Shown here piece by piece: positions 1 to 64,000 of a stretch of 64,000 nucleotides of DNA. Each line of letters opens with the position of its first letter. Position 1 is the stretch's first letter. A program made the translations under genes and the position numbers. The notes below the pieces were generated by a model. That model saw only the letters and a list, made by a program, of their open reading frames with translations. It was not told the DNA's origin and did not search any database. Origin of the DNA: Pseudomonas sp. RSB 5.4 (GTDB taxonomy: Bacteria > Pseudomonadota > Gammaproteobacteria > Pseudomonadales > Pseudomonadaceae); contig NZ_CP146986.1 in the NCBI RefSeq assembly GCF_037126175.1, forward strand, positions 3,066,501 through 3,130,500. The letters run 5' to 3'.

Positions 1-24
1 ACGATCAGATCCCGCAGGAATGTT

Positions 25-402
25 ATGAAACTCGATAAAAAGCAGGCCATTGCCCGTCGCAACCAGGAACTGGGCGGCGCTGTGCTCGGCACCAACAACT
101 GTCACTTCGCCGAACTGAACCGCAACCGCAACATCTGGTGGTTCGACCTGCCGGTCTCGCGCCTGGCCGTCGGTCAATACGAGTGGATTCACCTGCTGAT
201 GCACACCCCGGCCACCGACGAACTGCTGCACCTGAAAGTGCCGACGGTGTTCCTGCGGGAAAAGCTCGAAGGTCTGGTGATTCGCAACGAAGGCAAGCGC
301 AAGGCCGCGTTGAGCCTGGAATTGAGTGCGGACAAGGATTCGTATCTGCAGGACATGCGTCCGACGGGAACCAACGTAAACTTCGCGCCGTTCCGCCAGT
401 AA
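25..402 (+). CDS. conserved hypothetical protein, 125 aa
   Basis: I do not recognise a named domain. The protein is soluble, basic at the N-terminus, and has no signal peptide or membrane segment. The ATG is preceded by AGGAA at a good distance, so the start is well supported. A gene of this size beside the fadD pair is familiar in other Pseudomonas genomes (recalled as the PA3298 position in P. aeruginosa), so it is probably a real conserved gene. It converges on fadD1, with a REPIN and a two-way terminator between them. The function is unknown. Confidence 0.75.
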   Translation: MKLDKKQAIARRNQELGGAVLGTNNCHFAELNRNRNIWWFDLPVSRLAVGQYEWIHLLMHTPATDELLHLKVPTVFLREKLEGLVIRNEGKRKAALSLELSADKDSYLQDMRPTGTNVNFAPFRQ

Positions 403-410
403 CCGAAAAG

Positions 411-495
411 CTTCGCGAGCAAGCCCGCTCCCACATTTGACTGTATTCCAACTGGAGGAACGCGGTTGAATGTGGGAGCGGGCTTGCTCGCGAAG
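411..495. repeat. REPIN, family I, inward GTGGGAG ends
   Basis: Two inverted 24-bp REP copies (CTTCGCGAG...CTCCCAC, then GTGGGAG...CTCGCGAAG) flank a 37-bp spacer. The GTGGGAG ends face inward, the opposite of most copies in the window. Confidence 0.9.
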
Positions 496-535
496 GCGGC
501 ATCACAGTCACTACAAATTCACCACCTATTCCAAC

Positions 536-563
536 AAAAAGCCCCGCATTTGCGGGGCTTTTT
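536..563. terminator. bidirectional terminator between hypothetical gene and fadD1
   Basis: An 8-bp GC-rich stem (GCCCCGCA with TGCGGGGC, loop TT) has A5 on one side and T5 on the other. It can act as an intrinsic terminator for both converging genes and sits just after the fadD1 stop. Confidence 0.85.
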
Positions 564-566
564 GCT

Positions 567-2264
567 TTAGGCGGCGGACTTGGCCTTGATCTTCTTCAGC
601 TCTTCGTCACGCAACTCGCGGCGCAGAATCTTGCCGACGTTGGTGGTCGGCAGCGCATCGCGGAATTCCACCGAGCGCGGCACTTTGTAACCGGTGACGT
701 TGGCGCGCATGTGCTCCATGACGGTTTCCTTGGTCAGGGTCACGCCCGGCTTGGCCACGATGAAAATCTTGATCGCTTCACCCGACTTCTCGTCCGGCAC
801 GCCGATGGCCGCGCACTGCAACACGCCCGGCAGGGTTGCCAGCACGTCTTCCAGCTCGTTGGGGTAAACGTTGAAACCGGAGACCAGGATCATGTCTTTC
901 TTGCGATCGACAATGCGCATGTAGCCATCGGGCTGGATCAGCGCGATGTCACCGGTCTTCAGCCAGCCTTCGCTGTCGAGGATCTCGTCGGTGGCTTCCT
1001 GACGCTGCCAGTAGCCCTTCATCACTTGCGGGCCCTTGACGCACAGCTCGCCGATTTCGCCCATTGGCTGCTCGACACCGGCATCGTCGATGACTTTGCA
1101 CAGGGTTGACGGCACCGGAATGCCGATGGTGCCGATCTGGATGTTCTGGATCGGGTTGACCGTGGCCACCGGGCTGGTTTCGGTCATGCCGTAACCTTCG
1201 CAGATCGAGCAACCGGTCACCGCTTTCCAGCGCTCGGCCGCGGCCAGTTGCAGGGCCATGCCGCCGGACAGGGTGACTTTCAGATTGGAGAAATCCAGCT
1301 TGCGGAAACCTTCGTTGTTGCACAGCGCGACGAACAGCGTGTTGAGGCCGACGAAACCGCTGAACTTCCACTTCGACAGTTCCTTGACCATCGCCGGCAG
1401 GTCGCGCGGGTTGCTGATCAGGATGTTGTGGTTGCCGATCAGCATCATCGCCATGCAATGAAAGGTGAACGCATAGATGTGGTACAGCGGCAGCGGGGTG
1501 ATCAGGATCTCGCAACCTTCATTGAGGTTGGAGCCCATCAGCGCCTTGCACTGCAGCATGTTGGCGACGAGGTTGCGATGGGTCAGCATCGCGCCCTTGG
1601 CCACGCCGGTGGTGCCGCCGGTGTATTGCAGCACCGCGACATCACTGCTGTGCGGGTTGGCTTCGGCCACCGGCTGGCCCTGGCCCTTGCTCAGCACGTC
1701 GTTGAACTTGACGGCTTTGGGCAGGTGATAGGCCGGCACCATTTTCTTCACGTACTTGATCACGCTGTTGATCAGCAGGCGCTTGACCGGCGGCAGCAGG
1801 TCGGCGACTTCGGTGACGATGACGTGTTTGACGCCGGTTTTTGGCACCACGGCTTCCGCCAGGTGCGCCATGTTGGCCAGGCAGACCAGCGCTTTGGCGC
1901 CGGAGTCATTGAATTGGTGTTCCATTTCCCGCGCGGTGTACAGCGGGTTGGTGTTGACCACGATCAGCCCGGCGCGGATCGCACCGAAGACGGCCACCGG
2001 GTACTGCAGAACGTTGGGCAGTTGCACGGCGATTCGATCACCGGGCTGCAAGTCGGTATGCTGTTGCAGATACGCGGCAAACGCACCGGACAATTCGTAC
2101 AGTTCACCGTAGGTGATTGTCTTGCCCAGGTTGCTGAAAGCCGGTTTGTTGGCGAAGCGTTGGCAGGATTGCTTCAACACTGCCTGAATATTCGGGTACT
2201 CGTCTGGATTGATGTCGGCAGCAATTCCAGCCGGGTATTTATCCTTCCAAAAGTCTTCGATCAT
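567..2264 (-). CDS. fadD1: long-chain fatty-acid--CoA ligase FadD1
   Basis: This 565-aa enzyme activates long-chain fatty acids to acyl-CoA with ATP, via an acyl-adenylate, for beta-oxidation. The AMP-binding motif YTGGTTGVAKG lies near residue 213. The C-terminal hinge (GDIALIQPDGYMRIVDRKKD) is near residue 440, and the catalytic lysine motif (NVGKILRRELR) is near the end. Length is normal for FadD. A paralogue with the same architecture follows 362 bp upstream in transcription; the gap suggests separate promoters. The symbol follows the PA3299/PA3300 order of P. aeruginosa, where fadD1 is next to the small hypothetical gene; which paralogue is fadD1 is inferred from position. Confidence 0.93.
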   Translation of the reverse strand: MIEDFWKDKYPAGIAADINPDEYPNIQAVLKQSCQRFANKPAFSNLGKTITYGELYELSGAFAAYLQQHTDLQPGDRIAVQLPNVLQYPVAVFGAIRAGLIVVNTNPLYTAREMEHQFNDSGAKALVCLANMAHLAEAVVPKTGVKHVIVTEVADLLPPVKRLLINSVIKYVKKMVPAYHLPKAVKFNDVLSKGQGQPVAEANPHSSDVAVLQYTGGTTGVAKGAMLTHRNLVANMLQCKALMGSNLNEGCEILITPLPLYHIYAFTFHCMAMMLIGNHNILISNPRDLPAMVKELSKWKFSGFVGLNTLFVALCNNEGFRKLDFSNLKVTLSGGMALQLAAAERWKAVTGCSICEGYGMTETSPVATVNPIQNIQIGTIGIPVPSTLCKVIDDAGVEQPMGEIGELCVKGPQVMKGYWQRQEATDEILDSEGWLKTGDIALIQPDGYMRIVDRKKDMILVSGFNVYPNELEDVLATLPGVLQCAAIGVPDEKSGEAIKIFIVAKPGVTLTKETVMEHMRANVTGYKVPRSVEFRDALPTTNVGKILRRELRDEELKKIKAKSAA

Positions 2265-2626
2265 GGAAGCCCACTCCTCAGCAACGCGAATTCTTCACCG
2301 CATTTGATGCGATTATTATTGGTGTGTGTTTTGTATTGGTGAATCTGGCTTTCATACAGGCCGAGAAGTCACAAAGCGCGCCGAGAGTAGCAGCTTTGCC
2401 GAGGGCCGACTAGAGCCAAAAGCGGCCTTCATGGTCACTTTAATGACTCAAGACTTTCTAACAGTCATTTTAGAGCAAAAATCCTATATCAGCCTGAAAG
2501 CCCCGGTTTTCCGGGACTTCACCGGCCAAAAAGCATCGCGGGCAAGCCCGCTCTCACAAGGTTGATGGAGATCCCTGTGGGAGCGTGGCTTGCCCGCGAT
2601 CCGCGCAACGCGCGGCCATTCACCGA
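2265..2626. other. gap between the two fadD genes
   Basis: There is no credible gene here. The part next to fadD1 is AT-rich and should hold its promoter. The part next to the fadD2 stop has a diverged REP pair (2535-2600) and a short GC-rich hairpin (CCGCGC/GCGCGG near 2601-2616) with no T-tract. Confidence 0.6.
2535..2600. repeat. REPIN, family I, diverged copy
   Basis: Two inverted REP arms (ATCGCGGGCAAGCCCGCTCTCAC and its counterpart, given here in part) have changes from the common CGCGAGCAAGCCCGC form. Both arms carry the GCGGGC change on the outer side, so pairing is kept. Confidence 0.75.
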
Positions 2627-4315
2627 TCAGGCGATATCGCGCAACTCCCGCCGCAGAATCTTGCCGACCGGTGTCATCGGCAACGACTCACGCAATACGA
2701 TGTGTTTCGGCACTTTGTAAGCGGTGAAATTCTCTTTGCAGTACGCCTTCAACTCCTCGAGGCTGATCCCGGTTTCCCGCGCCACCACAAACAGTTTCAC
2801 CGCCTCGCCCGAACGCTCGTCCGGCACGCCGATCACCGCGCAGTTGGCGACTTTCGGGTGGGCCATGACCACGTCTTCGATCTCGTTGGGGTACACGTTG
2901 AAACCGGAGACGATGATCATGTCCTTCTTACGGTCGACGATGCGCACGAACCCGTCCGGGTCGATCACCGCGATATCACCGGACTTGAACCAGCCCTCGG
3001 CATCCAGCACTTCGGCAGTGGCTTCGGGTTTGTGCCAGTAGCCTTTCATGATCTGCGGGCCTTTGATGCACAACTCGCCACGCTCGCCCATCGGTTGCTC
3101 GACACCCTCGTCATCGATGACCTTCAGCAGCGTACCCGGCACCGGCAGACCGACGGTGCCCAGCCGCGACTGGTCGCCATACGGGTTGGTGCAGGCCACC
3201 GGCGACGTTTCGGTGAGGCCGTAACCTTCGGTGATGCGGCAACCGGTGATCTGCTCCCAGCGCTCGGCGGTGGCCTTGACCAGCGCAGTACCGCCGGAGT
3301 TGGTCAGCTTGAGGCTGGAGAAGTCCAGGGTCTTGAAGTCCGGGTGATCCATCAGCGCGACGAACAACGTATTCAGGCCAAGCAACGCCGAGAAACGCCA
3401 GTTCTTCAACTCCTTGATGAAGCCTGCGATGTCTCGCGGATTGGTGATCAGCACGTTGTGGTTGCCCGACACCATCATGCACATGCAATTCGCGGTGAAG
3501 GCATAGATGTGGTACAGCGGCAGCGGCGCCACCATCACCTCCTGCCCTTCGCGCAGCAATGGCTGCCCGTCAGGCCCCAGTTGCGCAAGACACGCGCGCA
3601 CTTGCTGCATGTTCGCCACGAGGTTGCCGTGGGTCAGCATCGCGCCCTTGGCCAGGCCGGTGGTGCCGCCGGTGTATTGCAACACGGCAATGTCGTCGAG
3701 ACCGACTTTCAGCGGCTTGATCCCCAGACCACGGCCCAGGCGCAGCGCACTCTTGAACGAGATGGCCTGGGGCAGCGAATAGGCCGGGACCATTTTCTTA
3801 ACTTTGCTGACCACGGTGTTGACCAGCCAGCCCTTGGCGGTGGGCATCAGGTCGCCCATCTTCGCTTCGATCAGGTATTGAATGTCAGTGTCCGGCAGCA
3901 CTTCCTGGACCTTCTGCCCGAACATGTTCAGGTACACCAGCGCCCGGGCACCGGAGTCCTTGAACTGGTGGCGCATCTCGCGCGCGGTGTACAGCGGGTT
4001 GGTGTTGACCACGATCAGCCCGGCGCGCAAGGCGCCGAACACGGCAATCGGATATTGCAGTACGTTGGGCATCTGCACCGCGATGCGGTCCCCTGGTACC
4101 AGATCGGTGTGGGCTTGCAGGTAACCGGCGAACGCTGCGCTGTAGCGCTCGAGTTCAGCGTAGGTCAGGGTCACGCCCATATTGCTGAAGGCCGGCCGAT
4201 CGGCGAATTTCTTGCAGGAACGCTCAAACACCTCGATCACCGACTTGAACTCGCCCATGTCGATGTCCAGTGGTACGCCGGCGGGGCGTTTGTCATTCCA
4301 GAAATCAGGTTGCAT
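2627..4315 (-). CDS. fadD2: long-chain fatty-acid--CoA ligase FadD2
   Basis: This 562-aa acyl-CoA synthetase is a paralogue of the downstream fadD1. The AMP-binding motif YTGGTTGLAKG lies near residue 213, and the C-terminal motif PVGKILRRELRD contains the catalytic lysine. Both proteins begin with the same pattern (a short lead, then DFWNDKRPAG or DFWKDKYPAG), which points to an old tandem duplication. It is divergent from a hydrolase and a MaoC hydratase, a neighbourhood shared with P. aeruginosa PA3299-PA3302. Substrate range cannot be read from sequence; P. aeruginosa FadD1 and FadD2 are reported to prefer different chain lengths. Confidence 0.93.
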   Translation of the reverse strand: MQPDFWNDKRPAGVPLDIDMGEFKSVIEVFERSCKKFADRPAFSNMGVTLTYAELERYSAAFAGYLQAHTDLVPGDRIAVQMPNVLQYPIAVFGALRAGLIVVNTNPLYTAREMRHQFKDSGARALVYLNMFGQKVQEVLPDTDIQYLIEAKMGDLMPTAKGWLVNTVVSKVKKMVPAYSLPQAISFKSALRLGRGLGIKPLKVGLDDIAVLQYTGGTTGLAKGAMLTHGNLVANMQQVRACLAQLGPDGQPLLREGQEVMVAPLPLYHIYAFTANCMCMMVSGNHNVLITNPRDIAGFIKELKNWRFSALLGLNTLFVALMDHPDFKTLDFSSLKLTNSGGTALVKATAERWEQITGCRITEGYGLTETSPVACTNPYGDQSRLGTVGLPVPGTLLKVIDDEGVEQPMGERGELCIKGPQIMKGYWHKPEATAEVLDAEGWFKSGDIAVIDPDGFVRIVDRKKDMIIVSGFNVYPNEIEDVVMAHPKVANCAVIGVPDERSGEAVKLFVVARETGISLEELKAYCKENFTAYKVPKHIVLRESLPMTPVGKILRRELRDIA

Positions 4316-4556
4316 TGTTCTTGTCCTCTTTACCTGAATCGATCCGGGAGCCGCTTTCCTGTGGTTTCGCGCAGCCCCCTAAAGGGCAGAAAGCAAAAAG
4401 CGGAGCTTCACGGACACTAGCAGCTATGGCCAGTGAGGCAAATATGGGCGTAGTCGTCATTGATCGTATGAATCTTCCTGCCGTGGCGTGAGCTGATCGG
4501 ACGCGCTATACAATGCTACGACTGCGGGCCGTTACCGCTCGATAAAAGGAATTGCC

Positions 4557-5501
4557 ATGATCCACCACGCCTTCTGGCTGGACGCGAGTGACCGCAGCCG
4601 CCTGTTCGTCAACCAGTGGTTGCCGGCCGCGCCCTTGAAAGCGCTGATCCTGCTGGCCCACGGCATGGCCGAACACAGCGCGCGCTACGAGCGGCTGGCG
4701 AATGCGTTCTGTGAACAAGGCTACGGTGTGTACGCCCCGGATCTGCGCGGCCATGGCAAAACCGCCGAACACGGGACACTCGGGCATTTCGCCGATGACG
4801 ACGGCTGGTGCAAGGTGATCGGCGATCTGGCCAATCTCAATCAGCACATCGGCCAGCAGCATCCCGAGGTACCGATCATCCTGCTCGGACACAGCATGGG
4901 CAGCTACCTCGCTCAGGGTTACCTGCTGCATCACAGCGCCAGCCTGCACGGTGCGATTCTCAGCGGCTCGAATTTCCAGCCAGTGGCGCTTTACGGTGCG
5001 GCGCGGCAGATCGCCCGATTCGAAAAACTGCGTCAGGGTGGCAAGGGCCGCAGTGCGCTGATCGAGTGGTTGTCGTTCGGCTCGTTCAACAAAAAATTCA
5101 AACCGGCGCGCACGCCGTTCGACTGGCTGAGCCGCGACCCGGTTGAAGTCGACAAGTACGTCGCCGATCCGCTGTGCGGCTTTCGCTGCACCAATCAGCT
5201 ATGGATCGACTTGCTCGGTGGCTTGCAGCAGATCAGCAAAGCGTCCAATCTCGCCCAGATCGACCCGGGCCTGCCGCTGCTGGTAATCGGCGGTGAATGT
5301 GATCCGGTGAGCGAAGGCAAGCGTCTGACAGATCTGGCCGAGGCGTTGCGCTCGGCCGGCAGCCAGAACCTGCAACTGCAGATCTACCCGCAGGCGCGGC
5401 ACGAATTGTTCAATGAAACCAATCGCGACGAAGTGATTGCCGATGTGCTGGCCTGGATCGACCAGGCGCTGAGCCATCGTCGCCCTCAACGCAGCGAATA
5501 A
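4557..5501 (+). CDS. alpha/beta hydrolase (lysophospholipase / monoacylglycerol lipase family)
   Basis: This 314-aa protein has the serine-aminopeptidase S33/Hydrolase_4 fold. The nucleophile elbow GHSMG is at residues 111-115 (Ser113). An HGMAEH oxyanion-loop motif is near residue 35. The acidic residue is probably in GGECDP near residue 245 and the histidine in QARHELFNE near residue 283. It probably releases fatty acids from lysophospholipids or monoacylglycerol, which fits its position divergent from two fadD genes. There is no signal peptide, so it acts in the cytoplasm. The ATG has an AAGGAAT ribosome site. Confidence 0.85.
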   Translation: MIHHAFWLDASDRSRLFVNQWLPAAPLKALILLAHGMAEHSARYERLANAFCEQGYGVYAPDLRGHGKTAEHGTLGHFADDDGWCKVIGDLANLNQHIGQQHPEVPIILLGHSMGSYLAQGYLLHHSASLHGAILSGSNFQPVALYGAARQIARFEKLRQGGKGRSALIEWLSFGSFNKKFKPARTPFDWLSRDPVEVDKYVADPLCGFRCTNQLWIDLLGGLQQISKASNLAQIDPGLPLLVIGGECDPVSEGKRLTDLAEALRSAGSQNLQLQIYPQARHELFNETNRDEVIADVLAWIDQALSHRRPQRSE

Positions 5502-5544
5502 TTTTTTGTGGATTCACTTTAATCCGTCACAGGAATCAATACCG

Positions 5545-6015
5545 ATGACCCAGGTTACCAACATCCCTTACGAAGCCCTCGAAGTCGGCCAGACCGCCAG
5601 CTATAGCAAGACCGTCGAAGAGCGCGACATTCAGCTGTTCGCCGCGATGTCGGGCGACCACAACCCGGTGCACCTGGATGCCGAGTTCGCCGCGGCCAGC
5701 ATGTTCAAGGAGCGTATCGCCCACGGCATGTTCAGCGGTGCGCTGATCAGCGCTGCCGTGGCGTGCGAACTGCCTGGGCCCGGCACCATCTACATCGGTC
5801 AGCAGATGAGCTTTCAGAAGCCAGTGAAAATTGGCGACACCCTGACCGTGCGCCTGGAAATCCTCGAGAAGCTGCCGAAGTTTCGCGTACGCATCGCCAC
5901 TCGCGTGTTCAACCAGCGTGATGAACTGGTAGTGGATGGCGAGGCCGAAATTCTGGCGCCGCGTAAACAACAGACCGTGACCCTGCCGACTCTGCCGGCG
6001 ATCAGCATCGGCTGA
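5545..6015 (+). CDS. MaoC-family (R)-specific enoyl-CoA hydratase, PhaJ-like
   Basis: The 156-aa hot-dog protein carries the hydratase-2 motif (GDHNPVHLD, with catalytic Asp and His, near residue 41). PhaJ-type enzymes hydrate trans-2-enoyl-CoA to (R)-3-hydroxyacyl-CoA and link beta-oxidation to polyhydroxyalkanoate synthesis. I start at the ATG at 5545 because AGGAA lies about 10 bases upstream; an in-frame ATG at 5506 would add 13 residues unlike the family. It is 43 bp after the hydrolase gene and probably cotranscribed. A plain MaoC dehydratase of another pathway is possible. Confidence 0.85.
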   Translation: MTQVTNIPYEALEVGQTASYSKTVEERDIQLFAAMSGDHNPVHLDAEFAAASMFKERIAHGMFSGALISAAVACELPGPGTIYIGQQMSFQKPVKIGDTLTVRLEILEKLPKFRVRIATRVFNQRDELVVDGEAEILAPRKQQTVTLPTLPAISIG

Positions 6016-6039
6016 TCATCAGGTACACAAAAAACAAAA

Positions 6040-6126
6040 GTGGGAGCGGGCTTGCTCGCGAAGCAGTTATGTCAGCAACATCATCGTTGCATGACACAGC
6101 GCTTTCGCGAGCAAGCCCGCTCCCAC
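6040..6126. repeat. REPIN, family I
   Basis: GTGGGAGCGGGCTTGCTCGC and its inverted copy are separated by about 40 bp, with GTGGGAG ends outward. It lies between convergent genes. Confidence 0.9.
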
Positions 6127-6143
6127 AGTTTTCCCAGCGTGGC

Positions 6144-6611
6144 TTACGAACGAGCGCGAGCCTGGTTACGCAGGGCTTTCACTTGGTCGTGATTGCGTTG
6201 TACGCCGTGGTACTGACGCTCGACCAGGTCACGAATACCCACGAGGCTGTGCTTGTTGATTTTCTCGATGGCTTCACGATAAGCCTTCAGCGCATGGTCT
6301 TCACCGCGCTCGGCTTCGTTGAGCACCGCTTCTTCATCTTTGCCCGTGAACATGGCTTTGACGTCGACCCAGCGACGGTGCAGGTCACCGCTGACGCTGG
6401 TAGAAGTTTCCGGATCACCGCCCAGTTTACGCACTTCAGCCTGCAGTTCAGCGGCGGCAGTCGCGCAATCGGCAGAACGGGTCACGAACAGAGTCTTGAG
6501 TTCTGGGTGCTTGATGTCTTCAGCGCAAGTCTTGAACCCTTCCTGGCCGTCCTTGCAGGTTTCGATCAGGTCGTTGAGTACAGAGATGGCTTCTTTATTC
6601 ATATCAGTCAT
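6144..6611 (-). CDS. PA2169-like four-helix-bundle protein (DUF2383)
   Basis: The 155-aa acidic, helical protein matches the DUF2383 ferritin-like family: N-terminal VLNDLIETCKDGQEGF and a central RGEDHALKAYREAI. Members are small cytoplasmic proteins, often linked to stress or stationary phase in Pseudomonas; the biochemical role is not established. It stands alone, convergent with the hydratase gene and next to an AT-rich upstream region. The start has a good AAGGAATTG ribosome site. I would not call it a ferritin, since metal ligands are not clear to me. Confidence 0.8.
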   Translation of the reverse strand: MTDMNKEAISVLNDLIETCKDGQEGFKTCAEDIKHPELKTLFVTRSADCATAAAELQAEVRKLGGDPETSTSVSGDLHRRWVDVKAMFTGKDEEAVLNEAERGEDHALKAYREAIEKINKHSLVGIRDLVERQYHGVQRNHDQVKALRNQARARS

Positions 6612-6817
6612 TTTTCAATTCCTTGCGGTTGGTTGAAGATGCAAGGGTTATTGCAGTGTGCGTGCCAGCTTTTTCAAAAATAAATATCACTTAAAAATCA
6701 ATAAGTTAAAGATAGTTGAACTATCTGTATCACGGTTATTTGCATGAACTGTCATTTGGCCTGCATGCAGAATGCCTGTATTTTCCAGACTGTTTCGAAC
6801 CCAGATGATTGCCACTG

Positions 6818-7054
6818 ATGAATCCTGAAAAGCTTGAACTACTGATCACCCGTGAAATGCCCTTCGGCAAGTACAAGGGCCGGATCATTGCCGACCTGCC
6901 AGGGCCTTATCTGAACTGGTTTGCCCGCGAAGGCTTTCCTCACGGCGAACTCGGCGGACTGCTGGCGCTGATGCAGGAAATCGACCATAACGGCCTGTCG
7001 GACCTGCTCGAACCGCTACGCGCCAAACACGGCAAACCTGCCCCGCGCCACTGA
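6818..7054 (+). CDS. DUF3820 family protein
   Basis: This is a 78-aa protein with the DUF3820 signature MPFGKYKGRIIADLPGPYLNWF. The family is sometimes annotated as a putative quorum-sensing-regulated virulence factor, which is a weak label; similar modules also occur fused to exonuclease-type proteins. I prefer the ATG at 6818 over an in-frame TTG at 6809 because family members begin with a short lead before LxLLxxxxMPFGKYKG. The stop overlaps the earliest possible start of the aminotransferase gene, so the two are probably cotranscribed. Confidence 0.8.
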   Translation: MNPEKLELLITREMPFGKYKGRIIADLPGPYLNWFAREGFPHGELGGLLALMQEIDHNGLSDLLEPLRAKHGKPAPRH

Positions 7055-7080
7055 TGCGCCCTCCTCCTAGAGCCTCGACC

Positions 7081-8262
7081 ATGCCTGACAACACCCGCCG
7101 CGCCCGTGACGAAGCTTTCTGGCAGACCTTCGCTGATCGCTACGAAGCGCAGACCGGCCCGCTGAACCTGGAGAACGGTTACTTCGGACGCATGTCGCGC
7201 ACGGTGATCGAGGACTACCAGCGCAACATCGAAATGATCAACACCAGCAACTCGGTGTATGTGCGCCAACGTTTTGAACAGTACGACAGCCTCGACATCC
7301 GTGCGCAACTGGCCGAGTTGATCGGCGTGCGCGCGCAGAGCGTGGCCTTCACCCGCAACGCCAGCGATGCGCTGCAATCGCTGATCCGCAATTACAATCG
7401 CCTGCTACCCGGCGATCAGGTGCTGATCAGCGACCTGGAGTACGACACGGTCAAGGGCGCCATGCGCTGGCTGGCGCGGCATCGCGGCGTCGATGTGATC
7501 GAGATCAACCATGCGCATCCGGCCAGTTTCGACAGTCTGCTGGACAGCTACCGCGAAACTTTCATCCGCTATCCGAAACTCAAGCTGATGGCCCTGACCC
7601 ATGTCACCCACCGCACCGGGCTGGTGATGCCAGTGCAGGCCATCGCCGCGCTGGCGAAACAACATGGCGTGGACATCATCCTCGACGGCGCTCACGCCCT
7701 CGGCCAGATCGACTTCAATCTCGAAGCAATGGGCATCGCCTTCGCCGGCTTCAACCTGCACAAGTGGATTGGCGCACCGCTGACCCTGGGCTTTCTGTAC
7801 ATCGCCCCGCAGCGTCTGGCCGACATCGATCCGGACATGGGCGAAATGCACTTCCCCGCCAGCGATATCCGCGCGCGCACGCCGTACAGCACGCCGAACA
7901 TTCCGGCACTGATGACTTTGCCGCTGGTATTCGAGGAACACCGTTCGCTCGGGGGCGCCGCAGCCAAAGGCGCACGCCTCAATTACCTGCGCAACCTGTG
8001 GGTCAGCGCGGTGCGGCACTTGCCAGGGATCGAGGTCATGACCCCGGACGATCCGCGCCTGTATTGCGGGATCACCTCGATGCGTTTCACTCGCTACACC
8101 GATCAACAGGCAATGGTCGAGCGCCTGCTCAACGAGTACAAGCTGTTCACCGTGGTGCGCAACGGCGCAGCGAGCGGGCCGAGCATCCGTATCACGCCGG
8201 GGCTGACCACCACTGCGGATGACATGCAGTTGCTGACCCGCGCGCTCAACGAACTGCGCTGA
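7081..8262 (+). CDS. class V aminotransferase (PLP-dependent, isopenicillin-N epimerase-like)
   Basis: The 393-aa fold-type I PLP enzyme has ILDGAHALGQIDFN near residue 200, where the Asp contacts the PLP ring, and the PLP lysine in FNLHKW near residue 226. The closest family look is the isopenicillin-N epimerase/cysteine-desulfurase group. It has no Tat signal, so it is not PvdN, the periplasmic pyoverdine enzyme. An ATG at 7054 overlaps the previous stop by one base and would add nine residues (MRPPPRAST); the ATG at 7081 gives a more family-like N-terminus, but neither has a strong ribosome site. The substrate is unknown. Confidence 0.8.
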   Translation: MPDNTRRARDEAFWQTFADRYEAQTGPLNLENGYFGRMSRTVIEDYQRNIEMINTSNSVYVRQRFEQYDSLDIRAQLAELIGVRAQSVAFTRNASDALQSLIRNYNRLLPGDQVLISDLEYDTVKGAMRWLARHRGVDVIEINHAHPASFDSLLDSYRETFIRYPKLKLMALTHVTHRTGLVMPVQAIAALAKQHGVDIILDGAHALGQIDFNLEAMGIAFAGFNLHKWIGAPLTLGFLYIAPQRLADIDPDMGEMHFPASDIRARTPYSTPNIPALMTLPLVFEEHRSLGGAAAKGARLNYLRNLWVSAVRHLPGIEVMTPDDPRLYCGITSMRFTRYTDQQAMVERLLNEYKLFTVVRNGAASGPSIRITPGLTTTADDMQLLTRALNELR

Positions 8263-8266
8263 TCGC

Positions 8267-8992
8267 TCACACGGTGTACTTGTCGAAGTCCTCGGGTTTG
8301 ATCTGCGACGAGGCGGCAAAGGTGTCGATACCGATGGTCAGGTGGCCGAAGAAACCGTCCTCGTGAGAGTCACGACCGATCGGCCACACGGTCAGGGTCG
8401 AATCTTCGCCACCCATGTTGCTGTAGTAGCTGTCATCGGCGTTGTTCAAGGGTGCCGAGGCACGCCCGCGATAGTCCCGGGCATTGAGCACCGCGCGTGA
8501 CACCACTTCGGGGAAATACAGCTGGCCGACCCAGGCCACGTTGCGCTCCGCCAGATATTCAGTGCCGGCGACAATGCGCACTGCCACATGAATGTGCAGC
8601 GCTCGCCCGGCATAGAACCCCGGATAGATCGTGGTGAATCGTGCTCGTCCCTGTTGATCGCAGAACTGGCTGCCGCGCAGGTAGGTGTCATCGTCGGTAC
8701 GCGGCACTGAGCCGATGGCATCGGAATCGACCTCCTGATCCGGATTGATCCGGCTCCAACCCGAATAGGCGCCCCGAGCATTGCAGTGCCAGATGTCCAC
8801 CAGCGCCCCGCTCACCGGCTCGCCGGTCATCGCGTCGACGATGCTCAGGCGCAACAGCAAGGGCAGCCCTTCGGCGCCTTCGCTGATGTTGCGCCGCAGC
8901 AGTTTTGGATTGCGGAAATACGGCCCGGCGATCTGTTCGGGGGCCAACTGATAGATCGATGATGACGGTGCGGTTGAAGTATCTCGTTCCAT
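8267..8992 (-). CDS. intradiol ring-cleavage dioxygenase
   Basis: This 241-aa protein belongs to the protocatechuate 3,4-dioxygenase/catechol 1,2-dioxygenase superfamily. The probable Fe(III) ligands are visible: a Tyr in GAYSGW, a Tyr in YPGFYAGR, and two His in RALHIHV. The core motif VSGALVDIWHCNARG is typical. There is no signal peptide. No ring-hydroxylating or muconate genes are nearby, so it looks like a stand-alone member of the family rather than part of a known catabolic operon. It ends only 4 bp from the convergent aminotransferase stop. Confidence 0.85.
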   Translation of the reverse strand: MERDTSTAPSSSIYQLAPEQIAGPYFRNPKLLRRNISEGAEGLPLLLRLSIVDAMTGEPVSGALVDIWHCNARGAYSGWSRINPDQEVDSDAIGSVPRTDDDTYLRGSQFCDQQGRARFTTIYPGFYAGRALHIHVAVRIVAGTEYLAERNVAWVGQLYFPEVVSRAVLNARDYRGRASAPLNNADDSYYSNMGGEDSTLTVWPIGRDSHEDGFFGHLTIGIDTFAASSQIKPEDFDKYTV

Positions 8993-8996
8993 GACG

Positions 8997-9020
8997 CGTT
9001 CTCTCTTCCATAAGAGAACG
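8997..9020 (-). promoter_or_regulatory. hairpin enclosing the dioxygenase ribosome site
   Basis: A perfect 8-bp inverted repeat (CGTTCTCT at 8997-9004, AGAGAACG at 9013-9020, 8-base loop) ends 4 bases before the dioxygenase ATG. On the transcript the GGAAGAGAG ribosome site falls in the loop and 3' arm, so folding would hide it. Confidence 0.5.
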
Positions 9021-9081
9021 CAGATTAACGGCGCACGAGCGCCGCAGTGCGGTAACTATGTATCGCGCCATTTCTCGGGGC

Positions 9082-9112
9082 AAAAAAAACGGTGCACCGA
9101 CCAAGCGCACCG
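9082..9112 (-). terminator. terminator after zwf-pgl-eda
   Basis: Read on the minus strand, a CGGTGC/GCACCG stem is followed by T8, 40 bp past the eda stop. Confidence 0.85.
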
Positions 9113-9152
9113 TAAAGCCGTAGAACACACAACGAAGTGTCAGGTAAAACGT

Positions 9153-9818
9153 TTAGTCCAGCAGCGCCAGGGCCTCGGCGGTGCATTCCTGAATGCGCGC
9201 CCAATCGCCGTTCTTGATCCACTCGGGATCGAGCATCCAGCTGCCGCCCACGCACATGACGTTTTTCAGCGCCATGTAACTCTTGATGTTGGCCGGGCCG
9301 ACGCCACCGGTCGGGCAGAATTTCACTTCGCCGAACGGACCGCCGAGGGCCTTGATGGCTGCCACGCCGCCGCTGACTTCCGCCGGGAACAGCTTGAAGC
9401 GGCGGTAACCCAGGCCATAGCCTTCCATGATGCCGGAGGCGTTGCTGATGCCGGGCAACAGCGGAATCGGGCTGTCGACGCTGGCTTCGAGCAGGTCACG
9501 GGTGATGCCCGGGGTGACGATGAACTGCGAACCTGCCGCTTCCGCCGCCGCGAGCATGTTGCGATCCAGTACGGTGCCGGCACCGGTCACCAGCTCCGGA
9601 CGCTGCTCACGCAGGATCTGGATCGCCTTGAGCCCGAACTGCGAGCGCAGGGTCACTTCCAGCGCGGTCAGGCCACCGGCGGCCAGCGCGTCGGCCAATG
9701 GCAGCACGTCCTGTTCACGGGCGATGGTGATCACTGGCAGGATCCGCGCCTTGGCGCAGAGGCTGTCGATCAGGGCAACTTTGTCCGCCATGGAAACGGT
9801 CGGGGATGGATTTTTCAT
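9153..9818 (-). CDS. eda: KDPG/KHG aldolase
   Basis: The 221-aa class I aldolase splits 2-keto-3-deoxy-6-phosphogluconate into pyruvate and glyceraldehyde-3-phosphate, the last Entner-Doudoroff step. The Schiff-base lysine is in RRFKLFPAEV, and the catalytic Glu is in LEVTLRS. I place the start at 9818 because AAGGAT lies about 10 bases upstream; an in-frame ATG at 9839 overlaps the pgl stop (ATGA) and is a fair alternative. It is the third gene of zwf-pgl-eda. Confidence 0.95.
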   Translation of the reverse strand: MKNPSPTVSMADKVALIDSLCAKARILPVITIAREQDVLPLADALAAGGLTALEVTLRSQFGLKAIQILREQRPELVTGAGTVLDRNMLAAAEAAGSQFIVTPGITRDLLEASVDSPIPLLPGISNASGIMEGYGLGYRRFKLFPAEVSGGVAAIKALGGPFGEVKFCPTGGVGPANIKSYMALKNVMCVGGSWMLDPEWIKNGDWARIQECTAEALALLD

Positions 9819-9835
9819 AGCGGCTGATCCTTGGC

Positions 9836-10549
9836 TCATGGGCACCAGTAAATCTCTAACGTAGGTTGCAGAAACGCGCGTACCGGCATGGCCGCGACGT
9901 CGTCGGATGCCAGCGCGGCATTCAGGGTGGTCAGTTTCGACTGACCGGAAATCGACAGGATCTTGTGCTTTGCCGAAGCCAGCAGCGCGCGGCTCATGGT
10001 CAGGCGTTGACGCGGCACGCTCGGCGCCAGCATCGGCCAGCAGCGACGAGTGCCGTCGATCTGCAAGGCTTCGGTCAGGTTCGGGCTGTCGGGGAACAGC
10101 GACGCGGTGTGACCGTCATCACCCATGCCCAGCACCAGCACGTCGATCGGCGGCAACTCGCCCAGCAGACGATCGGCGTGCTCCGCAGCCTGCTCGACGT
10201 TGGCCGCCGCGCTATAAAGGCTTAAGAACGTTGCCTTGGCCGCCGGCCCTTTGAGCAGATACTGCTTGAGCAGGCCGGCATTGCTGTCGGCATGCTCCAC
10301 CGGCACCCAGCGCTCGTCGGCAAGGGTCACGACGACCTTCGACCAGTCCAGCTCCTGCTTGGCCAGGTGCTGGAAAAACGCCACCGGACTGCGACCGCCA
10401 GAGACCACCAGCACCGCGTTGCCGCGTGCAGCGATGGCATCGCTCAGTTGCTTGGCGACGTTCAGCGCCAGACCTTCAGCCAACAGCACCGGGCTCTTGA
10501 ATGGGTGAGCGTGCACGCCCGCAGGCAGTTTCACATCAGATATCGCCAT
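9836..10549 (-). CDS. pgl: 6-phosphogluconolactonase
   Basis: The 237-aa DevB/NagB-fold enzyme hydrolyses 6-phosphogluconolactone to 6-phosphogluconate. Typical motifs are [16 protein letters not shown] and [10 protein letters not shown] near the N-terminus and [16 protein letters not shown] in the middle. Its start lies inside the zwf end (14-bp overlap), and GGGAGG in zwf serves as its ribosome site, so translation is coupled. Confidence 0.95.
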
Positions 10550-12002
10550 ACCACGACCTCCCGTCCCGCGTGATCAGTGCAATCGAGCTCATCGGCCCCC
10601 ACGACCCGGCCGCATACGGCTTGGGCGCGTCACCGGATTTTTTCCAGCCGGCGATCAACTGGTCACACCACTTCCACGCGGCTTCGATTTCATCTTTACG
10701 GACAAACAGGTTCTGATTGCCGTTCATCACTTCCAGCAACAACCGCTCGTAGGCATCGGGGATCCGTGCGCTGCGCCAGGTGTCGGAGAAATTCAGTTGC
10801 AGCGGCCCGCTGCGCAGTTGCATGCCCTTGTCCAGGCCCTGCTCCTTGGTCATCACACGCAAGGAAATGCCTTCGTCCGGTTGCAGACGGATGATCAGTT
10901 TGTTGCTGATCTGCAGGCGCTGTTCCGGCGCAAAGATGTAGTGCGACGGTTCCTTGAAGTGGATGACGATCTGCGACAGCTTCTGTGGCATGCGCTTGCC
11001 GGTACGCAGGTAGAACGGCACGCCGGCCCAGCGCCAGTTGCGGATGTCGGCACGCAGGGCGACGAAGGTTTCGGTGTCGCTCTGGGTGTTGGAATTCGGT
11101 TCTTCGAGGTAACCCGGAACGGATTTGCCTTCGCTGTGGCCGGCGATGTACTGGCCGCGCACCACCTGAGTGGTCAGGCCTTCCGGGCTGATCGGCGCCA
11201 GGGCCTTGAGCACTTTGACTTTTTCGTCACGGATGCTGTCGGCGGACAGGTCGGCGGGCGGGTCCATGGCGATCAGGCACAGCAGCTGCAACAGGTGATT
11301 CTGGATCATGTCGCGCAGTTGGCCGGCCTTGTCGAAGTAGCCCCAACGGCCTTCGATGCCGACCTTTTCGGCCACGGTGATTTCCACGTGGGAGATGTAA
11401 TTCTGGTTCCACTGGGTTTCGAACAGGCTGTTGGCGAAACGCAGGGCGATCAGGTTCTGGACGGTCTCCTTGCCCAGGTAGTGGTCGATGCGGTAGGTGC
11501 GGTTCTCCGGGAAGAACTGCGCCACGGCGTCGTTCACTTTGCGCGAGGATTCCAGATCGGAGCCGATTGGCTTTTCCAGCACCACACGGGTGTTTTCTGC
11601 CAGACCGACTTTAGCCAGGTTCTCGCAGATCGCGCCGTACACCGCTGCCGGTGTGGCGAAGTAGGCAATCATGCGTTGCGTGGTGCCGGCGGCTTCGGCC
11701 AGCGCCACATAGTCTTCAGCCTTGAGGAAGTCGACGTGCAGGTAGCTCAGGCGCGCCAGAAAGCGCTCGGCCACGGCCTCGTCCAGCTCTTTGCCGACGT
11801 AACGGCGCAATTCGGCGGCGATGAACGCCATGTGCTGCTGCTCGGAACCGGGTTCACGGGCCAGCGCGATGATGCGCGTGTCTTCGTGCAACAGGTCGGC
11901 GCCATCGAGGTGATAAAGGGCAGGAAACAGCTTGCGCAGGGCCAGATCGCCCAGAGCGCCGAACAAGGCAAAGGTGCACGGTTCAACCGTAATCGAAGGC
12001 AT
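10536..12002 (-). CDS. zwf: glucose-6-phosphate 1-dehydrogenase
   Basis: The 488-aa enzyme oxidises glucose-6-phosphate to 6-phosphogluconolactone with NAD(P)+. The N-terminal nucleotide site is [14 protein letters not shown], and the active-site motif RIDHYLGKE is near residue 175. It is the first gene of zwf-pgl-eda and divergent from hexR. The leader has an AAGAACAA motif (12008-12015) where a ribosome site would be expected, a candidate Crc/Hfq target. Pseudomonas often has more than one Zwf; only this one is in the window. Confidence 0.96.
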
Positions 12003-12007
12003 GATGT

Positions 12008-12015
12008 TTGTTCTT
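12008..12015 (-). promoter_or_regulatory. Crc/Hfq-type A-rich motif, zwf leader
   Basis: AAGAACAA (minus strand) fits AANAANAA and lies 6-13 bases before the zwf ATG, overlapping the ribosome-binding zone. Confidence 0.5.
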
Positions 12016-12063
12016 TTATCAAGTTAAGCTACAAATACCTTTTTTCAAGGCATCACTCAAGGG

Positions 12064-12090
12064 AAAATGTAGTAATAACCACAACATTTT
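12064..12090. promoter_or_regulatory. HexR operator between zwf and hexR
   Basis: A 27-bp palindrome (AAAATGTAGT...CCACAACATTTT) pairs at 10 of 13 positions. Its core TAGT-AATAACC-ACAA differs by one base from the P. putida HexR consensus TTGT-N7-ACAA. It lies 62 bp from the zwf start and 130 bp from hexR, so it can control zwf-pgl-eda and hexR itself. Confidence 0.75.
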
Positions 12091-12219
12091 CGCAAAATAC
12101 AGATTCCGAGTGGTGGTCGGTCGGAGCCATCAGTAGGATAGGCCACCGTTACGGGCCATATCAAAGGCCCAATTTGCATAGCCCGGCGCACCTTTGCGCA
12201 GGTGAATTAGGAATTCCAT

Positions 12220-13089
12220 ATGGACCGCGTGCGAAATTTACTGGAACAGATCCAGAGTCGCCTTGAAGAGCTGAACAAGGCCGAACGCAAAGTCGCCGAG
12301 GTGATCCTGCTCAACCCGCAGCAGGCCACCCGCTTCAGCATCGCCGCCCTCGCCCAGGCCGCATCGGTGAGCGAGCCGACGGTCAACCGTTTCTGCCGTT
12401 CGTTCGGCGTCAGCGGTTACCCTGAACTCAAGTTGCAACTGGCGCAGAGCCTGGCCAGTGGCGCGGCGTATGTCAGCCGTGCGGTGGAGGCCGATGACAA
12501 TCCCGAGGCGTACACGCAGAAGATTTTCGGCAGCGCCATCGCCTCGCTGGACAGCGCTTGTCAGGCGCTCGATCCGAACCTGATCAGCCGCGCCGTCGAC
12601 CTGTTGATTCAGGCGCGGCAGATCCACTTCTTCGGCCTCGGTGCTTCGGCCCCGGTGGCGCTGGATGCGCAGCACAAATTCTTCCGTTTCAACCTCGCCG
12701 TCACCGCGCATGCGGATGTGCTGATGCAGCGAATGATTGCTTCGGTGGCGCACACTGGCGAGCTGTTCGTGATCATTTCCTACACTGGCCGCACCCGCGA
12801 ACTGGTGGAAGTGGCGCGCATCGCCCGGGAAAACGGCGCTTCGGTGCTGGGCCTGACCGCCGAGAATTCGCCGCTCGCCAAGGCCAGTACCCTGAGCCTG
12901 AACATTCCGCTGCCGGAAGACACCGACATCTATATGCCGATGACTTCGCGGATCATTCAGTTGACGGTGCTGGATGTGTTGGCGACCGGTATGACCTTGC
13001 GTCGCGGGGTGGATTTCCAGCCGCATCTGCGCAAGATCAAGGAGAGCTTGAATGCCAGCCGGTATCCGGTGGGTGACGAGTTCAACTGA
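12220..13089 (+). CDS. hexR: HexR, RpiR-family repressor of glucose catabolism
   Basis: The 289-aa repressor has an N-terminal helix-turn-helix ([20 protein letters not shown], about residues 45-64) and a C-terminal SIS sugar-phosphate domain (from about residue 120, with [18 protein letters not shown]). In P. putida HexR represses zwf-pgl-eda, edd-glk and gap, and KDPG releases it. That regulon matches the operators seen here. AGGAA lies 7 bases before the ATG. Confidence 0.96.
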
Positions 13090-13118
13090 TCCAAATTCTC
13101 GGCTGAATGATCCGGCCT

Positions 13119-13203
13119 CTTCGCGAGCAAGCCCGCTCCCACAGGTGATCGGGTTCCTTCAATTGGAATGCCATCTACTGTGGGAGCGGGCTTGCTCGCG
13201 AAG
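13119..13203. repeat. REPIN, family I, inward GTGGGAG ends
   Basis: Inverted REP pair with the CTTCGCGAG ends outside and a 37-bp spacer, the same geometry as the copy at 411-495. It separates convergent hexR and the mutarotase gene. Confidence 0.9.
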
Positions 13204-13226
13204 GCGTCAGCCGACTCACCTCAAAT

Positions 13227-14081
13227 CTAGGCCGCAGCCCACGCCTGCAAACTCAAATGCGCCTTCTCTCCCGGCGCCAGATGCAGGCTGTCGGTGCCCC
13301 CCGCCGCCGCTTCGACACAGACAAACTCCGTCACTTCATCCCAACTCACGCCCAACAGCGGTCGCGAGCCCGGATGCCAGACCACGGTGTCGCCGCTGTC
13401 ACCGGTATCGATGCACAACTCGCGCTGCCAGGCGTGATCCTTGAGCTGTAATTCGCCGTCGTGCTGGAACACCCGCTGACAACCACCATCGACCCGCAAC
13501 TCGCCTTCCTGCTGGCAGGACTGGCGGCTCAACTGGTCGTAACCTTGCGCGCCTTCGAGGCCAGACAGCGCTATCTCACCGACATCGCCAATACGCCAGT
13601 AAGCGTGCAAAGCCTGGCTCAACTGGCACGGCATGTCGTCCTGATGCTCGGTGCTCAGGCGTAATTCCATGCGTTCACCGAGGTGCGCGTGCAGGTCGAC
13701 CTGCCACTCGCACAACTGCAATTGCCAGTGCAGGCGCACGCCATCTTCGGTGCTGCTGCTGTCGAGCAGCTTCCAGTCGAGCAGTCGTGCCCAGCCATGG
13801 GATGGCCAGGCATTTTCGCTCGGATGGCGGCCATACCACGGCCAGCACACCGGCACGCCGCCACGAATGGCGCCAACGTGCGGCCACTTCGCCGCACACC
13901 ACAACCACGGTTTCTGCCCGCGTGGCTGAAAGTGCAGCAACTGCGCGCCCTGCCGACTGAACACCGCCTGACACAGCGGATGGTCGATCACCAGCACATC
14001 GCGCATCTGATAGCGCTCCCAGGCAAACACTGGTCGTTCGCGCAGGGATTTGAAGAAGCGTTGCAGCGGATGCTCATGCAT
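13227..14081 (-). CDS. D-hexose-6-phosphate mutarotase (YeaD-like)
   Basis: The 284-aa aldose-1-epimerase-family protein probably interconverts alpha and beta glucose-6-phosphate, feeding Zwf. Family features are RGGVPVCWPWYGRHP and HGWAR in the first half, where the His is a likely catalytic residue, and VVWHPG near the C-terminus. It is downstream of oprB and the gts genes, separated by a terminator and a REP pair, so it may have its own promoter. The ribosome site before the ATG is weak. Confidence 0.88.
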   Translation of the reverse strand: MHEHPLQRFFKSLRERPVFAWERYQMRDVLVIDHPLCQAVFSRQGAQLLHFQPRGQKPWLWCAAKWPHVGAIRGGVPVCWPWYGRHPSENAWPSHGWARLLDWKLLDSSSTEDGVRLHWQLQLCEWQVDLHAHLGERMELRLSTEHQDDMPCQLSQALHAYWRIGDVGEIALSGLEGAQGYDQLSRQSCQQEGELRVDGGCQRVFQHDGELQLKDHAWQRELCIDTGDSGDTVVWHPGSRPLLGVSWDEVTEFVCVEAAAGGTDSLHLAPGEKAHLSLQAWAAA

Positions 14082-14131
14082 TGGCCACGGTCCTGAAAAT
14101 CATGGGGGTACTCAACAATCCACATTGCTCT

Positions 14132-14264
14132 TGTGGCGAGGGAGCTTGCTCCCGCTGGGCTGCGAAGCGGCCCCGAAACCTTTCACTGCGGTGTGTCATT
14201 TAAACCTCATCATCAGGATTTACGACTGCTGCGCAGCCGAGCGGGAGCAAGCTCCCTCGCCACA
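14132..14264. repeat. REP pair, family II
   Basis: TGTGGCGAGGGAGCTTGCTC and its inverted copy (GAGCAAGCTCCCTCGCCACA) lie about 130 bp apart end to end. The sequence family differs from the GTGGGAGCG elements. Confidence 0.85.
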
Positions 14265-14302
14265 AATGGGTACGACACAAACCTTGTATACGAGTGTGTC
14301 GC

Positions 14303-14332
14303 AAAAAAAAGCGGACAGCCTTGGCTGTCCGC
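14303..14332 (-). terminator. oprB terminator
   Basis: The stem GCGGACAGCC/GGCTGTCCGC with a short loop is followed by T8 on the minus strand, about 40 bp past the oprB stop. Confidence 0.9.
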
Positions 14333-14370
14333 AAATATGCGCACATAGAGAGGAGCTTATCGCAGACGCG

Positions 14371-15720
14371 TTAGAACACCGACTGAATTTTCAGGCCAGC
14401 GACCAATGCGTTGTCCACGGCATCAACACCACCCGGGTGAGTGATGTATTGCAGGTTAGGACGCACCGTCAGCCAGTTGGTGACGTGGAAGCCGTAGTTG
14501 ATCTCGTAGTTGTATTCGGTATCACGAATCGGCGAGAACACCGGATTGTCGTAGTCCGAAACACCGTTGGAAGCGTTCAGCAGTTCAGCGTTTTTCTTCA
14601 CGTCATCGTTGACGTGGATACGCGCCGCGCCGATGCCGACGTCATCCTTCGGACGCGCGTCGAACGGGCCTTTGTAGACAAACATCACCGACTGGTAGTT
14701 GTCGATGAAGTTGGTGTCCTTGTCGTGGAACGTGGCGTTGGCCGCGATGTTCAGACCGCGCGATGCATCACCATTGTGGCTGGTGAGTTGCTGTTGCGCG
14801 ACGAACCAGTAGCCGTGTTTGCTGCTGTGGGTCTTGTACGCGTCACCGGTGGTCGCCGCGTCGAAACCGTTGACGTCTTCGCGGACGTCATTGGCATCCG
14901 CCGTGCTCTTGTAGTAACCGATACGGTATTCGCCCGGCAGGCTGTTGACCTTCGGCGACCAGACCAGCTCGACGGGCAATACGGTACCGGCAGTACCGCT
15001 GCCGCTGAGCTTGAAGCCGTTGCCGTGTTCCAGTTGCGACGGGTTCTGGTTGTACGCACCGATCTGAGCGTAGAGCTCGTCATTGATGTTGTACTTCACG
15101 CGGATCGCGGCCTGGCTGACGGGCCAGTTGTACCAGATGTTCGTCGCCCAGTTACCGACCTGCGAGCCGCAGAACGCCAGGTTCTGGAAGTCGCACGGGA
15201 AGGTGTTGAAGTCTTCGCCTTCACCGAAGTAACCGGCCTTGACGTCGAGTTTGTTGTCGAAGAACTGGTGCTGAATCCACAACTGGGTCAGACGCACCAT
15301 GTGGCCACGACCGTAGACTTCCTGCGAGGACGACAGGGTGCCCGCACGCGGATCGCCAACACGGTCGTTGGAAATGTTTTCGCCATTACGATTGGTCAGC
15401 TGGATCTTGGCCTGAGTGTTGTCCCAGCCCCAGAGTTTTTGCAGGTCCAGCGCCACGCCCAGACCGAACTGATCGCTGTAGCGACCGGTCTTGTCGTCGT
15501 TGTAGCCGCCATGCAGGTTGGCGCCCATTTCCCCAACGTAGTCAGCCTTGATGTCGATACCTTGCTCGATCAGCTTGGTACGCTCGCCACCCCAGTCGCC
15601 GGTCATCCATTTCGAATCGGAGCTGAATGCATCGTCAGCCATTGCATTGCCGGCCAGCACCAATGCCGCCGCAGCTGACACTTGGCAGATCAACCGGGCA
15701 TTGACGTGTTTCTTTTTCAT
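14371..15720 (-). CDS. oprB: OprB carbohydrate-selective porin
   Basis: The 449-aa outer-membrane barrel lets glucose and other sugars into the periplasm. The signal peptide MKKKHVNARLICQVSAAAAL continues to a cleavage site after NAMA. The mature protein starts with a WMTGDWGG motif typical of OprB and ends in a C-terminal Phe (LKIQSVF) as barrel proteins do. It lies downstream of gtsD across a REPIN and probably uses its own promoter and the gts one. Its leader has overlapping AATAACAA/AACAATAA motifs (15737-15747), fitting Crc/Hfq control. Confidence 0.95.
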   Translation of the reverse strand: MKKKHVNARLICQVSAAAALVLAGNAMADDAFSSDSKWMTGDWGGERTKLIEQGIDIKADYVGEMGANLHGGYNDDKTGRYSDQFGLGVALDLQKLWGWDNTQAKIQLTNRNGENISNDRVGDPRAGTLSSSQEVYGRGHMVRLTQLWIQHQFFDNKLDVKAGYFGEGEDFNTFPCDFQNLAFCGSQVGNWATNIWYNWPVSQAAIRVKYNINDELYAQIGAYNQNPSQLEHGNGFKLSGSGTAGTVLPVELVWSPKVNSLPGEYRIGYYKSTADANDVREDVNGFDAATTGDAYKTHSSKHGYWFVAQQQLTSHNGDASRGLNIAANATFHDKDTNFIDNYQSVMFVYKGPFDARPKDDVGIGAARIHVNDDVKKNAELLNASNGVSDYDNPVFSPIRDTEYNYEINYGFHVTNWLTVRPNLQYITHPGGVDAVDNALVAGLKIQSVF

Positions 15721-15736
15721 CCCTACATCCTCGTCT

Positions 15737-15747
15737 TTATTGTTATT
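15737..15747 (-). promoter_or_regulatory. Crc/Hfq-type A-rich motifs, oprB leader
   Basis: On the minus strand two overlapping AANAANAA matches (AATAACAA and AACAATAA) lie 17-27 bases before the oprB ATG. Confidence 0.5.
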
Positions 15748-15817
15748 AACTGTTTTTTTCCAACGTGGTTTACATAAAAAGTGCGGCGAACGACAGGCCG
15801 AACACCACTTTTCCCCT

Positions 15818-15905
15818 GTGGGAGCGGGCTTGCTCGCGAAGGCGTCATGTCAGTCGCCATGTGTGCTGCCTGACACTCCGTTTTCGCGAGCAAGCCCGCT
15901 CCCAC
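15818..15905. repeat. REPIN, family I, between gtsD and oprB
   Basis: A typical outward GTGGGAG...CTCCCAC pair sits 12 bp after the gtsD stop. Confidence 0.9.
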
Positions 15906-15916
15906 ATTTTTGATCT

Positions 15917-17077
15917 TCAGCGACCCTTGAATTGGGCGACGTTCGCCGACCGCGCTTCGGTCTGCGCCTGGCCCGAAACGCCCAGACGCTCGCCAGTCTT
16001 GGCATCGAACAACAACACTTTCGACGGATCGAATTGCAGTGTCAGGGTCTCGCCCACCTGCGGTGCCACGTCCGGTGCCAGACGGCAGCAGACCTTGGTT
16101 TCATTCAGGTTGACGAACACCAGGGTGTCCGGACCGGTCGGTTCGGTGACCTGCACTTCGGCCTTGATGCTCGGCAGGCCATTGCCCTCGCCGCTCGCCA
16201 GAACGATCTGTTCCGGGCGCAGGCCGAGGATCACTTCGCGATCTTCCAGACCGGCGTCCTGCATGCTCATCGGCAACTCGCAACGGGCCTGGCCGCTGTC
16301 GAGCAGTGCCAGCAGACGACCGTCCTTGCGTTGCAGGCGCAGCGGGATGAAGTTCATCGGCGGCGAACCGATGAAGCTCGCCACGAACAGGTTGGCCGGA
16401 TCGTTGTAGATCTCTTTCGGCGTGCCGAACTGCTGGATGATCCCGTCCTTCATCACCGCCACTTTGTCGCCCAGGGTCATCGCTTCGATCTGGTCGTGGG
16501 TCACGTAGACCGTGGTGGTTTTCAGGCGCTGGTGCATCAGTTTCATTTCGGTGCGCATCTCGACGCGCAGCTTGGCGTCGAGGTTGGACAGCGGTTCGTC
16601 GAACAGATAGATCTTCGGCCGCCGCGCCAGTGCCCGGCCCATCGCCACACGCTGTTGCTGACCACCGGAGAGCTGGCCCGGCTTGCGGTTGAGCAGGTGT
16701 TCGATCTGCAGCAGCTTGGCCACACGCGCGACTTCTTCGTCGATCGCCGACTGCGGCATCTTGCGGATCTTCAGACCGAACTCGATGTTCTCGCGCACGC
16801 TCATGGTCGGGTACAGCGCGTAGGACTGGAACACCATAGCGATGTCGCGATCCTTCGGGCTCATGCCGCTGACGTCCTGGTCGCCGATCATGATCGCGCC
16901 GCCGGTGATGGTCTCGAGGCCGGCGATGCAGTTCATCAGGGTCGACTTGCCGCAGCCCGACGGGCCGACGAGGATCAGGAACTCACCGTCCTTGATCGAC
17001 AGTTCGATGTTCTTCAGGGTGTCCGGCAGGCCGGCACCGTAGGTCTTGTTGACGTTGCGAAGTTCGAGCGTTGCCAT
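15917..17077 (-). CDS. gtsD: GtsD, glucose ABC transporter ATPase
   Basis: This 386-aa UgpC/MalK-type ATPase powers sugar import. Walker A GPSGCGKST is at about residues 37-45, signature LSGGQQQRVAMGRALARRP near 134, and Walker B YLFDEP near 157. A C-terminal OB/TOBE regulatory domain starts near residue 235. It begins 2 bp after gtsC, the usual order gtsA-B-C-D. The substrate call (glucose) rests on the neighbouring oprB, glk, edd and gltR/gtrS genes. Confidence 0.95.
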   Translation of the reverse strand: MATLELRNVNKTYGAGLPDTLKNIELSIKDGEFLILVGPSGCGKSTLMNCIAGLETITGGAIMIGDQDVSGMSPKDRDIAMVFQSYALYPTMSVRENIEFGLKIRKMPQSAIDEEVARVAKLLQIEHLLNRKPGQLSGGQQQRVAMGRALARRPKIYLFDEPLSNLDAKLRVEMRTEMKLMHQRLKTTTVYVTHDQIEAMTLGDKVAVMKDGIIQQFGTPKEIYNDPANLFVASFIGSPPMNFIPLRLQRKDGRLLALLDSGQARCELPMSMQDAGLEDREVILGLRPEQIVLASGEGNGLPSIKAEVQVTEPTGPDTLVFVNLNETKVCCRLAPDVAPQVGETLTLQFDPSKVLLFDAKTGERLGVSGQAQTEARSANVAQFKGR

Positions 17078-17079
17078 GA

Positions 17080-17925
17080 TTACCCCTTGACTGCGCCGGC
17101 CGTCAGCCCGCGCACGAAATACTTGCCTGCGACCACATAGACCAGCAGGGTCGGCAGGCCGGCGATCATCGCCGCTGCCATATCCACGTTGTATTCCTTG
17201 GCCCCGGTGCTGGTGTTGACCAGGTTATTCAGCGCCACCGTGATCGGTTGCGAATCACCGCTGGAGAACACCACACCGAACAGGAAGTCGTTCCAGATCT
17301 GGGTGAACTGCCAGATCAGGCAGACCATGATGATCGGGGTCGACATCGGCAGAATGATCCGCCGGAAAATCGTGAAGAAACCCGCGCCATCCAGACGCGC
17401 AGCCTTGACCAGCGCATCGGGAATACTCACGTAGTAGTTACGGAAGAACAGCGTAGTAAACGCCAGACCATAGACTATGTGGACGAACACCAACCCCGTC
17501 GTGGTGCTGGCCAGGCCCATCTTGCCGAGGGTGAACGACGCTGGCAGCAGCACGGTCTGGAACGGCAGGAAGCAGCCGAACAGCAGCAGACCGAAGAACA
17601 GCTGCGAACCACGGAAGCGCCACATCGACAACACGTAACCGTTCAGCGCGCCGATGGCGGTGGAGATGACCACGGCCGGCACGGTGATCTTGATCGAGTT
17701 CCAGAAGTAACCGTCAACCGTGGCCCAGGCCTTGACCCAGCCGATGCCGCTGACCACGGTCGGCCAGCTCAGCAGGTTGCCGGTGCTGATGTCTTCCGGG
17801 GTCTTGAAGCTGGTCAGCAGCATCACCACCAGCGGAATCAGGTACAGCAGGACCGCGAGGATCAGCACCGCGTAGATCGCGACGCGACTCAGGCTGAAGG
17901 CAGGTTTGGCAGCGAGACTAGTCAT
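17080..17925 (-). CDS. gtsC: GtsC, glucose ABC transporter permease
   Basis: The 281-aa CUT1-family inner-membrane permease has six predicted helices. The EAA-loop motif (ALVKAARLDGAGFFTIFRRI), which contacts the ATPase, is near residue 170. Its start overlaps the end of gtsB by 8 bp, indicating coupled translation. Confidence 0.94.
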   Translation of the reverse strand: MTSLAAKPAFSLSRVAIYAVLILAVLLYLIPLVVMLLTSFKTPEDISTGNLLSWPTVVSGIGWVKAWATVDGYFWNSIKITVPAVVISTAIGALNGYVLSMWRFRGSQLFFGLLLFGCFLPFQTVLLPASFTLGKMGLASTTTGLVFVHIVYGLAFTTLFFRNYYVSIPDALVKAARLDGAGFFTIFRRIILPMSTPIIMVCLIWQFTQIWNDFLFGVVFSSGDSQPITVALNNLVNTSTGAKEYNVDMAAAMIAGLPTLLVYVVAGKYFVRGLTAGAVKG

Positions 17926-18826
17926 GACGCTTGGTCCTCAGCTCGGAGTACAGGTAAGGCACGATGATCGCGAGAATCGCACCGAGCATCAGAATCGCAC
18001 TGGCCGAGCCCATGCCCATCTGGCCGCGACTGAAGGTGAAGGAATACATGAACATCGCCGGCAGGTCGGAGGAATAACCCGGGCCACCGGCCGTCATCGC
18101 CGCGACCAGGTCGAAGCTCTTGATCGCGATGTGCGCCAGAATCATTACCGCACTGAAGAACACCGGACGCAGGCTTGGCAGCACGACTTTCCAGTAGATG
18201 GTCGGCATGCTCGCGCCATCGATCTGTGCGGCACGGATGATCGACTGATCAACGCCACGCAGGCCGGCGAGGAACATCGCCATGATGAAGCCCGAGGCTT
18301 GCCACACGGCGGCGATCACCAGGCAGTAGACCACGCGATCCGGGTCGATCAGCCAGTCCAGACGGAAGCCTTCCCAGCCCCAGTCACGCAACAATTTGTC
18401 CAGGCCCATGCCCGGGTTGAGCAGCCATTTCCACGCGGTACCGGTGACGATCATCGAGAGCGCCATCGGGTACAGGTAAATGGTGCGGATAAAGCCTTCG
18501 CGACGGATGCGCTGGTCGAGGAACACCGCCAACAGCACGCCGATCACCAGGGTGATGCCAATGAACATGCCACCGAACACCGCGAGGTTCTTGCTCGCGA
18601 CCCACCAACGGTCGTTGTCGAACAGCCGTGCGTATTGCGCCAGGCCGGCCCACTTGTAGTTGGGCAGAAACGTCGAGGTGGTGAACGACAGCACGAACGT
18701 CCACAGGATGTAGCCATAGAAGCCCACCAGCACGATGAACATGCTCGGCGCCAGCACCAGTTTCGGTAGCCAGCGCTGCAGTGCATCGAACGGCGAGGCT
18801 TTGCTGAACACAGCAACAGAACTCAT
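17918..18826 (-). CDS. gtsB: GtsB, glucose ABC transporter permease
   Basis: The 302-aa CUT1-family permease partners GtsC. The EAA loop (SIIRAAQIDGASMPTIYWKV) is near residue 210. I start at the ATG at 18826 (MSSVAVFSKASPF); the open frame runs 12 codons further, but that lead is not family-like. A REPIN lies between it and gtsA. Confidence 0.93.
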   Translation of the reverse strand: MSSVAVFSKASPFDALQRWLPKLVLAPSMFIVLVGFYGYILWTFVLSFTTSTFLPNYKWAGLAQYARLFDNDRWWVASKNLAVFGGMFIGITLVIGVLLAVFLDQRIRREGFIRTIYLYPMALSMIVTGTAWKWLLNPGMGLDKLLRDWGWEGFRLDWLIDPDRVVYCLVIAAVWQASGFIMAMFLAGLRGVDQSIIRAAQIDGASMPTIYWKVVLPSLRPVFFSAVMILAHIAIKSFDLVAAMTAGGPGYSSDLPAMFMYSFTFSRGQMGMGSASAILMLGAILAIIVPYLYSELRTKRHD

Positions 18827-18871
18827 GGGGAAATCCAGTACGAGGGTAGAAAATTCACACACTTTCCCCTT

Positions 18872-18959
18872 GTGGGAGCGAGCTTGCTCGCGAAGGCGTC
18901 CTGTCAGTTGATATTTCGATTGCCTGACACTCCGCTTTCGCGAGCAAGCTCGCTCCCAC
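18872..18959. repeat. REPIN, family I, between gtsA and gtsB
   Basis: An outward pair with the GCGAGCTTGCTCGC variant of the inner palindrome sits 20 bp after the gtsA stop, inside the transporter operon. Confidence 0.9.
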
Positions 18960-18979
18960 AGGGGCTGCGGTGCTGATGC

Positions 18980-20281
18980 TTATTTGGCCGACTGAACCGC
19001 CGCGCCCAGCTTCTTGGCCGCATCGGCCGGATCGGCTTTCGGGTCGTTGATGTAGTTGGTCACCACATCAAAGAACGCGCCCTGCACCGCCAGCGTGGTC
19101 GCCATGTTGTGCGCCATGCTCGGCTGCAGGCCGCCCGTCTTGGCGTCTGCCAGGAAGTCCTTGGCAGCGGTCTGCGCGCAGGAGTCGAAACCGAGTTTGT
19201 CCATGTTGTTCAACATGTCGTTACGCACCGGGATCGAGCCTTTGTTGATGCTGAAGACTTTCTGGAAGTTTTCACCCAGCACCACTTTGGCGATGTCCTG
19301 CTGACCGGCCGCCGTGCCTTTGTCTTTCTGCTTGAACACCGCCAGGGAGTCGATGTTGTAGGTGAACGCCTTGTCGGTGCCCGGGAAGGCTACGCACTCG
19401 TAATCCTTGCCGGCGACTTTCTTGGCAGCAGTCCACTCGGACTTGGCCCAGTCACCCATGATCTGCATGCCGGCCTTGCCGTTGATGACTTTGGCCGCTT
19501 CCAGGTTCCAGTCCTGGCCTTTGCCGTCGACGTCCATGTAGGTCGCGACTTTCTTCAGCTCGGTCAGCGCCTTGACCATCTCGGGGCCGGTCAGCGCTTT
19601 GTTGTCCAGATCGACCAGGGCTTTCTTGTAACCATCAACGCCCATGACCGAGAGCACCACGGCTTCGAACACGGTGCTGTCCTGCCAAGGCTGACCGCCG
19701 TGGGCCAGCGGGATGAAGCCCGCAGCCTTGAGCTTGTCGCCGGCGGCGTAGAATTCTTCGAGGGTGGTCGGGTTCTTGGTGATGCCGGCTTTCTTGAAGA
19801 CTTCCGGGTTGATCCACAGCCAGTTCACTCGGTGAATGTTCACCGGTACGGCCACGTAATCACCGTCGTACTTCACGGTATCGGAGACTTTCTTGTCGAG
19901 CAGGCTGTCCCACTTCTCTTCTTTGGCCACGTCTTTCAGGACGTCGGTGTCGAGCAGACCGGTGGAGGCCCATTCCTGAATGTCCGGGCCTTTGATCTGG
20001 GCGACGCCCGGCGGGTTGCCGGCAACCGCACGGCTTTTCAGCACGGTCATGGCCGTGGCACCGCCACCGCCGGCGACAGCGCCGTCTTTCCAGGTAAAGC
20101 CGTCTTTTTCGACTTGGGCCTTGAGCACATCGACAGCGGCTTTTTCGCCACCGGACGTCCACCAGTGCACGACTTCGACCGAACCTTTGGATTCGGCAGC
20201 GGACACACTGAGGGGCAGAATTGCGAGCGGGAACAGGGAGGCGACAGAAATGACAGTAGCGAGGCGAGAAATCGCATTCAT
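18980..20281 (-). CDS. gtsA: GtsA, periplasmic glucose-binding protein
   Basis: The 433-aa extracytoplasmic solute-binding protein (family 1) delivers glucose to GtsBC. A signal peptide ([20 protein letters not shown], cleaved after VSAA) precedes the mature [16 protein letters not shown], and aromatic residues typical of sugar sites follow. I choose the ATG at 20281; the longer frame would bury the signal peptide. AAAGG precedes the start, with AACAACAA next to it, a candidate Crc/Hfq site. Confidence 0.95.
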
Positions 20282-20297
20282 CTGAGATGTACCTTTC

Positions 20298-20305
20298 TTG
20301 TTGTT
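20298..20305 (-). promoter_or_regulatory. Crc/Hfq-type motif, gtsA leader
   Basis: AACAACAA (minus strand) is directly 5' of the AGAAAGG ribosome site, 17 bases before the gtsA ATG. Confidence 0.6.
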
Positions 20306-20399
20306 ATGCATGCAAGTCTGGTGCTTGCGCTGCACAGGAGTTTAAACAGGGCGTTTCCCCCCGCAGGTAACGAAGGGACGCGCAAATGTCACCACATGG

Positions 20400-21659
20400 T
20401 TACACAGGAACGGACCGAGATAATTGCGCCAGAGCCGTTGCCATACTCGGTGACAAGGGTAGACGAGGGATCAGCACCGCCTGCCAGGCGTGGTACAGAT
20501 CGGGTTTGCCCGGCCAGATATCGGCGCTCGGACGGTTTTGCGGATCGAGTTCGTGATGCCAACTGCCGTCGCAGCGATCGATGAAATACATCTCGCAGAA
20601 TTCCCAGAACTGGCGGTACCAGATTTCGTATTGCTGATCGCCAGTGCGTTTGAGCAAGGCACTGGCGGCGGCGCTGGCCTCGGCATGGGTCCAGTGCAAA
20701 CGGTGACGCACCACGGCTTGGTTGTCCCAGTCGAGGGTGTAGACGATCCCCGGGGCGCCATCGACGTCCCAGCCGTTTCGGCAGTTCTGTTCGAAAAGTT
20801 TTTGCGCATCGGTCGCCAGCCAGCCCGGCGTGAGCATCCCGGCCTGGACCCGCGCCGCTTCGAGGTGCAGCAGCAGCCGCGCCCACTCGAAACCGTGGCC
20901 CGGGGTGGTGCCGTAAGGGCGGAAGCCGTCGGCCGGATTGTCGCGGTTGTATTCGCGCAGCGGTTGCCAGTCGCGATCGAAGTGCTCGATGACCATGTAG
21001 CCGTTGGCGGCGGCGTGACCGTGAATCACTCGCTCGACGATGCGTTGCGCACGCACCAGCCAGCGCGGGTCTTCGGTGACATCGGCCAGCGCGAGGAATG
21101 CTTCGGTGGCGTGCATGTTGCTGTTGGCGCCGCGATAGGCTTCTTCTTCGCGCCAGTCGCGATTGAAGAATTCGCGCATCGCGCCCTCTTCTTCGCTCCA
21201 GAAATAGGTGTCGATGATGTCGATCGCATCATCCAGCAGCGCCTGGGCGCCGGGACGTTGCGCAACCACCGCAGAACTGGCCGCGAGCGCAACGAAAGCA
21301 TGCAGATAGGCGTTCTTGCCGGTGTTGCCGTCGCGATGTTCGGCGACCGCAAACCAGCCGCCGTGCAGCGCATCCCGCAGCGGCCCGCGCAGGGCCGCGA
21401 TGCCGTGATCGACCAGTTCGGCAAACCCCGGCAGCCCCTGAATATGGGCCATGGCGAAACTGTGGGTCATGCGCGCGGTGTTCATGGTTTCGGCTTGCGC
21501 GCTCGCCGGCAAACGGCCGCGCTCGTCGAGGTTGCCGAAACCTTCGGGCAGTCTGGAAGCCTTGGCGAATGCCAGCAGACGCAGGCCTTCGTCGCCGAGC
21601 CATTGCTGGTGAGCAGGGGCGTTCAGCCAACTGCTGAAGCCTGGGTGGAAAAGATCCAT
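20400..21659 (-). CDS. AGE-family sugar epimerase/isomerase
   Basis: The 419-aa (alpha/alpha)6-barrel protein belongs to the N-acylglucosamine 2-epimerase/YihS/mannose isomerase family. Family motifs include RMTHSFAMAH near residue 63 and GHGFEWARLLLHLE near residue 255, both with probable catalytic His. A free-sugar aldose-ketose isomerase such as mannose-fructose isomerase is more likely than an N-acyl-sugar enzyme, given the glucose-uptake setting, but this is inference. It lies between gtrS and gtsA and shares their AACAACAA leader motif. Confidence 0.8.
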   Translation of the reverse strand: MDLFHPGFSSWLNAPAHQQWLGDEGLRLLAFAKASRLPEGFGNLDERGRLPASAQAETMNTARMTHSFAMAHIQGLPGFAELVDHGIAALRGPLRDALHGGWFAVAEHRDGNTGKNAYLHAFVALAASSAVVAQRPGAQALLDDAIDIIDTYFWSEEEGAMREFFNRDWREEEAYRGANSNMHATEAFLALADVTEDPRWLVRAQRIVERVIHGHAAANGYMVIEHFDRDWQPLREYNRDNPADGFRPYGTTPGHGFEWARLLLHLEAARVQAGMLTPGWLATDAQKLFEQNCRNGWDVDGAPGIVYTLDWDNQAVVRHRLHWTHAEASAAASALLKRTGDQQYEIWYRQFWEFCEMYFIDRCDGSWHHELDPQNRPSADIWPGKPDLYHAWQAVLIPRLPLSPSMATALAQLSRSVPV

Positions 21660-21671
21660 GGGTGGCCTTTT

Positions 21672-21679
21672 TTGTTGTT
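21672..21679 (-). promoter_or_regulatory. Crc/Hfq-type motif, isomerase leader
   Basis: AACAACAA runs into AAAAAAGG, the ribosome site, 13-20 bases before the isomerase ATG. Confidence 0.6.
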
Positions 21680-21775
21680 ATGACTGCGGGGAGTCTAAAC
21701 AACGGGCCGCGGTGGGCTTGTAACGAAGGGGGCGGGTTTTGTCACCAGCCTGTGACATAGATCAGAAGTGAAACC

Positions 21776-21868
21776 TGTGGCGAGGGAGCTTGCTCCCGCT
21801 GTGGCGCGAAGCGGCACCCAAAAGACGGCCTGCTGCGCAGTCCAGCGGGAGCAAGCTCCCTCGCCACA
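21776..21868. repeat. REP pair, family II
   Basis: TGTGGCGAGGGAGCTTGCTC and its inverted copy lie between gtrS and the isomerase gene. Confidence 0.85.
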
Positions 21869-21877
21869 GGGGTGGTA

Positions 21878-23347
21878 TCAGTCAACACTGCGCGGCAACT
21901 GCAACGTCACCCGCAACCCACCCTCACGCAGATTCTGCAACGTCACTTCACCGCCATGGCTGTGAGCGATGTTGCGCGCAATGCCCAGGCCCAGCCCATA
22001 ACCCTGCTGCTGCCCGGCCAAGCGAAAGTGCGGCTCGAACACCTGCTCCAACCGCTGCTCCGGTACGCCCGGGCCTTCGTCGTCGACGTGCAGGACAAAC
22101 GCGCGCTCATCGTCATCGATGTGCAGATGCGCGTTCTGCCCGTACTTCAGCGCATTGTCGATCAGGTTGCCGATGCAGCGCTTCAACGCCAAAGGCTTGC
22201 CCGGATACGCCGCCAGCGCCTTGCCTTGCTGGGTCACGCGGCCATTGCCGTTGGGCGCCAGATACGGCTCCACCAGACAATCGAGCACATGATTGAGATC
22301 CACCGGCTCGATGTTCTCGTGGATGTCGGTGTCTTTCACGCATTGCAGCGCGCCTTTGACCAGCAACTCAAGTTCATCCAGATCGCGGCCGAACTTGGCT
22401 TGCAGCTTCTCGTCTTCGAGCAGTTCGACGCGCAAGCGCAGACGGGTGATCGGTGTGCGCAGGTCATGGGAAATCGCGCTGAACAACTGGCTGCGTTCGG
22501 TCAGGTAACGGCTGATGCGCTCGCGCATGGTGTTGAACGCACGGCCCACTTCCACCACTTCGCTGCCGCCGCCCTCGGCCACCGGCTCGACATCGGCGCC
22601 CAGCGACAGATCCCGCGCCGCCCGCGCCAGACGCTTGAGCGGCCGGCTCTGCCAGTGCACCAGCAGGCCGATGAACAGCAGCAAAAAGCCGCTGGTAAGG
22701 ACGATGAACCACACCTGCTGCGCCGGCAGGCCTTGTTCTTCGAGGCTGGTGTAAGGTTCGGGCAGCAACGACGCGATGTACAGCCACTCGCCCGGCGCCA
22801 TCTGAATCTGCGTCACCAGCACCGGCGGATTCACCGGTTCCAGGGTCAACGCGTAATGCGCCCACGAGCGCGGCAGCTCATCGAGTTTCAGCCCGGCATT
22901 GAAGATCCGCAAATCCTCGGGGCTGACGAAGGTCACCGAGATATCAGTGTCATGGCCCAGCGACTGACGCAGCACTTCGTCCACTGCTTCAATCACCGCC
23001 GCCTTGCGCGGGGTGATCGCCAGCACGTCCATACCCAGCGGCTTGTCGTTGAGCGTCACCACAAACCGGGTGCCGCCCATGCTGCGCAACTGGTCGAGTA
23101 CCAGCGGCCGGTACGCCACCGGCAACGAGCGAAAATAACTGACGCTGGCGGTCATCGAATGGGCCAGGCTGCGGGCGCTGGTGACCAGGCCTTCGAGCTG
23201 GGTCGCGCGCAGTTGCGAGACCCAGATCACGCTCGACAACGTCTGCGCGAACAGCACCGCCAACAGGGTCAACAGCAGCATCCGCCCGAGCAGCGAACGC
23301 GGCACCGGGACTTTGCTGGCGAGCCGGCGCAGCGACTCAGTGACCAT
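21878..23347 (-). CDS. gtrS: GtrS, glucose-responsive sensor histidine kinase
   Basis: The 489-aa membrane kinase has a first transmembrane helix at about residues 20-45, a periplasmic sensor of about 130 residues, a second helix near 170-195 and a HAMP region. The phosphoacceptor His is in SAISHDLRTP (near residue 290), and the ATPase has N- and G-boxes (GNLIDNALKYG, GLGLGIARN). In P. aeruginosa GtrS senses 2-ketogluconate or 6-phosphogluconate and controls glucose uptake through GltR. The chosen start overlaps the gltR stop by 11 bp. Confidence 0.93.
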   Translation of the reverse strand: MVTESLRRLASKVPVPRSLLGRMLLLTLLAVLFAQTLSSVIWVSQLRATQLEGLVTSARSLAHSMTASVSYFRSLPVAYRPLVLDQLRSMGGTRFVVTLNDKPLGMDVLAITPRKAAVIEAVDEVLRQSLGHDTDISVTFVSPEDLRIFNAGLKLDELPRSWAHYALTLEPVNPPVLVTQIQMAPGEWLYIASLLPEPYTSLEEQGLPAQQVWFIVLTSGFLLLFIGLLVHWQSRPLKRLARAARDLSLGADVEPVAEGGGSEVVEVGRAFNTMRERISRYLTERSQLFSAISHDLRTPITRLRLRVELLEDEKLQAKFGRDLDELELLVKGALQCVKDTDIHENIEPVDLNHVLDCLVEPYLAPNGNGRVTQQGKALAAYPGKPLALKRCIGNLIDNALKYGQNAHLHIDDDERAFVLHVDDEGPGVPEQRLEQVFEPHFRLAGQQQGYGLGLGIARNIAHSHGGEVTLQNLREGGLRVTLQLPRSVD

Positions 23348-24068
23348 TGCCGGCAACCACATTGGCTGCCAGTTGGTAGCCGCTGCCGCGCACGGTGCGG
23401 ATCAGTCGTGGCGGTTTTTCCGTGTCGCGCAGACGTTGGCGCAAGCGGCTGACGGCCATGTCGACAATCCGGTCGAGCGGCATCAGGTCGCGGCCACGGG
23501 TGGCGTTGCCGATGGTGTCACGGTCAAGGATTTCCTGCGGATGGTCGAGAAACAACTTCAGCAGCGCGAAGTCGGCACCGGAGAGAATCACTTCTTCGCC
23601 GTCGGTGTGGAACAGTCGATGGCTGACCATGTCCAGCCGCCACTCGTCGAACGCCAGCACGTCGCTGCCGCTGCGTTCCTGACCGAACTGCGCACGTCGC
23701 AACAGCGCCTTGATTCGGGCTTGCAGCTCGCGGGGACTGAAGGGTTTGCCGAGGTAATCATCAGCGCCGAGCTCCAGCCCGATCACGCGGTCGGCTTCGT
23801 CGGAACTGGCGGTCAGCATGATGATCGGCACCTGCGCCTGACGCGGATGCTGGCGCACCCAGCGGCACAGGCTGAAACCGTCTTCGTCGGGCAGCATCAC
23901 ATCGAGGATCACCAGATCGCTGGGCGCCTCGTTGAGTGCCTGGCGAAAACTGGCGCCATCGGCTGTGGCCCGCACCTGGAACCCGGCGCGGGTCAGGTAG
24001 GTTTCCAGCAACTCGCGTATTTCCTGGTCGTCATCGACCAACAATATCGACTTGTTGACTGAGCTCAC
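23337..24068 (-). CDS. gltR: GltR, response regulator for glucose transport
   Basis: The 243-aa OmpR-family regulator has the receiver phosphoacceptor Asp in LVILDVMLP (near residue 54), a Lys in GADDYLGKPF, and a C-terminal winged helix ending in IRTVRGSGYQL. It starts with GTG at 24068, with AAGGA about 11 bases upstream; no ATG fits. It controls oprB and gts genes in other Pseudomonas. In P. putida gltR is transcribed with edd-glk; here a 215-bp gap with a REP pair separates it from glk. Confidence 0.93.
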   Translation of the reverse strand: MSSVNKSILLVDDDQEIRELLETYLTRAGFQVRATADGASFRQALNEAPSDLVILDVMLPDEDGFSLCRWVRQHPRQAQVPIIMLTASSDEADRVIGLELGADDYLGKPFSPRELQARIKALLRRAQFGQERSGSDVLAFDEWRLDMVSHRLFHTDGEEVILSGADFALLKLFLDHPQEILDRDTIGNATRGRDLMPLDRIVDMAVSRLRQRLRDTEKPPRLIRTVRGSGYQLAANVVAGNGH

Positions 24069-24081
24069 TTCGAAGGCATCC

Positions 24082-24089
24082 TTGTTGTT
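24082..24089 (-). promoter_or_regulatory. Crc/Hfq-type motif, gltR leader
   Basis: AACAACAA lies 14-21 bases before the gltR GTG, within a longer AATTCCAACAACAA shared exactly with the gap leader. Confidence 0.55.
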
Positions 24090-24159
24090 GGAATTGGGGC
24101 GGATTATGCCTTAAGCACTGATTTTACAAACACCACAAAACACCTGTAGGAACAAAACC

Positions 24160-24254
24160 TGTGGCGAGGGGATTTATCCCCGATGGGTTGCGCAGCGACC
24201 CTGGAAAAGCAGGGCCTGCTTCGCAGGCCATCGGGGATGAATCCCCTCGCCACA
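24160..24254. repeat. REP pair, family II variant
   Basis: TGTGGCGAGGGGATTTATCC and its inverted counterpart (GGATGAATCCCCTCGCCACA) lie between glk and gltR. This subfamily has GGGATTTATCCC where others have GGGAGCTTGCTCCC. Confidence 0.85.
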
Positions 24255-24283
24255 AAGGCTCACTCCTACAGTTTGATTGCATT

Positions 24284-25243
24284 TCAGGTCGGGATTGCTT
24301 GCTCCAGTGCCACACCGGCACCCACCAGCCCGGAATACGGCGCCGTCACCAGCCACACCGGGATGCCCTTGAAGTAATCGCTCATGCAGCCCTTGTCGGC
24401 GAAGCTGCGGGCAAAACCGCTGTTGACGAAGAAATCGGCAAAGCGCGGAATCACCCCGCCTACGATGTACACGCCGCCACGACCACCGGTGGTCAGCACG
24501 TTGTTGCCCGCCACACGACCGAGCCAGCAGCAGAACTGCTCCAGCACTTCCAGGGCAATCGGGTCACCGGCGAGACCGGCTGCGGTGATTGCTTCCGGCG
24601 TATCAAGCTTTGGTTCATGTCCGTCCACTGCGCAGATCGCACGGTAGACTCGCGGCAAACCGCCACCGCTCAGTGCGGTCTCAGCGCTGACATGACCGAT
24701 CTCGTTGTGGATGTGCTGCCACAGCTGGGTTTCACGCGGGCTGCTCAGCGGCAGGTCGACGTGACCGCCCTCCCCCGGCAACGCGGCAAACCGCCCTTCG
24801 CCCAGATCGAGCAAGGTGCCAACGCCCAGGCCAGTGCCTGGACCGATCACCACCGCCGGGCGCAACGGCTCCGGCGTGCCTTCGCAGACCACGCGGAATT
24901 CGCCGGGCTGCAAACGGGTCATGCCCAGCGCCATCGCCGAGAAGTCGTTGATCAGCAGCAGTTGCTCGACCTGCAAGGTCTTGCAGAATGCCGTGCGGCT
25001 CAGGCGCCAGTGGTTGTTGGTGAACTTGAATTCATCACCACTCACCGGCCCAGCCACCGACAGGCACACCGAACCGATCGAACCCGGCGCCAGACCGAGG
25101 CCGCTCAGGTAGAGGCTGATCGCCTCTTCCGGGCTGGCGTGGTCGGCTGTCGCCAGCACCTGAACCGATTCCAGTTGCTGGTTTTTCCACAACGCGAACC
25201 GCGCGTTGGTGCCTCCGATATCACCGACCAAAGCCAGTTTCAA
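24284..25243 (-). CDS. glk: glucokinase
   Basis: The 319-aa bacterial glucokinase phosphorylates glucose with ATP. The N-terminal phosphate motif [14 protein letters not shown], the sugar site [13 protein letters not shown] and the second motif [12 protein letters not shown] are all present. Its start overlaps the edd stop by 4 bp, so edd-glk is a coupled pair. Confidence 0.96.
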
Positions 25244-27066
25244 TTAAGCGTCTCCAGGGCAGAAGTGAAGGCGCTGGCGCCCTGCTCCGCCGAGCTGAAG
25301 GCCAAACGCATGAAGCCAAACAGTTCGCGACCGCTACCGATGTTGTTGCCTAACAGGCCTTTGGCAGGTTCGCGCGCTGCAAATTCGGCGGCGTCGACCT
25401 TGAGTTCCAAAGTGCCTTTGACGCCATCGACGCGGATGATATCGCCCTCTTGCACCCGCGCCAAAGCACCACCGACATAAGCTTCGGGGCTGACGTGAAT
25501 CGCCGCCGGGATTTTCCCCGACGCGCCGGACATGCGCCCGTCGGTCACCAGCGCGACTTTGAAACCGCGATCCTGCAGCACGCCGAGGAACGGCGTCATC
25601 TTGTGCAGTTCCGGCATGCCGTTGGAGCGCGGGCCCTGGAAGCGCATGACCGCGACAAAATCCTTCTCCAGCAGACCGGCCTTGAACGCATCGGCCAAGT
25701 CCTGCTGATCCTGGAACACCATGGCCGGTGCTTCGACGATCTGGTTTTCCAGCGCCACGGCGGAGACTTTCATCACCCCGCGACCAAGGTTGCCTTCCAT
25801 CACCCGCAGACCGCCCTCCGGCGAGAATGCACGGGCAACCGGGCGCAGGATGTTTTCGTCGAGGCTTTCGATCGGGCCTTCGCGCCACACCAGCTCACCG
25901 TTATCGAGGAACGGCTCTTTGGTGTAGCGGCTCAGACCGTGGCCAAGCACGGTGTTGACGTCTTCGTGCAACAGGCCCGCCTCAAGCAGCTCACGGATCA
26001 GGAACGACATACCGCCAGCGGCCTGGAAGTGGTTGATGTCGGCTTTGCCGTTCGGGTAGACGTGGCTCAGGGTCGGCACAACTTCGGAGAGGTCGGCCAT
26101 ATCCTGCCAAGTCAATTGGATACCCGCAGCCATGGCGATGGCCGGCATGTGCAGGGTGTGGTTGGTCGAGCCGCCGGTGGCGTGCAGCGCGACGATCGAG
26201 TTGACCAGCGCCTTCTCGTCGACGATTTCGCCGATCGGCATGAAGTTGCCGTTCTGTTTGGTCAGACGCGTGACCTGATGCGCGGCTTCGCGGGTCAGGG
26301 CATCACGCAGCGGGGTGTTCGGGTTGACGAACGACGCGCCCGGCAAGTGCAGGCCCATGACTTCCATCAGCAACTGGTTGGTGTTGGCGGTGCCGTAAAA
26401 GGTGCAAGTGCCCGGGCTGTGGTAGGACTTCATCTCCGATTCCAGCAGCTCTTCGCGGGTAGCCTTACCTTCGGCGTACTTCTGCCGCACGTCGGCTTTT
26501 TCCTTGTTGGAAATCCCCGAGACCATCGGCCCGCCCGGAACGAAAATCGTCGGCAGATGGCCGAAACGCAGGGAGCCCATCATCAGGCCCGGCACAATCT
26601 TGTCGCAGATGCCGAGCATCAGCGCGCCGTCGAACATGTTGTGCGACAGCGCCACCGCCGTGGACATGGCGATCACTTCGCGGCTCGGCAGGCTCAGCTC
26701 CATGCCCGGCTCGCCCTGGGTCACGCCATCGCACATCGCTGGCGTACCGCCGGCGAACTGGCCTACCGAACCGATTTCGCGCAGGGCGTTTTTGATCTGC
26801 TGGGGAAAGACTTCGTACGGCTGGTGCGCCGAGAGCATGTCGTTATACGAAGAAACGATGGCGATGTTCGCCGAGTTCATCATCCGCAAGCTGTGCTTGT
26901 CTTCGCTGCCACACCCGGCCACGCCGTGGGCGAAGTTGGCGCATTGCAGCTTGCCGCGCATCGGCCCGTCAGTCGCGGCGCCGCGAATCAGTGCAAGGTA
27001 AGCCTGACGCGTGGCGCGGCTGCGGGCGATAAGCCGTTCGGTGACCTCAAGAACGCGGGGATGCAT
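25240..27066 (-). CDS. edd: phosphogluconate dehydratase
   Basis: The 608-aa IlvD/Edd-family [4Fe-4S] enzyme converts 6-phosphogluconate to KDPG. Cluster cysteines are probably those in [19 protein letters not shown] and [14 protein letters not shown]. Length is standard. It is divergent from gap across a 220-bp gap with two HexR-type sites. GGAG precedes the ATG. Confidence 0.96.
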
Positions 27067-27125
27067 GTGTAGAACTCCAGGCTAACGGATGTGGCGACCT
27101 GATTGTCTATGCTGATCAAACGCCG

Positions 27126-27143
27126 TTGTTGTTGGAATGACAG
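27126..27143 (-). promoter_or_regulatory. HexR-type site and AACAACAA motif upstream of edd
   Basis: TTGT-TGGAATG-ACAG (27129-27143) differs by one base from TTGT-N7-ACAA. On the minus strand it overlaps AACAACAA at 27126-27133, 60 bases before the edd ATG. Confidence 0.6.
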
Positions 27144-27248
27144 ACGGTTTTTTTGACCATTCGGACCAGTTGATTCAGGTCACTCGTTGTAGATAAAACA
27201 AAATATTGCCACTAAAAAGGCTTGTTTTCTATTTTTATGCGAATAATC

Positions 27249-27263
27249 TTGTAATTCCAACAA
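27249..27263. promoter_or_regulatory. HexR operator in the gap leader
   Basis: TTGT-AATTCCA-ACAA is an exact match to the P. putida HexR consensus TTGT-N7-ACAA. It lies 23 bp before the gap ATG. Confidence 0.75.
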
Positions 27264-27266
27264 CAA
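27259..27266 (+). promoter_or_regulatory. Crc/Hfq-type motif, gap leader
   Basis: AACAACAA overlaps the right arm of the HexR site and lies 21-28 bases before the gap ATG. Confidence 0.5.
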
Positions 27267-27286
27267 AACGACGGCGGCGCTGTTCA

Positions 27287-28288
27287 ATGACTCTTCGAAT
27301 CGCAATCAATGGTTTTGGCCGCATCGGCCGTAATGTCCTGCGCGCACTGTATACCCAAGGCTATCGACAGGATTTGCAGATCGTCGCCATCAATGATCTG
27401 GGCGACAGCTCGATCAATGCCCATCTGCTCAAATACGACACCGTTCACGGCACATTCGACGCCGAAGTGGCCCATGACAATGAGAGCCTGACGGTCAACG
27501 GCGACCGCATTTCGGTCAGCGCGATTCGCAACCCGGCCGACCTGCCATGGGCGGCGGAAAAAATCGACGTAGTGTTCGAATGCACCGGTCTGTTCACCGA
27601 CCGCGCCAAAGCGGCTGCGCATCTTACTGCCGGCGCCCGCAAAGTCATCATCTCGGCCCCGGCCAAGGGCGCCGACGCCACCGTCGTTTACGGCGTCAAC
27701 CACGACATTCTGCGCCAGTCGCACCAGATCATCTCTAACGCTTCGTGCACCACCAACTGCCTGGCGCCGGTGGCGCAGGTGCTGCACCGCGAGTTGGGTA
27801 TTGAAAACGGCTTGATGACCACCATTCATGCCTACACCAACGACCAGAATCTGACCGACGTCTACCACACCGACCCGTACCGCGCGCGTTCGGCCACGCA
27901 GAACATGATCCCGAGCAAGACCGGCGCCGCCGAAGCGGTAGGCCTGGTGCTGCCGGAACTGGCGGGCAAACTGACCGGCATGGCCGTGCGGGTGCCGGTG
28001 ATCAATGTGTCGCTGGTGGACCTGACGGTGCAGTTGAAGAAGGAAGCCACGGCCGAGGAAGTCAACGCACTGATGAAGGCTGCCAGCCAGCACTCGAAAA
28101 TTCTCGGTTACAACACGTTGCCGCTGGTTTCCAGCGACTTCAACCACAACCCGTTGTCGTCGATCTTCGACGCCAACCACACCAAAGTCAGCGGCAAACT
28201 GCTGAAGGTGCTGGCGTGGTACGACAATGAGTGGGGCTTCTCCAACCGCATGCTGGATAACTGCCTGGCGCTCTGCAACGCGGAATAA
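27287..28288 (+). CDS. gap: glyceraldehyde-3-phosphate dehydrogenase, type I
   Basis: The 333-aa enzyme oxidises the glyceraldehyde-3-phosphate made by Eda. The NAD-binding motif [15 protein letters not shown] opens the protein, and the catalytic Cys154 is in SCTTNC. I start at the ATG at 27287, since the longer open frame adds 27 residues unlike GAPDH. In Pseudomonas this HexR-controlled copy is the glycolytic one; another Gap probably lies elsewhere in the genome. Confidence 0.96.
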
Positions 28289-28300
28289 TCCCCTATCCTT

Positions 28301-28388
28301 GTGGGAGCGAGCTTGCTCGCGAAAGCGGTGGGTCAGTCGCTAGTTGAATTGCCTGACACTACGCCTTCGCGAGCGAGCTCGCTCCCAC
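28301..28388. repeat. REPIN, family I
   Basis: Outward pair with the GAGCGAGCTTGCTCGCG variant; it starts 13 bp after the gap stop. Confidence 0.9.
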
Positions 28389-28434
28389 AAGGTTTTTCGC
28401 TGTATTCAAAATCAAGGCTTGACCACTCAACTGG

Positions 28435-28451
28435 ATGATAAGCATTATCAT
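28435..28451. promoter_or_regulatory. Fur box upstream of hxuI
   Basis: ATGATAA-GCA-TTATCAT is a perfect 7-bp inverted repeat of the Fur type, 27 bp before the sigma-factor GTG. It implies iron repression of the signalling genes. Confidence 0.75.
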
Positions 28452-28477
28452 TCGCTCGAAATGGATCAGGTTCCCCC

Positions 28478-28996
28478 GTGAGTCAATCGCGCTTCAATCA
28501 TGTCTTTCTCTCTCAGCGCACGTCCCTGCTGCGCACGATCGAGCGCATGGTCAACAACCACAGCACCGCCGAAGACCTGTTGCAGGAAACCTACCTGCGC
28601 GTGACGCGGGCGTTGAGCGAGCGCGCCATCGATCACCTTGAACCCTTCGTGTTTCAGACCGCGCGCAATCTGGCGCTGGATCACCTGCGCGCGCGCAAGA
28701 TCCATTCGCGGACCATGGTCGATGACGTGCCGCAGGACGTGGTGCACAGCGTCGCCGCCCCCGCCAGCAGCGCCGAAGACGCCGCCCACGCCGAACAATT
28801 GCTGGAGCGCCTGAACGTGAGCCTCAGTCAACTCAGCCCGCGTCAGCAGCAGATTTTCATCCTCAGCCGCCTGCACGGGCACAGCTACCAGGAAATCGCC
28901 GACGAGCTGAATGTGTCCCTCAGCACCGTGCAGAAGGAACTCAAGCTGATCATGTCGATCTGCATCGGTGTCGCCGAGCGCTTGAATGGCGCCTGA
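28478..28996 (+). CDS. hxuI: FecI-type ECF sigma factor for haem uptake (HxuI-like)
   Basis: The 172-aa protein has sigma region 2 (AEDLLQETYLRV near residue 31, FVFQTARNLALDHLRARK near residue 61) and region 4 (LSPRQQQIFILSRLHGHSYQ near residue 115). It starts with GTG; no ATG fits. With the FecR-like gene, the receptor and hemO it forms a cell-surface signalling unit like P. aeruginosa HxuIRA. The symbol is by that analogy; a Has-type system is less likely because no hasA is present. Confidence 0.85.
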   Translation: MSQSRFNHVFLSQRTSLLRTIERMVNNHSTAEDLLQETYLRVTRALSERAIDHLEPFVFQTARNLALDHLRARKIHSRTMVDDVPQDVVHSVAAPASSAEDAAHAEQLLERLNVSLSQLSPRQQQIFILSRLHGHSYQEIADELNVSLSTVQKELKLIMSICIGVAERLNGA

Positions 28997-29117
28997 GGTT
29001 GCAGGCGATTTCAGTCAGCAGCGTCGACTGCACTGATCATCGGGCTTTGCTACCCTTGCCCGACTTTTACGCTTCACTAAAAAAACAGCCGTGCACAGAC
29101 ACTGCCGAGGACACACC

Positions 29118-30083
29118 GTGACGGACACCCACCGCCCGCCTTCGCCCGCAACGGCGCAGGACGCCGCCCGTGCAATGGACCAGGCTCTGGACTGGCTCAT
29201 CGTGCTGGGCAGTGCGGACGAAGAGCAGACCCGGCAATTTCACGCATGGCTGGCGGCCGATCCGTTGAATGCCGAGGCGTTCGCCAAGGCTCAGGCGATC
29301 TGGGACGGACCGCAAGTAGTGCGGTGTGCGCAGAGTCTCGCGGCGAAGCCGGCGAAAGTCACGTTGCTCAAACGTCTGCGTCCGCACTGGAAACCGTTGG
29401 CGACTGCTGCGGTGCTGGTGCTCGGTCTGTTCAGTTTCAGCAACCTGCCGATGCGCCTTCAGGCCGATCATCTGACCGTGGTCGGCGAGCGTCAGCGCCT
29501 GCAGCTGGAGGACGGTTCCAAGGTGCTGCTCAACACCAACTCGGCATTCTCCAGCACCATCAACGAGCGCCAGCGCGTGGCGCGACTGTATCAGGGCGAA
29601 GCGTTTTTCGAGGTAGCGGCCAACCGGGCTCAGCCGCTGGAAATCGATGCCGGCCCGGTGCAGGCCAGCGTGCGCGACACTGCGTTCGCCGTGCGCTATC
29701 TGGACGGCGTGGCGCAGGTCAATGTGCAACGCGGCGATGTCGATCTGCGCGCCACGCACAACGATGCGCGAGTGCGTTTGAGCGCAGGCGAAAGCATCCG
29801 CATCGGGCCCAACGGTTTCGATCGCCCGGGCAAGCTCGATGCCGCGACCGACCTGGCCTGGGTCCAGGGCCGACTGGTGTTCGAGAACTGCCCGTTGAAT
29901 CAGGTGCTGGCCGAACTGCGCCGCTACTACCCGGGCTGGATCATCAACACCAACGAACAGTTGGCCGACGTCAACGTCACCGGCAACTACCGCCTCGACC
30001 AGCCGCTGGACGTGGTGCGCTCCCTCGCCCACATCACCTCGGCGCGCCTGCAGGAATTCCCCGCGCTGGTGATCCTGAACTAA
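29118..30083 (+). CDS. hxuR: FecR-type anti-sigma regulator (HxuR-like)
   Basis: The 321-aa inner-membrane protein has an N-terminal DUF4880 region that binds the sigma factor (AMDQALDWLIVL, FHAWLAADPLNAEAFAKA), a transmembrane helix near residues 90-105, and a periplasmic FecR domain. A C-terminal STN-like fold ends the protein (LVFENCPLNQVLAELRRYYP near residue 253). It should pass the receptor's haem signal to HxuI. I choose the GTG at 29118 because GAGG precedes it. Confidence 0.87.
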   Translation: MTDTHRPPSPATAQDAARAMDQALDWLIVLGSADEEQTRQFHAWLAADPLNAEAFAKAQAIWDGPQVVRCAQSLAAKPAKVTLLKRLRPHWKPLATAAVLVLGLFSFSNLPMRLQADHLTVVGERQRLQLEDGSKVLLNTNSAFSSTINERQRVARLYQGEAFFEVAANRAQPLEIDAGPVQASVRDTAFAVRYLDGVAQVNVQRGDVDLRATHNDARVRLSAGESIRIGPNGFDRPGKLDAATDLAWVQGRLVFENCPLNQVLAELRRYYPGWIINTNEQLADVNVTGNYRLDQPLDVVRSLAHITSARLQEFPALVILN

Positions 30084-30084
30084 A

Positions 30085-30099
30085 TGAGAATTATTTTTA
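30085..30099. promoter_or_regulatory. possible Fur box before hxuA
   Basis: TGAGAAT-T-ATTTTTA matches the 7-1-7 Fur motif TGATAAT-N-ATTATCA at 12 of 14 positions. It lies just after the hxuR stop and overlaps the T-block of the proposed ECF promoter. Confidence 0.4.
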
Positions 30100-30130
30100 C
30101 TCGATAGCGAAAGCCCGTTCGTCTCGTTAT
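30094..30130 (+). promoter_or_regulatory. proposed HxuI-dependent promoter of hxuA
   Basis: TTTTTAC, 12 bases, then GCCCGTTCGTCTCGTTAT. The CGTCTC core resembles ECF -10 elements. The same blocks with the same spacing recur before hemO. Confidence 0.65.
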
Positions 30131-30205
30131 AGCCAATGCAATTGATTCGCATCTTCGGAGGCGGATCAGCACCTATAAAGATTCGTGCGACACGGAGCGC
30201 TATCG

Positions 30206-32791
30206 ATGTCCTCTCGCCTTACCCGCCAGACTGCTTCCCCTTCCCGCGTATTGTCGTTGCTGACAGCCGCCATCCTCATGGCCGGCACTGCACCGCTGAT
30301 GGCTGCCACCGAACAACCGGCGCGCAACATGGGTGATTATTCGTTCTCGATCGGCCAGCAACCGCTGGTGTCGGCGCTCAATGCCTTCACCACTGTCACC
30401 GGTTGGCAGGTCGGCTTGCCGGCAGAATTGGGTCAGGGCGTATCGTCGCCGGGTGTGCGCGGTTCGCTGCCGCCGGAAAAAGCCCTGGAGCGCCTGTTGG
30501 TGGGGACCAACCTGAGCTTCCGCAAGCTGAGCAACAACAACGTGGTGCTGGAAAAGCGCAACAACAGCGGCGCACTCAATCTGGATCAGGTGACCATCAG
30601 CGCCACCCGCCAGGAACAATCGGTCAGCAGCGTGCCGGCCACCGTCACCGTGCAGACCCGCCAGGATCTGGATCGCAACAACGTCAACACCATCAAGGAT
30701 CTGGTGCGCTACGAGCCGGGCGTGTCGGTCGGCGGCGCCGGCCAGCGTGGCGGTATCAGCGGCTATAACATCCGTGGCATCGACGGCGACCGCATCCTGA
30801 CGCAGGTTGACGGCGTCGAAGTGCCGGACGGTTTCTTCAATGGCCCGTACGCCAAGACCCAGCGCAATTACGTCGACCCGGAAATCGTCAAACGCGTGGA
30901 AATCCTCCGTGGCCCGGCCTCGGTGCTGTACGGCAGCAACGCCATTGGTGGCGCCGTCAGCTACTACACCCTCGACCCGGACGACATCATCAAGCCCGGC
31001 AAAGACGTCGGCGCTCGCCTCAAAACCGGTTACAGCTCCGCCGATGAGAGCTGGCTGAAATCCGCCACCGTCGCTGGTCGTGCCGAGCAGTTCGACGGCT
31101 TGCTGCACTTCAGCCAGCGCGACGGTCACGAAACCGATTCCTACGGCAGCAACAACGGCACTGGCCTCGAGCGCACCGCCGCCAACCCGGAAGACGTCAA
31201 AGCGACCAACGTACTGGCGAAGATCGGCTGGAACTACAACGAAGGTTCGCGCCTGGGCCTGACCTACGAGAAGTACAAGGACGATCGCGACACCGATCAG
31301 AAAAGCGCCTACGGCGGCCCGTACTTCAATGGCGCGCCGACCATTCCCAACAGCATGCTGCCCGGCGGCATGTACCAGTGGCGTACCGGCAACGACACCA
31401 TCACCCGCGAGCGTTTCGGCCTGGAGCACAGCTTCGCCCTCGACAGCCTGCTGGCCGATAACGTGAAGTGGAGCCTCAATCACCAGATCGCCAAGACCGA
31501 CCAGAGCACCGAAGAGTTCTACTACCCGATGACCCGTAAAGTGCTGCGCACCCGCGACACGATCTACGAGGAAAAACAGTGGGTGTTCGATGCGCAACTG
31601 GACAAGGCGTTTGCCATCGGTGACACCGATCACGTGCTGACCTACGGCACCACGATCAAACAGCAGAAAGTCACCGGTTCGCGCAGCGGCGACGGCAAGT
31701 GCCTGGCAGTCGGTCGTGGCTGCACCGCCATCGGCGCCACCAGCGCGGCGGATGTGCTGAAAAAATCCAGCGACTTCCCGGACCCGACCATCAACACCTA
31801 CAGCCTGTTCGCCCAGGATCAGATCAGCTGGAACAAGTGGACCTTCCTGCCGGGTCTGCGCTACGACTACACCCAGCTCAAGCCGCACATCACTCAGGAA
31901 TTCCTCAACACCGTGGCCGCCGATGGCAACGGCACGGTCAGCGACGAGAACAAGACCTGGCACAAAGTCTCGCCCAAGTTCGGCCTGACCTACGCCCTGA
32001 CCGACAATTACACCTGGTACGGCCAGTACGCCGAAGGTTTCCGTACACCGACGGCGAAAGCGCTGTACGGGCGCTTCGAAAACAGCACCACCGGCTACAA
32101 CGTGGCGCCGAACCCGAACCTGGAACCGGAAAAAAGCAAAAGCTATGAAACCGGTCTGCGCGGCAACTTCGAGCAAGGCTCGTTCGACGTGGCAGTGTTC
32201 TATAACAAGTACCGCGATTTCATCAACGAAGACGCGGTCACCCCCGGCTACGACGAGCTGACCTTCCAGTCGAGCAACATCAAGCACGCGACCATCAAGG
32301 GCGCCGAAGTCAAAGGTCGTCTGAACCTCGATGCGTTCGGTGCGCCGCAAGGCCTCTACACCCAGGGCTCGATCGCTTACGCCTACGGTCGCAACAACGA
32401 CAACGGCGAACCGCTCAACAGCGTCAATCCGCTGACCGGCGTGTTCGGCCTGGGTTACGACCAGGACAACTACGGCGGCCTGCTGAGCTGGACCGTGGTG
32501 AAGAAAAAGGATCGCGTCGACGACAGCAACTTCAAGTCGCCGGATGGCGTCAGCAGCCAGTTCAAGACCCCGGGCTTCGGCATTCTCGATCTGGCCGGCT
32601 ACTACAAAGTCACCGACGACGTCACCGTCAGCGGCGGCATCTACAACCTGACCGACAAGAAATACTGGCTGTGGGATGACGTGCGCGGTTACGACAGCGT
32701 CGGCGAAGCCTCGGTGACGCAACCGGCCAACCTCGATCGTCTGACCCAACCGGGCCGCAACTTCGCGATCAATCTGGTCTGGGACATCTGA
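30206..32791 (+). CDS. hxuA: TonB-dependent haem receptor with STN signalling domain (HxuA-like)
   Basis: The 861-aa outer-membrane receptor has a signal peptide (MSSRLTRQTA... to APLMAA), an STN domain at about residues 38-110 that contacts HxuR, a plug domain from about 125 (DQVTISATRQEQ), and a 22-strand barrel. FRTP and NPNL boxes near residues 612 and 640 are typical of haem receptors, but no His lies between them; a Tyr (ALYGRF) does. The next gene is a haem oxygenase, which supports haem as ligand. Haem, haemoglobin or haemophore as direct source cannot be told. Confidence 0.9.
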   Translation: MSSRLTRQTASPSRVLSLLTAAILMAGTAPLMAATEQPARNMGDYSFSIGQQPLVSALNAFTTVTGWQVGLPAELGQGVSSPGVRGSLPPEKALERLLVGTNLSFRKLSNNNVVLEKRNNSGALNLDQVTISATRQEQSVSSVPATVTVQTRQDLDRNNVNTIKDLVRYEPGVSVGGAGQRGGISGYNIRGIDGDRILTQVDGVEVPDGFFNGPYAKTQRNYVDPEIVKRVEILRGPASVLYGSNAIGGAVSYYTLDPDDIIKPGKDVGARLKTGYSSADESWLKSATVAGRAEQFDGLLHFSQRDGHETDSYGSNNGTGLERTAANPEDVKATNVLAKIGWNYNEGSRLGLTYEKYKDDRDTDQKSAYGGPYFNGAPTIPNSMLPGGMYQWRTGNDTITRERFGLEHSFALDSLLADNVKWSLNHQIAKTDQSTEEFYYPMTRKVLRTRDTIYEEKQWVFDAQLDKAFAIGDTDHVLTYGTTIKQQKVTGSRSGDGKCLAVGRGCTAIGATSAADVLKKSSDFPDPTINTYSLFAQDQISWNKWTFLPGLRYDYTQLKPHITQEFLNTVAADGNGTVSDENKTWHKVSPKFGLTYALTDNYTWYGQYAEGFRTPTAKALYGRFENSTTGYNVAPNPNLEPEKSKSYETGLRGNFEQGSFDVAVFYNKYRDFINEDAVTPGYDELTFQSSNIKHATIKGAEVKGRLNLDAFGAPQGLYTQGSIAYAYGRNNDNGEPLNSVNPLTGVFGLGYDQDNYGGLLSWTVVKKKDRVDDSNFKSPDGVSSQFKTPGFGILDLAGYYKVTDDVTVSGGIYNLTDKKYWLWDDVRGYDSVGEASVTQPANLDRLTQPGRNFAINLVWDI

Positions 32792-32799
32792 TCCGGACG

Positions 32800-32842
32800 G
32801 CCCTGCGACGCGCATTGTTCAGCGCATCGCAGGGCTTTTTTT
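32800..32842 (+). terminator. hxuA terminator overlapping the hemO promoter
   Basis: A 14-pair stem with one mismatch (GCCCTGCGA...TCGCAGGGC) is followed by T7. The T-tract is also the T-block of the proposed hemO promoter. Confidence 0.85.
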
Positions 32843-32874
32843 ACGGTTTGGCACCTGCCCGTTCGTCTCGTTAT
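32838..32874 (+). promoter_or_regulatory. proposed HxuI-dependent promoter of hemO
   Basis: TTTTTAC, 12 bases, then GCCCGTTCGTCTCGTTAT, identical in both blocks and spacing to the element before hxuA. The 12-bp spacers share little sequence. It ends 28 bp before the hemO ATG. Confidence 0.65.
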
Positions 32875-32902
32875 CAAGCGCCTCTTTTATCAAGGACACC
32901 CC

Positions 32903-33499
32903 ATGACCACATCGGAAAAAGCCCTGCGTTCACAACGCCTGAACCAGATCACCCACGAGCCGCACAGCAAGCTCGACGCCCTGGTCAAGGCCCACGCGCC
33001 GTTCGAAACCCGCGCCAACTTCGCGCGTTTCGTGGTCGCGCAATACCTGTTCCAGTCGGAGTTGGTAGACCTGTACAACGACGCCGAACTGGCTGCCATC
33101 GTCCCGGATCTGCCGGCCCGTTGCCGCGCCGAAGCGGCCAAGGCCGACCTGGCGGATCTGGACACCGACATCCCGGCACCGGTGGCCGGTGCGCTGAAAA
33201 ACCCGACCAAGGCTCGCGCCCTCGGCTGGATCTTCGTCTCCGAAGGTTCGAAGCTCGGCGCCGCGTTCCTGATCAAACGCGCGGTGGCGCTGGACCTCAG
33301 CGAAACCTTCGGCGCCCGTCACCTGGGCGAGCCGGAAGGCGGTCGTGCCGAAGGCTGGAAAAGCTTCGTGCGCACCCTCGACTCGCTGCAGTTCACTGCC
33401 GAGGAAGAAGCCGAAGTCGAGCAAGGCGCGATCGACGCGTTCAACCGCTTCACCGTGCTGCTGGAACAGGCTTACGCGACCGCAGCCGAACCGGCCTGA
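32903..33499 (+). CDS. hemO: biliverdin-producing haem oxygenase (HemO/PigA type)
   Basis: The 198-aa cytoplasmic enzyme opens the haem ring to release iron, CO and biliverdin. It matches the Pseudomonas PigA type: proximal-His region LNQITHEPHSKLD near residue 14, RANFARFVVAQYLFQ near residue 37, and the distal helix GWIFVSEGSKLGAAFL near residue 108. Its own terminator-separated promoter copies that of hxuA, so uptake and breakdown of haem are switched together. Confidence 0.93.
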   Translation: MTTSEKALRSQRLNQITHEPHSKLDALVKAHAPFETRANFARFVVAQYLFQSELVDLYNDAELAAIVPDLPARCRAEAAKADLADLDTDIPAPVAGALKNPTKARALGWIFVSEGSKLGAAFLIKRAVALDLSETFGARHLGEPEGGRAEGWKSFVRTLDSLQFTAEEEAEVEQGAIDAFNRFTVLLEQAYATAAEPA

Positions 33500-33517
33500 C
33501 ACAACACAAATCCCCTT

Positions 33518-33604
33518 GTGGGAGCGGGCTTGCTCGCGAATGCGCTGTGTCAGTCACCTGATATGTCACTGACACAGCGCATTCGCGAGCAAGCCCGCTC
33601 CCAC
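33518..33604. repeat. REPIN, family I, extended palindrome
   Basis: Outward pair whose inner flanks (GCGCTGTGTCAGT/ACTGACACAGCGC) also pair, so almost the whole 87 bp can fold into one hairpin. Confidence 0.9.
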
Positions 33605-33662
33605 ATGGGAACAGCGCTAGCCTGTAGAATCCCCCGTTTCGCCTCACAGCAATCCCGAGCCC

Positions 33663-34058
33663 ATGCCGCAACCCGCCTCGTCAAAACTCGCCCGCCTGCT
33701 GTTCGGCCTGCTGGCCTATGTCAGCCTCGGCATTGGCCTGATCGCCATCGTCGTGCCCGGCCTGCCGACCACCGAGTTCATCCTGCTCGCCGCCTGGGCC
33801 GCGACCCGCAGCTCGCCGCGCCTGAGTGCCTGGCTGGAAAATCATCGGCTGTTCGGGCCGATCCTGAGCAACTGGCGCAACGGCAAGATCATCGCGCGCA
33901 AGGCCAAGGTCAGCGCCACCGTCAGCATGCTGCTGTGCGCGACGCTGATGCTGGTGATGCTCGATCACGGCTGGCCGGTGTATCTGGCGATTGCCGGGAT
34001 GAGTCTGGGCAATCTGTGGATCTGGTCACGCCCGGAAGCGCTCCCGCCCCCCGCCTGA
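33663..34058 (+). CDS. YbaN/DUF454 family inner-membrane protein
   Basis: The 131-aa protein has three hydrophobic stretches (about residues 12-30, 34-50 and 88-120) and the family core VVPGLPTTEFILLAAW followed by a SPRLSAWLENHRLFGP loop. In E. coli ybaN lies near priC; the function is unknown. It stands alone here between two REP pairs. Confidence 0.85.
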   Translation: MPQPASSKLARLLFGLLAYVSLGIGLIAIVVPGLPTTEFILLAAWAATRSSPRLSAWLENHRLFGPILSNWRNGKIIARKAKVSATVSMLLCATLMLVMLDHGWPVYLAIAGMSLGNLWIWSRPEALPPPA

Positions 34059-34448
34059 CCGCCCGCTATTTTTGGCAAATGAGCTTTTGTGGTGAGGGGA
34101 TTCATCCCCGATGGCTGCGAAGCAGCCACTTATCAAGCATCTGCGGAGCGTCAGTGAAAACCGGGTTTCAGGTTTTGGGCCTGCTGCGCAGTCCATCGGG
34201 GATGAATCCCCTCACCACAAAGCCTCATCACCCGCAGCACTCCGGCGTTCATCAGGCTGAAACTTCCCTGTAATTAATCGCCTTTTCAGCACAATCCCCT
34301 GCGCAAACGTTTAGCGCTGACCGTTCGTCGGCAAGCGCCTCATGCGCCCTCGCTGCACGCCGATGAGCAATGCATGGCGCTGAATGGATTTGGCGAACCG
34401 GGTAGTTCATCCCGTGGCCACCTGCTCATTCATTCACGAGATCGCCCC
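34059..34448. other. gap between ybaN and the chemoreceptor gene
   Basis: The first part is a family II REP pair (34088-34219). The rest (34220-34448) has no gene I can support and should hold the chemoreceptor promoter; I could not identify a clear FliA or sigma-70 element. Confidence 0.5.
34088..34219. repeat. REP pair, family II variant
   Basis: TGTGGTGAGGGGATTCATCC and GGATGAATCCCCTCACCACA are exact inverted copies. Both arms carry the same GTGAG change from GCGAG, so pairing is conserved. Confidence 0.85.
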
Positions 34449-36587
34449 ATGTTCGACTCTCTCTCCATTCGCCTGAAAATCGTCCTGCTCTCCGGTCTGT
34501 GCCTGCTCGGCGTGGTTGCGCTGATCGTCGGCATAAACATTTACCAGACCAACCAGAACGACGAAGTGGTCAGCGACTCCAGCAGCAAGATGCTCACCGC
34601 GAGTGTGCAGAACCTGTTGCAGGCCAAGGCGGCCGAGCAGGCGGTGCGAGTACAGAAGACCTTTGGCGAAAGCCTGACGGTGATCACCGCCCTGGCCGAC
34701 CAGATCAAGGACATGCGCGTGATGGCCGCCAAGCGTTCGCTGGAGGCTGGTGCCCTGCGTGAAGAGTTGAATCAGAGCCTGAAAACCGCGTTCGAGCGCA
34801 ACGACAAGGTGCTCGGCATCTGGCTCGCTTTCGAACCCAACGGCCTCGATGGCAAGGACAGCGAATTCGTCAACGATGCGGCGCGCCAGTCCAACGAAGC
34901 CGGGCGTTTTGCGACCTACTGGAGCCGCGCCGCCGGCTCGGCGCTGAACACGATCATGGTCGAAGAAGACATGACCAAGACCACCCTCAGCGTCAGCGGC
35001 ACGCCGTACAACAGCTGGTACACCTGCCCTCGCGACAACAAGCGTACCTGCCTGCTCGACCCGTACGCCGACACCGTCGGGACCAAGGAAATGTTGATGA
35101 CCACCATTTCCGTGCCGTTGATCGTCGACGGCAAGGCCATCGGCGTGGTCGGCGTCGACATCGCCCTCGATGCCCTGCAAGCGGCGGCGCTCGACTCGCA
35201 GCGCGACCTGTTCAACGGCGCCGGGCACATGCTGATCGTCTCCGGCAGCGGCGTGCTCGGTGCGGACAGTTCCGATGCGAAGAAAGTCGGCAAACAAATC
35301 AGCGAAACGCTCGGTGCCGAAGGCAAGGATGTCCTGCAACTGGTCAGCAGCGGCACGCCGAAAATTCTCGAACAGGGCGACCTGATTCGCGCCGTGTACC
35401 CGGTCGATCCGATTGGTAACTCGCGGGCCTGGGGCGTGGTCATCGACCTGCCGAAACAGGTGCTGCTGGCCGATTCGGTCAAGCTGCAAGCGGTGCTCGA
35501 CGATGCGCAGAAAACCGGGGTGATCACCGCGTTGCTGGTGGCGGTAGTCGCTGGTCTGATTGGCCTGCTGCTGATCTGGCTCACCGCGTCGGGCGTGACC
35601 CGGCCGATCAACAGCGTTGCTGAAATGCTGAAGAACATCGCCAGCGGTGAAGGCGACCTGACCCAGCGCCTGAACTACAGCAAGAAAGATGAACTGGGCG
35701 AACTGGTGAACTGGTTCAACCGCTTCCTCGACAAGCTGCAACCGACCATCGCCCAGATCAAACAGAGCATCACCGAAGCGCGTGGCACTGCTGATCAGTC
35801 CTCGGAAATCGCCCGCCAGACCAGCGAAGGCATGCAGGTGCAGTTCCGCGAAATCGATCAGGTCGCCACCGCGTCCAACGAAATGAGCGCCACCGCGCAT
35901 GACGTCGCCAACAGCGCGTCGAACGCGGCCAACGCCGCCAAGGGTGCCGATCAGTCGGCCAAGGACGGCATGTCGATCATCGAGCGCAGCACCCGCGACA
36001 TCAATCAACTGGCCGATGAAGTCAGCAAAGCGGTGACCGAAGTCGAAGCACTGGCGGTCAACAGCGAGCAGATCGGTTCGGTGCTGGAAGTCATCCGCAG
36101 CATCGCCGAACAGACCAACCTGCTGGCGCTCAACGCCGCCATCGAAGCCGCCCGCGCCGGGGAAAGCGGTCGTGGTTTCGCGGTGGTAGCCGATGAAGTG
36201 CGCAACCTCGCCAAGCGCACTCAGGATTCGGTGGAAGAAATCCGCATCGTCATCGAACGCATCCAGACCGGCACCCGTGGCGTGGTCGCGACCATGCATT
36301 CGAGCCAGACTCAGGCGCACAACAACGCCGGGCAGATCCGTCAGGCGGTGGACGCGCTGGGCAAGATCAGCGATGCGGTGACGGTGATCAGCGACATGAA
36401 CCTGCAGATCGCCAGCGCCGCCGAACAGCAGAGCGCCGTGGCCGAAGAGGTCAATCGCAACGTTTCGGCGATTCGCACCGTGACTGAGACGCTGACCGAA
36501 CAGGCCACTGAATCGGCGGCGATCAGCAGCCAGCTCAACGCCCTGGCCAGTCAACAGATGAAATTGATGGATCAGTTCCGCGTTTAA
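34449..36587 (+). CDS. methyl-accepting chemotaxis protein with dCache sensor
   Basis: The 712-aa chemoreceptor has a transmembrane helix at residues 9-31, a periplasmic dCache-type sensor of about 320 residues (membrane-distal [20 protein letters not shown], then [17 protein letters not shown]), a second helix near 360-380, HAMP, and a cytoplasmic signalling domain. The hairpin tip ([20 protein letters not shown]) is near residue 558. I start at 34449 ([10 protein letters not shown]); the longer frame adds 25 non-family residues. The full amino-acid dCache motif is not evident to me, so the ligand is unknown. Confidence 0.92.
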
Positions 36588-36606
36588 CGCCACACCGTTG
36601 AGCCCT

Positions 36607-36694
36607 GTGGGAGCGAGCTTGCTCGCGAATGCGGTCTACCATTCAATGATGATGCTGAATGTGATGACCTCTTCGCGAGCAAGCTCGCTCCCAC
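36607..36694. repeat. REPIN, family I
   Basis: Outward pair with the GCGAGCTTGCTCGC variant, 20 bp after the chemoreceptor stop. Confidence 0.9.
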
Positions 36695-36778
36695 AGGGTA
36701 AGTATTCACCCGCTGGCGTTTTCATCTGCCCCGACATTTTTTTGCACTATCATCGCCCTCTCTCCCGGAGGGCCTTCG

Positions 36779-38125
36779 ATGACTGATTTACTCACGTCCA
36801 TTCAAGCCGCACTCGGCTTGCCCAAAACGCCGATTCCGTTCACCAACAGCGGCGCCCTGCCCTCGGCGTTCGCCGTCACCGATCTGGCCTGCGCGAGCAT
36901 CGCCGCTGCCGCTCAGGCCGTCAGCGAACTGCTCCGGCAACAGACCGGGCACTTGCCCGCCGTGGAAGTTGATCGGCGTCTGGCCTCGTTCTGGTTCGCT
37001 TCTTCCATCCGCCCCATGGGCTGGGATTTACCGCCGCTGTGGGACCCGATCGCCGGCGACTACGCGACCCGCGACGGCTGGATCCGCCTGCACACCAACG
37101 CCCCGCATCACCGCGCCGCAGCCGAAAGCGTGCTCGGTGCCTGCGCCGATCGTGCAGCGATGGCGGCGAAAGTCGCGCAATGGAGCGGCGCCGATCTGGA
37201 GCAAGCGATAGTCGACGCCAAGGGCTGCGCCGCCGAAATGCGCAGTTGGGCGCAGTGGCAGCAACACCCGCAGGGGCTGGCAGTAAACGCCGAGCCGCTG
37301 GTGCACTTCAGTGCCGATCACCAACAGATCGCGCAACCCTGGGCAGGCTCAGTCGCGCAACCATTGGCCGGGCTCAAAGTGCTGGACCTGACCCGCGTGC
37401 TCGCTGGCCCCACCGCAAGCCGTTTTCTCGCCGGCCTCGGCGCCAATGTGCTGCGCATCGACCCGCCGAGCTGGAACGAGCCGGGCGTGGTGCCGGAAGT
37501 CACCCTGGGCAAACGTTGTGCGCGACTGGATCTGCAGCAACCGGCCGATCGTGCATTGTTCGAAAACCTGTTGAAAGACGCCGACATCCTCCTGCACGGC
37601 TACCGCGCCGATGCCCTGGAACATCTCGGCTTCGGCGCCGAACGCCGCCGACAACTGGCGCCGGGGCTGATCGACGTCAGCCTCAACGCCTATGGCTGGA
37701 GCGGCCCGTGGCACAACCGCCGCGGCTTCGACAGCCTGGTGCAGATGAGCAGCGGCATCGCCGAAGCCGGGCAGCGCTGGAAACAGGCTGACAAACCGAC
37801 GCCGTTGCCGGTGCAGGCGCTGGATCACGGCACCGGGTATTTGATGGCGGCGAGTGCGATCCGACTTTTGACCGAACGTTTAAGGACCGGTCAGGGTGGC
37901 TCTGCGCGCCTGTCACTGGCGCGTACGGCCAAGCTGTTGATCGAACAGGGGCCGGGGTCGAGCGATCCGTTACGCGCCGAAGATGAGCAGGACCAAAGCC
38001 TGTCGCTGGAACAGACACCGTGGGGGCCAGCGCACCGCTTGCTGGCACCGCTGAAGATCAGCGAGACCCCGCTGCAATGGGCGTTGCCGGCCAGCGAATT
38101 GGGTTCACATCGCCCGCAATGGTGA
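36779..38125 (+). CDS. class III CoA-transferase (CaiB/BaiF family)
   Basis: The 448-aa protein has the family fold in its second part (LAGLKVLDLTRVLAGPTASR from about residue 196). The probable catalytic Asp is in RRGFDSLVQMSSGI near residue 319. The first 195 residues look like a degenerate half-domain ahead of the usual N-terminus. Family members move CoA between carboxylic acids or racemise 2-methylacyl-CoA; the substrate here is unknown. CCGGAGGG gives a strong ribosome site. It is a single gene between REPINs. Confidence 0.82.
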   Translation: MTDLLTSIQAALGLPKTPIPFTNSGALPSAFAVTDLACASIAAAAQAVSELLRQQTGHLPAVEVDRRLASFWFASSIRPMGWDLPPLWDPIAGDYATRDGWIRLHTNAPHHRAAAESVLGACADRAAMAAKVAQWSGADLEQAIVDAKGCAAEMRSWAQWQQHPQGLAVNAEPLVHFSADHQQIAQPWAGSVAQPLAGLKVLDLTRVLAGPTASRFLAGLGANVLRIDPPSWNEPGVVPEVTLGKRCARLDLQQPADRALFENLLKDADILLHGYRADALEHLGFGAERRRQLAPGLIDVSLNAYGWSGPWHNRRGFDSLVQMSSGIAEAGQRWKQADKPTPLPVQALDHGTGYLMAASAIRLLTERLRTGQGGSARLSLARTAKLLIEQGPGSSDPLRAEDEQDQSLSLEQTPWGPAHRLLAPLKISETPLQWALPASELGSHRPQW

Positions 38126-38140
38126 TGACCATTCGCGCCC

Positions 38141-38207
38141 TTTCGCGAGCAAGCCCGCTCCCACAGGTGAAATGCGTTCCCCTGTGGGAGCGGGCTTGCT
38201 CGCGAAG
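38141..38207. repeat. REPIN, family I, inward GTGGGAG ends
   Basis: CTTCGCGAG-type ends are outside and the spacer is only 19 bp, the shortest of the clear pairs. Confidence 0.88.
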
Positions 38208-38236
38208 ACGGCTGCACCGACAACACTGATTCAGGC

Positions 38237-39100
38237 TCAATCCGCCCGACTCAAAGACGTCCACAACACCTGCGCCGCATACCCCCGACAGGGTCGCCAG
38301 ACTTCAGCTCGATCAGCCAATTCCCGCGCTGTCGGCCGCACACCTTCCAGCACTTCCAGCGCCCGCAGCAACCCGACATCGCCATGAGGAAAGCCATCCA
38401 TATCGCGCAACTGCCGCAGTGCGATGTACTGCGCCGTCCACTCGCCAATCCCGTGCAACGCCAACAGCCGTGCCACCCCGCCCTCGCGTCCCGGCGCGAA
38501 CAACAGCGGATCATCGAGCAGCGCCTGCGCCACGCCCGACAACGTTCGCCCGCGACTTTTCGGCATGCCCAGCGCCGCCAGATCTGCTGTCGCCAACACA
38601 CTCGCCTGAGGGAAAACATGACTCACACCCGGCAGCGCCGAGCGTAATGGCGCACCATATTGCGCCACAAGTTTGCCCGCCAAGCGAATCGCAGCCACCA
38701 CGGTAATCTGCTGGCCGAGCACCGCGCGAAACGCCAGCTCCAGACCGTCCCACGCCCCCGGTACCCGCAGCCCCGGGCGCTCGGCGATCAATCGTGCCAG
38801 CAATGGATCTTTCGCCAGATGCCCTTGCATCACTGCCAGATCGGCGTCCAGATCAAACAGCCGGCGCAACCTTGCAACAATCTGCGGCAGCAGCGCCGGA
38901 TCAGGAAAATCCAGTTCGACCTCCAGCGCATCGCCCGTGCCAGGCCAAATCGAAACCGTGCCATGCACACCGTTCAAACCGATGCTGCGCGAATACACAC
39001 CATCAGCCACGGTCTCCATCCCGACCACCGCCCGCGCTGCAAGAAAACCGAGCATAGCCTCCCAGTCATACGGCGGCTGGTACGCAAGCCTCAACCTCAC
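38237..39100 (-). CDS. AlkA-type DNA-3-methyladenine glycosylase
   Basis: The 287-aa HhH-GPD enzyme removes alkylated bases in base-excision repair. The helix-hairpin-helix LALHGIGEWTAQYIALR is near residue 209, and the catalytic Asp is in FPHGDVGLLRAL near residue 237. I place the start at a GTG (39100) that overlaps the TGA of the upstream arcD paralogue (GTGA), so the two may be translationally coupled although functionally unrelated. No Ada or AlkB gene is nearby. Confidence 0.85.
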   Translation of the reverse strand: MRLRLAYQPPYDWEAMLGFLAARAVVGMETVADGVYSRSIGLNGVHGTVSIWPGTGDALEVELDFPDPALLPQIVARLRRLFDLDADLAVMQGHLAKDPLLARLIAERPGLRVPGAWDGLELAFRAVLGQQITVVAAIRLAGKLVAQYGAPLRSALPGVSHVFPQASVLATADLAALGMPKSRGRTLSGVAQALLDDPLLFAPGREGGVARLLALHGIGEWTAQYIALRQLRDMDGFPHGDVGLLRALEVLEGVRPTARELADRAEVWRPCRGYAAQVLWTSLSRAD

Positions 39101-40524
39101 AACGCTAACAATCCGCTGTACAAGCCATAGGCCGCCAGCCCCGCGCCAATCACCACACAAGTAAAAATGCCCTTCTCGACATGAGTGAACAGCGGCTCGC
39201 CCTGCTCATGCTTGGCCTTGGCAAACAGCACCACCCCCGGTGCATACAGCAGCGCCGACAGCAGCAGGTATTTCACCCCGCCGGCATACAACAGCCACAC
39301 CGCGTAGCACAGGGCGATGCCGCCAATCAGCAAGTCCTTGGTGCGTTCGGCCGAGGCATGTTCGTAGGTTTCGCCGCGCCCGCTGAGCAACACCGCATAC
39401 GCCGCCGACCACAGATACGGCACCAGAATCATCGACGAAGCGAGGTAGATCAGGCTGGTGTAGGTGCCGGCAGAAAACAGTGTGATGAGCAGGAATAGCT
39501 GAATCATCACGTTGGTCAGCCACAACGCATTGACCGGCACATGGTTGGCGTTTTCCTTTTTCAGGAACGCCGGCATGGTCTTGTCCCGGGCCGTGGCGAA
39601 GAGGATTTCGGCGCACAGCAGCGCCCATGACAGCAATGCGCCAAGCAGCGACACCGCCAGACCGAGGCTGATCAGCAGCGCGCCCCACGGCCCGACGATG
39701 TGTTCCAGCACCGCCGCCAGCGACGGGTTTTGCAACCTGGCCAATTCGGGCTGGCTCATGATCCCCAGCGACAGCACGTTGACCAGCACCAGCAGCGCCA
39801 GCACCCCGAGGAAACCGATCACCGTGGCGCGCCCGACATCGGTGCGTTTCTCCGCCCGCGCCGAATAGACGCTGGCGCCCTCGATGCCGATAAACACGAA
39901 CACCGTCACCAGCATCATGTTGCGCACCTGATCCATCACCCCGCCAAAGCTCGGGTTGCTGCGGCCCCAGATGTCGCGGGTAAAGATATCGGCCTTGAAC
40001 GCCACCGCCGCGATGACGATGAACATGATCAGCGGCACGATCTTGGCGACCGTGGTCACCTGATTGATGAACGCCGCCTCCTTGATCCCGCGCATCACCA
40101 GAAAATGCACGGCCCACAACAGCACCGACGCACAGCCGATGGCAACCGGCGTATTGCCTTGGCCGAATACCGGAAAGAAGTAACCGAGCGTGCTGAACAG
40201 CAACACGAAATAGCCGACGTTGCCCAGCCAGGCGCTGATCCAGTAACCCCACGCCGACGAAAACCCCATGTAATCGCCAAACCCGGCCTTGGCGTAGGCA
40301 TAGACCCCGGAATCCAGCTCGGGCTTGCGGTTGGCCAGGGTCTGGAACACGAACGCCAGGGTCAGCATGCCGATGGCGGTGATGCCCCAGCCGATCAGGA
40401 TTGCTCCGGCATCGGCGCGGGCGGCCATGTTCTGTGGCAAGGAAAAAATCCCGCCACCAATCATCGAACCCACCACTAGGGCGATCAACGCACCCAGTCG
40501 CAGCTTTTGCGTCGGTTGCGACAT
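39097..40524 (-). CDS. second ArcD-type arginine/ornithine antiporter
   Basis: The 475-aa APC-family antiporter has about 12 membrane helices and opens with LRLGALIALVVGSMIGGGIF, the substrate-backbone motif. It has the same length as the divergent arcD at 40948 and is very similar along its whole length, so the two arose by duplication. It should exchange arginine for ornithine, but may differ in substrate or regulation. AGGGAG precedes the ATG. It is not followed by arc enzymes. Confidence 0.88.
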   Translation of the reverse strand: MSQPTQKLRLGALIALVVGSMIGGGIFSLPQNMAARADAGAILIGWGITAIGMLTLAFVFQTLANRKPELDSGVYAYAKAGFGDYMGFSSAWGYWISAWLGNVGYFVLLFSTLGYFFPVFGQGNTPVAIGCASVLLWAVHFLVMRGIKEAAFINQVTTVAKIVPLIMFIVIAAVAFKADIFTRDIWGRSNPSFGGVMDQVRNMMLVTVFVFIGIEGASVYSARAEKRTDVGRATVIGFLGVLALLVLVNVLSLGIMSQPELARLQNPSLAAVLEHIVGPWGALLISLGLAVSLLGALLSWALLCAEILFATARDKTMPAFLKKENANHVPVNALWLTNVMIQLFLLITLFSAGTYTSLIYLASSMILVPYLWSAAYAVLLSGRGETYEHASAERTKDLLIGGIALCYAVWLLYAGGVKYLLLSALLYAPGVVLFAKAKHEQGEPLFTHVEKGIFTCVVIGAGLAAYGLYSGLLAL

Positions 40525-40947
40525 TCTTGTCTCCCTTCATTCATTTGTAACAACTATTAACTAAACGCCTAATACCACACGACGTTTATCAGGTAATACC
40601 GAGAAATACCCAGTTATATATAGCGACTGAAGCTAACGCCTAGCACGCTAAGACAGTTTTGTGCGCGAATCCTAATAAATCAATTCTGTACTGAAAACAG
40701 ATGGCGAAAATTTGCCAAAAGCTGAAAAAGAACTAGCGTGTTAATTCGAAAGTAATAAGAGCAATTCCCAACCACATCAGGCAAAAGCCTCTAGGACGGG
40801 CTTTCCAGGCGATAGCGTCATGCCTCCAGTTGTTTCATAAGTCATTCATTAACAATGGAATGTGGCCATGCACTGATCTATGTCAGCTGATTGAACAGAC
40901 AACAGATCTACGCTGTGAACTCTTCTCTCCTGCAATGGAGTCATGCA
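40525..40947. other. divergent regulatory gap between two arcD genes
   Basis: No gene is credible. The region is AT-rich, with both promoters expected here. The only motif I can name is a possible ANR box at 40873-40886 on the arcDABC side. I saw no equivalent near the other arcD. Confidence 0.5.
40873..40886. promoter_or_regulatory. possible ANR box before arcDABC
   Basis: CTGAT-CTAT-GTCAG matches TTGAT-N4-ATCAA at 7 of 10 positions. It lies 61 bp before the arcD ATG, a sensible place for an ANR-activated promoter. ANR control of arcDABC is established in P. aeruginosa. Confidence 0.4.
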
Positions 40948-42375
40948 ATGTCTGAAGCTCCCGGAAAACTACGACTAGGTGCACTGGTTGCCTTGGTAGT
41001 CGGTTCAATGATCGGTGGCGGGATATTCTCCTTGCCACAAAACATGGCCGCCAGCGCCGACGTCGGCGCGGTACTGATTGGTTGGGCCATCACCGCTGTC
41101 GGCATGCTCACCCTCGCTTTCGTCTTTCAAACCCTCGCCAATCGCAAGCCTGACCTTGACGGCGGTGTCTACGCCTACGCCAAGGCCGGTTTCGGCGACT
41201 ACATGGGTTTCTCGTCCGCCTGGGGTTACTGGATCAGTGCCTGGTTGGGCAACGTCGGTTACTTCGTTCTGCTGTTCAGCACCCTCGGCTACTTTTTCCC
41301 GATATTCGGTGAAGGCAACACGGTTGCCGCCGTCATTGGCGCCTCGGTGCTGCTGTGGGCCGTGCACTTTCTGGTGCTGCGCGGGATCAAGGAAGCGGCG
41401 TTCATCAACCTCGTGACCACCGTCGCCAAGGTCGTGCCGCTGCTGCTGTTCGTGCTGATCGCGATCTTCGCCTTCAAACTGGACATCTTCACCGCCGACA
41501 TCTGGGGTGTGAAAAACCCGGATCTGGGCAGCGTGATGAACCAGGTGCGCAACATGATGCTGGTCACCGTGTGGGTGTTCATCGGCATCGAGGGCGCGAG
41601 CATCTTCTCGGCGCGGGCGGAAAAACGCTCCGACGTCGGCAAGGCAACCGTCATCGGTTTCATCACCGTGCTGCTGTTCCTGGTGCTGGTCAACGTGCTG
41701 TCGCTGGGCATCATGACCCAGCCGGAACTGGCCAAATTGCAGAACCCGTCGATGGCCGCCGTGCTGGAACACGTGGTTGGTCACTGGGGTGCGGTGCTGA
41801 TCAGCGTCGGCTTGATCATCTCGCTGCTGGGGGCGCTGCTGTCGTGGGTGCTGCTGTGTGCAGAGATCATGTTCGCCGCCGCCAAAGACCACACCATGCC
41901 GGAGTTTTTGCGCCGCGAGAACGCCAACCACGTACCGGTCAACGCCCTGTGGCTGACCAACGCGATGGTCCAGCTGTTCCTGATCATCACCCTGTTTTCG
42001 GCCAGCACTTACCTGTCGCTGATCTACCTCGCCACCTCGATGATTCTGGTGCCGTACCTGTGGTCGGCGGCCTATGCCCTGCTACTGGCGGTGCGCGGCG
42101 AAAGCTACGAAGGCTTCGCGGCCGAACGACGCAAGGATCTGATTATCGGCGGCATCGCGCTGATCTACGCGGTGTGGCTGCTGTATGCCGGCGGGGTCAA
42201 GTATCTGCTGCTCTCGGCCCTGCTCTACGCACCCGGCGCGATCCTGTTCGCCAAGGCCAAGCTGGAACTCAAACAACCGATTTTCACTAACGTCGAGAAG
42301 CTGATTTTCGCCGCAGTGGTCGTGGGTGCCCTGGTGGCTGCCTACGGCCTCTACGACGGCTTCCTGACCCTGTAA
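40948..42375 (+). CDS. arcD: arginine/ornithine antiporter ArcD
   Basis: The 475-aa APC-family exchanger brings in arginine and exports ornithine for the deiminase pathway. It has about 12 membrane helices and the N-terminal motif VGSMIGGGIFSLPQNMA. I start at the ATG at 40948 after ATGGAG; an earlier in-frame ATG at 40891 adds a non-family lead. It heads arcDABC, with arcA 35 bp downstream. Confidence 0.94.
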   Translation: MSEAPGKLRLGALVALVVGSMIGGGIFSLPQNMAASADVGAVLIGWAITAVGMLTLAFVFQTLANRKPDLDGGVYAYAKAGFGDYMGFSSAWGYWISAWLGNVGYFVLLFSTLGYFFPIFGEGNTVAAVIGASVLLWAVHFLVLRGIKEAAFINLVTTVAKVVPLLLFVLIAIFAFKLDIFTADIWGVKNPDLGSVMNQVRNMMLVTVWVFIGIEGASIFSARAEKRSDVGKATVIGFITVLLFLVLVNVLSLGIMTQPELAKLQNPSMAAVLEHVVGHWGAVLISVGLIISLLGALLSWVLLCAEIMFAAAKDHTMPEFLRRENANHVPVNALWLTNAMVQLFLIITLFSASTYLSLIYLATSMILVPYLWSAAYALLLAVRGESYEGFAAERRKDLIIGGIALIYAVWLLYAGGVKYLLLSALLYAPGAILFAKAKLELKQPIFTNVEKLIFAAVVVGALVAAYGLYDGFLTL

Positions 42376-42410
42376 CACCTGACTGATTTGTAATCTGGAG
42401 GATCACTGCA

Positions 42411-43667
42411 ATGACCACGGAAAAAGTTAAGTACGGCGTCCATTCCGAAGCCGGCAAACTGCGCAAAGTCATGGTTTGCTCCCCAGGTCTGGCCCACCAG
42501 CGCCTGACCCCGAACAACTGCGATGAACTGCTGTTCGATGACGTGCTGTGGGTCGCCCAGGCCAAGCGCGACCACTTCGACTTCGTGACCAAAATGCGTG
42601 AACGCGGGATCGACGTGCTGGAAATGCACAACCTGCTGACTGATATCGTCGCCAACCCCGAAGCGCTGGATTGGATTCTCGAGCGCAAGGTCACCGCCGA
42701 CTCGGTGGGCCTGGGCCTGATCAGCGAAGTCAAATCCTGGCTGAAGAGCCTGGAGCCACGGCACATCGCCGAATTCCTGATTGGCGGCGTGTCCGCCGAT
42801 GATCTGCCGGACAGCTTCGGTGGCAAGACCATCCAGATGTTCCGCGACTTCCTCGGCCACTCCAGCTTCATCCTGCCGCCGCTGCCCAACACCCAGTTCA
42901 CCCGCGACACCACTTGCTGGATCTACGGTGGCGTGACGCTGAACCCGATGTACTGGCCGGCGCGACGTCAGGAAACCCTGCTGGCCACCGCCATCTACAA
43001 ATTCCACCCGCAATTCACCAACGCCGACTTCGAGATCTGGTACGGCGACCCGGACAAGGATCACGGCAGCTCGACCCTCGAAGGCGGCGACGTGATGCCG
43101 ATCGGCAACGGCGTGGTGTTGATCGGTATGGGCGAACGCTCGTCGCGTCAGGCCATCGGTCAACTGGCGCTGAACCTGTTCAAGAACAAAGCGGTGGAAA
43201 AAGTCATCGTCGCCGGCCTGCCGAAGTCCCGTGCAGCGATGCACCTGGACACCGTGTTCAGCTTCTGCGACCGCGACCTGGTGACGATCTTCCCGGAAGT
43301 GGTGAACCAGATCGTCGCGTTCACCCTGCGGCCTGACGAAAGCAAACAGGGCGGCATCGACATTCGCCGCGAAGAAACCAACTTCCTCGACACCGTGGCC
43401 AAAGCCCTCAACCTGCCGAAACTGCGCGTGGTGGAAACCGGCGGCAACAGCTTCGCTGCCGAACGCGAGCAATGGGACGACGGCAACAACGTGGTGGCCG
43501 TGGAACCGGGCGTGGTCATCGGCTACGACCGCAACACCTACACCAACACCCTGCTGCGCAAGGCAGGCGTCGAGGTCATCACAATCAGTGCTGGCGAACT
43601 CGGTCGTGGTCGCGGCGGCGGCCACTGCATGACCTGCCCGATCATCCGCGACCCAATCGATTACTAA
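42411..43667 (+). CDS. arcA: arginine deiminase
   Basis: The 418-aa enzyme hydrolyses arginine to citrulline and ammonia. The catalytic Cys406 is in GGHCMTCPI near the C-terminus, and the Asp/His region [12 protein letters not shown] is near residue 280. Length equals that of P. aeruginosa ArcA. GGAGGA is the ribosome site. Confidence 0.97.
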
Positions 43668-43736
43668 ACGACCATCTCCCCGGCCGCACTCACCCTGTAG
43701 CGGCCGGGCCGATTACCGAATCCAAGGAGAATCATC

Positions 43737-44747
43737 ATGGCGTTCAACATCCACAACCGTAACCTGCTCAGCCTGGAACACCACACCCCACGTGAGCTGC
43801 GTTACCTGCTCGACCTGTCCCGCGATCTGAAACGCGCGAAATACACTGGCACCGAGCAGCAACACCTGAAGGGCAACAACATCGCCCTGATCTTCGAAAA
43901 AACCTCGACCCGCACCCGTTGCGCATTCGAAGTGGCGGCCTACGACCAGGGCGCCAACGTCACCTACATCGACCCGAATTCCTCGCAGATCGGCCACAAG
44001 GAAAGCATGAAAGACACGGCCCGCGTGCTGGGTCGCATGTACGACGCCATCGAATACCGTGGCTTCAAACAGGAAATCGTCGAAGAGCTGGCGAAGTTCG
44101 CCGGGGTGCCGGTGTTCAACGGCCTGACCGATGAATATCACCCAACACAAATGATCGCCGACGTGCTGACCATGCGTGAGCACGCCGACAAGCCGATCCA
44201 CGAAATCAGCTACGCCTACCTCGGCGACGCGCGCAACAACATGGGCAACTCGCTGCTGCTGGTCGGCGCCAAGCTCGGCATGGACGTGCGCATCTGCGCG
44301 CCGAAAGCCCTGTGGCCGCATGACGATCTGGTCGATCGCTGCAAGAAATACGCGGAAGAATCCGGCGCCCGCATCACCCTGACTGAAGACCCGAAAGCCG
44401 CAGTCAAAGGCGTCGACTTCATCCACACCGACGTCTGGGTGTCGATGGGCGAACCGGTCGAGGCATGGGCCGAACGTATCCAGCAACTGCTGCCGTACCA
44501 GGTCAACAAAGAGCTGATGAAAGCCACCGGCAACCCACGCACCAAGTTCATGCACTGCCTGCCGGCGTTCCACAACAGCGATACCAAAGTCGGCAAACAG
44601 ATCGCCGAGCAGTACCCGCACCTGGCCAACGGCATCGAAGTGACCGACGACGTGTTCGAGTCGCCAGCCTGCATCGCCTTCGAGCAAGCGGAAAACCGCA
44701 TGCACACAATCAAAGCGATTCTGGTCTCGACCCTGGCTGATCTGTAA
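43737..44747 (+). CDS. arcB: catabolic ornithine carbamoyltransferase
   Basis: The 336-aa enzyme phosphorolyses citrulline to ornithine and carbamoyl phosphate. The carbamoyl-phosphate motif STRTRCAFE is near residue 55, and HCLPAFH is near residue 272. It is the catabolic isozyme by operon position; arcA is 69 bp upstream. A REPIN separates it from arcC. Confidence 0.97.
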
Positions 44748-44783
44748 CTGAAACAGCTCCCACTGAAGGAACCAAATCCAAAT

Positions 44784-44871
44784 GTGGGAGCGGGCTTGCT
44801 CGCGAAAGCGGTGTGTCATTCAACAGTGATGTCGATTGACCCGCCGCCTTCGGGAGCAAGCCCCCTCCCAC
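44784..44871. repeat. REPIN, family I, inside arcDABC
   Basis: Outward pair; the right arm is diverged (CTTCGGGAGCAAGCCCCCTC), so pairing is weaker than in other copies. It fills the 191-bp arcB-arcC gap. Confidence 0.85.
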
Positions 44872-44938
44872 AAAGGCCCGCGGTTCTGGCATTACGACCG
44901 AGTCGTTTGCCTCTCCTCTGATTAGAAGGACATGCACC

Positions 44939-45868
44939 ATGCGTATCGTCGTAGCTCTGGGCGGTAACGCCCTGCTCCGTCGTGGCGAGCCGATGACCGC
45001 TGACAACCAGCGCGCCAACATCCGCATCGCCACCGAGCAAATCGCCAAGATCCATCCCGGCAACCAACTGGTCATCGCCCACGGTAATGGCCCGCAAGTC
45101 GGCCTGCTGTCGCTGCAGGCGGCGGCCTACACCTCCGTCACCCCTTACCCGCTGGACGTGCTCGGTGCCGAAACCGAAGGCATGATCGGCTACATCATCG
45201 AACAGGAACTGGGCAACCTGCTGGACTTTGAAGTGCCGTTCGCCACCCTGCTGACCCAGGTTGAAGTCGACGCCAAGGACCCGGCCTTCCAGAACCCGAG
45301 CAAGCCGATCGGCCCGGTCTACGAGAAAGCCGAAGCGGAAAAACTCGCCGCCGAAAAAGGCTGGGCGATTGCCGCCGACGGCGACAAATTCCGTCGAGTG
45401 GTGGCCAGTCCACGGCCGAAACGCATCTTCGAGATTCGTCCGATCAAGTGGCTGCTGGACAAGGGCAGCATCGTCATCTGCGCTGGCGGCGGCGGGATTC
45501 CGACCATGTACGACGAGCACCGCAACCTCAAGGGCATCGAGGCGGTGATCGACAAGGACCTGTGCTCGTCGCTGCTCGCCGAGCAACTGGAAGCCGACTT
45601 GCTGGTCATCGCCACCGACGTCAACGCGGCGTTCATCGATTACGGCAAGCCGACACAGAAAGCCATCGCCGAAGCGCACCCGGACGAACTGGAACGCCTG
45701 GGTTTCGCCGCCGGCTCCATGGGGCCGAAGGTGCAGGCAGCCTGCGAATTCGCGCGCCATACTGGCAAGGTCGCGGTGATCGGTTCGCTCGCGGACATCG
45801 AAGCGATCGTCCAGGGCACCGCCGGTACGCGCGTCAGCACGGCGAAGCCGGGCATCAGCTATCGATAA
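44939..45868 (+). CDS. arcC: carbamate kinase
   Basis: The 309-aa amino-acid-kinase-fold enzyme makes ATP from carbamoyl phosphate and ADP, the energy-yielding step of the pathway. It opens with [17 protein letters not shown], has [12 protein letters not shown] near residue 43 and [11 protein letters not shown] near residue 180. It is the last arc gene. Confidence 0.97.
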
Positions 45869-45930
45869 CTAGAAACTCCGAGGGCAGGCTTAGGGTCTGC
45901 CCTTCTCCCATGCCTTGAAAGGAGAAACCC

Positions 45931-46293
45931 ATGGCCATATTCGAACCGGGTCATTTGCACATCGAGCGGCACGCGTTGAACGACGATGATGTCAGTTACG
46001 ACCTGTGCATCGACTATGAAGTGTTCACCGATCCCAAAGAAGGCAAAGGGATGCAGTTCACCCTGCACGGCAAAATCCAGGGCAAGGACATGAAAGAAAC
46101 CTTCTTCCTGCCCAAGGACCAGGCCTACAACTTCGCCAGGGACATAACGAGAATCGCCGAGAAATACGGCATTCCCAAGACCCACAGCAGCATCGGATCG
46201 CAGCACAAACATTACGACCTGATGTTTGAAGATGTACGGGTGCAGCTGAATATGAAGTCCGGGGATCCGGTCAAACCGGAACACCTCGAATAA
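45931..46293 (+). CDS. DUF5064 family protein
   Basis: The 120-aa soluble protein matches the Pseudomonas DUF5064 family (MAIFEPGHLHIERHALN opening, KDMKETFFLPKDQAYNFARD in the middle). The function is unknown. It follows arcC by 62 bp with a strong GAAAGGAGA ribosome site and could be the last gene of the arc transcript or be independent. Confidence 0.82.
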   Translation: MAIFEPGHLHIERHALNDDDVSYDLCIDYEVFTDPKEGKGMQFTLHGKIQGKDMKETFFLPKDQAYNFARDITRIAEKYGIPKTHSSIGSQHKHYDLMFEDVRVQLNMKSGDPVKPEHLE

Positions 46294-46316
46294 CCCGAAC
46301 ACAGCACATTTCCCCT

Positions 46317-46404
46317 GTGGGAGCGGGCTTGCTCGCGAAGGCGCCGGGTCAGTCACCATTTATGCAGTCTGACCTGGCGCCTTCGCGAGCAAGCCCGCTC
46401 CCAC
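46317..46404. repeat. REPIN, family I
   Basis: Outward pair between the DUF5064 gene and gcsR; inner flanks GGCGCCGGGTCAG and CTGACCTGGCGCC also nearly pair. Confidence 0.9.
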
Positions 46405-46504
46405 AAGGTATCTGTGTAGCGCTGCCAATCGTTGCAGATTTCACCATTGCCCCGCCCCAAGGCATACTTGCCACCCTCCGCACTGCAGAACACTGAACCG
46501 CCCC

Positions 46505-48013
46505 ATGCGTATCCACGTCAGCTTCATCGACCGCGTCGGCATCACCCAGGAAGTCCTGGCTATCCTCGGTGGACGCAATCTCAATCTGGATGCGGTGGAG
46601 ATGATCCCGCCCAACGTCTACATCGACGCCCCGACCTTGAGCCCGCAAGTGCTCGAAGAACTCAAAGATGCGTTGTTTCGCGTACTCGGTGTTGAAGCGG
46701 TGACGGTGGTCGACATTCTCCCCGGCCAGCGTCGGCACTTGCAGCTCGACGCGTTGCTCGCGGCGATGACCGATCCCGTGCTCGCCCTCGACAGCGCCGG
46801 CAAGGTGTTGCTGGCCAACCCGGCACTGATCGCGTTGTACGGGCGTGAACCGGCGGGCGAAAGTGTCTCTGAGCTGTTCAACGATCCCGGTCTGCTGGAA
46901 ACCCTGCTCGAACAAGGCTTCCGTCTGCCGCTGCGCGAGATTACCGTCAATGGCCAGACTCTGCTGCTCGACGCTACACCGATCACCGACGCCGGCGCCC
47001 TGCTGACCCTGTATCAGCCGAACCGCATCGGCGAACAGCTCTCGGCGTTGCACCATGACCATGCCGAAGGTTTCGATGCGCTGCTCGGCGAGTCCCCGGC
47101 GATCCGCACCCTCAAGGCCCGCGCGCAACGAGTCGCCGCCCTCGACGCACCGCTGTTGATTCAAGGTGAAACCGGCACCGGCAAAGAACTGGTAGCCCGC
47201 GCCTGTCACGCGATCAGTGCGCGGCACAGTGCGCCGTTCCTCGCGCTGAACTGCGCGGCCCTGCCGGAAAACCTCGCCGAGAGCGAGTTGTTCGGCTACG
47301 CCCCCGGCGCCTTCACTGGCGCGCAACGTGGCGGCAAACCGGGGCTGATGGAACTGGCAAACCAGGGCACGGTGTTTCTCGACGAGATTGGCGAGATGTC
47401 GCCGTACTTGCAGGCCAAGCTGCTGCGTTTTTTGAACGACGGCAGCTTCCGTCGAGTGGGCGGTGATCGCGAGGTGAAGGTCAACGTGCGGATCCTCAGC
47501 GCCACGCACCGCGACCTGGAGAAAATGGTCAGCGAAGGGCTGTTCCGCGAAGACCTGTTCTATCGTCTCAACGTGCTCAACGTCGAAGTGCCGCCGCTGC
47601 GTGAACGCGGTCAGGACATCCTGCTGCTGGCGCGCTATTTCATGCAGCAGGCCTGTGCGCAGATCCAGCGCCCCGTGTGCCGTCTGGCCCCCGGCACCTA
47701 TCCGGCGCTGCTCGGCAACCGCTGGCCGGGCAACGTGCGGCAGTTGCAGAACGTGATCTTCCGCGCGGCGGCGATCTGCGAAAGCAGTCTGGTCGACATC
47801 GGCGATCTCGATATCGCCGGCACCTCGGTGGCGCGGCAGGCCGACAGCGACGTCGACAGCCTCGAACAGGCCGTGGAATCCTTCGAAAAATCGCTGCTGG
47901 AAAAACTCTACGTCAGCTACCCCTCGACCCGCCAACTGGCCAGCCGCCTGCAGACCTCGCACACGGCGATCGCCCATCGACTGCGCAAATACGGCATTCC
48001 CAACAAACCGTAA
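46505..48013 (+). CDS. gcsR: GcsR, sigma-54 activator of the glycine cleavage operon (TyrR-like)
   Basis: The 502-aa TyrR-like regulator has an N-terminal ACT domain (residues 1-75), a PAS domain (about 80-180), a sigma-54 AAA+ domain and a C-terminal helix-turn-helix (STRQLASRLQTSHTAIAHRL). Walker A GETGTGKE is near residue 221, and the sigma-54 contact loop GAFTGA is near residue 268. In P. aeruginosa GcsR (PA2449) activates gcvH2-gcvP2-glyA2-sdaA-gcvT2 with glycine; the same targets lie just downstream here. The related PhhR is excluded by this context. Confidence 0.93.
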   Translation: MRIHVSFIDRVGITQEVLAILGGRNLNLDAVEMIPPNVYIDAPTLSPQVLEELKDALFRVLGVEAVTVVDILPGQRRHLQLDALLAAMTDPVLALDSAGKVLLANPALIALYGREPAGESVSELFNDPGLLETLLEQGFRLPLREITVNGQTLLLDATPITDAGALLTLYQPNRIGEQLSALHHDHAEGFDALLGESPAIRTLKARAQRVAALDAPLLIQGETGTGKELVARACHAISARHSAPFLALNCAALPENLAESELFGYAPGAFTGAQRGGKPGLMELANQGTVFLDEIGEMSPYLQAKLLRFLNDGSFRRVGGDREVKVNVRILSATHRDLEKMVSEGLFREDLFYRLNVLNVEVPPLRERGQDILLLARYFMQQACAQIQRPVCRLAPGTYPALLGNRWPGNVRQLQNVIFRAAAICESSLVDIGDLDIAGTSVARQADSDVDSLEQAVESFEKSLLEKLYVSYPSTRQLASRLQTSHTAIAHRLRKYGIPNKP

Positions 48014-48032
48014 GCCGCACGCGGTCAAAAAT

Positions 48033-48120
48033 GTGGGAGCGGGCTTGCTCGCGAATGCGGTAGGTCATTCAACAGTGATGTCGACTGATCTGACGCCTTC
48101 GCGAGCAAGCCCGCTCCCAC
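48033..48120. repeat. REPIN, family I
   Basis: Outward pair 20 bp after the gcsR stop. Confidence 0.9.
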
Positions 48121-48133
48121 AGGGGGATAAGTG

Positions 48134-48150
48134 ACGGATTCGAAATCCGT
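48134..48150. repeat. short perfect palindrome upstream of GcsR sites
   Basis: ACGGATT-CGA-AATCCGT, a 7-bp inverted repeat without a T-tract; its sequence does not match the GcsR sites. Confidence 0.6.
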
Positions 48151-48168
48151 TCAAAAGCGACTTCCATC

Positions 48169-48186
48169 TGTACTGAAAGCGCTACA
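48169..48186. promoter_or_regulatory. GcsR-like binding site 1
   Basis: TGTACTGAAAGCGCTACA, 18 bp, shares the TGTA...GCTACA ends with site 3. Confidence 0.6.
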
Positions 48187-48187
48187 G

Positions 48188-48205
48188 CGGAACGATATCG
48201 CTACA
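48188..48205. promoter_or_regulatory. GcsR-like binding site 2
   Basis: CGGAACGATATCGCTACA, 18 bp, has one CGGAACG half like the reported P. aeruginosa site (TGTAACG-N4-CGTTCCG) and one TCGCTACA half. It starts 19 bp after site 1. Confidence 0.6.
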
Positions 48206-48268
48206 CCGTCCTCCGATCACCGCTGTGCAAGGCTTTGATCCGCTTCAGCTTTTCTCCCCGCCCCAAGC

Positions 48269-48286
48269 TGTAGCGATTTCGCTACA
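48269..48286. promoter_or_regulatory. GcsR-like binding site 3
   Basis: TGTAGCGATTTCGCTACA is an 18-bp palindrome with an 8-bp arm (TGTAGCGA/TCGCTACA), exactly 100 bp from site 1. Confidence 0.7.
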
Positions 48287-48350
48287 GACACTCGATTCCG
48301 ACCACTCCTAAAAACAGCCAACTATCTGATTTATATAAATAAATCCAAGA

Positions 48351-48366
48351 TGGCCGCGTTCTTGCT
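48351..48366 (+). promoter_or_regulatory. sigma-54 promoter of gcvH operon
   Basis: TGGCCGCGTTCTTGCT has the GG and GC of the -24/-12 elements at the right spacing (consensus TGGCACG-N4-TTGCW). It fits activation by GcsR from the sites 65-180 bp upstream. Confidence 0.75.
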
Positions 48367-48451
48367 AAGTAACCGCTCATAAAATCAGGGCTTTCCCGCC
48401 CAAGCCTTCCACCGCGTCCACCAGACGAGTCTGGCCCCCTTAGGAGTTTCC

Positions 48452-48835
48452 ATGAGCGAGTTGCGTTTTACTGAAGATCACGAATGGCTGCGCACCGAAG
48501 CTGACGGCAGCGTCACTGTCGGCATCACCGCTTTCGCGCAGAACGCCCTGGGCGACGTGGTGTTCGTGCAACTGCCTGAGCTGCAGGCTTACGAAAAAGG
48601 CGCCGAAGCCGCCACCGTGGAATCGGTCAAGGCCGCCAGCGGCGTGTACATGCCCCTCGACGGTGAAGTCGTGGAAGTGAACCCGGCACTGGACGGCAGC
48701 CCGGAACTGGTCAATGAAGATCCGTTGGGCGAAGGCTGGTTTTTCCGCTTCCAGCCAAGCGACGCCGCCGCTGTAGCGAAATTGCTGGATCAAGACGCCT
48801 ACGACCGTTTGATCAAAGCCCAAGCCGAAGCCTGA
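48452..48835 (+). CDS. gcvH: glycine cleavage system H protein
   Basis: The 127-aa lipoyl carrier shuttles the aminomethyl group between P, T and L proteins. The lipoylated Lys60 is in [13 protein letters not shown]. Length is standard. It heads the GcsR-controlled operon, with gcvP 11 bp downstream; this corresponds to gcvH2 of P. aeruginosa. Confidence 0.96.
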
Positions 48836-48846
48836 GGAGTAGCGAA

Positions 48847-51699
48847 ATGACCCAAGTAAACCTCGGCACTGCCAACGAATTCATCGCCCGTCACATCGGC
48901 CCGCGCGCCGGTGACGAGCAAGCCATGCTCAACAGCCTCGGCTTCGACTCGCTCGAAGCCCTGAGCGCCAGCGTCATCCCGGAAAGCATCAAGGGCACCA
49001 GCGTGCTCGGCCTGGACGACGGTCTGAGCGAAGCCGATGCACTGGCGATGATCAAATCGATTGCCGGCAAAAACCAACTGTTCAAGACCTACATCGGCCA
49101 GGGCTACTACAACTGCCACACGCCGTCGCCGATCCTGCGCAACCTGTTGGAAAACCCGGCCTGGTACACCGCTTACACCCCGTACCAGCCGGAAATTTCC
49201 CAGGGCCGTCTCGAAGCGCTGCTGAACTTCCAGACCCTGATCAGCGACCTCACCGGCCTGCCGATCGCCAACGCCTCGTTGCTCGACGAAGCCACCGCCG
49301 CTGCCGAAGCCATGACCTTCTGCAAACGCCTGAGCAAGAACAAGGGCAGCCACCAGTTCTTCGCCTCGATCCACAGCCACCCGCAAACCCTCGACGTGCT
49401 GCGCACCCGTGCAGAGCCGCTGGGCATCGACGTGGTGGTCGGCGATGAGCGTGAACTGAGCGACGTCACGCCGTTCTTCGGCGCACTGCTGCAATACCCG
49501 GCGAGTAACGGTGATGTATTCGACTACCGCGAACTGACCGAGCGTTTCCACGCCGCCAACGCGCTGGTGGCCGTGGCCGCTGATCTGCTGGCTCTGACGC
49601 TGCTGACCGCTCCGGGCGAGTTCGGCGCCGACGTCGCCATCGGTTCCGCGCAACGCTTCGGCGTGCCGCTGGGCTTCGGTGGCCCGCACGCGGCTTATTT
49701 CTCCACCAAGGATGCGTTCAAGCGCGACATGCCGGGCCGTCTGGTCGGCGTGTCGGTTGACCGTTTCGGCAAGCCGGCCCTGCGTCTGGCGATGCAGACC
49801 CGCGAGCAACATATCCGCCGCGAGAAGGCCACTTCTAACATCTGCACCGCGCAGGTGCTGCTGGCCAACATCGCCAGCATGTACGCCGTGTACCACGGCC
49901 CGAAAGGCCTGACGCAGATCGCCAACCGCGTGCATCACCTGACCGCGATTCTGGCCAAGGGCCTGAGCGCACTGGGCGCGAAAGTCGAGCAGACAAGCTT
50001 CTTCGACACCCTGACCCTCGCCACCGGTGCACACACCGCCGCCCTGCACGACAAGGCACACGCCGCGCAGATCAACCTGCGAGTCATCGATGCCGAGCGT
50101 CTGGGCCTGTCGGTGGACGAAACCACCACCCAGGCTGACATCGAAACCCTATGGAGGCTGTTCGCCGACGGCAAGACCCTGCCGGACTTCGCTGCGCTGG
50201 CCGCTTCGGTGCAAAGCACCATCCCGGCGGCGCTGGTGCGTCAGTCGCCGATCCTCAGCCACCCGGTGTTCAATCGTTATCACTCGGAAACCGAGCTGAT
50301 GCGCTACCTGCGCAAACTGGCGGACAAGGACCTGGCACTGGATCGCACCATGATCCCGCTGGGCTCGTGCACCATGAAACTCAACGCCGCCAGCGAAATG
50401 ATCCCGGTGACCTGGGCCGAATTCGGGGCCCTGCACCCGTTCGCCCCAGCCGCACAGAGCGCCGGTTATCAGCAACTGACCGACGAACTGGAAGCGATGC
50501 TCTGCGCCGCCACCGGTTACGACGCGATCTCGCTGCAACCGAACGCCGGTTCGCAGGGTGAATACGCAGGCCTCTTGGCGATTCGCGCTTACCACCAGAG
50601 CCGTGGCGACGAGCGCCGCGACATCTGCCTGATCCCGTCGTCGGCCCACGGCACCAACCCGGCCACCGCCAACATGGCCGGCATGCGCGTGGTGGTGACC
50701 GCGTGCGATGCGCGTGGCAACGTCGACATCGAAGACCTGCGCGCCAAGGCCATCGAGCACCGCGAACACCTCGCGGCGCTGATGATCACCTACCCGTCGA
50801 CCCACGGCGTGTTCGAAGAAGGCATCCGCGAAATCTGCGGAATCATTCACGACAACGGCGGCCAGGTGTACATCGACGGCGCCAACATGAACGCGATGGT
50901 CGGCCTCTGCGCACCGGGCAAGTTCGGCGGCGATGTCAGCCACCTGAATCTGCACAAAACCTTCTGCATTCCGCACGGCGGTGGCGGCCCGGGCGTAGGC
51001 CCGATTGGCGTCAAGTCGCACCTGACCCCGTTCCTGCCGGGTCACGGCCAGATGGCACGCAAGGAGGGCGCGGTCTGTGCAGCGCCGTTCGGCAGCGCAA
51101 GCATTCTGCCGATCACCTGGATGTACATTCGCATGATGGGCGGCGCCGGTCTGAAGCGTGCTTCGCAACTGGCGATCCTCAATGCCAACTACATTTCCCG
51201 TCGCCTCGAAGAGCACTATCCAGTGCTGTACACCGGCAGCAACGGTCTGGTGGCGCACGAATGCATCCTCGACCTGCGTCCACTCAAAGACAGCAGCGGC
51301 ATCAGCGTCGATGACGTTGCCAAGCGCCTGATCGACTTCGGTTTCCATGCGCCGACCATGTCGTTCCCGGTGGCCGGTACGCTGATGATCGAGCCGACCG
51401 AAAGCGAATCCAAGGAAGAACTGGACCGCTTCTGCGACGCCATGATCCGCATCCGCGAAGAAATCCGCGCGGTGGAAAACGGCACGCTGGACAAGGACGA
51501 CAACCCGCTGAAAAACGCTCCGCACACCGCAGCGGAGCTGGTCGGCGAGTGGACCCATCCGTACAGCCGCGAGCAGGCGGTGTATCCGGTGGCGTCGTTG
51601 GTCGAAGGCAAATACTGGCCGCCGGTCGGCCGCGTCGACAACGTGTTCGGCGACCGCAACCTGGTCTGCGCCTGCCCGTCGATCGAAAGCTACGCTTAA
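48847..51699 (+). CDS. gcvP: glycine dehydrogenase (decarboxylating), P protein
   Basis: The 950-aa PLP enzyme decarboxylates glycine and loads the rest on GcvH. The PLP lysine is Lys704 in [17 protein letters not shown]. Both halves of the fused alpha/beta subunits are complete. It corresponds to gcvP2. GAGGAG is the ribosome site. Confidence 0.97.
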
Positions 51700-51754
51700 C
51701 CGAAGGAGGGGCAGATTTACCTGCCCCGATTTCAGCAAAACCATAGATCCCAAT

Positions 51755-51842
51755 GTGGGAGCGGGCTTGCTCGCGAATGCGGCGTATCAATCGCCATCAA
51801 TGTTGCCTGACACACCGCATTCGCGAGCAAGCCCGCTCCCAC
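51755..51842. repeat. REPIN, family I, between gcvP and sdaA
   Basis: Outward pair in the 207-bp gap where P. aeruginosa has glyA2. Confidence 0.9.
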
Positions 51843-51906
51843 AGGGGATTTGTGTCCAGCCTCGAGCTTGCGCCAATTCCTATAACAAGAAACCGGAGAA
51901 CCACTC

Positions 51907-53283
<1,377 letters not shown>

Positions 53284-53324
53284 TGCTCACGCATCGGCGG
53301 CTGCATATTTTTCAGGAGTTGAAG

Positions 53325-54449
53325 ATGTCCACCGAACAACTGTCGAAAACCCCGTTGCACGCTCTGCACATCGAACTCGGCGCCCGTATGGTGCCGTTCG
53401 CCGGCTACGACATGCCGGTGCAATACCCGCTGGGCGTGATGAAGGAACACCAGCACACCCGCGAGCAGGCCGGGCTGTTCGATGTCTCGCACATGGGCCA
53501 GATCCGCCTGACCGGCGCCAATGCCGCCAAGGCTCTGGAAACCCTGGTACCGGTGGACATCATCGACCTGCCAGTGGGCATGCAGCGCTATGCGATGTTC
53601 ACCAACGACAGCGGCGGCATTCTCGACGATTTGATGGTCGCCAATCTGGGCAACGACGAGCTGTTTCTGGTGGTCAACGCCGCGTGCAAGGATCAGGATC
53701 TCGCGCATTTGCAACAACACATCGGCGACCAGTGCACCATTACGGAGCTGTTCGAAGCCCGCGCCCTGCTGGCGTTACAAGGCCCGGCGGCGGTCAGCGT
53801 GCTGGCGCGTCTTGCGCCAGAGGTGGCGAAGATGACCTTCATGCAGTTCAATCGCGTGCAACTGCTGGGCGTGGATTGCTTCGTCAGCCGCTCGGGTTAC
53901 ACCGGTGAAGACGGTTTCGAAATCTCGGTGCCCGCCGCCGATGCGGAAAAACTCGCCCGCGCTTTGCTCGCTGAACCGGAAGTCCAGGCCATCGGCCTCG
54001 GCGCCCGCGACTCGCTGCGCCTGGAAGCCGGCCTGTGCCTGTACGGCCACGACATGAATACCGACACTACCCCGATCGAAGCCAGCCTGTTGTGGGCGAT
54101 CTCCAAGCCACGCCGTGCCGATGGCGCGCGCGCCGGTGGTTTCCCGGGTGCGGAGCAGGTATTTGCCCAACAGCAGAACGGTGTTGCGCGCAAACGCGTC
54201 GGCCTGCTGCCGCAGGAACGTACGCCAGTGCGTGAAGGCGCAGAAATCGTCAACGAAGCAGGCGAGATCATCGGCAGCGTGTGCAGCGGTGGCTTCGGCC
54301 CGACGCTGGGCGGTCCATTGGCGATGGGTTACCTCGATAGCGCTTATGTCACTCTCGACACACCAGTCTGGGCCATCGTTCGTGGGAAAAAGGTGCAAAT
54401 GCTTGTAAGCAAAATGCCATTTGTTCCACAACGCTACTATCGTGGTTGA
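53325..54449 (+). CDS. gcvT: aminomethyltransferase, glycine cleavage T protein
   Basis: The 374-aa folate enzyme takes the aminomethyl group from GcvH and makes methylene-tetrahydrofolate and ammonia. Motifs are FDVSHMGQ near residue 53, [13 protein letters not shown] near residue 188 and [13 protein letters not shown] near residue 224. I choose the ATG at 53325 with AGGAG; the longer frame overlaps sdaA. It is the last gene of the operon, gcvT2 in P. aeruginosa. Confidence 0.96.
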
Positions 54450-54853
54450 TTGACTGTTTCTATAAGTAACGCGATTGCGTTATGCGTGCACTAATGTGTA
54501 ACGCAATCGCCACAAAAAAGTGCATTTTCTAACATCTGATTCGATTATGAACTTTACTTATAACGTTCGAAAACTTTTGAACAAGCTAATCGTCTAAGCC
54601 GCACTAGCAGACTGACTAACTGCCAGCAGGAACAGTAAAACCGGGGCCTTCGCGGGGCTTGTTTTTTCTCCCGTAGTTGGCGTAGAGTTTGTTCACTGTG
54701 TTTGCATGGGTCAGCTTGGAATCGTGACCTGGGCAGTAGCCTACAAAGTTAGCTACATCCCGCTCGACGTCTTCTTACTCTCCTGCAACCAGCCCCAGTA
54801 CTCTTTCATGAGAAAGAGACTGTCATCAATTTATGCGTCAAAGGATATAAGAA
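54450..54853. other. gap between gcvT and the cold-shock gene
   Basis: It has a 12-bp inverted repeat at 54472-54511 and then about 340 bases without a credible gene. The part before the cold-shock gene may be a long leader; cspA-type mRNAs often have one. A 61-codon open frame at 54706-54891 overlaps the cold-shock start and has no ribosome site. Confidence 0.5.
54472..54511. repeat. perfect 12-bp inverted repeat after gcvT
   Basis: GCGATTGCGTTA and TAACGCAATCGC are separated by 16 bases and begin 22 bp past the gcvT stop. No T-tract follows on either strand, so it is not a standard intrinsic terminator. Confidence 0.7.
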
Positions 54854-55066
54854 ATGTCGACACGTCAGAGCGGTACCGTCAAGTGGTTTAACGACGAGAA
54901 AGGTTTTGGTTTTATCACTCCAGAAAGCGGTCCGGATCTGTTCGTGCATTTCCGCGCCATTCAGGGCAACGGCTTCAAGAGCCTGAAAGAAGGCCAGAAA
55001 GTGACCTTCGTTGCTGTGCAGGGCCAGAAAGGCATGCAGGCTGATGAAGTACAAGCAGAAGGCTAA
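54854..55066 (+). CDS. cold-shock domain protein, CspA family
   Basis: The 70-aa protein is one cold-shock domain that binds single-stranded RNA or DNA. RNP1 (KGFGFI) and RNP2 (LFVHF) are present, and [11 protein letters not shown] opens the fold. It ends at a strong terminator. Several paralogues exist in Pseudomonas, so I give no symbol. A long leader could allow temperature-dependent control. Confidence 0.95.
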
Positions 55067-55080
55067 TCTTCTGTAACGAA

Positions 55081-55113
55081 AAAGCCCCTGATATTGATAT
55101 CAGGGGCTTTTTT
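55081..55113 (+). terminator. terminator of the cold-shock gene
   Basis: A 12-bp stem (AAGCCCCTGATA/TATCAGGGGCTT) is followed by a T-run. Confidence 0.92.
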
Positions 55114-55163
55114 GTGCGCGCGAATCCGTAAAATGGCGCTTCATTTTGCGTCCAGAGGCTGCC

Positions 55164-55652
55164 ATGTCGAAAAACCTGCTCACTCCCCAGGGCGACTTTC
55201 CTGCTGTTGGCCTCGGCCGCCGCTTGGCAGCCATGTTCTATGACTTCCTGCTGTGCACCGCCCTGCTGATCGTTACCGGCTTCGTTTACAAGTTGATCCA
55301 GGCAGCGATCATCGGTGAAGAACGCCTGCGCGTACTGACCGACGCCGGAAAAATGGATGGCGATCCGCTGTATTCCACGGTGCTGCTGTTGGTGCTGTTT
55401 GCGTTCTTCGCCAAGTTCTGGACTCACGGCGGACAGACACTGGGCATGCAGGTGTGGGGCATACGTGTGCAGAACGCCGATGGCAGCGCGATCAGCCTGT
55501 GGCAAGCGCTGCTGCGGTTTATGGTGTCGATCGCTTCGTGGCTGTGCGCAGGACTTGGATTCTTCTGGTCGCTGTACGACAAGCAGAAGCGCACCTGGCA
55601 CGACATCTATTCCGATACCCGCGTGGTGCGGATTCCGAAGAAGAGCAAATAA
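55164..55652 (+). CDS. RDD-family inner-membrane protein
   Basis: The 162-aa protein has the RDD pattern: GLGRRLAAMFYDFLLCTALL (first helix with Arg-Asp), a second helix near 70-85, GGQTLGMQVWGIRV, a third helix near 115-135 and a C-terminal KRTWHDIYSDTRVV. Family members are poorly understood; some are linked to osmotic stress or transport. I start at 55164; the previous in-frame ATG adds six residues. It is a single gene. Confidence 0.87.
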   Translation: MSKNLLTPQGDFPAVGLGRRLAAMFYDFLLCTALLIVTGFVYKLIQAAIIGEERLRVLTDAGKMDGDPLYSTVLLLVLFAFFAKFWTHGGQTLGMQVWGIRVQNADGSAISLWQALLRFMVSIASWLCAGLGFFWSLYDKQKRTWHDIYSDTRVVRIPKKSK

Positions 55653-55674
55653 ATTCCAGACGCCAGATACCAAT

Positions 55675-55762
55675 GTGGGAGCGGGCTTGCTCGCGAAGGC
55701 GGTGTATCAGTCACCTTTTGCATCGACTGATACACCGCCTTCGCGAGCAAGCCCGCTCCCAC
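55675..55762. repeat. REPIN, family I
   Basis: Outward pair between convergent RDD gene and nadA. Confidence 0.9.
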
Positions 55763-55788
55763 AGGTTTTGCGTGTTGCCTCAACGAGC

Positions 55789-56847
55789 TTAAGCGTTACC
55801 CGCCAGCTTCATCCGCGCCGCCTGAGTGAAATCCAGCATGCGTTTCAACGGGCGGATCGCCTGCGGAATCAACGCCGGATCGACAAAGATCTCGTTCGTC
55901 CCTTCCTTCAGGCTCTTGAGAGTGCGCTCAAGGGTGTTCATGGCCATCCACGGGCAATGTGCGCAACTGCGGCACGCTGCGCCGTTACCGGCGGTTGGCG
56001 CCTCGATGAAGACCTTGTCCGGGCACAACTGCTGCATCTTGTAGAAGATGCCGCGGTCGGTGGCGACGATCAGGGTCTTGTTCGGCAGGCTTTGCGCGGC
56101 AGCGATCAACTGACTGGTGGAACCTACGGCGTCGGCCAGTTCGATCACCGAGGTCGGCGACTCGGGGTGCACCAAAATCGCGGCGTCCGGGTACAGCGCT
56201 TTCATGTCTTCGAGCTGCTTGGACTTGAATTCCTCGTGGACGATGCAGGCACCGTCCCACAACAGCATGTCGGCGCCGGTCTTGCGTTGAATGTAGGTGC
56301 CCAGGTGCTTGTCCGGGCCCCAGATAATGGTCTCGCCGTTGTCCATCAGGCTTTCGACGATCTCCAGCGCACAGCTCGACGTCACTACCCAGTCAGCCCG
56401 GGCTTTGACGGCGGCCGAGGTGTTGGCGTACACCACCACCGTGCGCTCCGGATGCTGATCGCAGAACGCCGAGAACTCGTCCACCGGGCACCCCAGGTCC
56501 AGCGAGCAGGTCGCGTCCAGGGTCGGCATCAGCACGCGTTTTTCCGGGTTGAGGATCTTCGCGGTCTCGCCCATGAACTTCACGCCGGCGACCACTACGG
56601 TCTTGGCCGGATGGGCATTGCCGAAGCGGGCCATCTCCAGGGAGTCGGACACACAGCCACCGGTTTCTTCGGCCAGGGCCTGAATCACCGGATCGCAATA
56701 GAAGTGGGCAACCAGCACCGCGTCCTGAGCCTTGAGCTCAGCGGCGATGGCGGAACGGTAGTAGGCCTCTTCCTCGGCACTCAGCGGTTTAGGCTGTTTG
56801 GCATCGAGGTGGGCTTGAACCAGAAGGCGTTCGGAAATCTGCGTCAT
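55789..56847 (-). CDS. nadA: quinolinate synthase
   Basis: The 352-aa [4Fe-4S] enzyme condenses iminoaspartate and dihydroxyacetone phosphate to quinolinate in NAD synthesis. Cluster cysteines are in [21 protein letters not shown] and [14 protein letters not shown] choose the ATG at 56847 (MTQISERLL), giving the usual length; the open frame runs 71 codons further upstream into non-family sequence. Confidence 0.96.
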
Positions 56848-57058
56848 GTTCGCAAGACCTGCAGGCGCTTTCGCGCGAAAGTCGAGTATACACCCGGCTC
56901 CGGACCGCTTGAGGGTACCGCCGGGAGAGTGAGTTTTTATCAGGCACGGACAGCGTTGAAGCTGCGCAAGGCTACAGAATATCCCGTTGATACAAAAGAT
57001 GATTCTGACCTGTGTCAGCGCAGGCGATGATGAAAGGAGCGGTGCCCGAATCGCAGGC

Positions 57059-57100
57059 AAAAAAAAAACCCGGAAATCCTCACTTTCGTGGGCCTTCCGG
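57059..57100 (-). terminator. tRNA-Lys terminator
   Basis: Read on the minus strand, a CCGGAA/TTCCGG stem with further pairing inside is followed by a T-run of about 10, just past the tRNA 3' end. Confidence 0.8.
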
Positions 57101-57120
57101 ATTTTCTAAACCGCCAAATA

Positions 57121-57196
57121 TGGTGGGTCGTGTGGGATTCGAACCTACGACCAATTGGTTAAAAGCCAACTGCTCTACCAACTGAGCTAACGACCC
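57121..57196 (-). tRNA. tRNA-Lys (anticodon UUU)
   Basis: The 76-base minus-strand gene folds as a cloverleaf: acceptor GGGTCGT/ACGACCC, D-loop AGCTCAGTTGGTAGAGC, anticodon loop CTTTTAA (anticodon TTT), and T-arm GGTTCGAATCC. The 3' CCA is encoded. It lies between queC and nadA. Confidence 0.97.
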
Positions 57197-57258
57197 GCTG
57201 TGTGGTGGCGCGTATAATACTGATTTTTAAGGACTATTCAACACCTTTTTGAAAAAAA

Positions 57259-57951
57259 TCAAAAATAAGGTGTTGGATCGCTTACACCGGCCGCTGCGAA
57301 GCCTTCTGCACGCAGGCGGCAGCTGTCGCATTTGCCGCACGCACGGCCTTCATCGTCCGCCTGATAGCAGGATACGGTCAGGCCATAATCCACACCGAGC
57401 TTCACGCCAGCCTGAACGATCTGCGCCTTGCTCAGGTTCTGCAGCGGCGCCTGAATGCGGAAGCCGTTGCCTTCCACGCCGGCCTTGGTCGCCAGGTTGG
57501 CCATGCGCTCGAACGACTCGATGAACTCGGGACGGCAATCCGGGTAACCGGAATAGTCCACCGCGTTGACGCCGATAAAGATGTCACGCGCACCGAGCAC
57601 TTCAGCCCAGCCCAGCGCCAGCGACAGGAACACGGTGTTGCGCGCCGGCACGTAGGTCACCGGAATGCCCTCGCCCAGTTCTTCCGGAATGTCGATGCTG
57701 GTGTCGGTCAGCGCCGAGCCGCCCATGCCGTTCAGATTCAGACCGATCACTTTGTGCTCGACCACACCCAGATCGCGGGCAACACGTGCGGCGGCGTGCA
57801 ATTCAGCGTGAGAGCGCTGACCGTAATCGAAGCTCATGGTGTAGCAGGCGTAACCTTCAGCCCGGGCCATCGCCACGACCGTAGCCGAATCCAGACCACC
57901 CGACAGCAGGATTACCGCACGTTTTTCATTAGTGTTCAGTTGTTCAGTCAT
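57259..57951 (-). CDS. queC: 7-cyano-7-deazaguanine synthase
   Basis: The 230-aa enzyme turns carboxydeazaguanine into preQ0 with ATP and ammonia, on the path to queuosine in tRNA. The P-loop [10 protein letters not shown] is near residue 16, and four zinc-binding Cys lie in [17 protein letters not shown] near the C-terminus. I choose the ATG at 57951, which follows the queE stop by 1 bp. Confidence 0.96.
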
Positions 57952-57952
57952 A

Positions 57953-58600
57953 TCAGCGCCCCGGCTCGTCATTCCATAGATATTTATGCAGCTGCAATTG
58001 CAGCCGCACCGGCAGGTTGTCTGCCACCACCCAGTCCGCCAGATCCCTGGCATTGAGGTCATGATGACTTGGGGAAAACAGCACTTCTCCCGCACGTCGA
58101 TCGAGACCGTACTGGATCAGCTTCGAGACCGCCCAGTCATAGTCGTCCCGCGAGCAGATGACAAACTTCACCTGATCGTTGGGCGTCAGCAGTTCGATAT
58201 TTTCGTAGCGGTTGCGATGCGCCTCCTTAGAGTCCGGCGTCTTCAAGTCGACTACGCGACTGACGCGCGAATCTACCGCCGAGATGTCGAGCGCACCACT
58301 GGTTTCCAGTGACACTTCGTAACCGGCATCGCACAACTGTTTAAGCAAAGGGATGGCGTTCGGCTGTGCGAGCGGCTCACCGCCGGTCACACAGACATAG
58401 CGCGGACGATATCCGGCCACTTGCTCGAGGATGTCGTCGAGGGTGCGGATCGTACCGCCGCTGAACGCATAGGCACTGTCGCAGTATTGGCAACGCAACG
58501 GGCAACCGGTCAGGCGCACAAAAACCGTGGGCAGCCCGGCAGTCCGTGTTTCCCCCTGCAACGAGTAGAAAACTTCGGTAATTCTCAATGTGTCTTGCAT
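57953..58600 (-). CDS. queE: 7-carboxy-7-deazaguanine synthase
   Basis: The 215-aa radical-SAM enzyme makes the 7-deazapurine ring before QueC acts. The cluster motif [10 protein letters not shown] (CxxxCxxC) is near residue 31, and SLQGE near residue 12 is typical. I choose the ATG at 58600; a GTG three codons earlier is possible. It is probably cotranscribed with queC, and downstream of the tol-pal terminator. Confidence 0.95.
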
Positions 58601-58718
58601 AGTCGCCACGGGCGTAACAGCTAAACAGGCTGTCCGCCTCCGTCAGGCACTTCAAGCAACCCCGCCAACGCGTAGATCACCAGAAGCGTGTTTCAGAAAA
58701 AGGGCGTGAATTCTAACG

Positions 58719-58743
58719 AAAAAACCCGCGACAAGCGCGGGTT
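58719..58743 (-). terminator. tol-pal operon terminator
   Basis: An AACCCGCG/CGCGGGTT stem with a 5-base loop is followed by a T-run on the minus strand, 24 bp past the cpoB stop. Confidence 0.88.
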
Positions 58744-58766
58744 TCTTCCAAACGGGTCAAACACAC

Positions 58767-59603
58767 TTACATGCGTTGCAGATCGCGTTGGGCCAACTGA
58801 GCCGCAGAGGTACCCGGGTATTGGGAAACCACCTGCTGCAGAATGCCTTTGACCTTGTCGGTGTGACCGAGGCGGCGCTCTACGTCAGCCAGCTTGTACA
58901 GCGAATCCGGCACTTTGGCGTGCTTGGGATAGAGCTGCGAAACCTTGGCAAAAGCCTGACCTGCACCTTGCAGATCGCCCTTGGCCAGGTTCACTTCACC
59001 CAACCAGTATTGGGCGTTGCCCGCGTACTGGCTGTTCGGGTATTTGCGCAGGAATGCCGAGAAAGCCTGGCTGGCCTTGTCGAAATCCTTGGCTTTGATC
59101 AGGTCGAAAGCGGCATCGTAATACAGCTTTTCCTTGGCCGGATCACCCGGTTCGCTACTCGCAGCAGGTGCCTGGGCGGCAGCAGCCCCGGCGCCAGCGG
59201 CAGCACCGGCAGCAGCACTTGCATCGCCACCGGCAGAAGAATTCTCAGGAGTCGCGGCAGGTGCAGCACCGGATCCTATGCGCCGATCAAGATCCTGGTA
59301 TCGCTCCAGGGATTCCTGCTTCATGCGCGCAACCTGATTCTGCAGTTCTTCGATCACGCCTTGCTGGCGCGATATCTGATCCTGCATCTGTTGCAGTTGG
59401 TTGAACAGCATGCCCTGTGCCGAGGCAGGGGCCGAAGCCGCTCCCCCGGCATAGGCGCCGTTCGTACCGTAACCCGCAGGCGGATAACTGCTCCCGCTAT
59501 TGTTATAACCGGAGTTGTCATCGACCACAGGAACCGCAGCCCACACCGCAAGCGGCGCGAGACTGAGAGCCAGGACAGTTACAGCACGACGGCACGTTCG
59601 CAT
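58767..59603 (-). CDS. cpoB: CpoB (YbgF), cell-division coordinator
   Basis: The 278-aa periplasmic protein links peptidoglycan synthesis to outer-membrane constriction with Tol-Pal. A signal peptide (RAVTVLALSLAPLAVWA) is followed by a trimerising coiled coil (QDQISRQQGVIEELQNQVAR near residue 72), an Ala-rich linker and C-terminal TPR repeats from about residue 160. It begins 6 bp after pal. Confidence 0.94.
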   Translation of the reverse strand: MRTCRRAVTVLALSLAPLAVWAAVPVVDDNSGYNNSGSSYPPAGYGTNGAYAGGAASAPASAQGMLFNQLQQMQDQISRQQGVIEELQNQVARMKQESLERYQDLDRRIGSGAAPAATPENSSAGGDASAAAGAAAGAGAAAAQAPAASSEPGDPAKEKLYYDAAFDLIKAKDFDKASQAFSAFLRKYPNSQYAGNAQYWLGEVNLAKGDLQGAGQAFAKVSQLYPKHAKVPDSLYKLADVERRLGHTDKVKGILQQVVSQYPGTSAAQLAQRDLQRM

Positions 59604-59609
59604 ATCGAA

Positions 59610-60107
59610 TTACTTACGCAGTTCGACGCGACGGTTTTGAGCCCAGGACTGCTCGTCGTTGCCGGTAGCAACTGGACGCTCTTCGCCGTAGGAAACCAGT
59701 TCCAGCTGAGCTGGGGAAACACCTTGCAGTACCAGGTAGCGCTGAACGGCTTTCGCACGACGCTCGCCCAGTGCCATGTTGTACTCACGAGTACCACGTT
59801 CGTCGGTGTTGCCTTCCAGAACAACGCGAGCGCCGTTTGCTTTCAGGTCTTTGGCGTGAACGTCCAGAGCGCGCATGGCTTCTGGCTTCAGGTCCGAGCT
59901 GTCGTATTCGAAGTAGAAGGTGGTGATTGCGCGCAGAGCAGCTTCTTCGCTCAGGGAACCGTCAACGGCACCAGTGTTTGCGCCGTAACCAGCGTTTGGA
60001 TCAACAGCGCCTTCACCGGCGTTGTCGCCGCCTTTGGACGAGCAACCTACAGCTACAGCCATGGCCAGAGCCAGCGCAGCAAATTTACCAAACTTCAGCA
60101 TTTCCAT
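59610..60107 (-). CDS. pal: Pal/OprL peptidoglycan-associated lipoprotein
   Basis: The 165-aa lipoprotein has the lipobox AVAVGCSS with lipidated Cys near residue 22. The OmpA-like peptidoglycan domain contains [20 protein letters not shown] near residue 97. It anchors the outer membrane and binds TolB. It is called oprL in Pseudomonas. Confidence 0.97.
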
Positions 60108-60159
60108 CGTGAAACTCCTAATGAACCCCAGTGTGTTAAGTAAAACGTAAAGCGCCGCG

Positions 60160-61461
60160 TCAGTTCAGGTAAGGGGACCAGGACGGTTCTCTGACTTCGC
60201 CTTGTGCGGTAGGAAGCGGGAGCCTCACGCGTCCATTAATGGACACGAGCATCAAGACTCCCCGGCCCTGCTGGCGGGTGGCGTAGATTACCATGGTGCC
60301 GTTGGGCGCAACAGTAGGTGACTCGTCCAGAGTGCTATCAGTGAGGATCTTTACACTACCTCGCTGCAAATCCTGGGCCGCCACCTTGAAGTTGGTGAAA
60401 CCATCCTGGCGATGGATCATCACCAGAGTCTTTTCATCAGCCGACAGCTTCGGGTTGGCGTTGTAGTTGCCAATGAACGTCACACGCTCGGCACCACCGC
60501 CGCTGGCGCTGGTTTTGTAAATCTGCGGCTTGCCACCACGGTCCGAGGTGAAGTAGATGGTCGAACCATCCTTGCCCCAGTACGGTTCGGTGTTAATGCC
60601 AGGACCTGCCGTCACACGAGTGATCTGACGCGAACCCAGGTTCATCACATAGATGTCCGGGTTGCCGTCTTTCGACAGGACGAAAGCCAGGCGATTGCCA
60701 TCCGGCGACCAGGCTGGCGCGCCATTCAGGCCTTCGAAGTTGGTGATCTGCTCACGGCGACCGGTGTCGATGTTCTGCATGAAGATCCGTGGACGCTTCT
60801 GCTCGAACGACACATAGGCGATGCGCTTGCCATCCGGCGCGAAACGCGGCGACAGGATCGGCTCGCGCGACTGCAGCAGGGTCACGGCACGTGCACCGTC
60901 GTAGTCCGAACGCTGCAGGGTGTAGCGAGTGTTCTTCTCGGAGAAACGCTCGGCTGTCACGTACAGCAGACGAGTCGAAAACGCACCTTTGATACCGGTG
61001 AGTTTTTCGAACGACTGGTCCGAGATGAAGTGCGCCATGTCACGCAGTTGCTCGGTGGTACCGGACACACTGCCGTCAGCCACTTTCTGCTCGGTGGCCA
61101 CGTTGAACAGTGCCCACTGCACCTGCAGGCGACCGCCCGCCGGAGCAATGCTGCCGACCATCATGTATTGAGCACCCACCGCCTTCCAGTCACGGAAAAT
61201 GATTTCGCTCGGCTGGCTTGGCTGGCTGATCATGTTTTGCTTTGGAATCGGCGAGTAGTAGCCCGAGTTCCGCAAATCGTTACCAATGATTTCTGCCATG
61301 TCATCCGGCAACACGGCACCGCCCTGCATACCGAACGGAACGACGGCGATCGGAGTCGCCCGATCGCTGCCGCTGGTGACCAGAATGTTCTTTTCATCCG
61401 CCATCGCGATCCCTGCCATGCAGCAGATCACGACCAGCATTCCTCGAAGAAGGTTTCTCAC
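60160..61461 (-). CDS. tolB: TolB, periplasmic beta-propeller
   Basis: The 433-aa protein has a signal peptide (cleaved near AGIAMA), an N-terminal domain and a six-bladed propeller of repeats such as [20 protein letters not shown] and [20 protein letters not shown]. It binds Pal and TolA. It starts with GTG, whose last bases overlap the tolA stop (GTGA), so translation is coupled. Confidence 0.96.
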
Positions 61462-62522
61462 AAGGCTAGATCCTCAGGTGTGAATGTCATCTTGAATGAA
61501 CGATACGGAGCGAAATCGCTCGGCTTCATTCCCTGCATTTCCGTCAAACGTCCAATATTCTTCACTGCCGCGACTGCTGAAGCATCGAACGGACCGTCGC
61601 CACTGGACTTGGCCACGCTGACCGAAGTCACCGTACCGTCCGGCAACATGCCGATTTGCAGCACGACCGTCATGCCTTTGCGTGCCGAAGGAGGACGCGC
61701 CCAACCTTCCGCTGCTCGCGCACGAATCAGGTCATCGAAACTGCCCGCGACTTCGTCACCCTGCTCATCGGCCAAGGCCTGCTGACGCTGCGGCGTGTCG
61801 GAAAGCAAATCTGCCAGGGCCTGAGCCTTTTTCTCTTCGGCGGATTTACGTGCCGCTTCCTGCGATTTCTTCTTCGCAGCATCGGCAGCAGCTTTCTTCT
61901 TCGCTTCGTCGGCGACTTTCTTCTTCGCCTCTTCAGCTTCAGCTTTTTTCTTGGCGTCTTCGGCGGCTTTCTTCTTCGCGTCTTCGACGATCTTCTTCTT
62001 GGCTTCTTCCGCGGCCTCTTTCTTGGCCTCTTCTTTAGCCTCTTCTTCGGCTTTCTTCTTGGCTATATCAGCCAATTGTTTCTCTTCTGCCTTCTTGGCC
62101 TCGGCTTTCTTCGCATCGTCGGCTTTCTTGGCTTCATCAGCCTTTTTCGCCTCGTCCGCTTTCTTCGCCTGATCGGCCTTCTTGGCTTCCTCGGCCTTTT
62201 GAGCCGCTTCTTCTTTCTTTTGTTCCGCAGCCTTCACCGCTTCCTGCTCGACCTTTTTCTGTTCCATCTGCTCGACTTCGGTCTGGCGCGCGGCGGATTT
62301 CTTCGCCTCACCCGCAATCTTCTGATTGGTCTGGGTGGTTGCCTGACTTTTCGATTTCAGCTGGTACAGGGTCGCCTGGACAATCGGCTTGGCCGGCGGC
62401 AACTCCGGTGTGAAGGCGAAACTGACGAACAGCATGCCGAACACCAGCACGTGCAGGACAATTGCCAGAACACTAGGCCAGAAGTAGCTTTCCGAGGCGG
62501 ACGGCTCTCGCTGTTGCTGCAT
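61458..62522 (-). CDS. tolA: TolA, inner-membrane spanning protein
   Basis: The 354-aa protein has one N-terminal transmembrane helix ([20 protein letters not shown], about residues 17-36), a long Ala/Lys/Glu-rich helical domain (about 60-240) that crosses the periplasm, and a C-terminal globular domain ([20 protein letters not shown] region). The low-complexity middle makes long antisense frames. The ATG overlaps the tolR stop by one base (ATGA). Confidence 0.95.
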
Positions 62523-62983
62523 CAGGGGGCCTCGGTAATCAAACCAACATTACCGACCCCGGCTTTCTGCAACCCGCCCATGGCCCCCATGACGGAGCCG
62601 TAGTCGACCGACTTGTCGCCACGAATAAAGACCTGGGTACGCTTGCCACCTTCGGTGCCGGCACGAATGATCTTGGTCACCGCGTCAGTCATCTGCGGCA
62701 GCGTCATTGCCCTGTCCTGCTGCTTTTCAGTGTCGACTTCGCTGCCAAGGTTCCAGTAGTAGGTCTTGTCAGCCTTGATCGAAATGGTCAGCACCTGAGT
62801 GTTGTTGTCCTGCGGCAAGGCTTCGCTGGAAACCTTGGGCAGATCCACTTTCACGCCCTGATTGAGCATCGGCGCGGTCACCATGAAGATAACCAGCAGC
62901 ACCAGCATCACGTCGATGTATGGCACCACGTTCATCTCGGCGACCGGCTTGCGCTTGTTTCGGGCTCGAGCGATTAAAGCCAT
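62522..62983 (-). CDS. tolR: TolR, proton-channel subunit
   Basis: The 153-aa ExbD-family protein has one membrane helix with the essential Asp in NVVPYIDVMLVLLVIFMV (near residue 24) and a periplasmic domain. It converts the proton gradient with TolQ to drive TolA. Confidence 0.96.
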   Translation of the reverse strand: MALIARARNKRKPVAEMNVVPYIDVMLVLLVIFMVTAPMLNQGVKVDLPKVSSEALPQDNNTQVLTISIKADKTYYWNLGSEVDTEKQQDRAMTLPQMTDAVTKIIRAGTEGGKRTQVFIRGDKSVDYGSVMGAMGGLQKAGVGNVGLITEAP

Positions 62984-62997
62984 CGGGAAATACCTGC

Positions 62998-63693
62998 TTA
63001 TTCTTCGCTGGTGTGCACTTTGCGGTGCAGGATCGCCTGGAACTCATCGGCGAAGGTGTAGTAGCGGCTCAGCAAAGTTTCGCTGCGGGCAGAGAAACGG
63101 TTGTAAGCGATAACGGCCGGGATCGCGGCGAACAGACCGATCGCGGTGGCAATCAGGGCTTCGGCGATACCCGGGGCCACGGTGGCCAGGGTCGCTTGCT
63201 GGGCCTGAGCCAGACCACGGAAGGAGTTCATGATGCCCCACACGGTACCGAACAGACCGATGTACGGGCTGACCGAACCGACAGTGGCGAGGAACGGCAG
63301 GCTCTGCTCCAGTTTCTCTTCTTCACGGGAGATGGCGACGCGCATGGCACGCGCCACACCTTCCATTACTGCTTCAGGGTCAACACCTGGCTGCTGACGC
63401 AGACGGGAGAATTCCTTGAAACCGGCACGGAAGATCTGCTCCACGCCCGAATCCGGATCCGGGTTGCTGCCGGCCTGACGGTACAGCTTGGACAGATCGA
63501 TACCCGACCAGAAGCGCTCTTCGAAGCTCTCCAGGGCGCGTCGACCGGCGCGCAACAGATTGCTGCGCTGAAAGATCATGATCCATGAGGTCACCGATGC
63601 GGCCACCAGGGTCAACATTACCAACTGCACCACGATGCTGGCATTGCTGACCAGGCTCCACATGGAGGAATGGTCGACGACGTTAGCTTCCAC
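62998..63693 (-). CDS. tolQ: TolQ, proton-channel subunit
   Basis: The 231-aa ExbB-family protein has three membrane helices (about residues 19-38, 135-160, 170-190) with the conserved [12 protein letters not shown] and [20 protein letters not shown]. It starts with GTG, preceded by AGGAG. It overlaps ybgC by 11 bp. Confidence 0.96.
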
Positions 63694-64000
63694 GCTTTAT
63701 CTCCTGCTTTGAGTGTGTACCCGTGCCGCCCGCGTCGGCAAAGGCCGCACGCAAGGATTCGGGCATGGCCCGGGGTTTCAAACTGTCGGTGCGCACACAG
63801 GCCACCAGAAACTGCCCTTCACAGAGCAGCGCATTATCCGTGGCCCGCCTGACCTGCTGTTTAAAGCGCAGGCTGGCACGGTTCAATTCGATTACATCAG
63901 CGCTTACCAACAGTTCGTCGTCCAGTCGCGCCGGCGCGTGGTAGCGCGCTTCGCTGGAATGCACGACAAACAACAGGTCCTCCCCTGCCAGTTCCGACTG
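63683..64000 (-). CDS. ybgC: YbgC acyl-CoA thioesterase, 5' part missing
   Basis: The minus-strand frame stays open to the window edge, so about 105 C-terminal codons are present and the N-terminus, with the catalytic Asp, lies outside. The hot-dog-fold sequence ([20 protein letters not shown], then [15 protein letters not shown]) and the place before tolQ identify YbgC, a thioesterase tied to Tol-Pal. The last TTG in the window is inside the gene, not its start. Confidence 0.9.

Follow-up and report, generated by a model that had tools for sequence, protein, structure and literature searches.

A two-block promoter element shared by a haem receptor gene and hemO in Pseudomonas points to an adjacent FecI-type sigma factor

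A regulon similar to the one described here is the ecf7/PSPTO_1286 regulon of Pseudomonas syringae, in which the genes for the sigma factor, FecR, the receptor and the haem oxygenase HemO are likewise neighbours (Psyr_1107 to Psyr_1104). According to the part of PMC3597554 used here, deletion of ecf7 (Psyr_1107) in P. syringae B728a under low iron lowers hemO (Psyr_1104) 220-fold and the receptor gene (Psyr_1105) 166-fold (Table 4 of that paper). For fecR (Psyr_1106) in the same mutant the table gives a 1.5-fold decrease and the text "essentially not expressed". Two further sigma mutants also show lower hemO levels (by 6.7- and 7.9-fold), and control of hemO by this sigma factor may hence not be exclusive. 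ChIP-seq of the DC3000 equivalent PSPTO_1286, as reported in that part of the same source, included hemO and the receptor. Both genes of P. syringae depend on the sigma factor, as we propose for the present locus; gene order and the orthology statements of the paper are the grounds for the equivalence (PMC3597554, in part). In Pseudomonas protegens Pf-5 a haem/phu cluster (PFL_4625-4629) has been described whose sigma gene and hemO are raised in low iron; unlike for P. syringae, the part of this account used here gives no sigma mutant or promoter map (PMC3377617). Pseudomonas aeruginosa possesses HxuI-HxuR-HxuA, a haem-sensing set of ECF sigma factor, anti-sigma factor and receptor comparable to the one proposed here, and the HxuI motif proposed in the part of the paper considered differs in sequence from the TTTTTAC / CGTCT motif described below (PMC8768829). 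No publication giving the latter motif was found; most subscription literature was outside the scope of the search, so the motif is not claimed to be unpublished.

The locus is located on the 6.24-Mb, single-contig chromosome of Pseudomonas sp. RSB 5.4, within a stretch of 64,000 nucleotides that was analysed as a whole and is called the window. Its parts, with positions counted in the window, are:

28431..28449, + strand: predicted Fur-box-like operator 5' of the sigma gene (matching a Fur consensus at 14 of 19 positions)
28478..28996, + strand: FecI-type ECF sigma factor gene, 172 aa (ORF and domain matches)
29118..30083, + strand: FecR-type sigma regulator gene (domains FecR, DUF4880 and FecR_C)
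30094..30100, + strand: putative receptor promoter, upstream block TTTTTAC, -35-like (motif scan, conservation)
30120..30127, + strand: putative receptor promoter, downstream block CGTCTCGT, -10-like (motif scan, conservation)
30206..32791, + strand: gene of a TonB-dependent haem receptor, PhuR-like, with N-terminal STN signalling domain (earlier label hxuA)
32800..32842, + strand: predicted intrinsic terminator of the receptor gene, with a 14-bp stem containing one mismatch, an 8-base loop and seven T
32838..32844, + strand: putative hemO promoter, upstream block TTTTTAC, -35-like, overlapping the terminator tail
32864..32871, + strand: putative hemO promoter, downstream block CGTCTCGT, -10-like (motif scan, conservation)
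32903..33499, + strand: hemO, haem oxygenase gene, 198 aa (ORF, domain and structure matches)

The GTG at 29118 was chosen by us as the start of fecR, which the ORF list places at 29091. The receptor terminator was found by a script that allows a stem mismatch and was missed by a simple terminator scan. Regions 2 and 4 of an ECF sigma factor were both found in the product of the sigma gene, which lies beside the FecR-family regulator gene. The STN domain of the receptor (PF07660) covers residues 68-117, and HemO scores above the cut-off for PF01126. Palindromic intergenic repeats, recognized by eye, flank the cluster and its neighbours at about 28300-28393, 33515-33608 and 34088-34222. Elsewhere in the genome another gene encodes a haem oxygenase domain (PF01126; G000:C1:922119-922673, L268).

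A previous sequence-only reading of this DNA had pointed to an 18-mer before both the receptor gene and hemO, each time with TTTTTAC exactly 12 bases upstream and with different spacers. This is confirmed: the 18-mers are exact at 30113-30130 and 32857-32874, the upstream blocks lie at 30094-30100 and 32838-32844, and the 12-base spacers between them differ. Both sites can be written as TTTTTAC-N12-GCCCGTTCGTCTCGTTAT or, spanning 30094-30130 (receptor) and 32838-32874 (hemO), as TTTTTAC-N19-CGTCTCGTTAT. It is preferable to give the spacing as 19 bases, measured from TTTTTAC to CGTCT.

Scanning the window with up to three mismatches returned these two matches, as compared to none in 100 dinucleotide shuffles. 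In the whole genome the 18-mer is found at five places with up to three mismatches, namely the two exact ones at receptor and hemO and three with three mismatches each, which show no TTTTTAC within 60 bases upstream. The genome-wide search for both blocks, which the earlier reading had suggested as a check, places the exact core TTTTTAC-N19-CGTCT only before receptor and hemO in 6.24 Mb. Further regulon members in the own genome were considered and rejected: the exact core occurs at these two genes only, and none of the 10 places with one mismatch goes on as N-G-T after the last block. With up to two mismatches we obtained 211 motif matches in the whole genome versus 379 for a reversed control; since the control outnumbers the motif, no larger hidden motif set is visible. 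Among 199 genus genomes, 116 have a motif match if one mismatch is allowed, and those of the listed matches that were compared by eye all sit at receptor or hemO.

Conservation was evaluated in 80 named loci found via hemO (the best 80 of 270) plus the window, in 85 genus-genome stretches chosen by hemO position and 6 by motif match, and in 25 stretches from 24 genomes (23 of other genera) chosen by the sigma gene. Those named loci long enough to be tested share no identical 200-base stretch with the 85. The core was regarded as conserved if it showed at most one mismatch in 12 with a spacing of N18 or N19. Accordingly defined, it is present before the receptor gene in 185 of 187 loci (contig ends truncate the remaining two) and before hemO in 173/187. 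It was found before none of 190 sigma genes and none of 189 fecR genes at any spacing from 14 to 24; the same scan on the final locus set gave 0/189 and 0/188, respectively. The proposed targets carry the conserved two-block promoter expected of a FecI-type regulon. The figure for hemO leaves aside 29 haem oxygenase loci (among L324-L353), which are Pfam-derived and mostly from genomes already counted. The motif is present in 18 of them and absent in 11, of which 8 are only 35-45% identical to the window HemO; including these loci, and at spacing 19 only, the hemO motif is found in 156/216.

The 182 receptor sites with spacing 19 show 2.0 bits at every position of TTTTTAC and CGT; they were picked by the core itself, yet no readable receptor locus was excluded thereby. 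Spacers are mostly distinct, with 152 different ones among 185 receptor sites and 129 among 173 hemO sites. The full GCCCGTT is found in only 6/182 receptor and 10/152 hemO sites (spacing 19), whereby its GT adjoining CGTCT is partly kept, with T in 158/182 and 146/152 sites. Judged from the alignments, the conserved element is TTTTTAC-N18/19-CGTYT-N-GT, and GCCCGTT is not kept as a block. The spacing from TTTTTAC to CGTCT, 19 bases in the window, is 18 in some relatives. Receptor promoters further share a strongly conserved block following the -10 element (window 30129-30152, ATAGCCAATGCAA.TGATTCGCAT), which may be an operator.

The motif and the sigma gene tend to occur in the same genomes. 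Sigma matches at E<=1e-30 were obtained in 34 of the 148 genomes of a family sample, with at most 24 candidates scored per genome. The strict motif (0 mismatches, N18 or N19), scanned in the same 148-genome draw and judged by genome labels, is present in 25 of these 34 genomes versus 4 of the 114 without the sigma gene (Fisher p 7e-17, kinship among genomes being ignored). One of these 4 (G236) exhibits, next to the start of a contig, two motif sites whose spacing resembles that of receptor and hemO. When up to one mismatch is allowed, a looser test applied to sigma-bearing genomes only, the core is present in all 9 of them that gave no strict match: G278, G319 and G333 carry the exact core, and G241, G268, G270, G312, G315 and G318 carry variants.

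Upstream of the sigma gene a Fur-like site (at least 14/19 positions of the consensus) is predicted in 166/188 loci versus 0/188 shuffled sequences; the Fur operator of the window is predicted by the same kind of match. Receptor upstream regions reach at least 12/19 in 120/185 cases versus 11/185 shuffled, and only 2 reach 13. For hemO the corresponding numbers are 4/187 versus 5 shuffled, so there is no sign of Fur at this threshold. The Fur scores upstream of fecR (139/188 with at least 12) were set aside, as this region is the coding sequence of the sigma gene.

Based on these data, the two blocks very probably represent promoter elements of the adjacent FecI-type ECF sigma factor (28478-28996), common to receptor and hemO. 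The elements, their conservation and the co-occurrence with the sigma gene are taken from the present analysis, the sigma dependence of both genes from P. syringae. The same lines of evidence back the earlier proposal of a single adjacent ECF sigma factor for both genes, but not the names HxuI and hxuA or the GCCCGTT block that came with it. TTTTTAC would serve as -35 element and CGTCT(C)GT as -10 element, with 19 bases between them, or 18 in some relatives. Fur would repress the sigma and fecR genes via the box at 28431-28449, such that both would be made at low iron. FecR may hold or prime the sigma factor, and haem at the receptor would give a signal via the STN domain and FecR. The sigma factor would then start the receptor transcript, with start sites and direct binding in this species being predicted, and would also start hemO from an equal promoter laid on the receptor terminator. 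The terminator would thereby end the receptor transcript, and hemO would be set separately by the same signal. The spacing known from other iron-starvation sigma promoters is 16-17. The 18-19 bases seen here are longer than that, which counts against our reading, as do the loci without the hemO motif (14/187, and 11 of the 29 left aside), the drop of hemO in two other sigma mutants of P. syringae and the disagreement between table and text on fecR there, which bears on a possible feedback of the sigma factor on its own operon.

In the window the T-run of the hemO site doubles as the tail of the hairpin at 32800-32835, and according to the predicted hairpins the hemO promoter overlies the receptor terminator in most loci. 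A hairpin (score at least 8) directly precedes the T-run in 118/173 hemO sites versus 19/173 shuffled. TTTTTAC at hemO could hence be a mere terminator tail and, at the receptor, part of an A/T-rich operator, as a weak Fur-like stretch (at least 12/19) overlaps it there in many loci; the two-block match would then be partly coincidence and only CGTCT would matter. However, TTTTTAC is retained in 55/173 hemO sites that have no such hairpin, which a terminator alone does not explain. Moreover, the AC after the T-run is kept though terminators need no AC, none of 185 receptor sites reaches the hairpin score, and the distance to CGTCT is constant at 18-19. We regard a mere T-tail as very improbable. 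It is even less to be expected that the blocks bind another regulator, i.e. an activator or repressor acting together with the main sigma factor. Since binding of the ECF sigma factor is deduced here from sequence comparison, some room is left for such a regulator, but the layout, the restriction of the exact pair to two genes in the genome, the co-occurrence with the sigma gene and the sigma deletion and ChIP results from P. syringae (PMC3597554, in part) argue for the ECF sigma factor.

Alternatively, hemO could be transcribed mainly by read-through from the receptor promoter, its own motif being minor or a relic. This applies best to some of the 14/187 hemO loci without motif at up to one mismatch: in L111, L147, L153 and L154 palindromic repeat DNA takes the place between receptor and hemO, and in L210 and L232 hemO follows closely 3' of the receptor, all without motif, and hemO therefore needs read-through or another start in these loci. 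Of the others, L202, L304, L313 and L320 have weaker hemO motif variants with two or three mismatches, L208, L209 and L214 show hemO without a receptor or sigma match in the stretch examined, and in L204 the hemO match is only partial. As an explanation for the window, read-through is unlikely, since a strong terminator is predicted between receptor and hemO and the hemO motif is present in 173/187 loci, even in some in which hemO does not follow the receptor. Displaced hemO genes still have it, namely those that are divergent relative to the cluster (L206, L207), one at a distance of about 8 kb (G315) and those whose receptor lies on a separate contig (G009, G085); this also speaks against a simple duplication artefact. 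The repeats in L111, L147, L153 and L154 are of the type GTGGGAGCAA...TTGCTCCCAC. In L195 (G149) sigma and fecR are inverted relative to the receptor, and in G331 sigma gene and receptor are on different contigs (C24, C35), the receptor motif being present in both.

The receptor, called hxuA in the sequence-only reading, is indeed a TonB-dependent haem receptor, but is PhuR-like by structure match. The best match of residues 122-861 among solved structures is PhuR (8the), and plug and barrel are most PhuR-like, HxuA being absent from the solved structures matched. The closest receptor in our tree is that of P. parakoreensis (99% identical). The window HemO has P. aeruginosa HemO as its best solved-structure match. 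We compared a P. aeruginosa-like genome (G317, possibly a sister species), whose HemO shares 98% identity with the P. aeruginosa HemO of known structure. Its receptor, a single match at E<=1e-100 and PhuR-like, is 72% identical to the window receptor over residues 123-861, and unlike the latter has no STN domain. On the coding strand no motif with up to three mismatches is found upstream of its receptor gene or hemO, and within the 148-genome sample no sigma match at E<=1e-30 is among its listed matches (at most 24 candidates per genome). Because PhuR is the best structure match and G317 is without a listed sigma match, the names hxuA and HxuI are doubtful and should be used with care.

The receptor's signalling domain and FecR appear to be lost together. 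STN domain, FecR and sigma factor are all present in 181 of the 187 receptor loci, and 2 are contig ends. In L192, L197, L198 and L232 the STN domain is missing and FecR is short or missing, the sigma gene being kept; loci that have lost only one of STN and FecR were not seen among the 187. L192 retains a short ORF that holds the beginning of FecR; in L232 the sigma gene is followed by the receptor with no FecR match in between. All four keep the receptor motif. In the receptor tree (71 rows, quick method) L192, L197 and L198 form one clade inside the STN-bearing receptors, and L232 groups with L210, which has STN, at a support of 87, the branches of both being long. As the STN-less receptors occupy two places among STN-bearing ones, two losses of STN and FecR are likely, based on four loci and a quick tree. 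The G317 receptor falls within the same large tree group, its exact place not being fixed. A PhuR-type receptor with its own surface-signalling sigma factor and a promoter shared with hemO might be the older state in Pseudomonadaceae. Several lineages would have been uncoupled from the outside signal by joint loss of the STN domain and of the periplasmic part (or all) of FecR, with sigma factor and promoter kept; the P. aeruginosa arrangement (PhuR lacking STN, neither a sigma factor of this kind nor the shared promoter) would accordingly be an end point of erosion rather than the ground state. We consider the chances of this scenario evenly balanced.

The element provides a promoter code that can be used throughout the family for one haem-linked sigma factor, and it suggests that many pseudomonads have haem intake and breakdown under a single switch. 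This may also explain why the picture based on P. aeruginosa need not hold for other species. Moreover, loci that have naturally lost the STN domain, FecR or the hemO promoter allow the role of each part to be tested.

With regard to known systems, FecA of E. coli carries an STN domain as well, and the promoter blocks of E. coli fec differ from TTTTTAC / CGTCT. Like here, sigma factor and FecR of the E. coli FecI-FecR-FecA system drive the receptor gene at low iron under Fur, as far as the part of the source considered goes (PMC9249621). Unlike in E. coli fec, the promoter is found here at a second transcription unit as well, hemO, which encodes a cytoplasmic enzyme. HemI of Stenotrophomonas maltophilia is alike in being a FecI-like sigma factor that is Fur-controlled and required for hemin use, and is described as not autoregulated; unlike here, the phrase 'heme oxygenase' occurs 0 times in the text of that paper (PMC12772443). 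Joint sigma control of receptor and hemO is already known from P. syringae, and the present locus is a well-supported, largely ordinary case of it, to which our analysis adds a precise family-wide promoter code and a series of losses.
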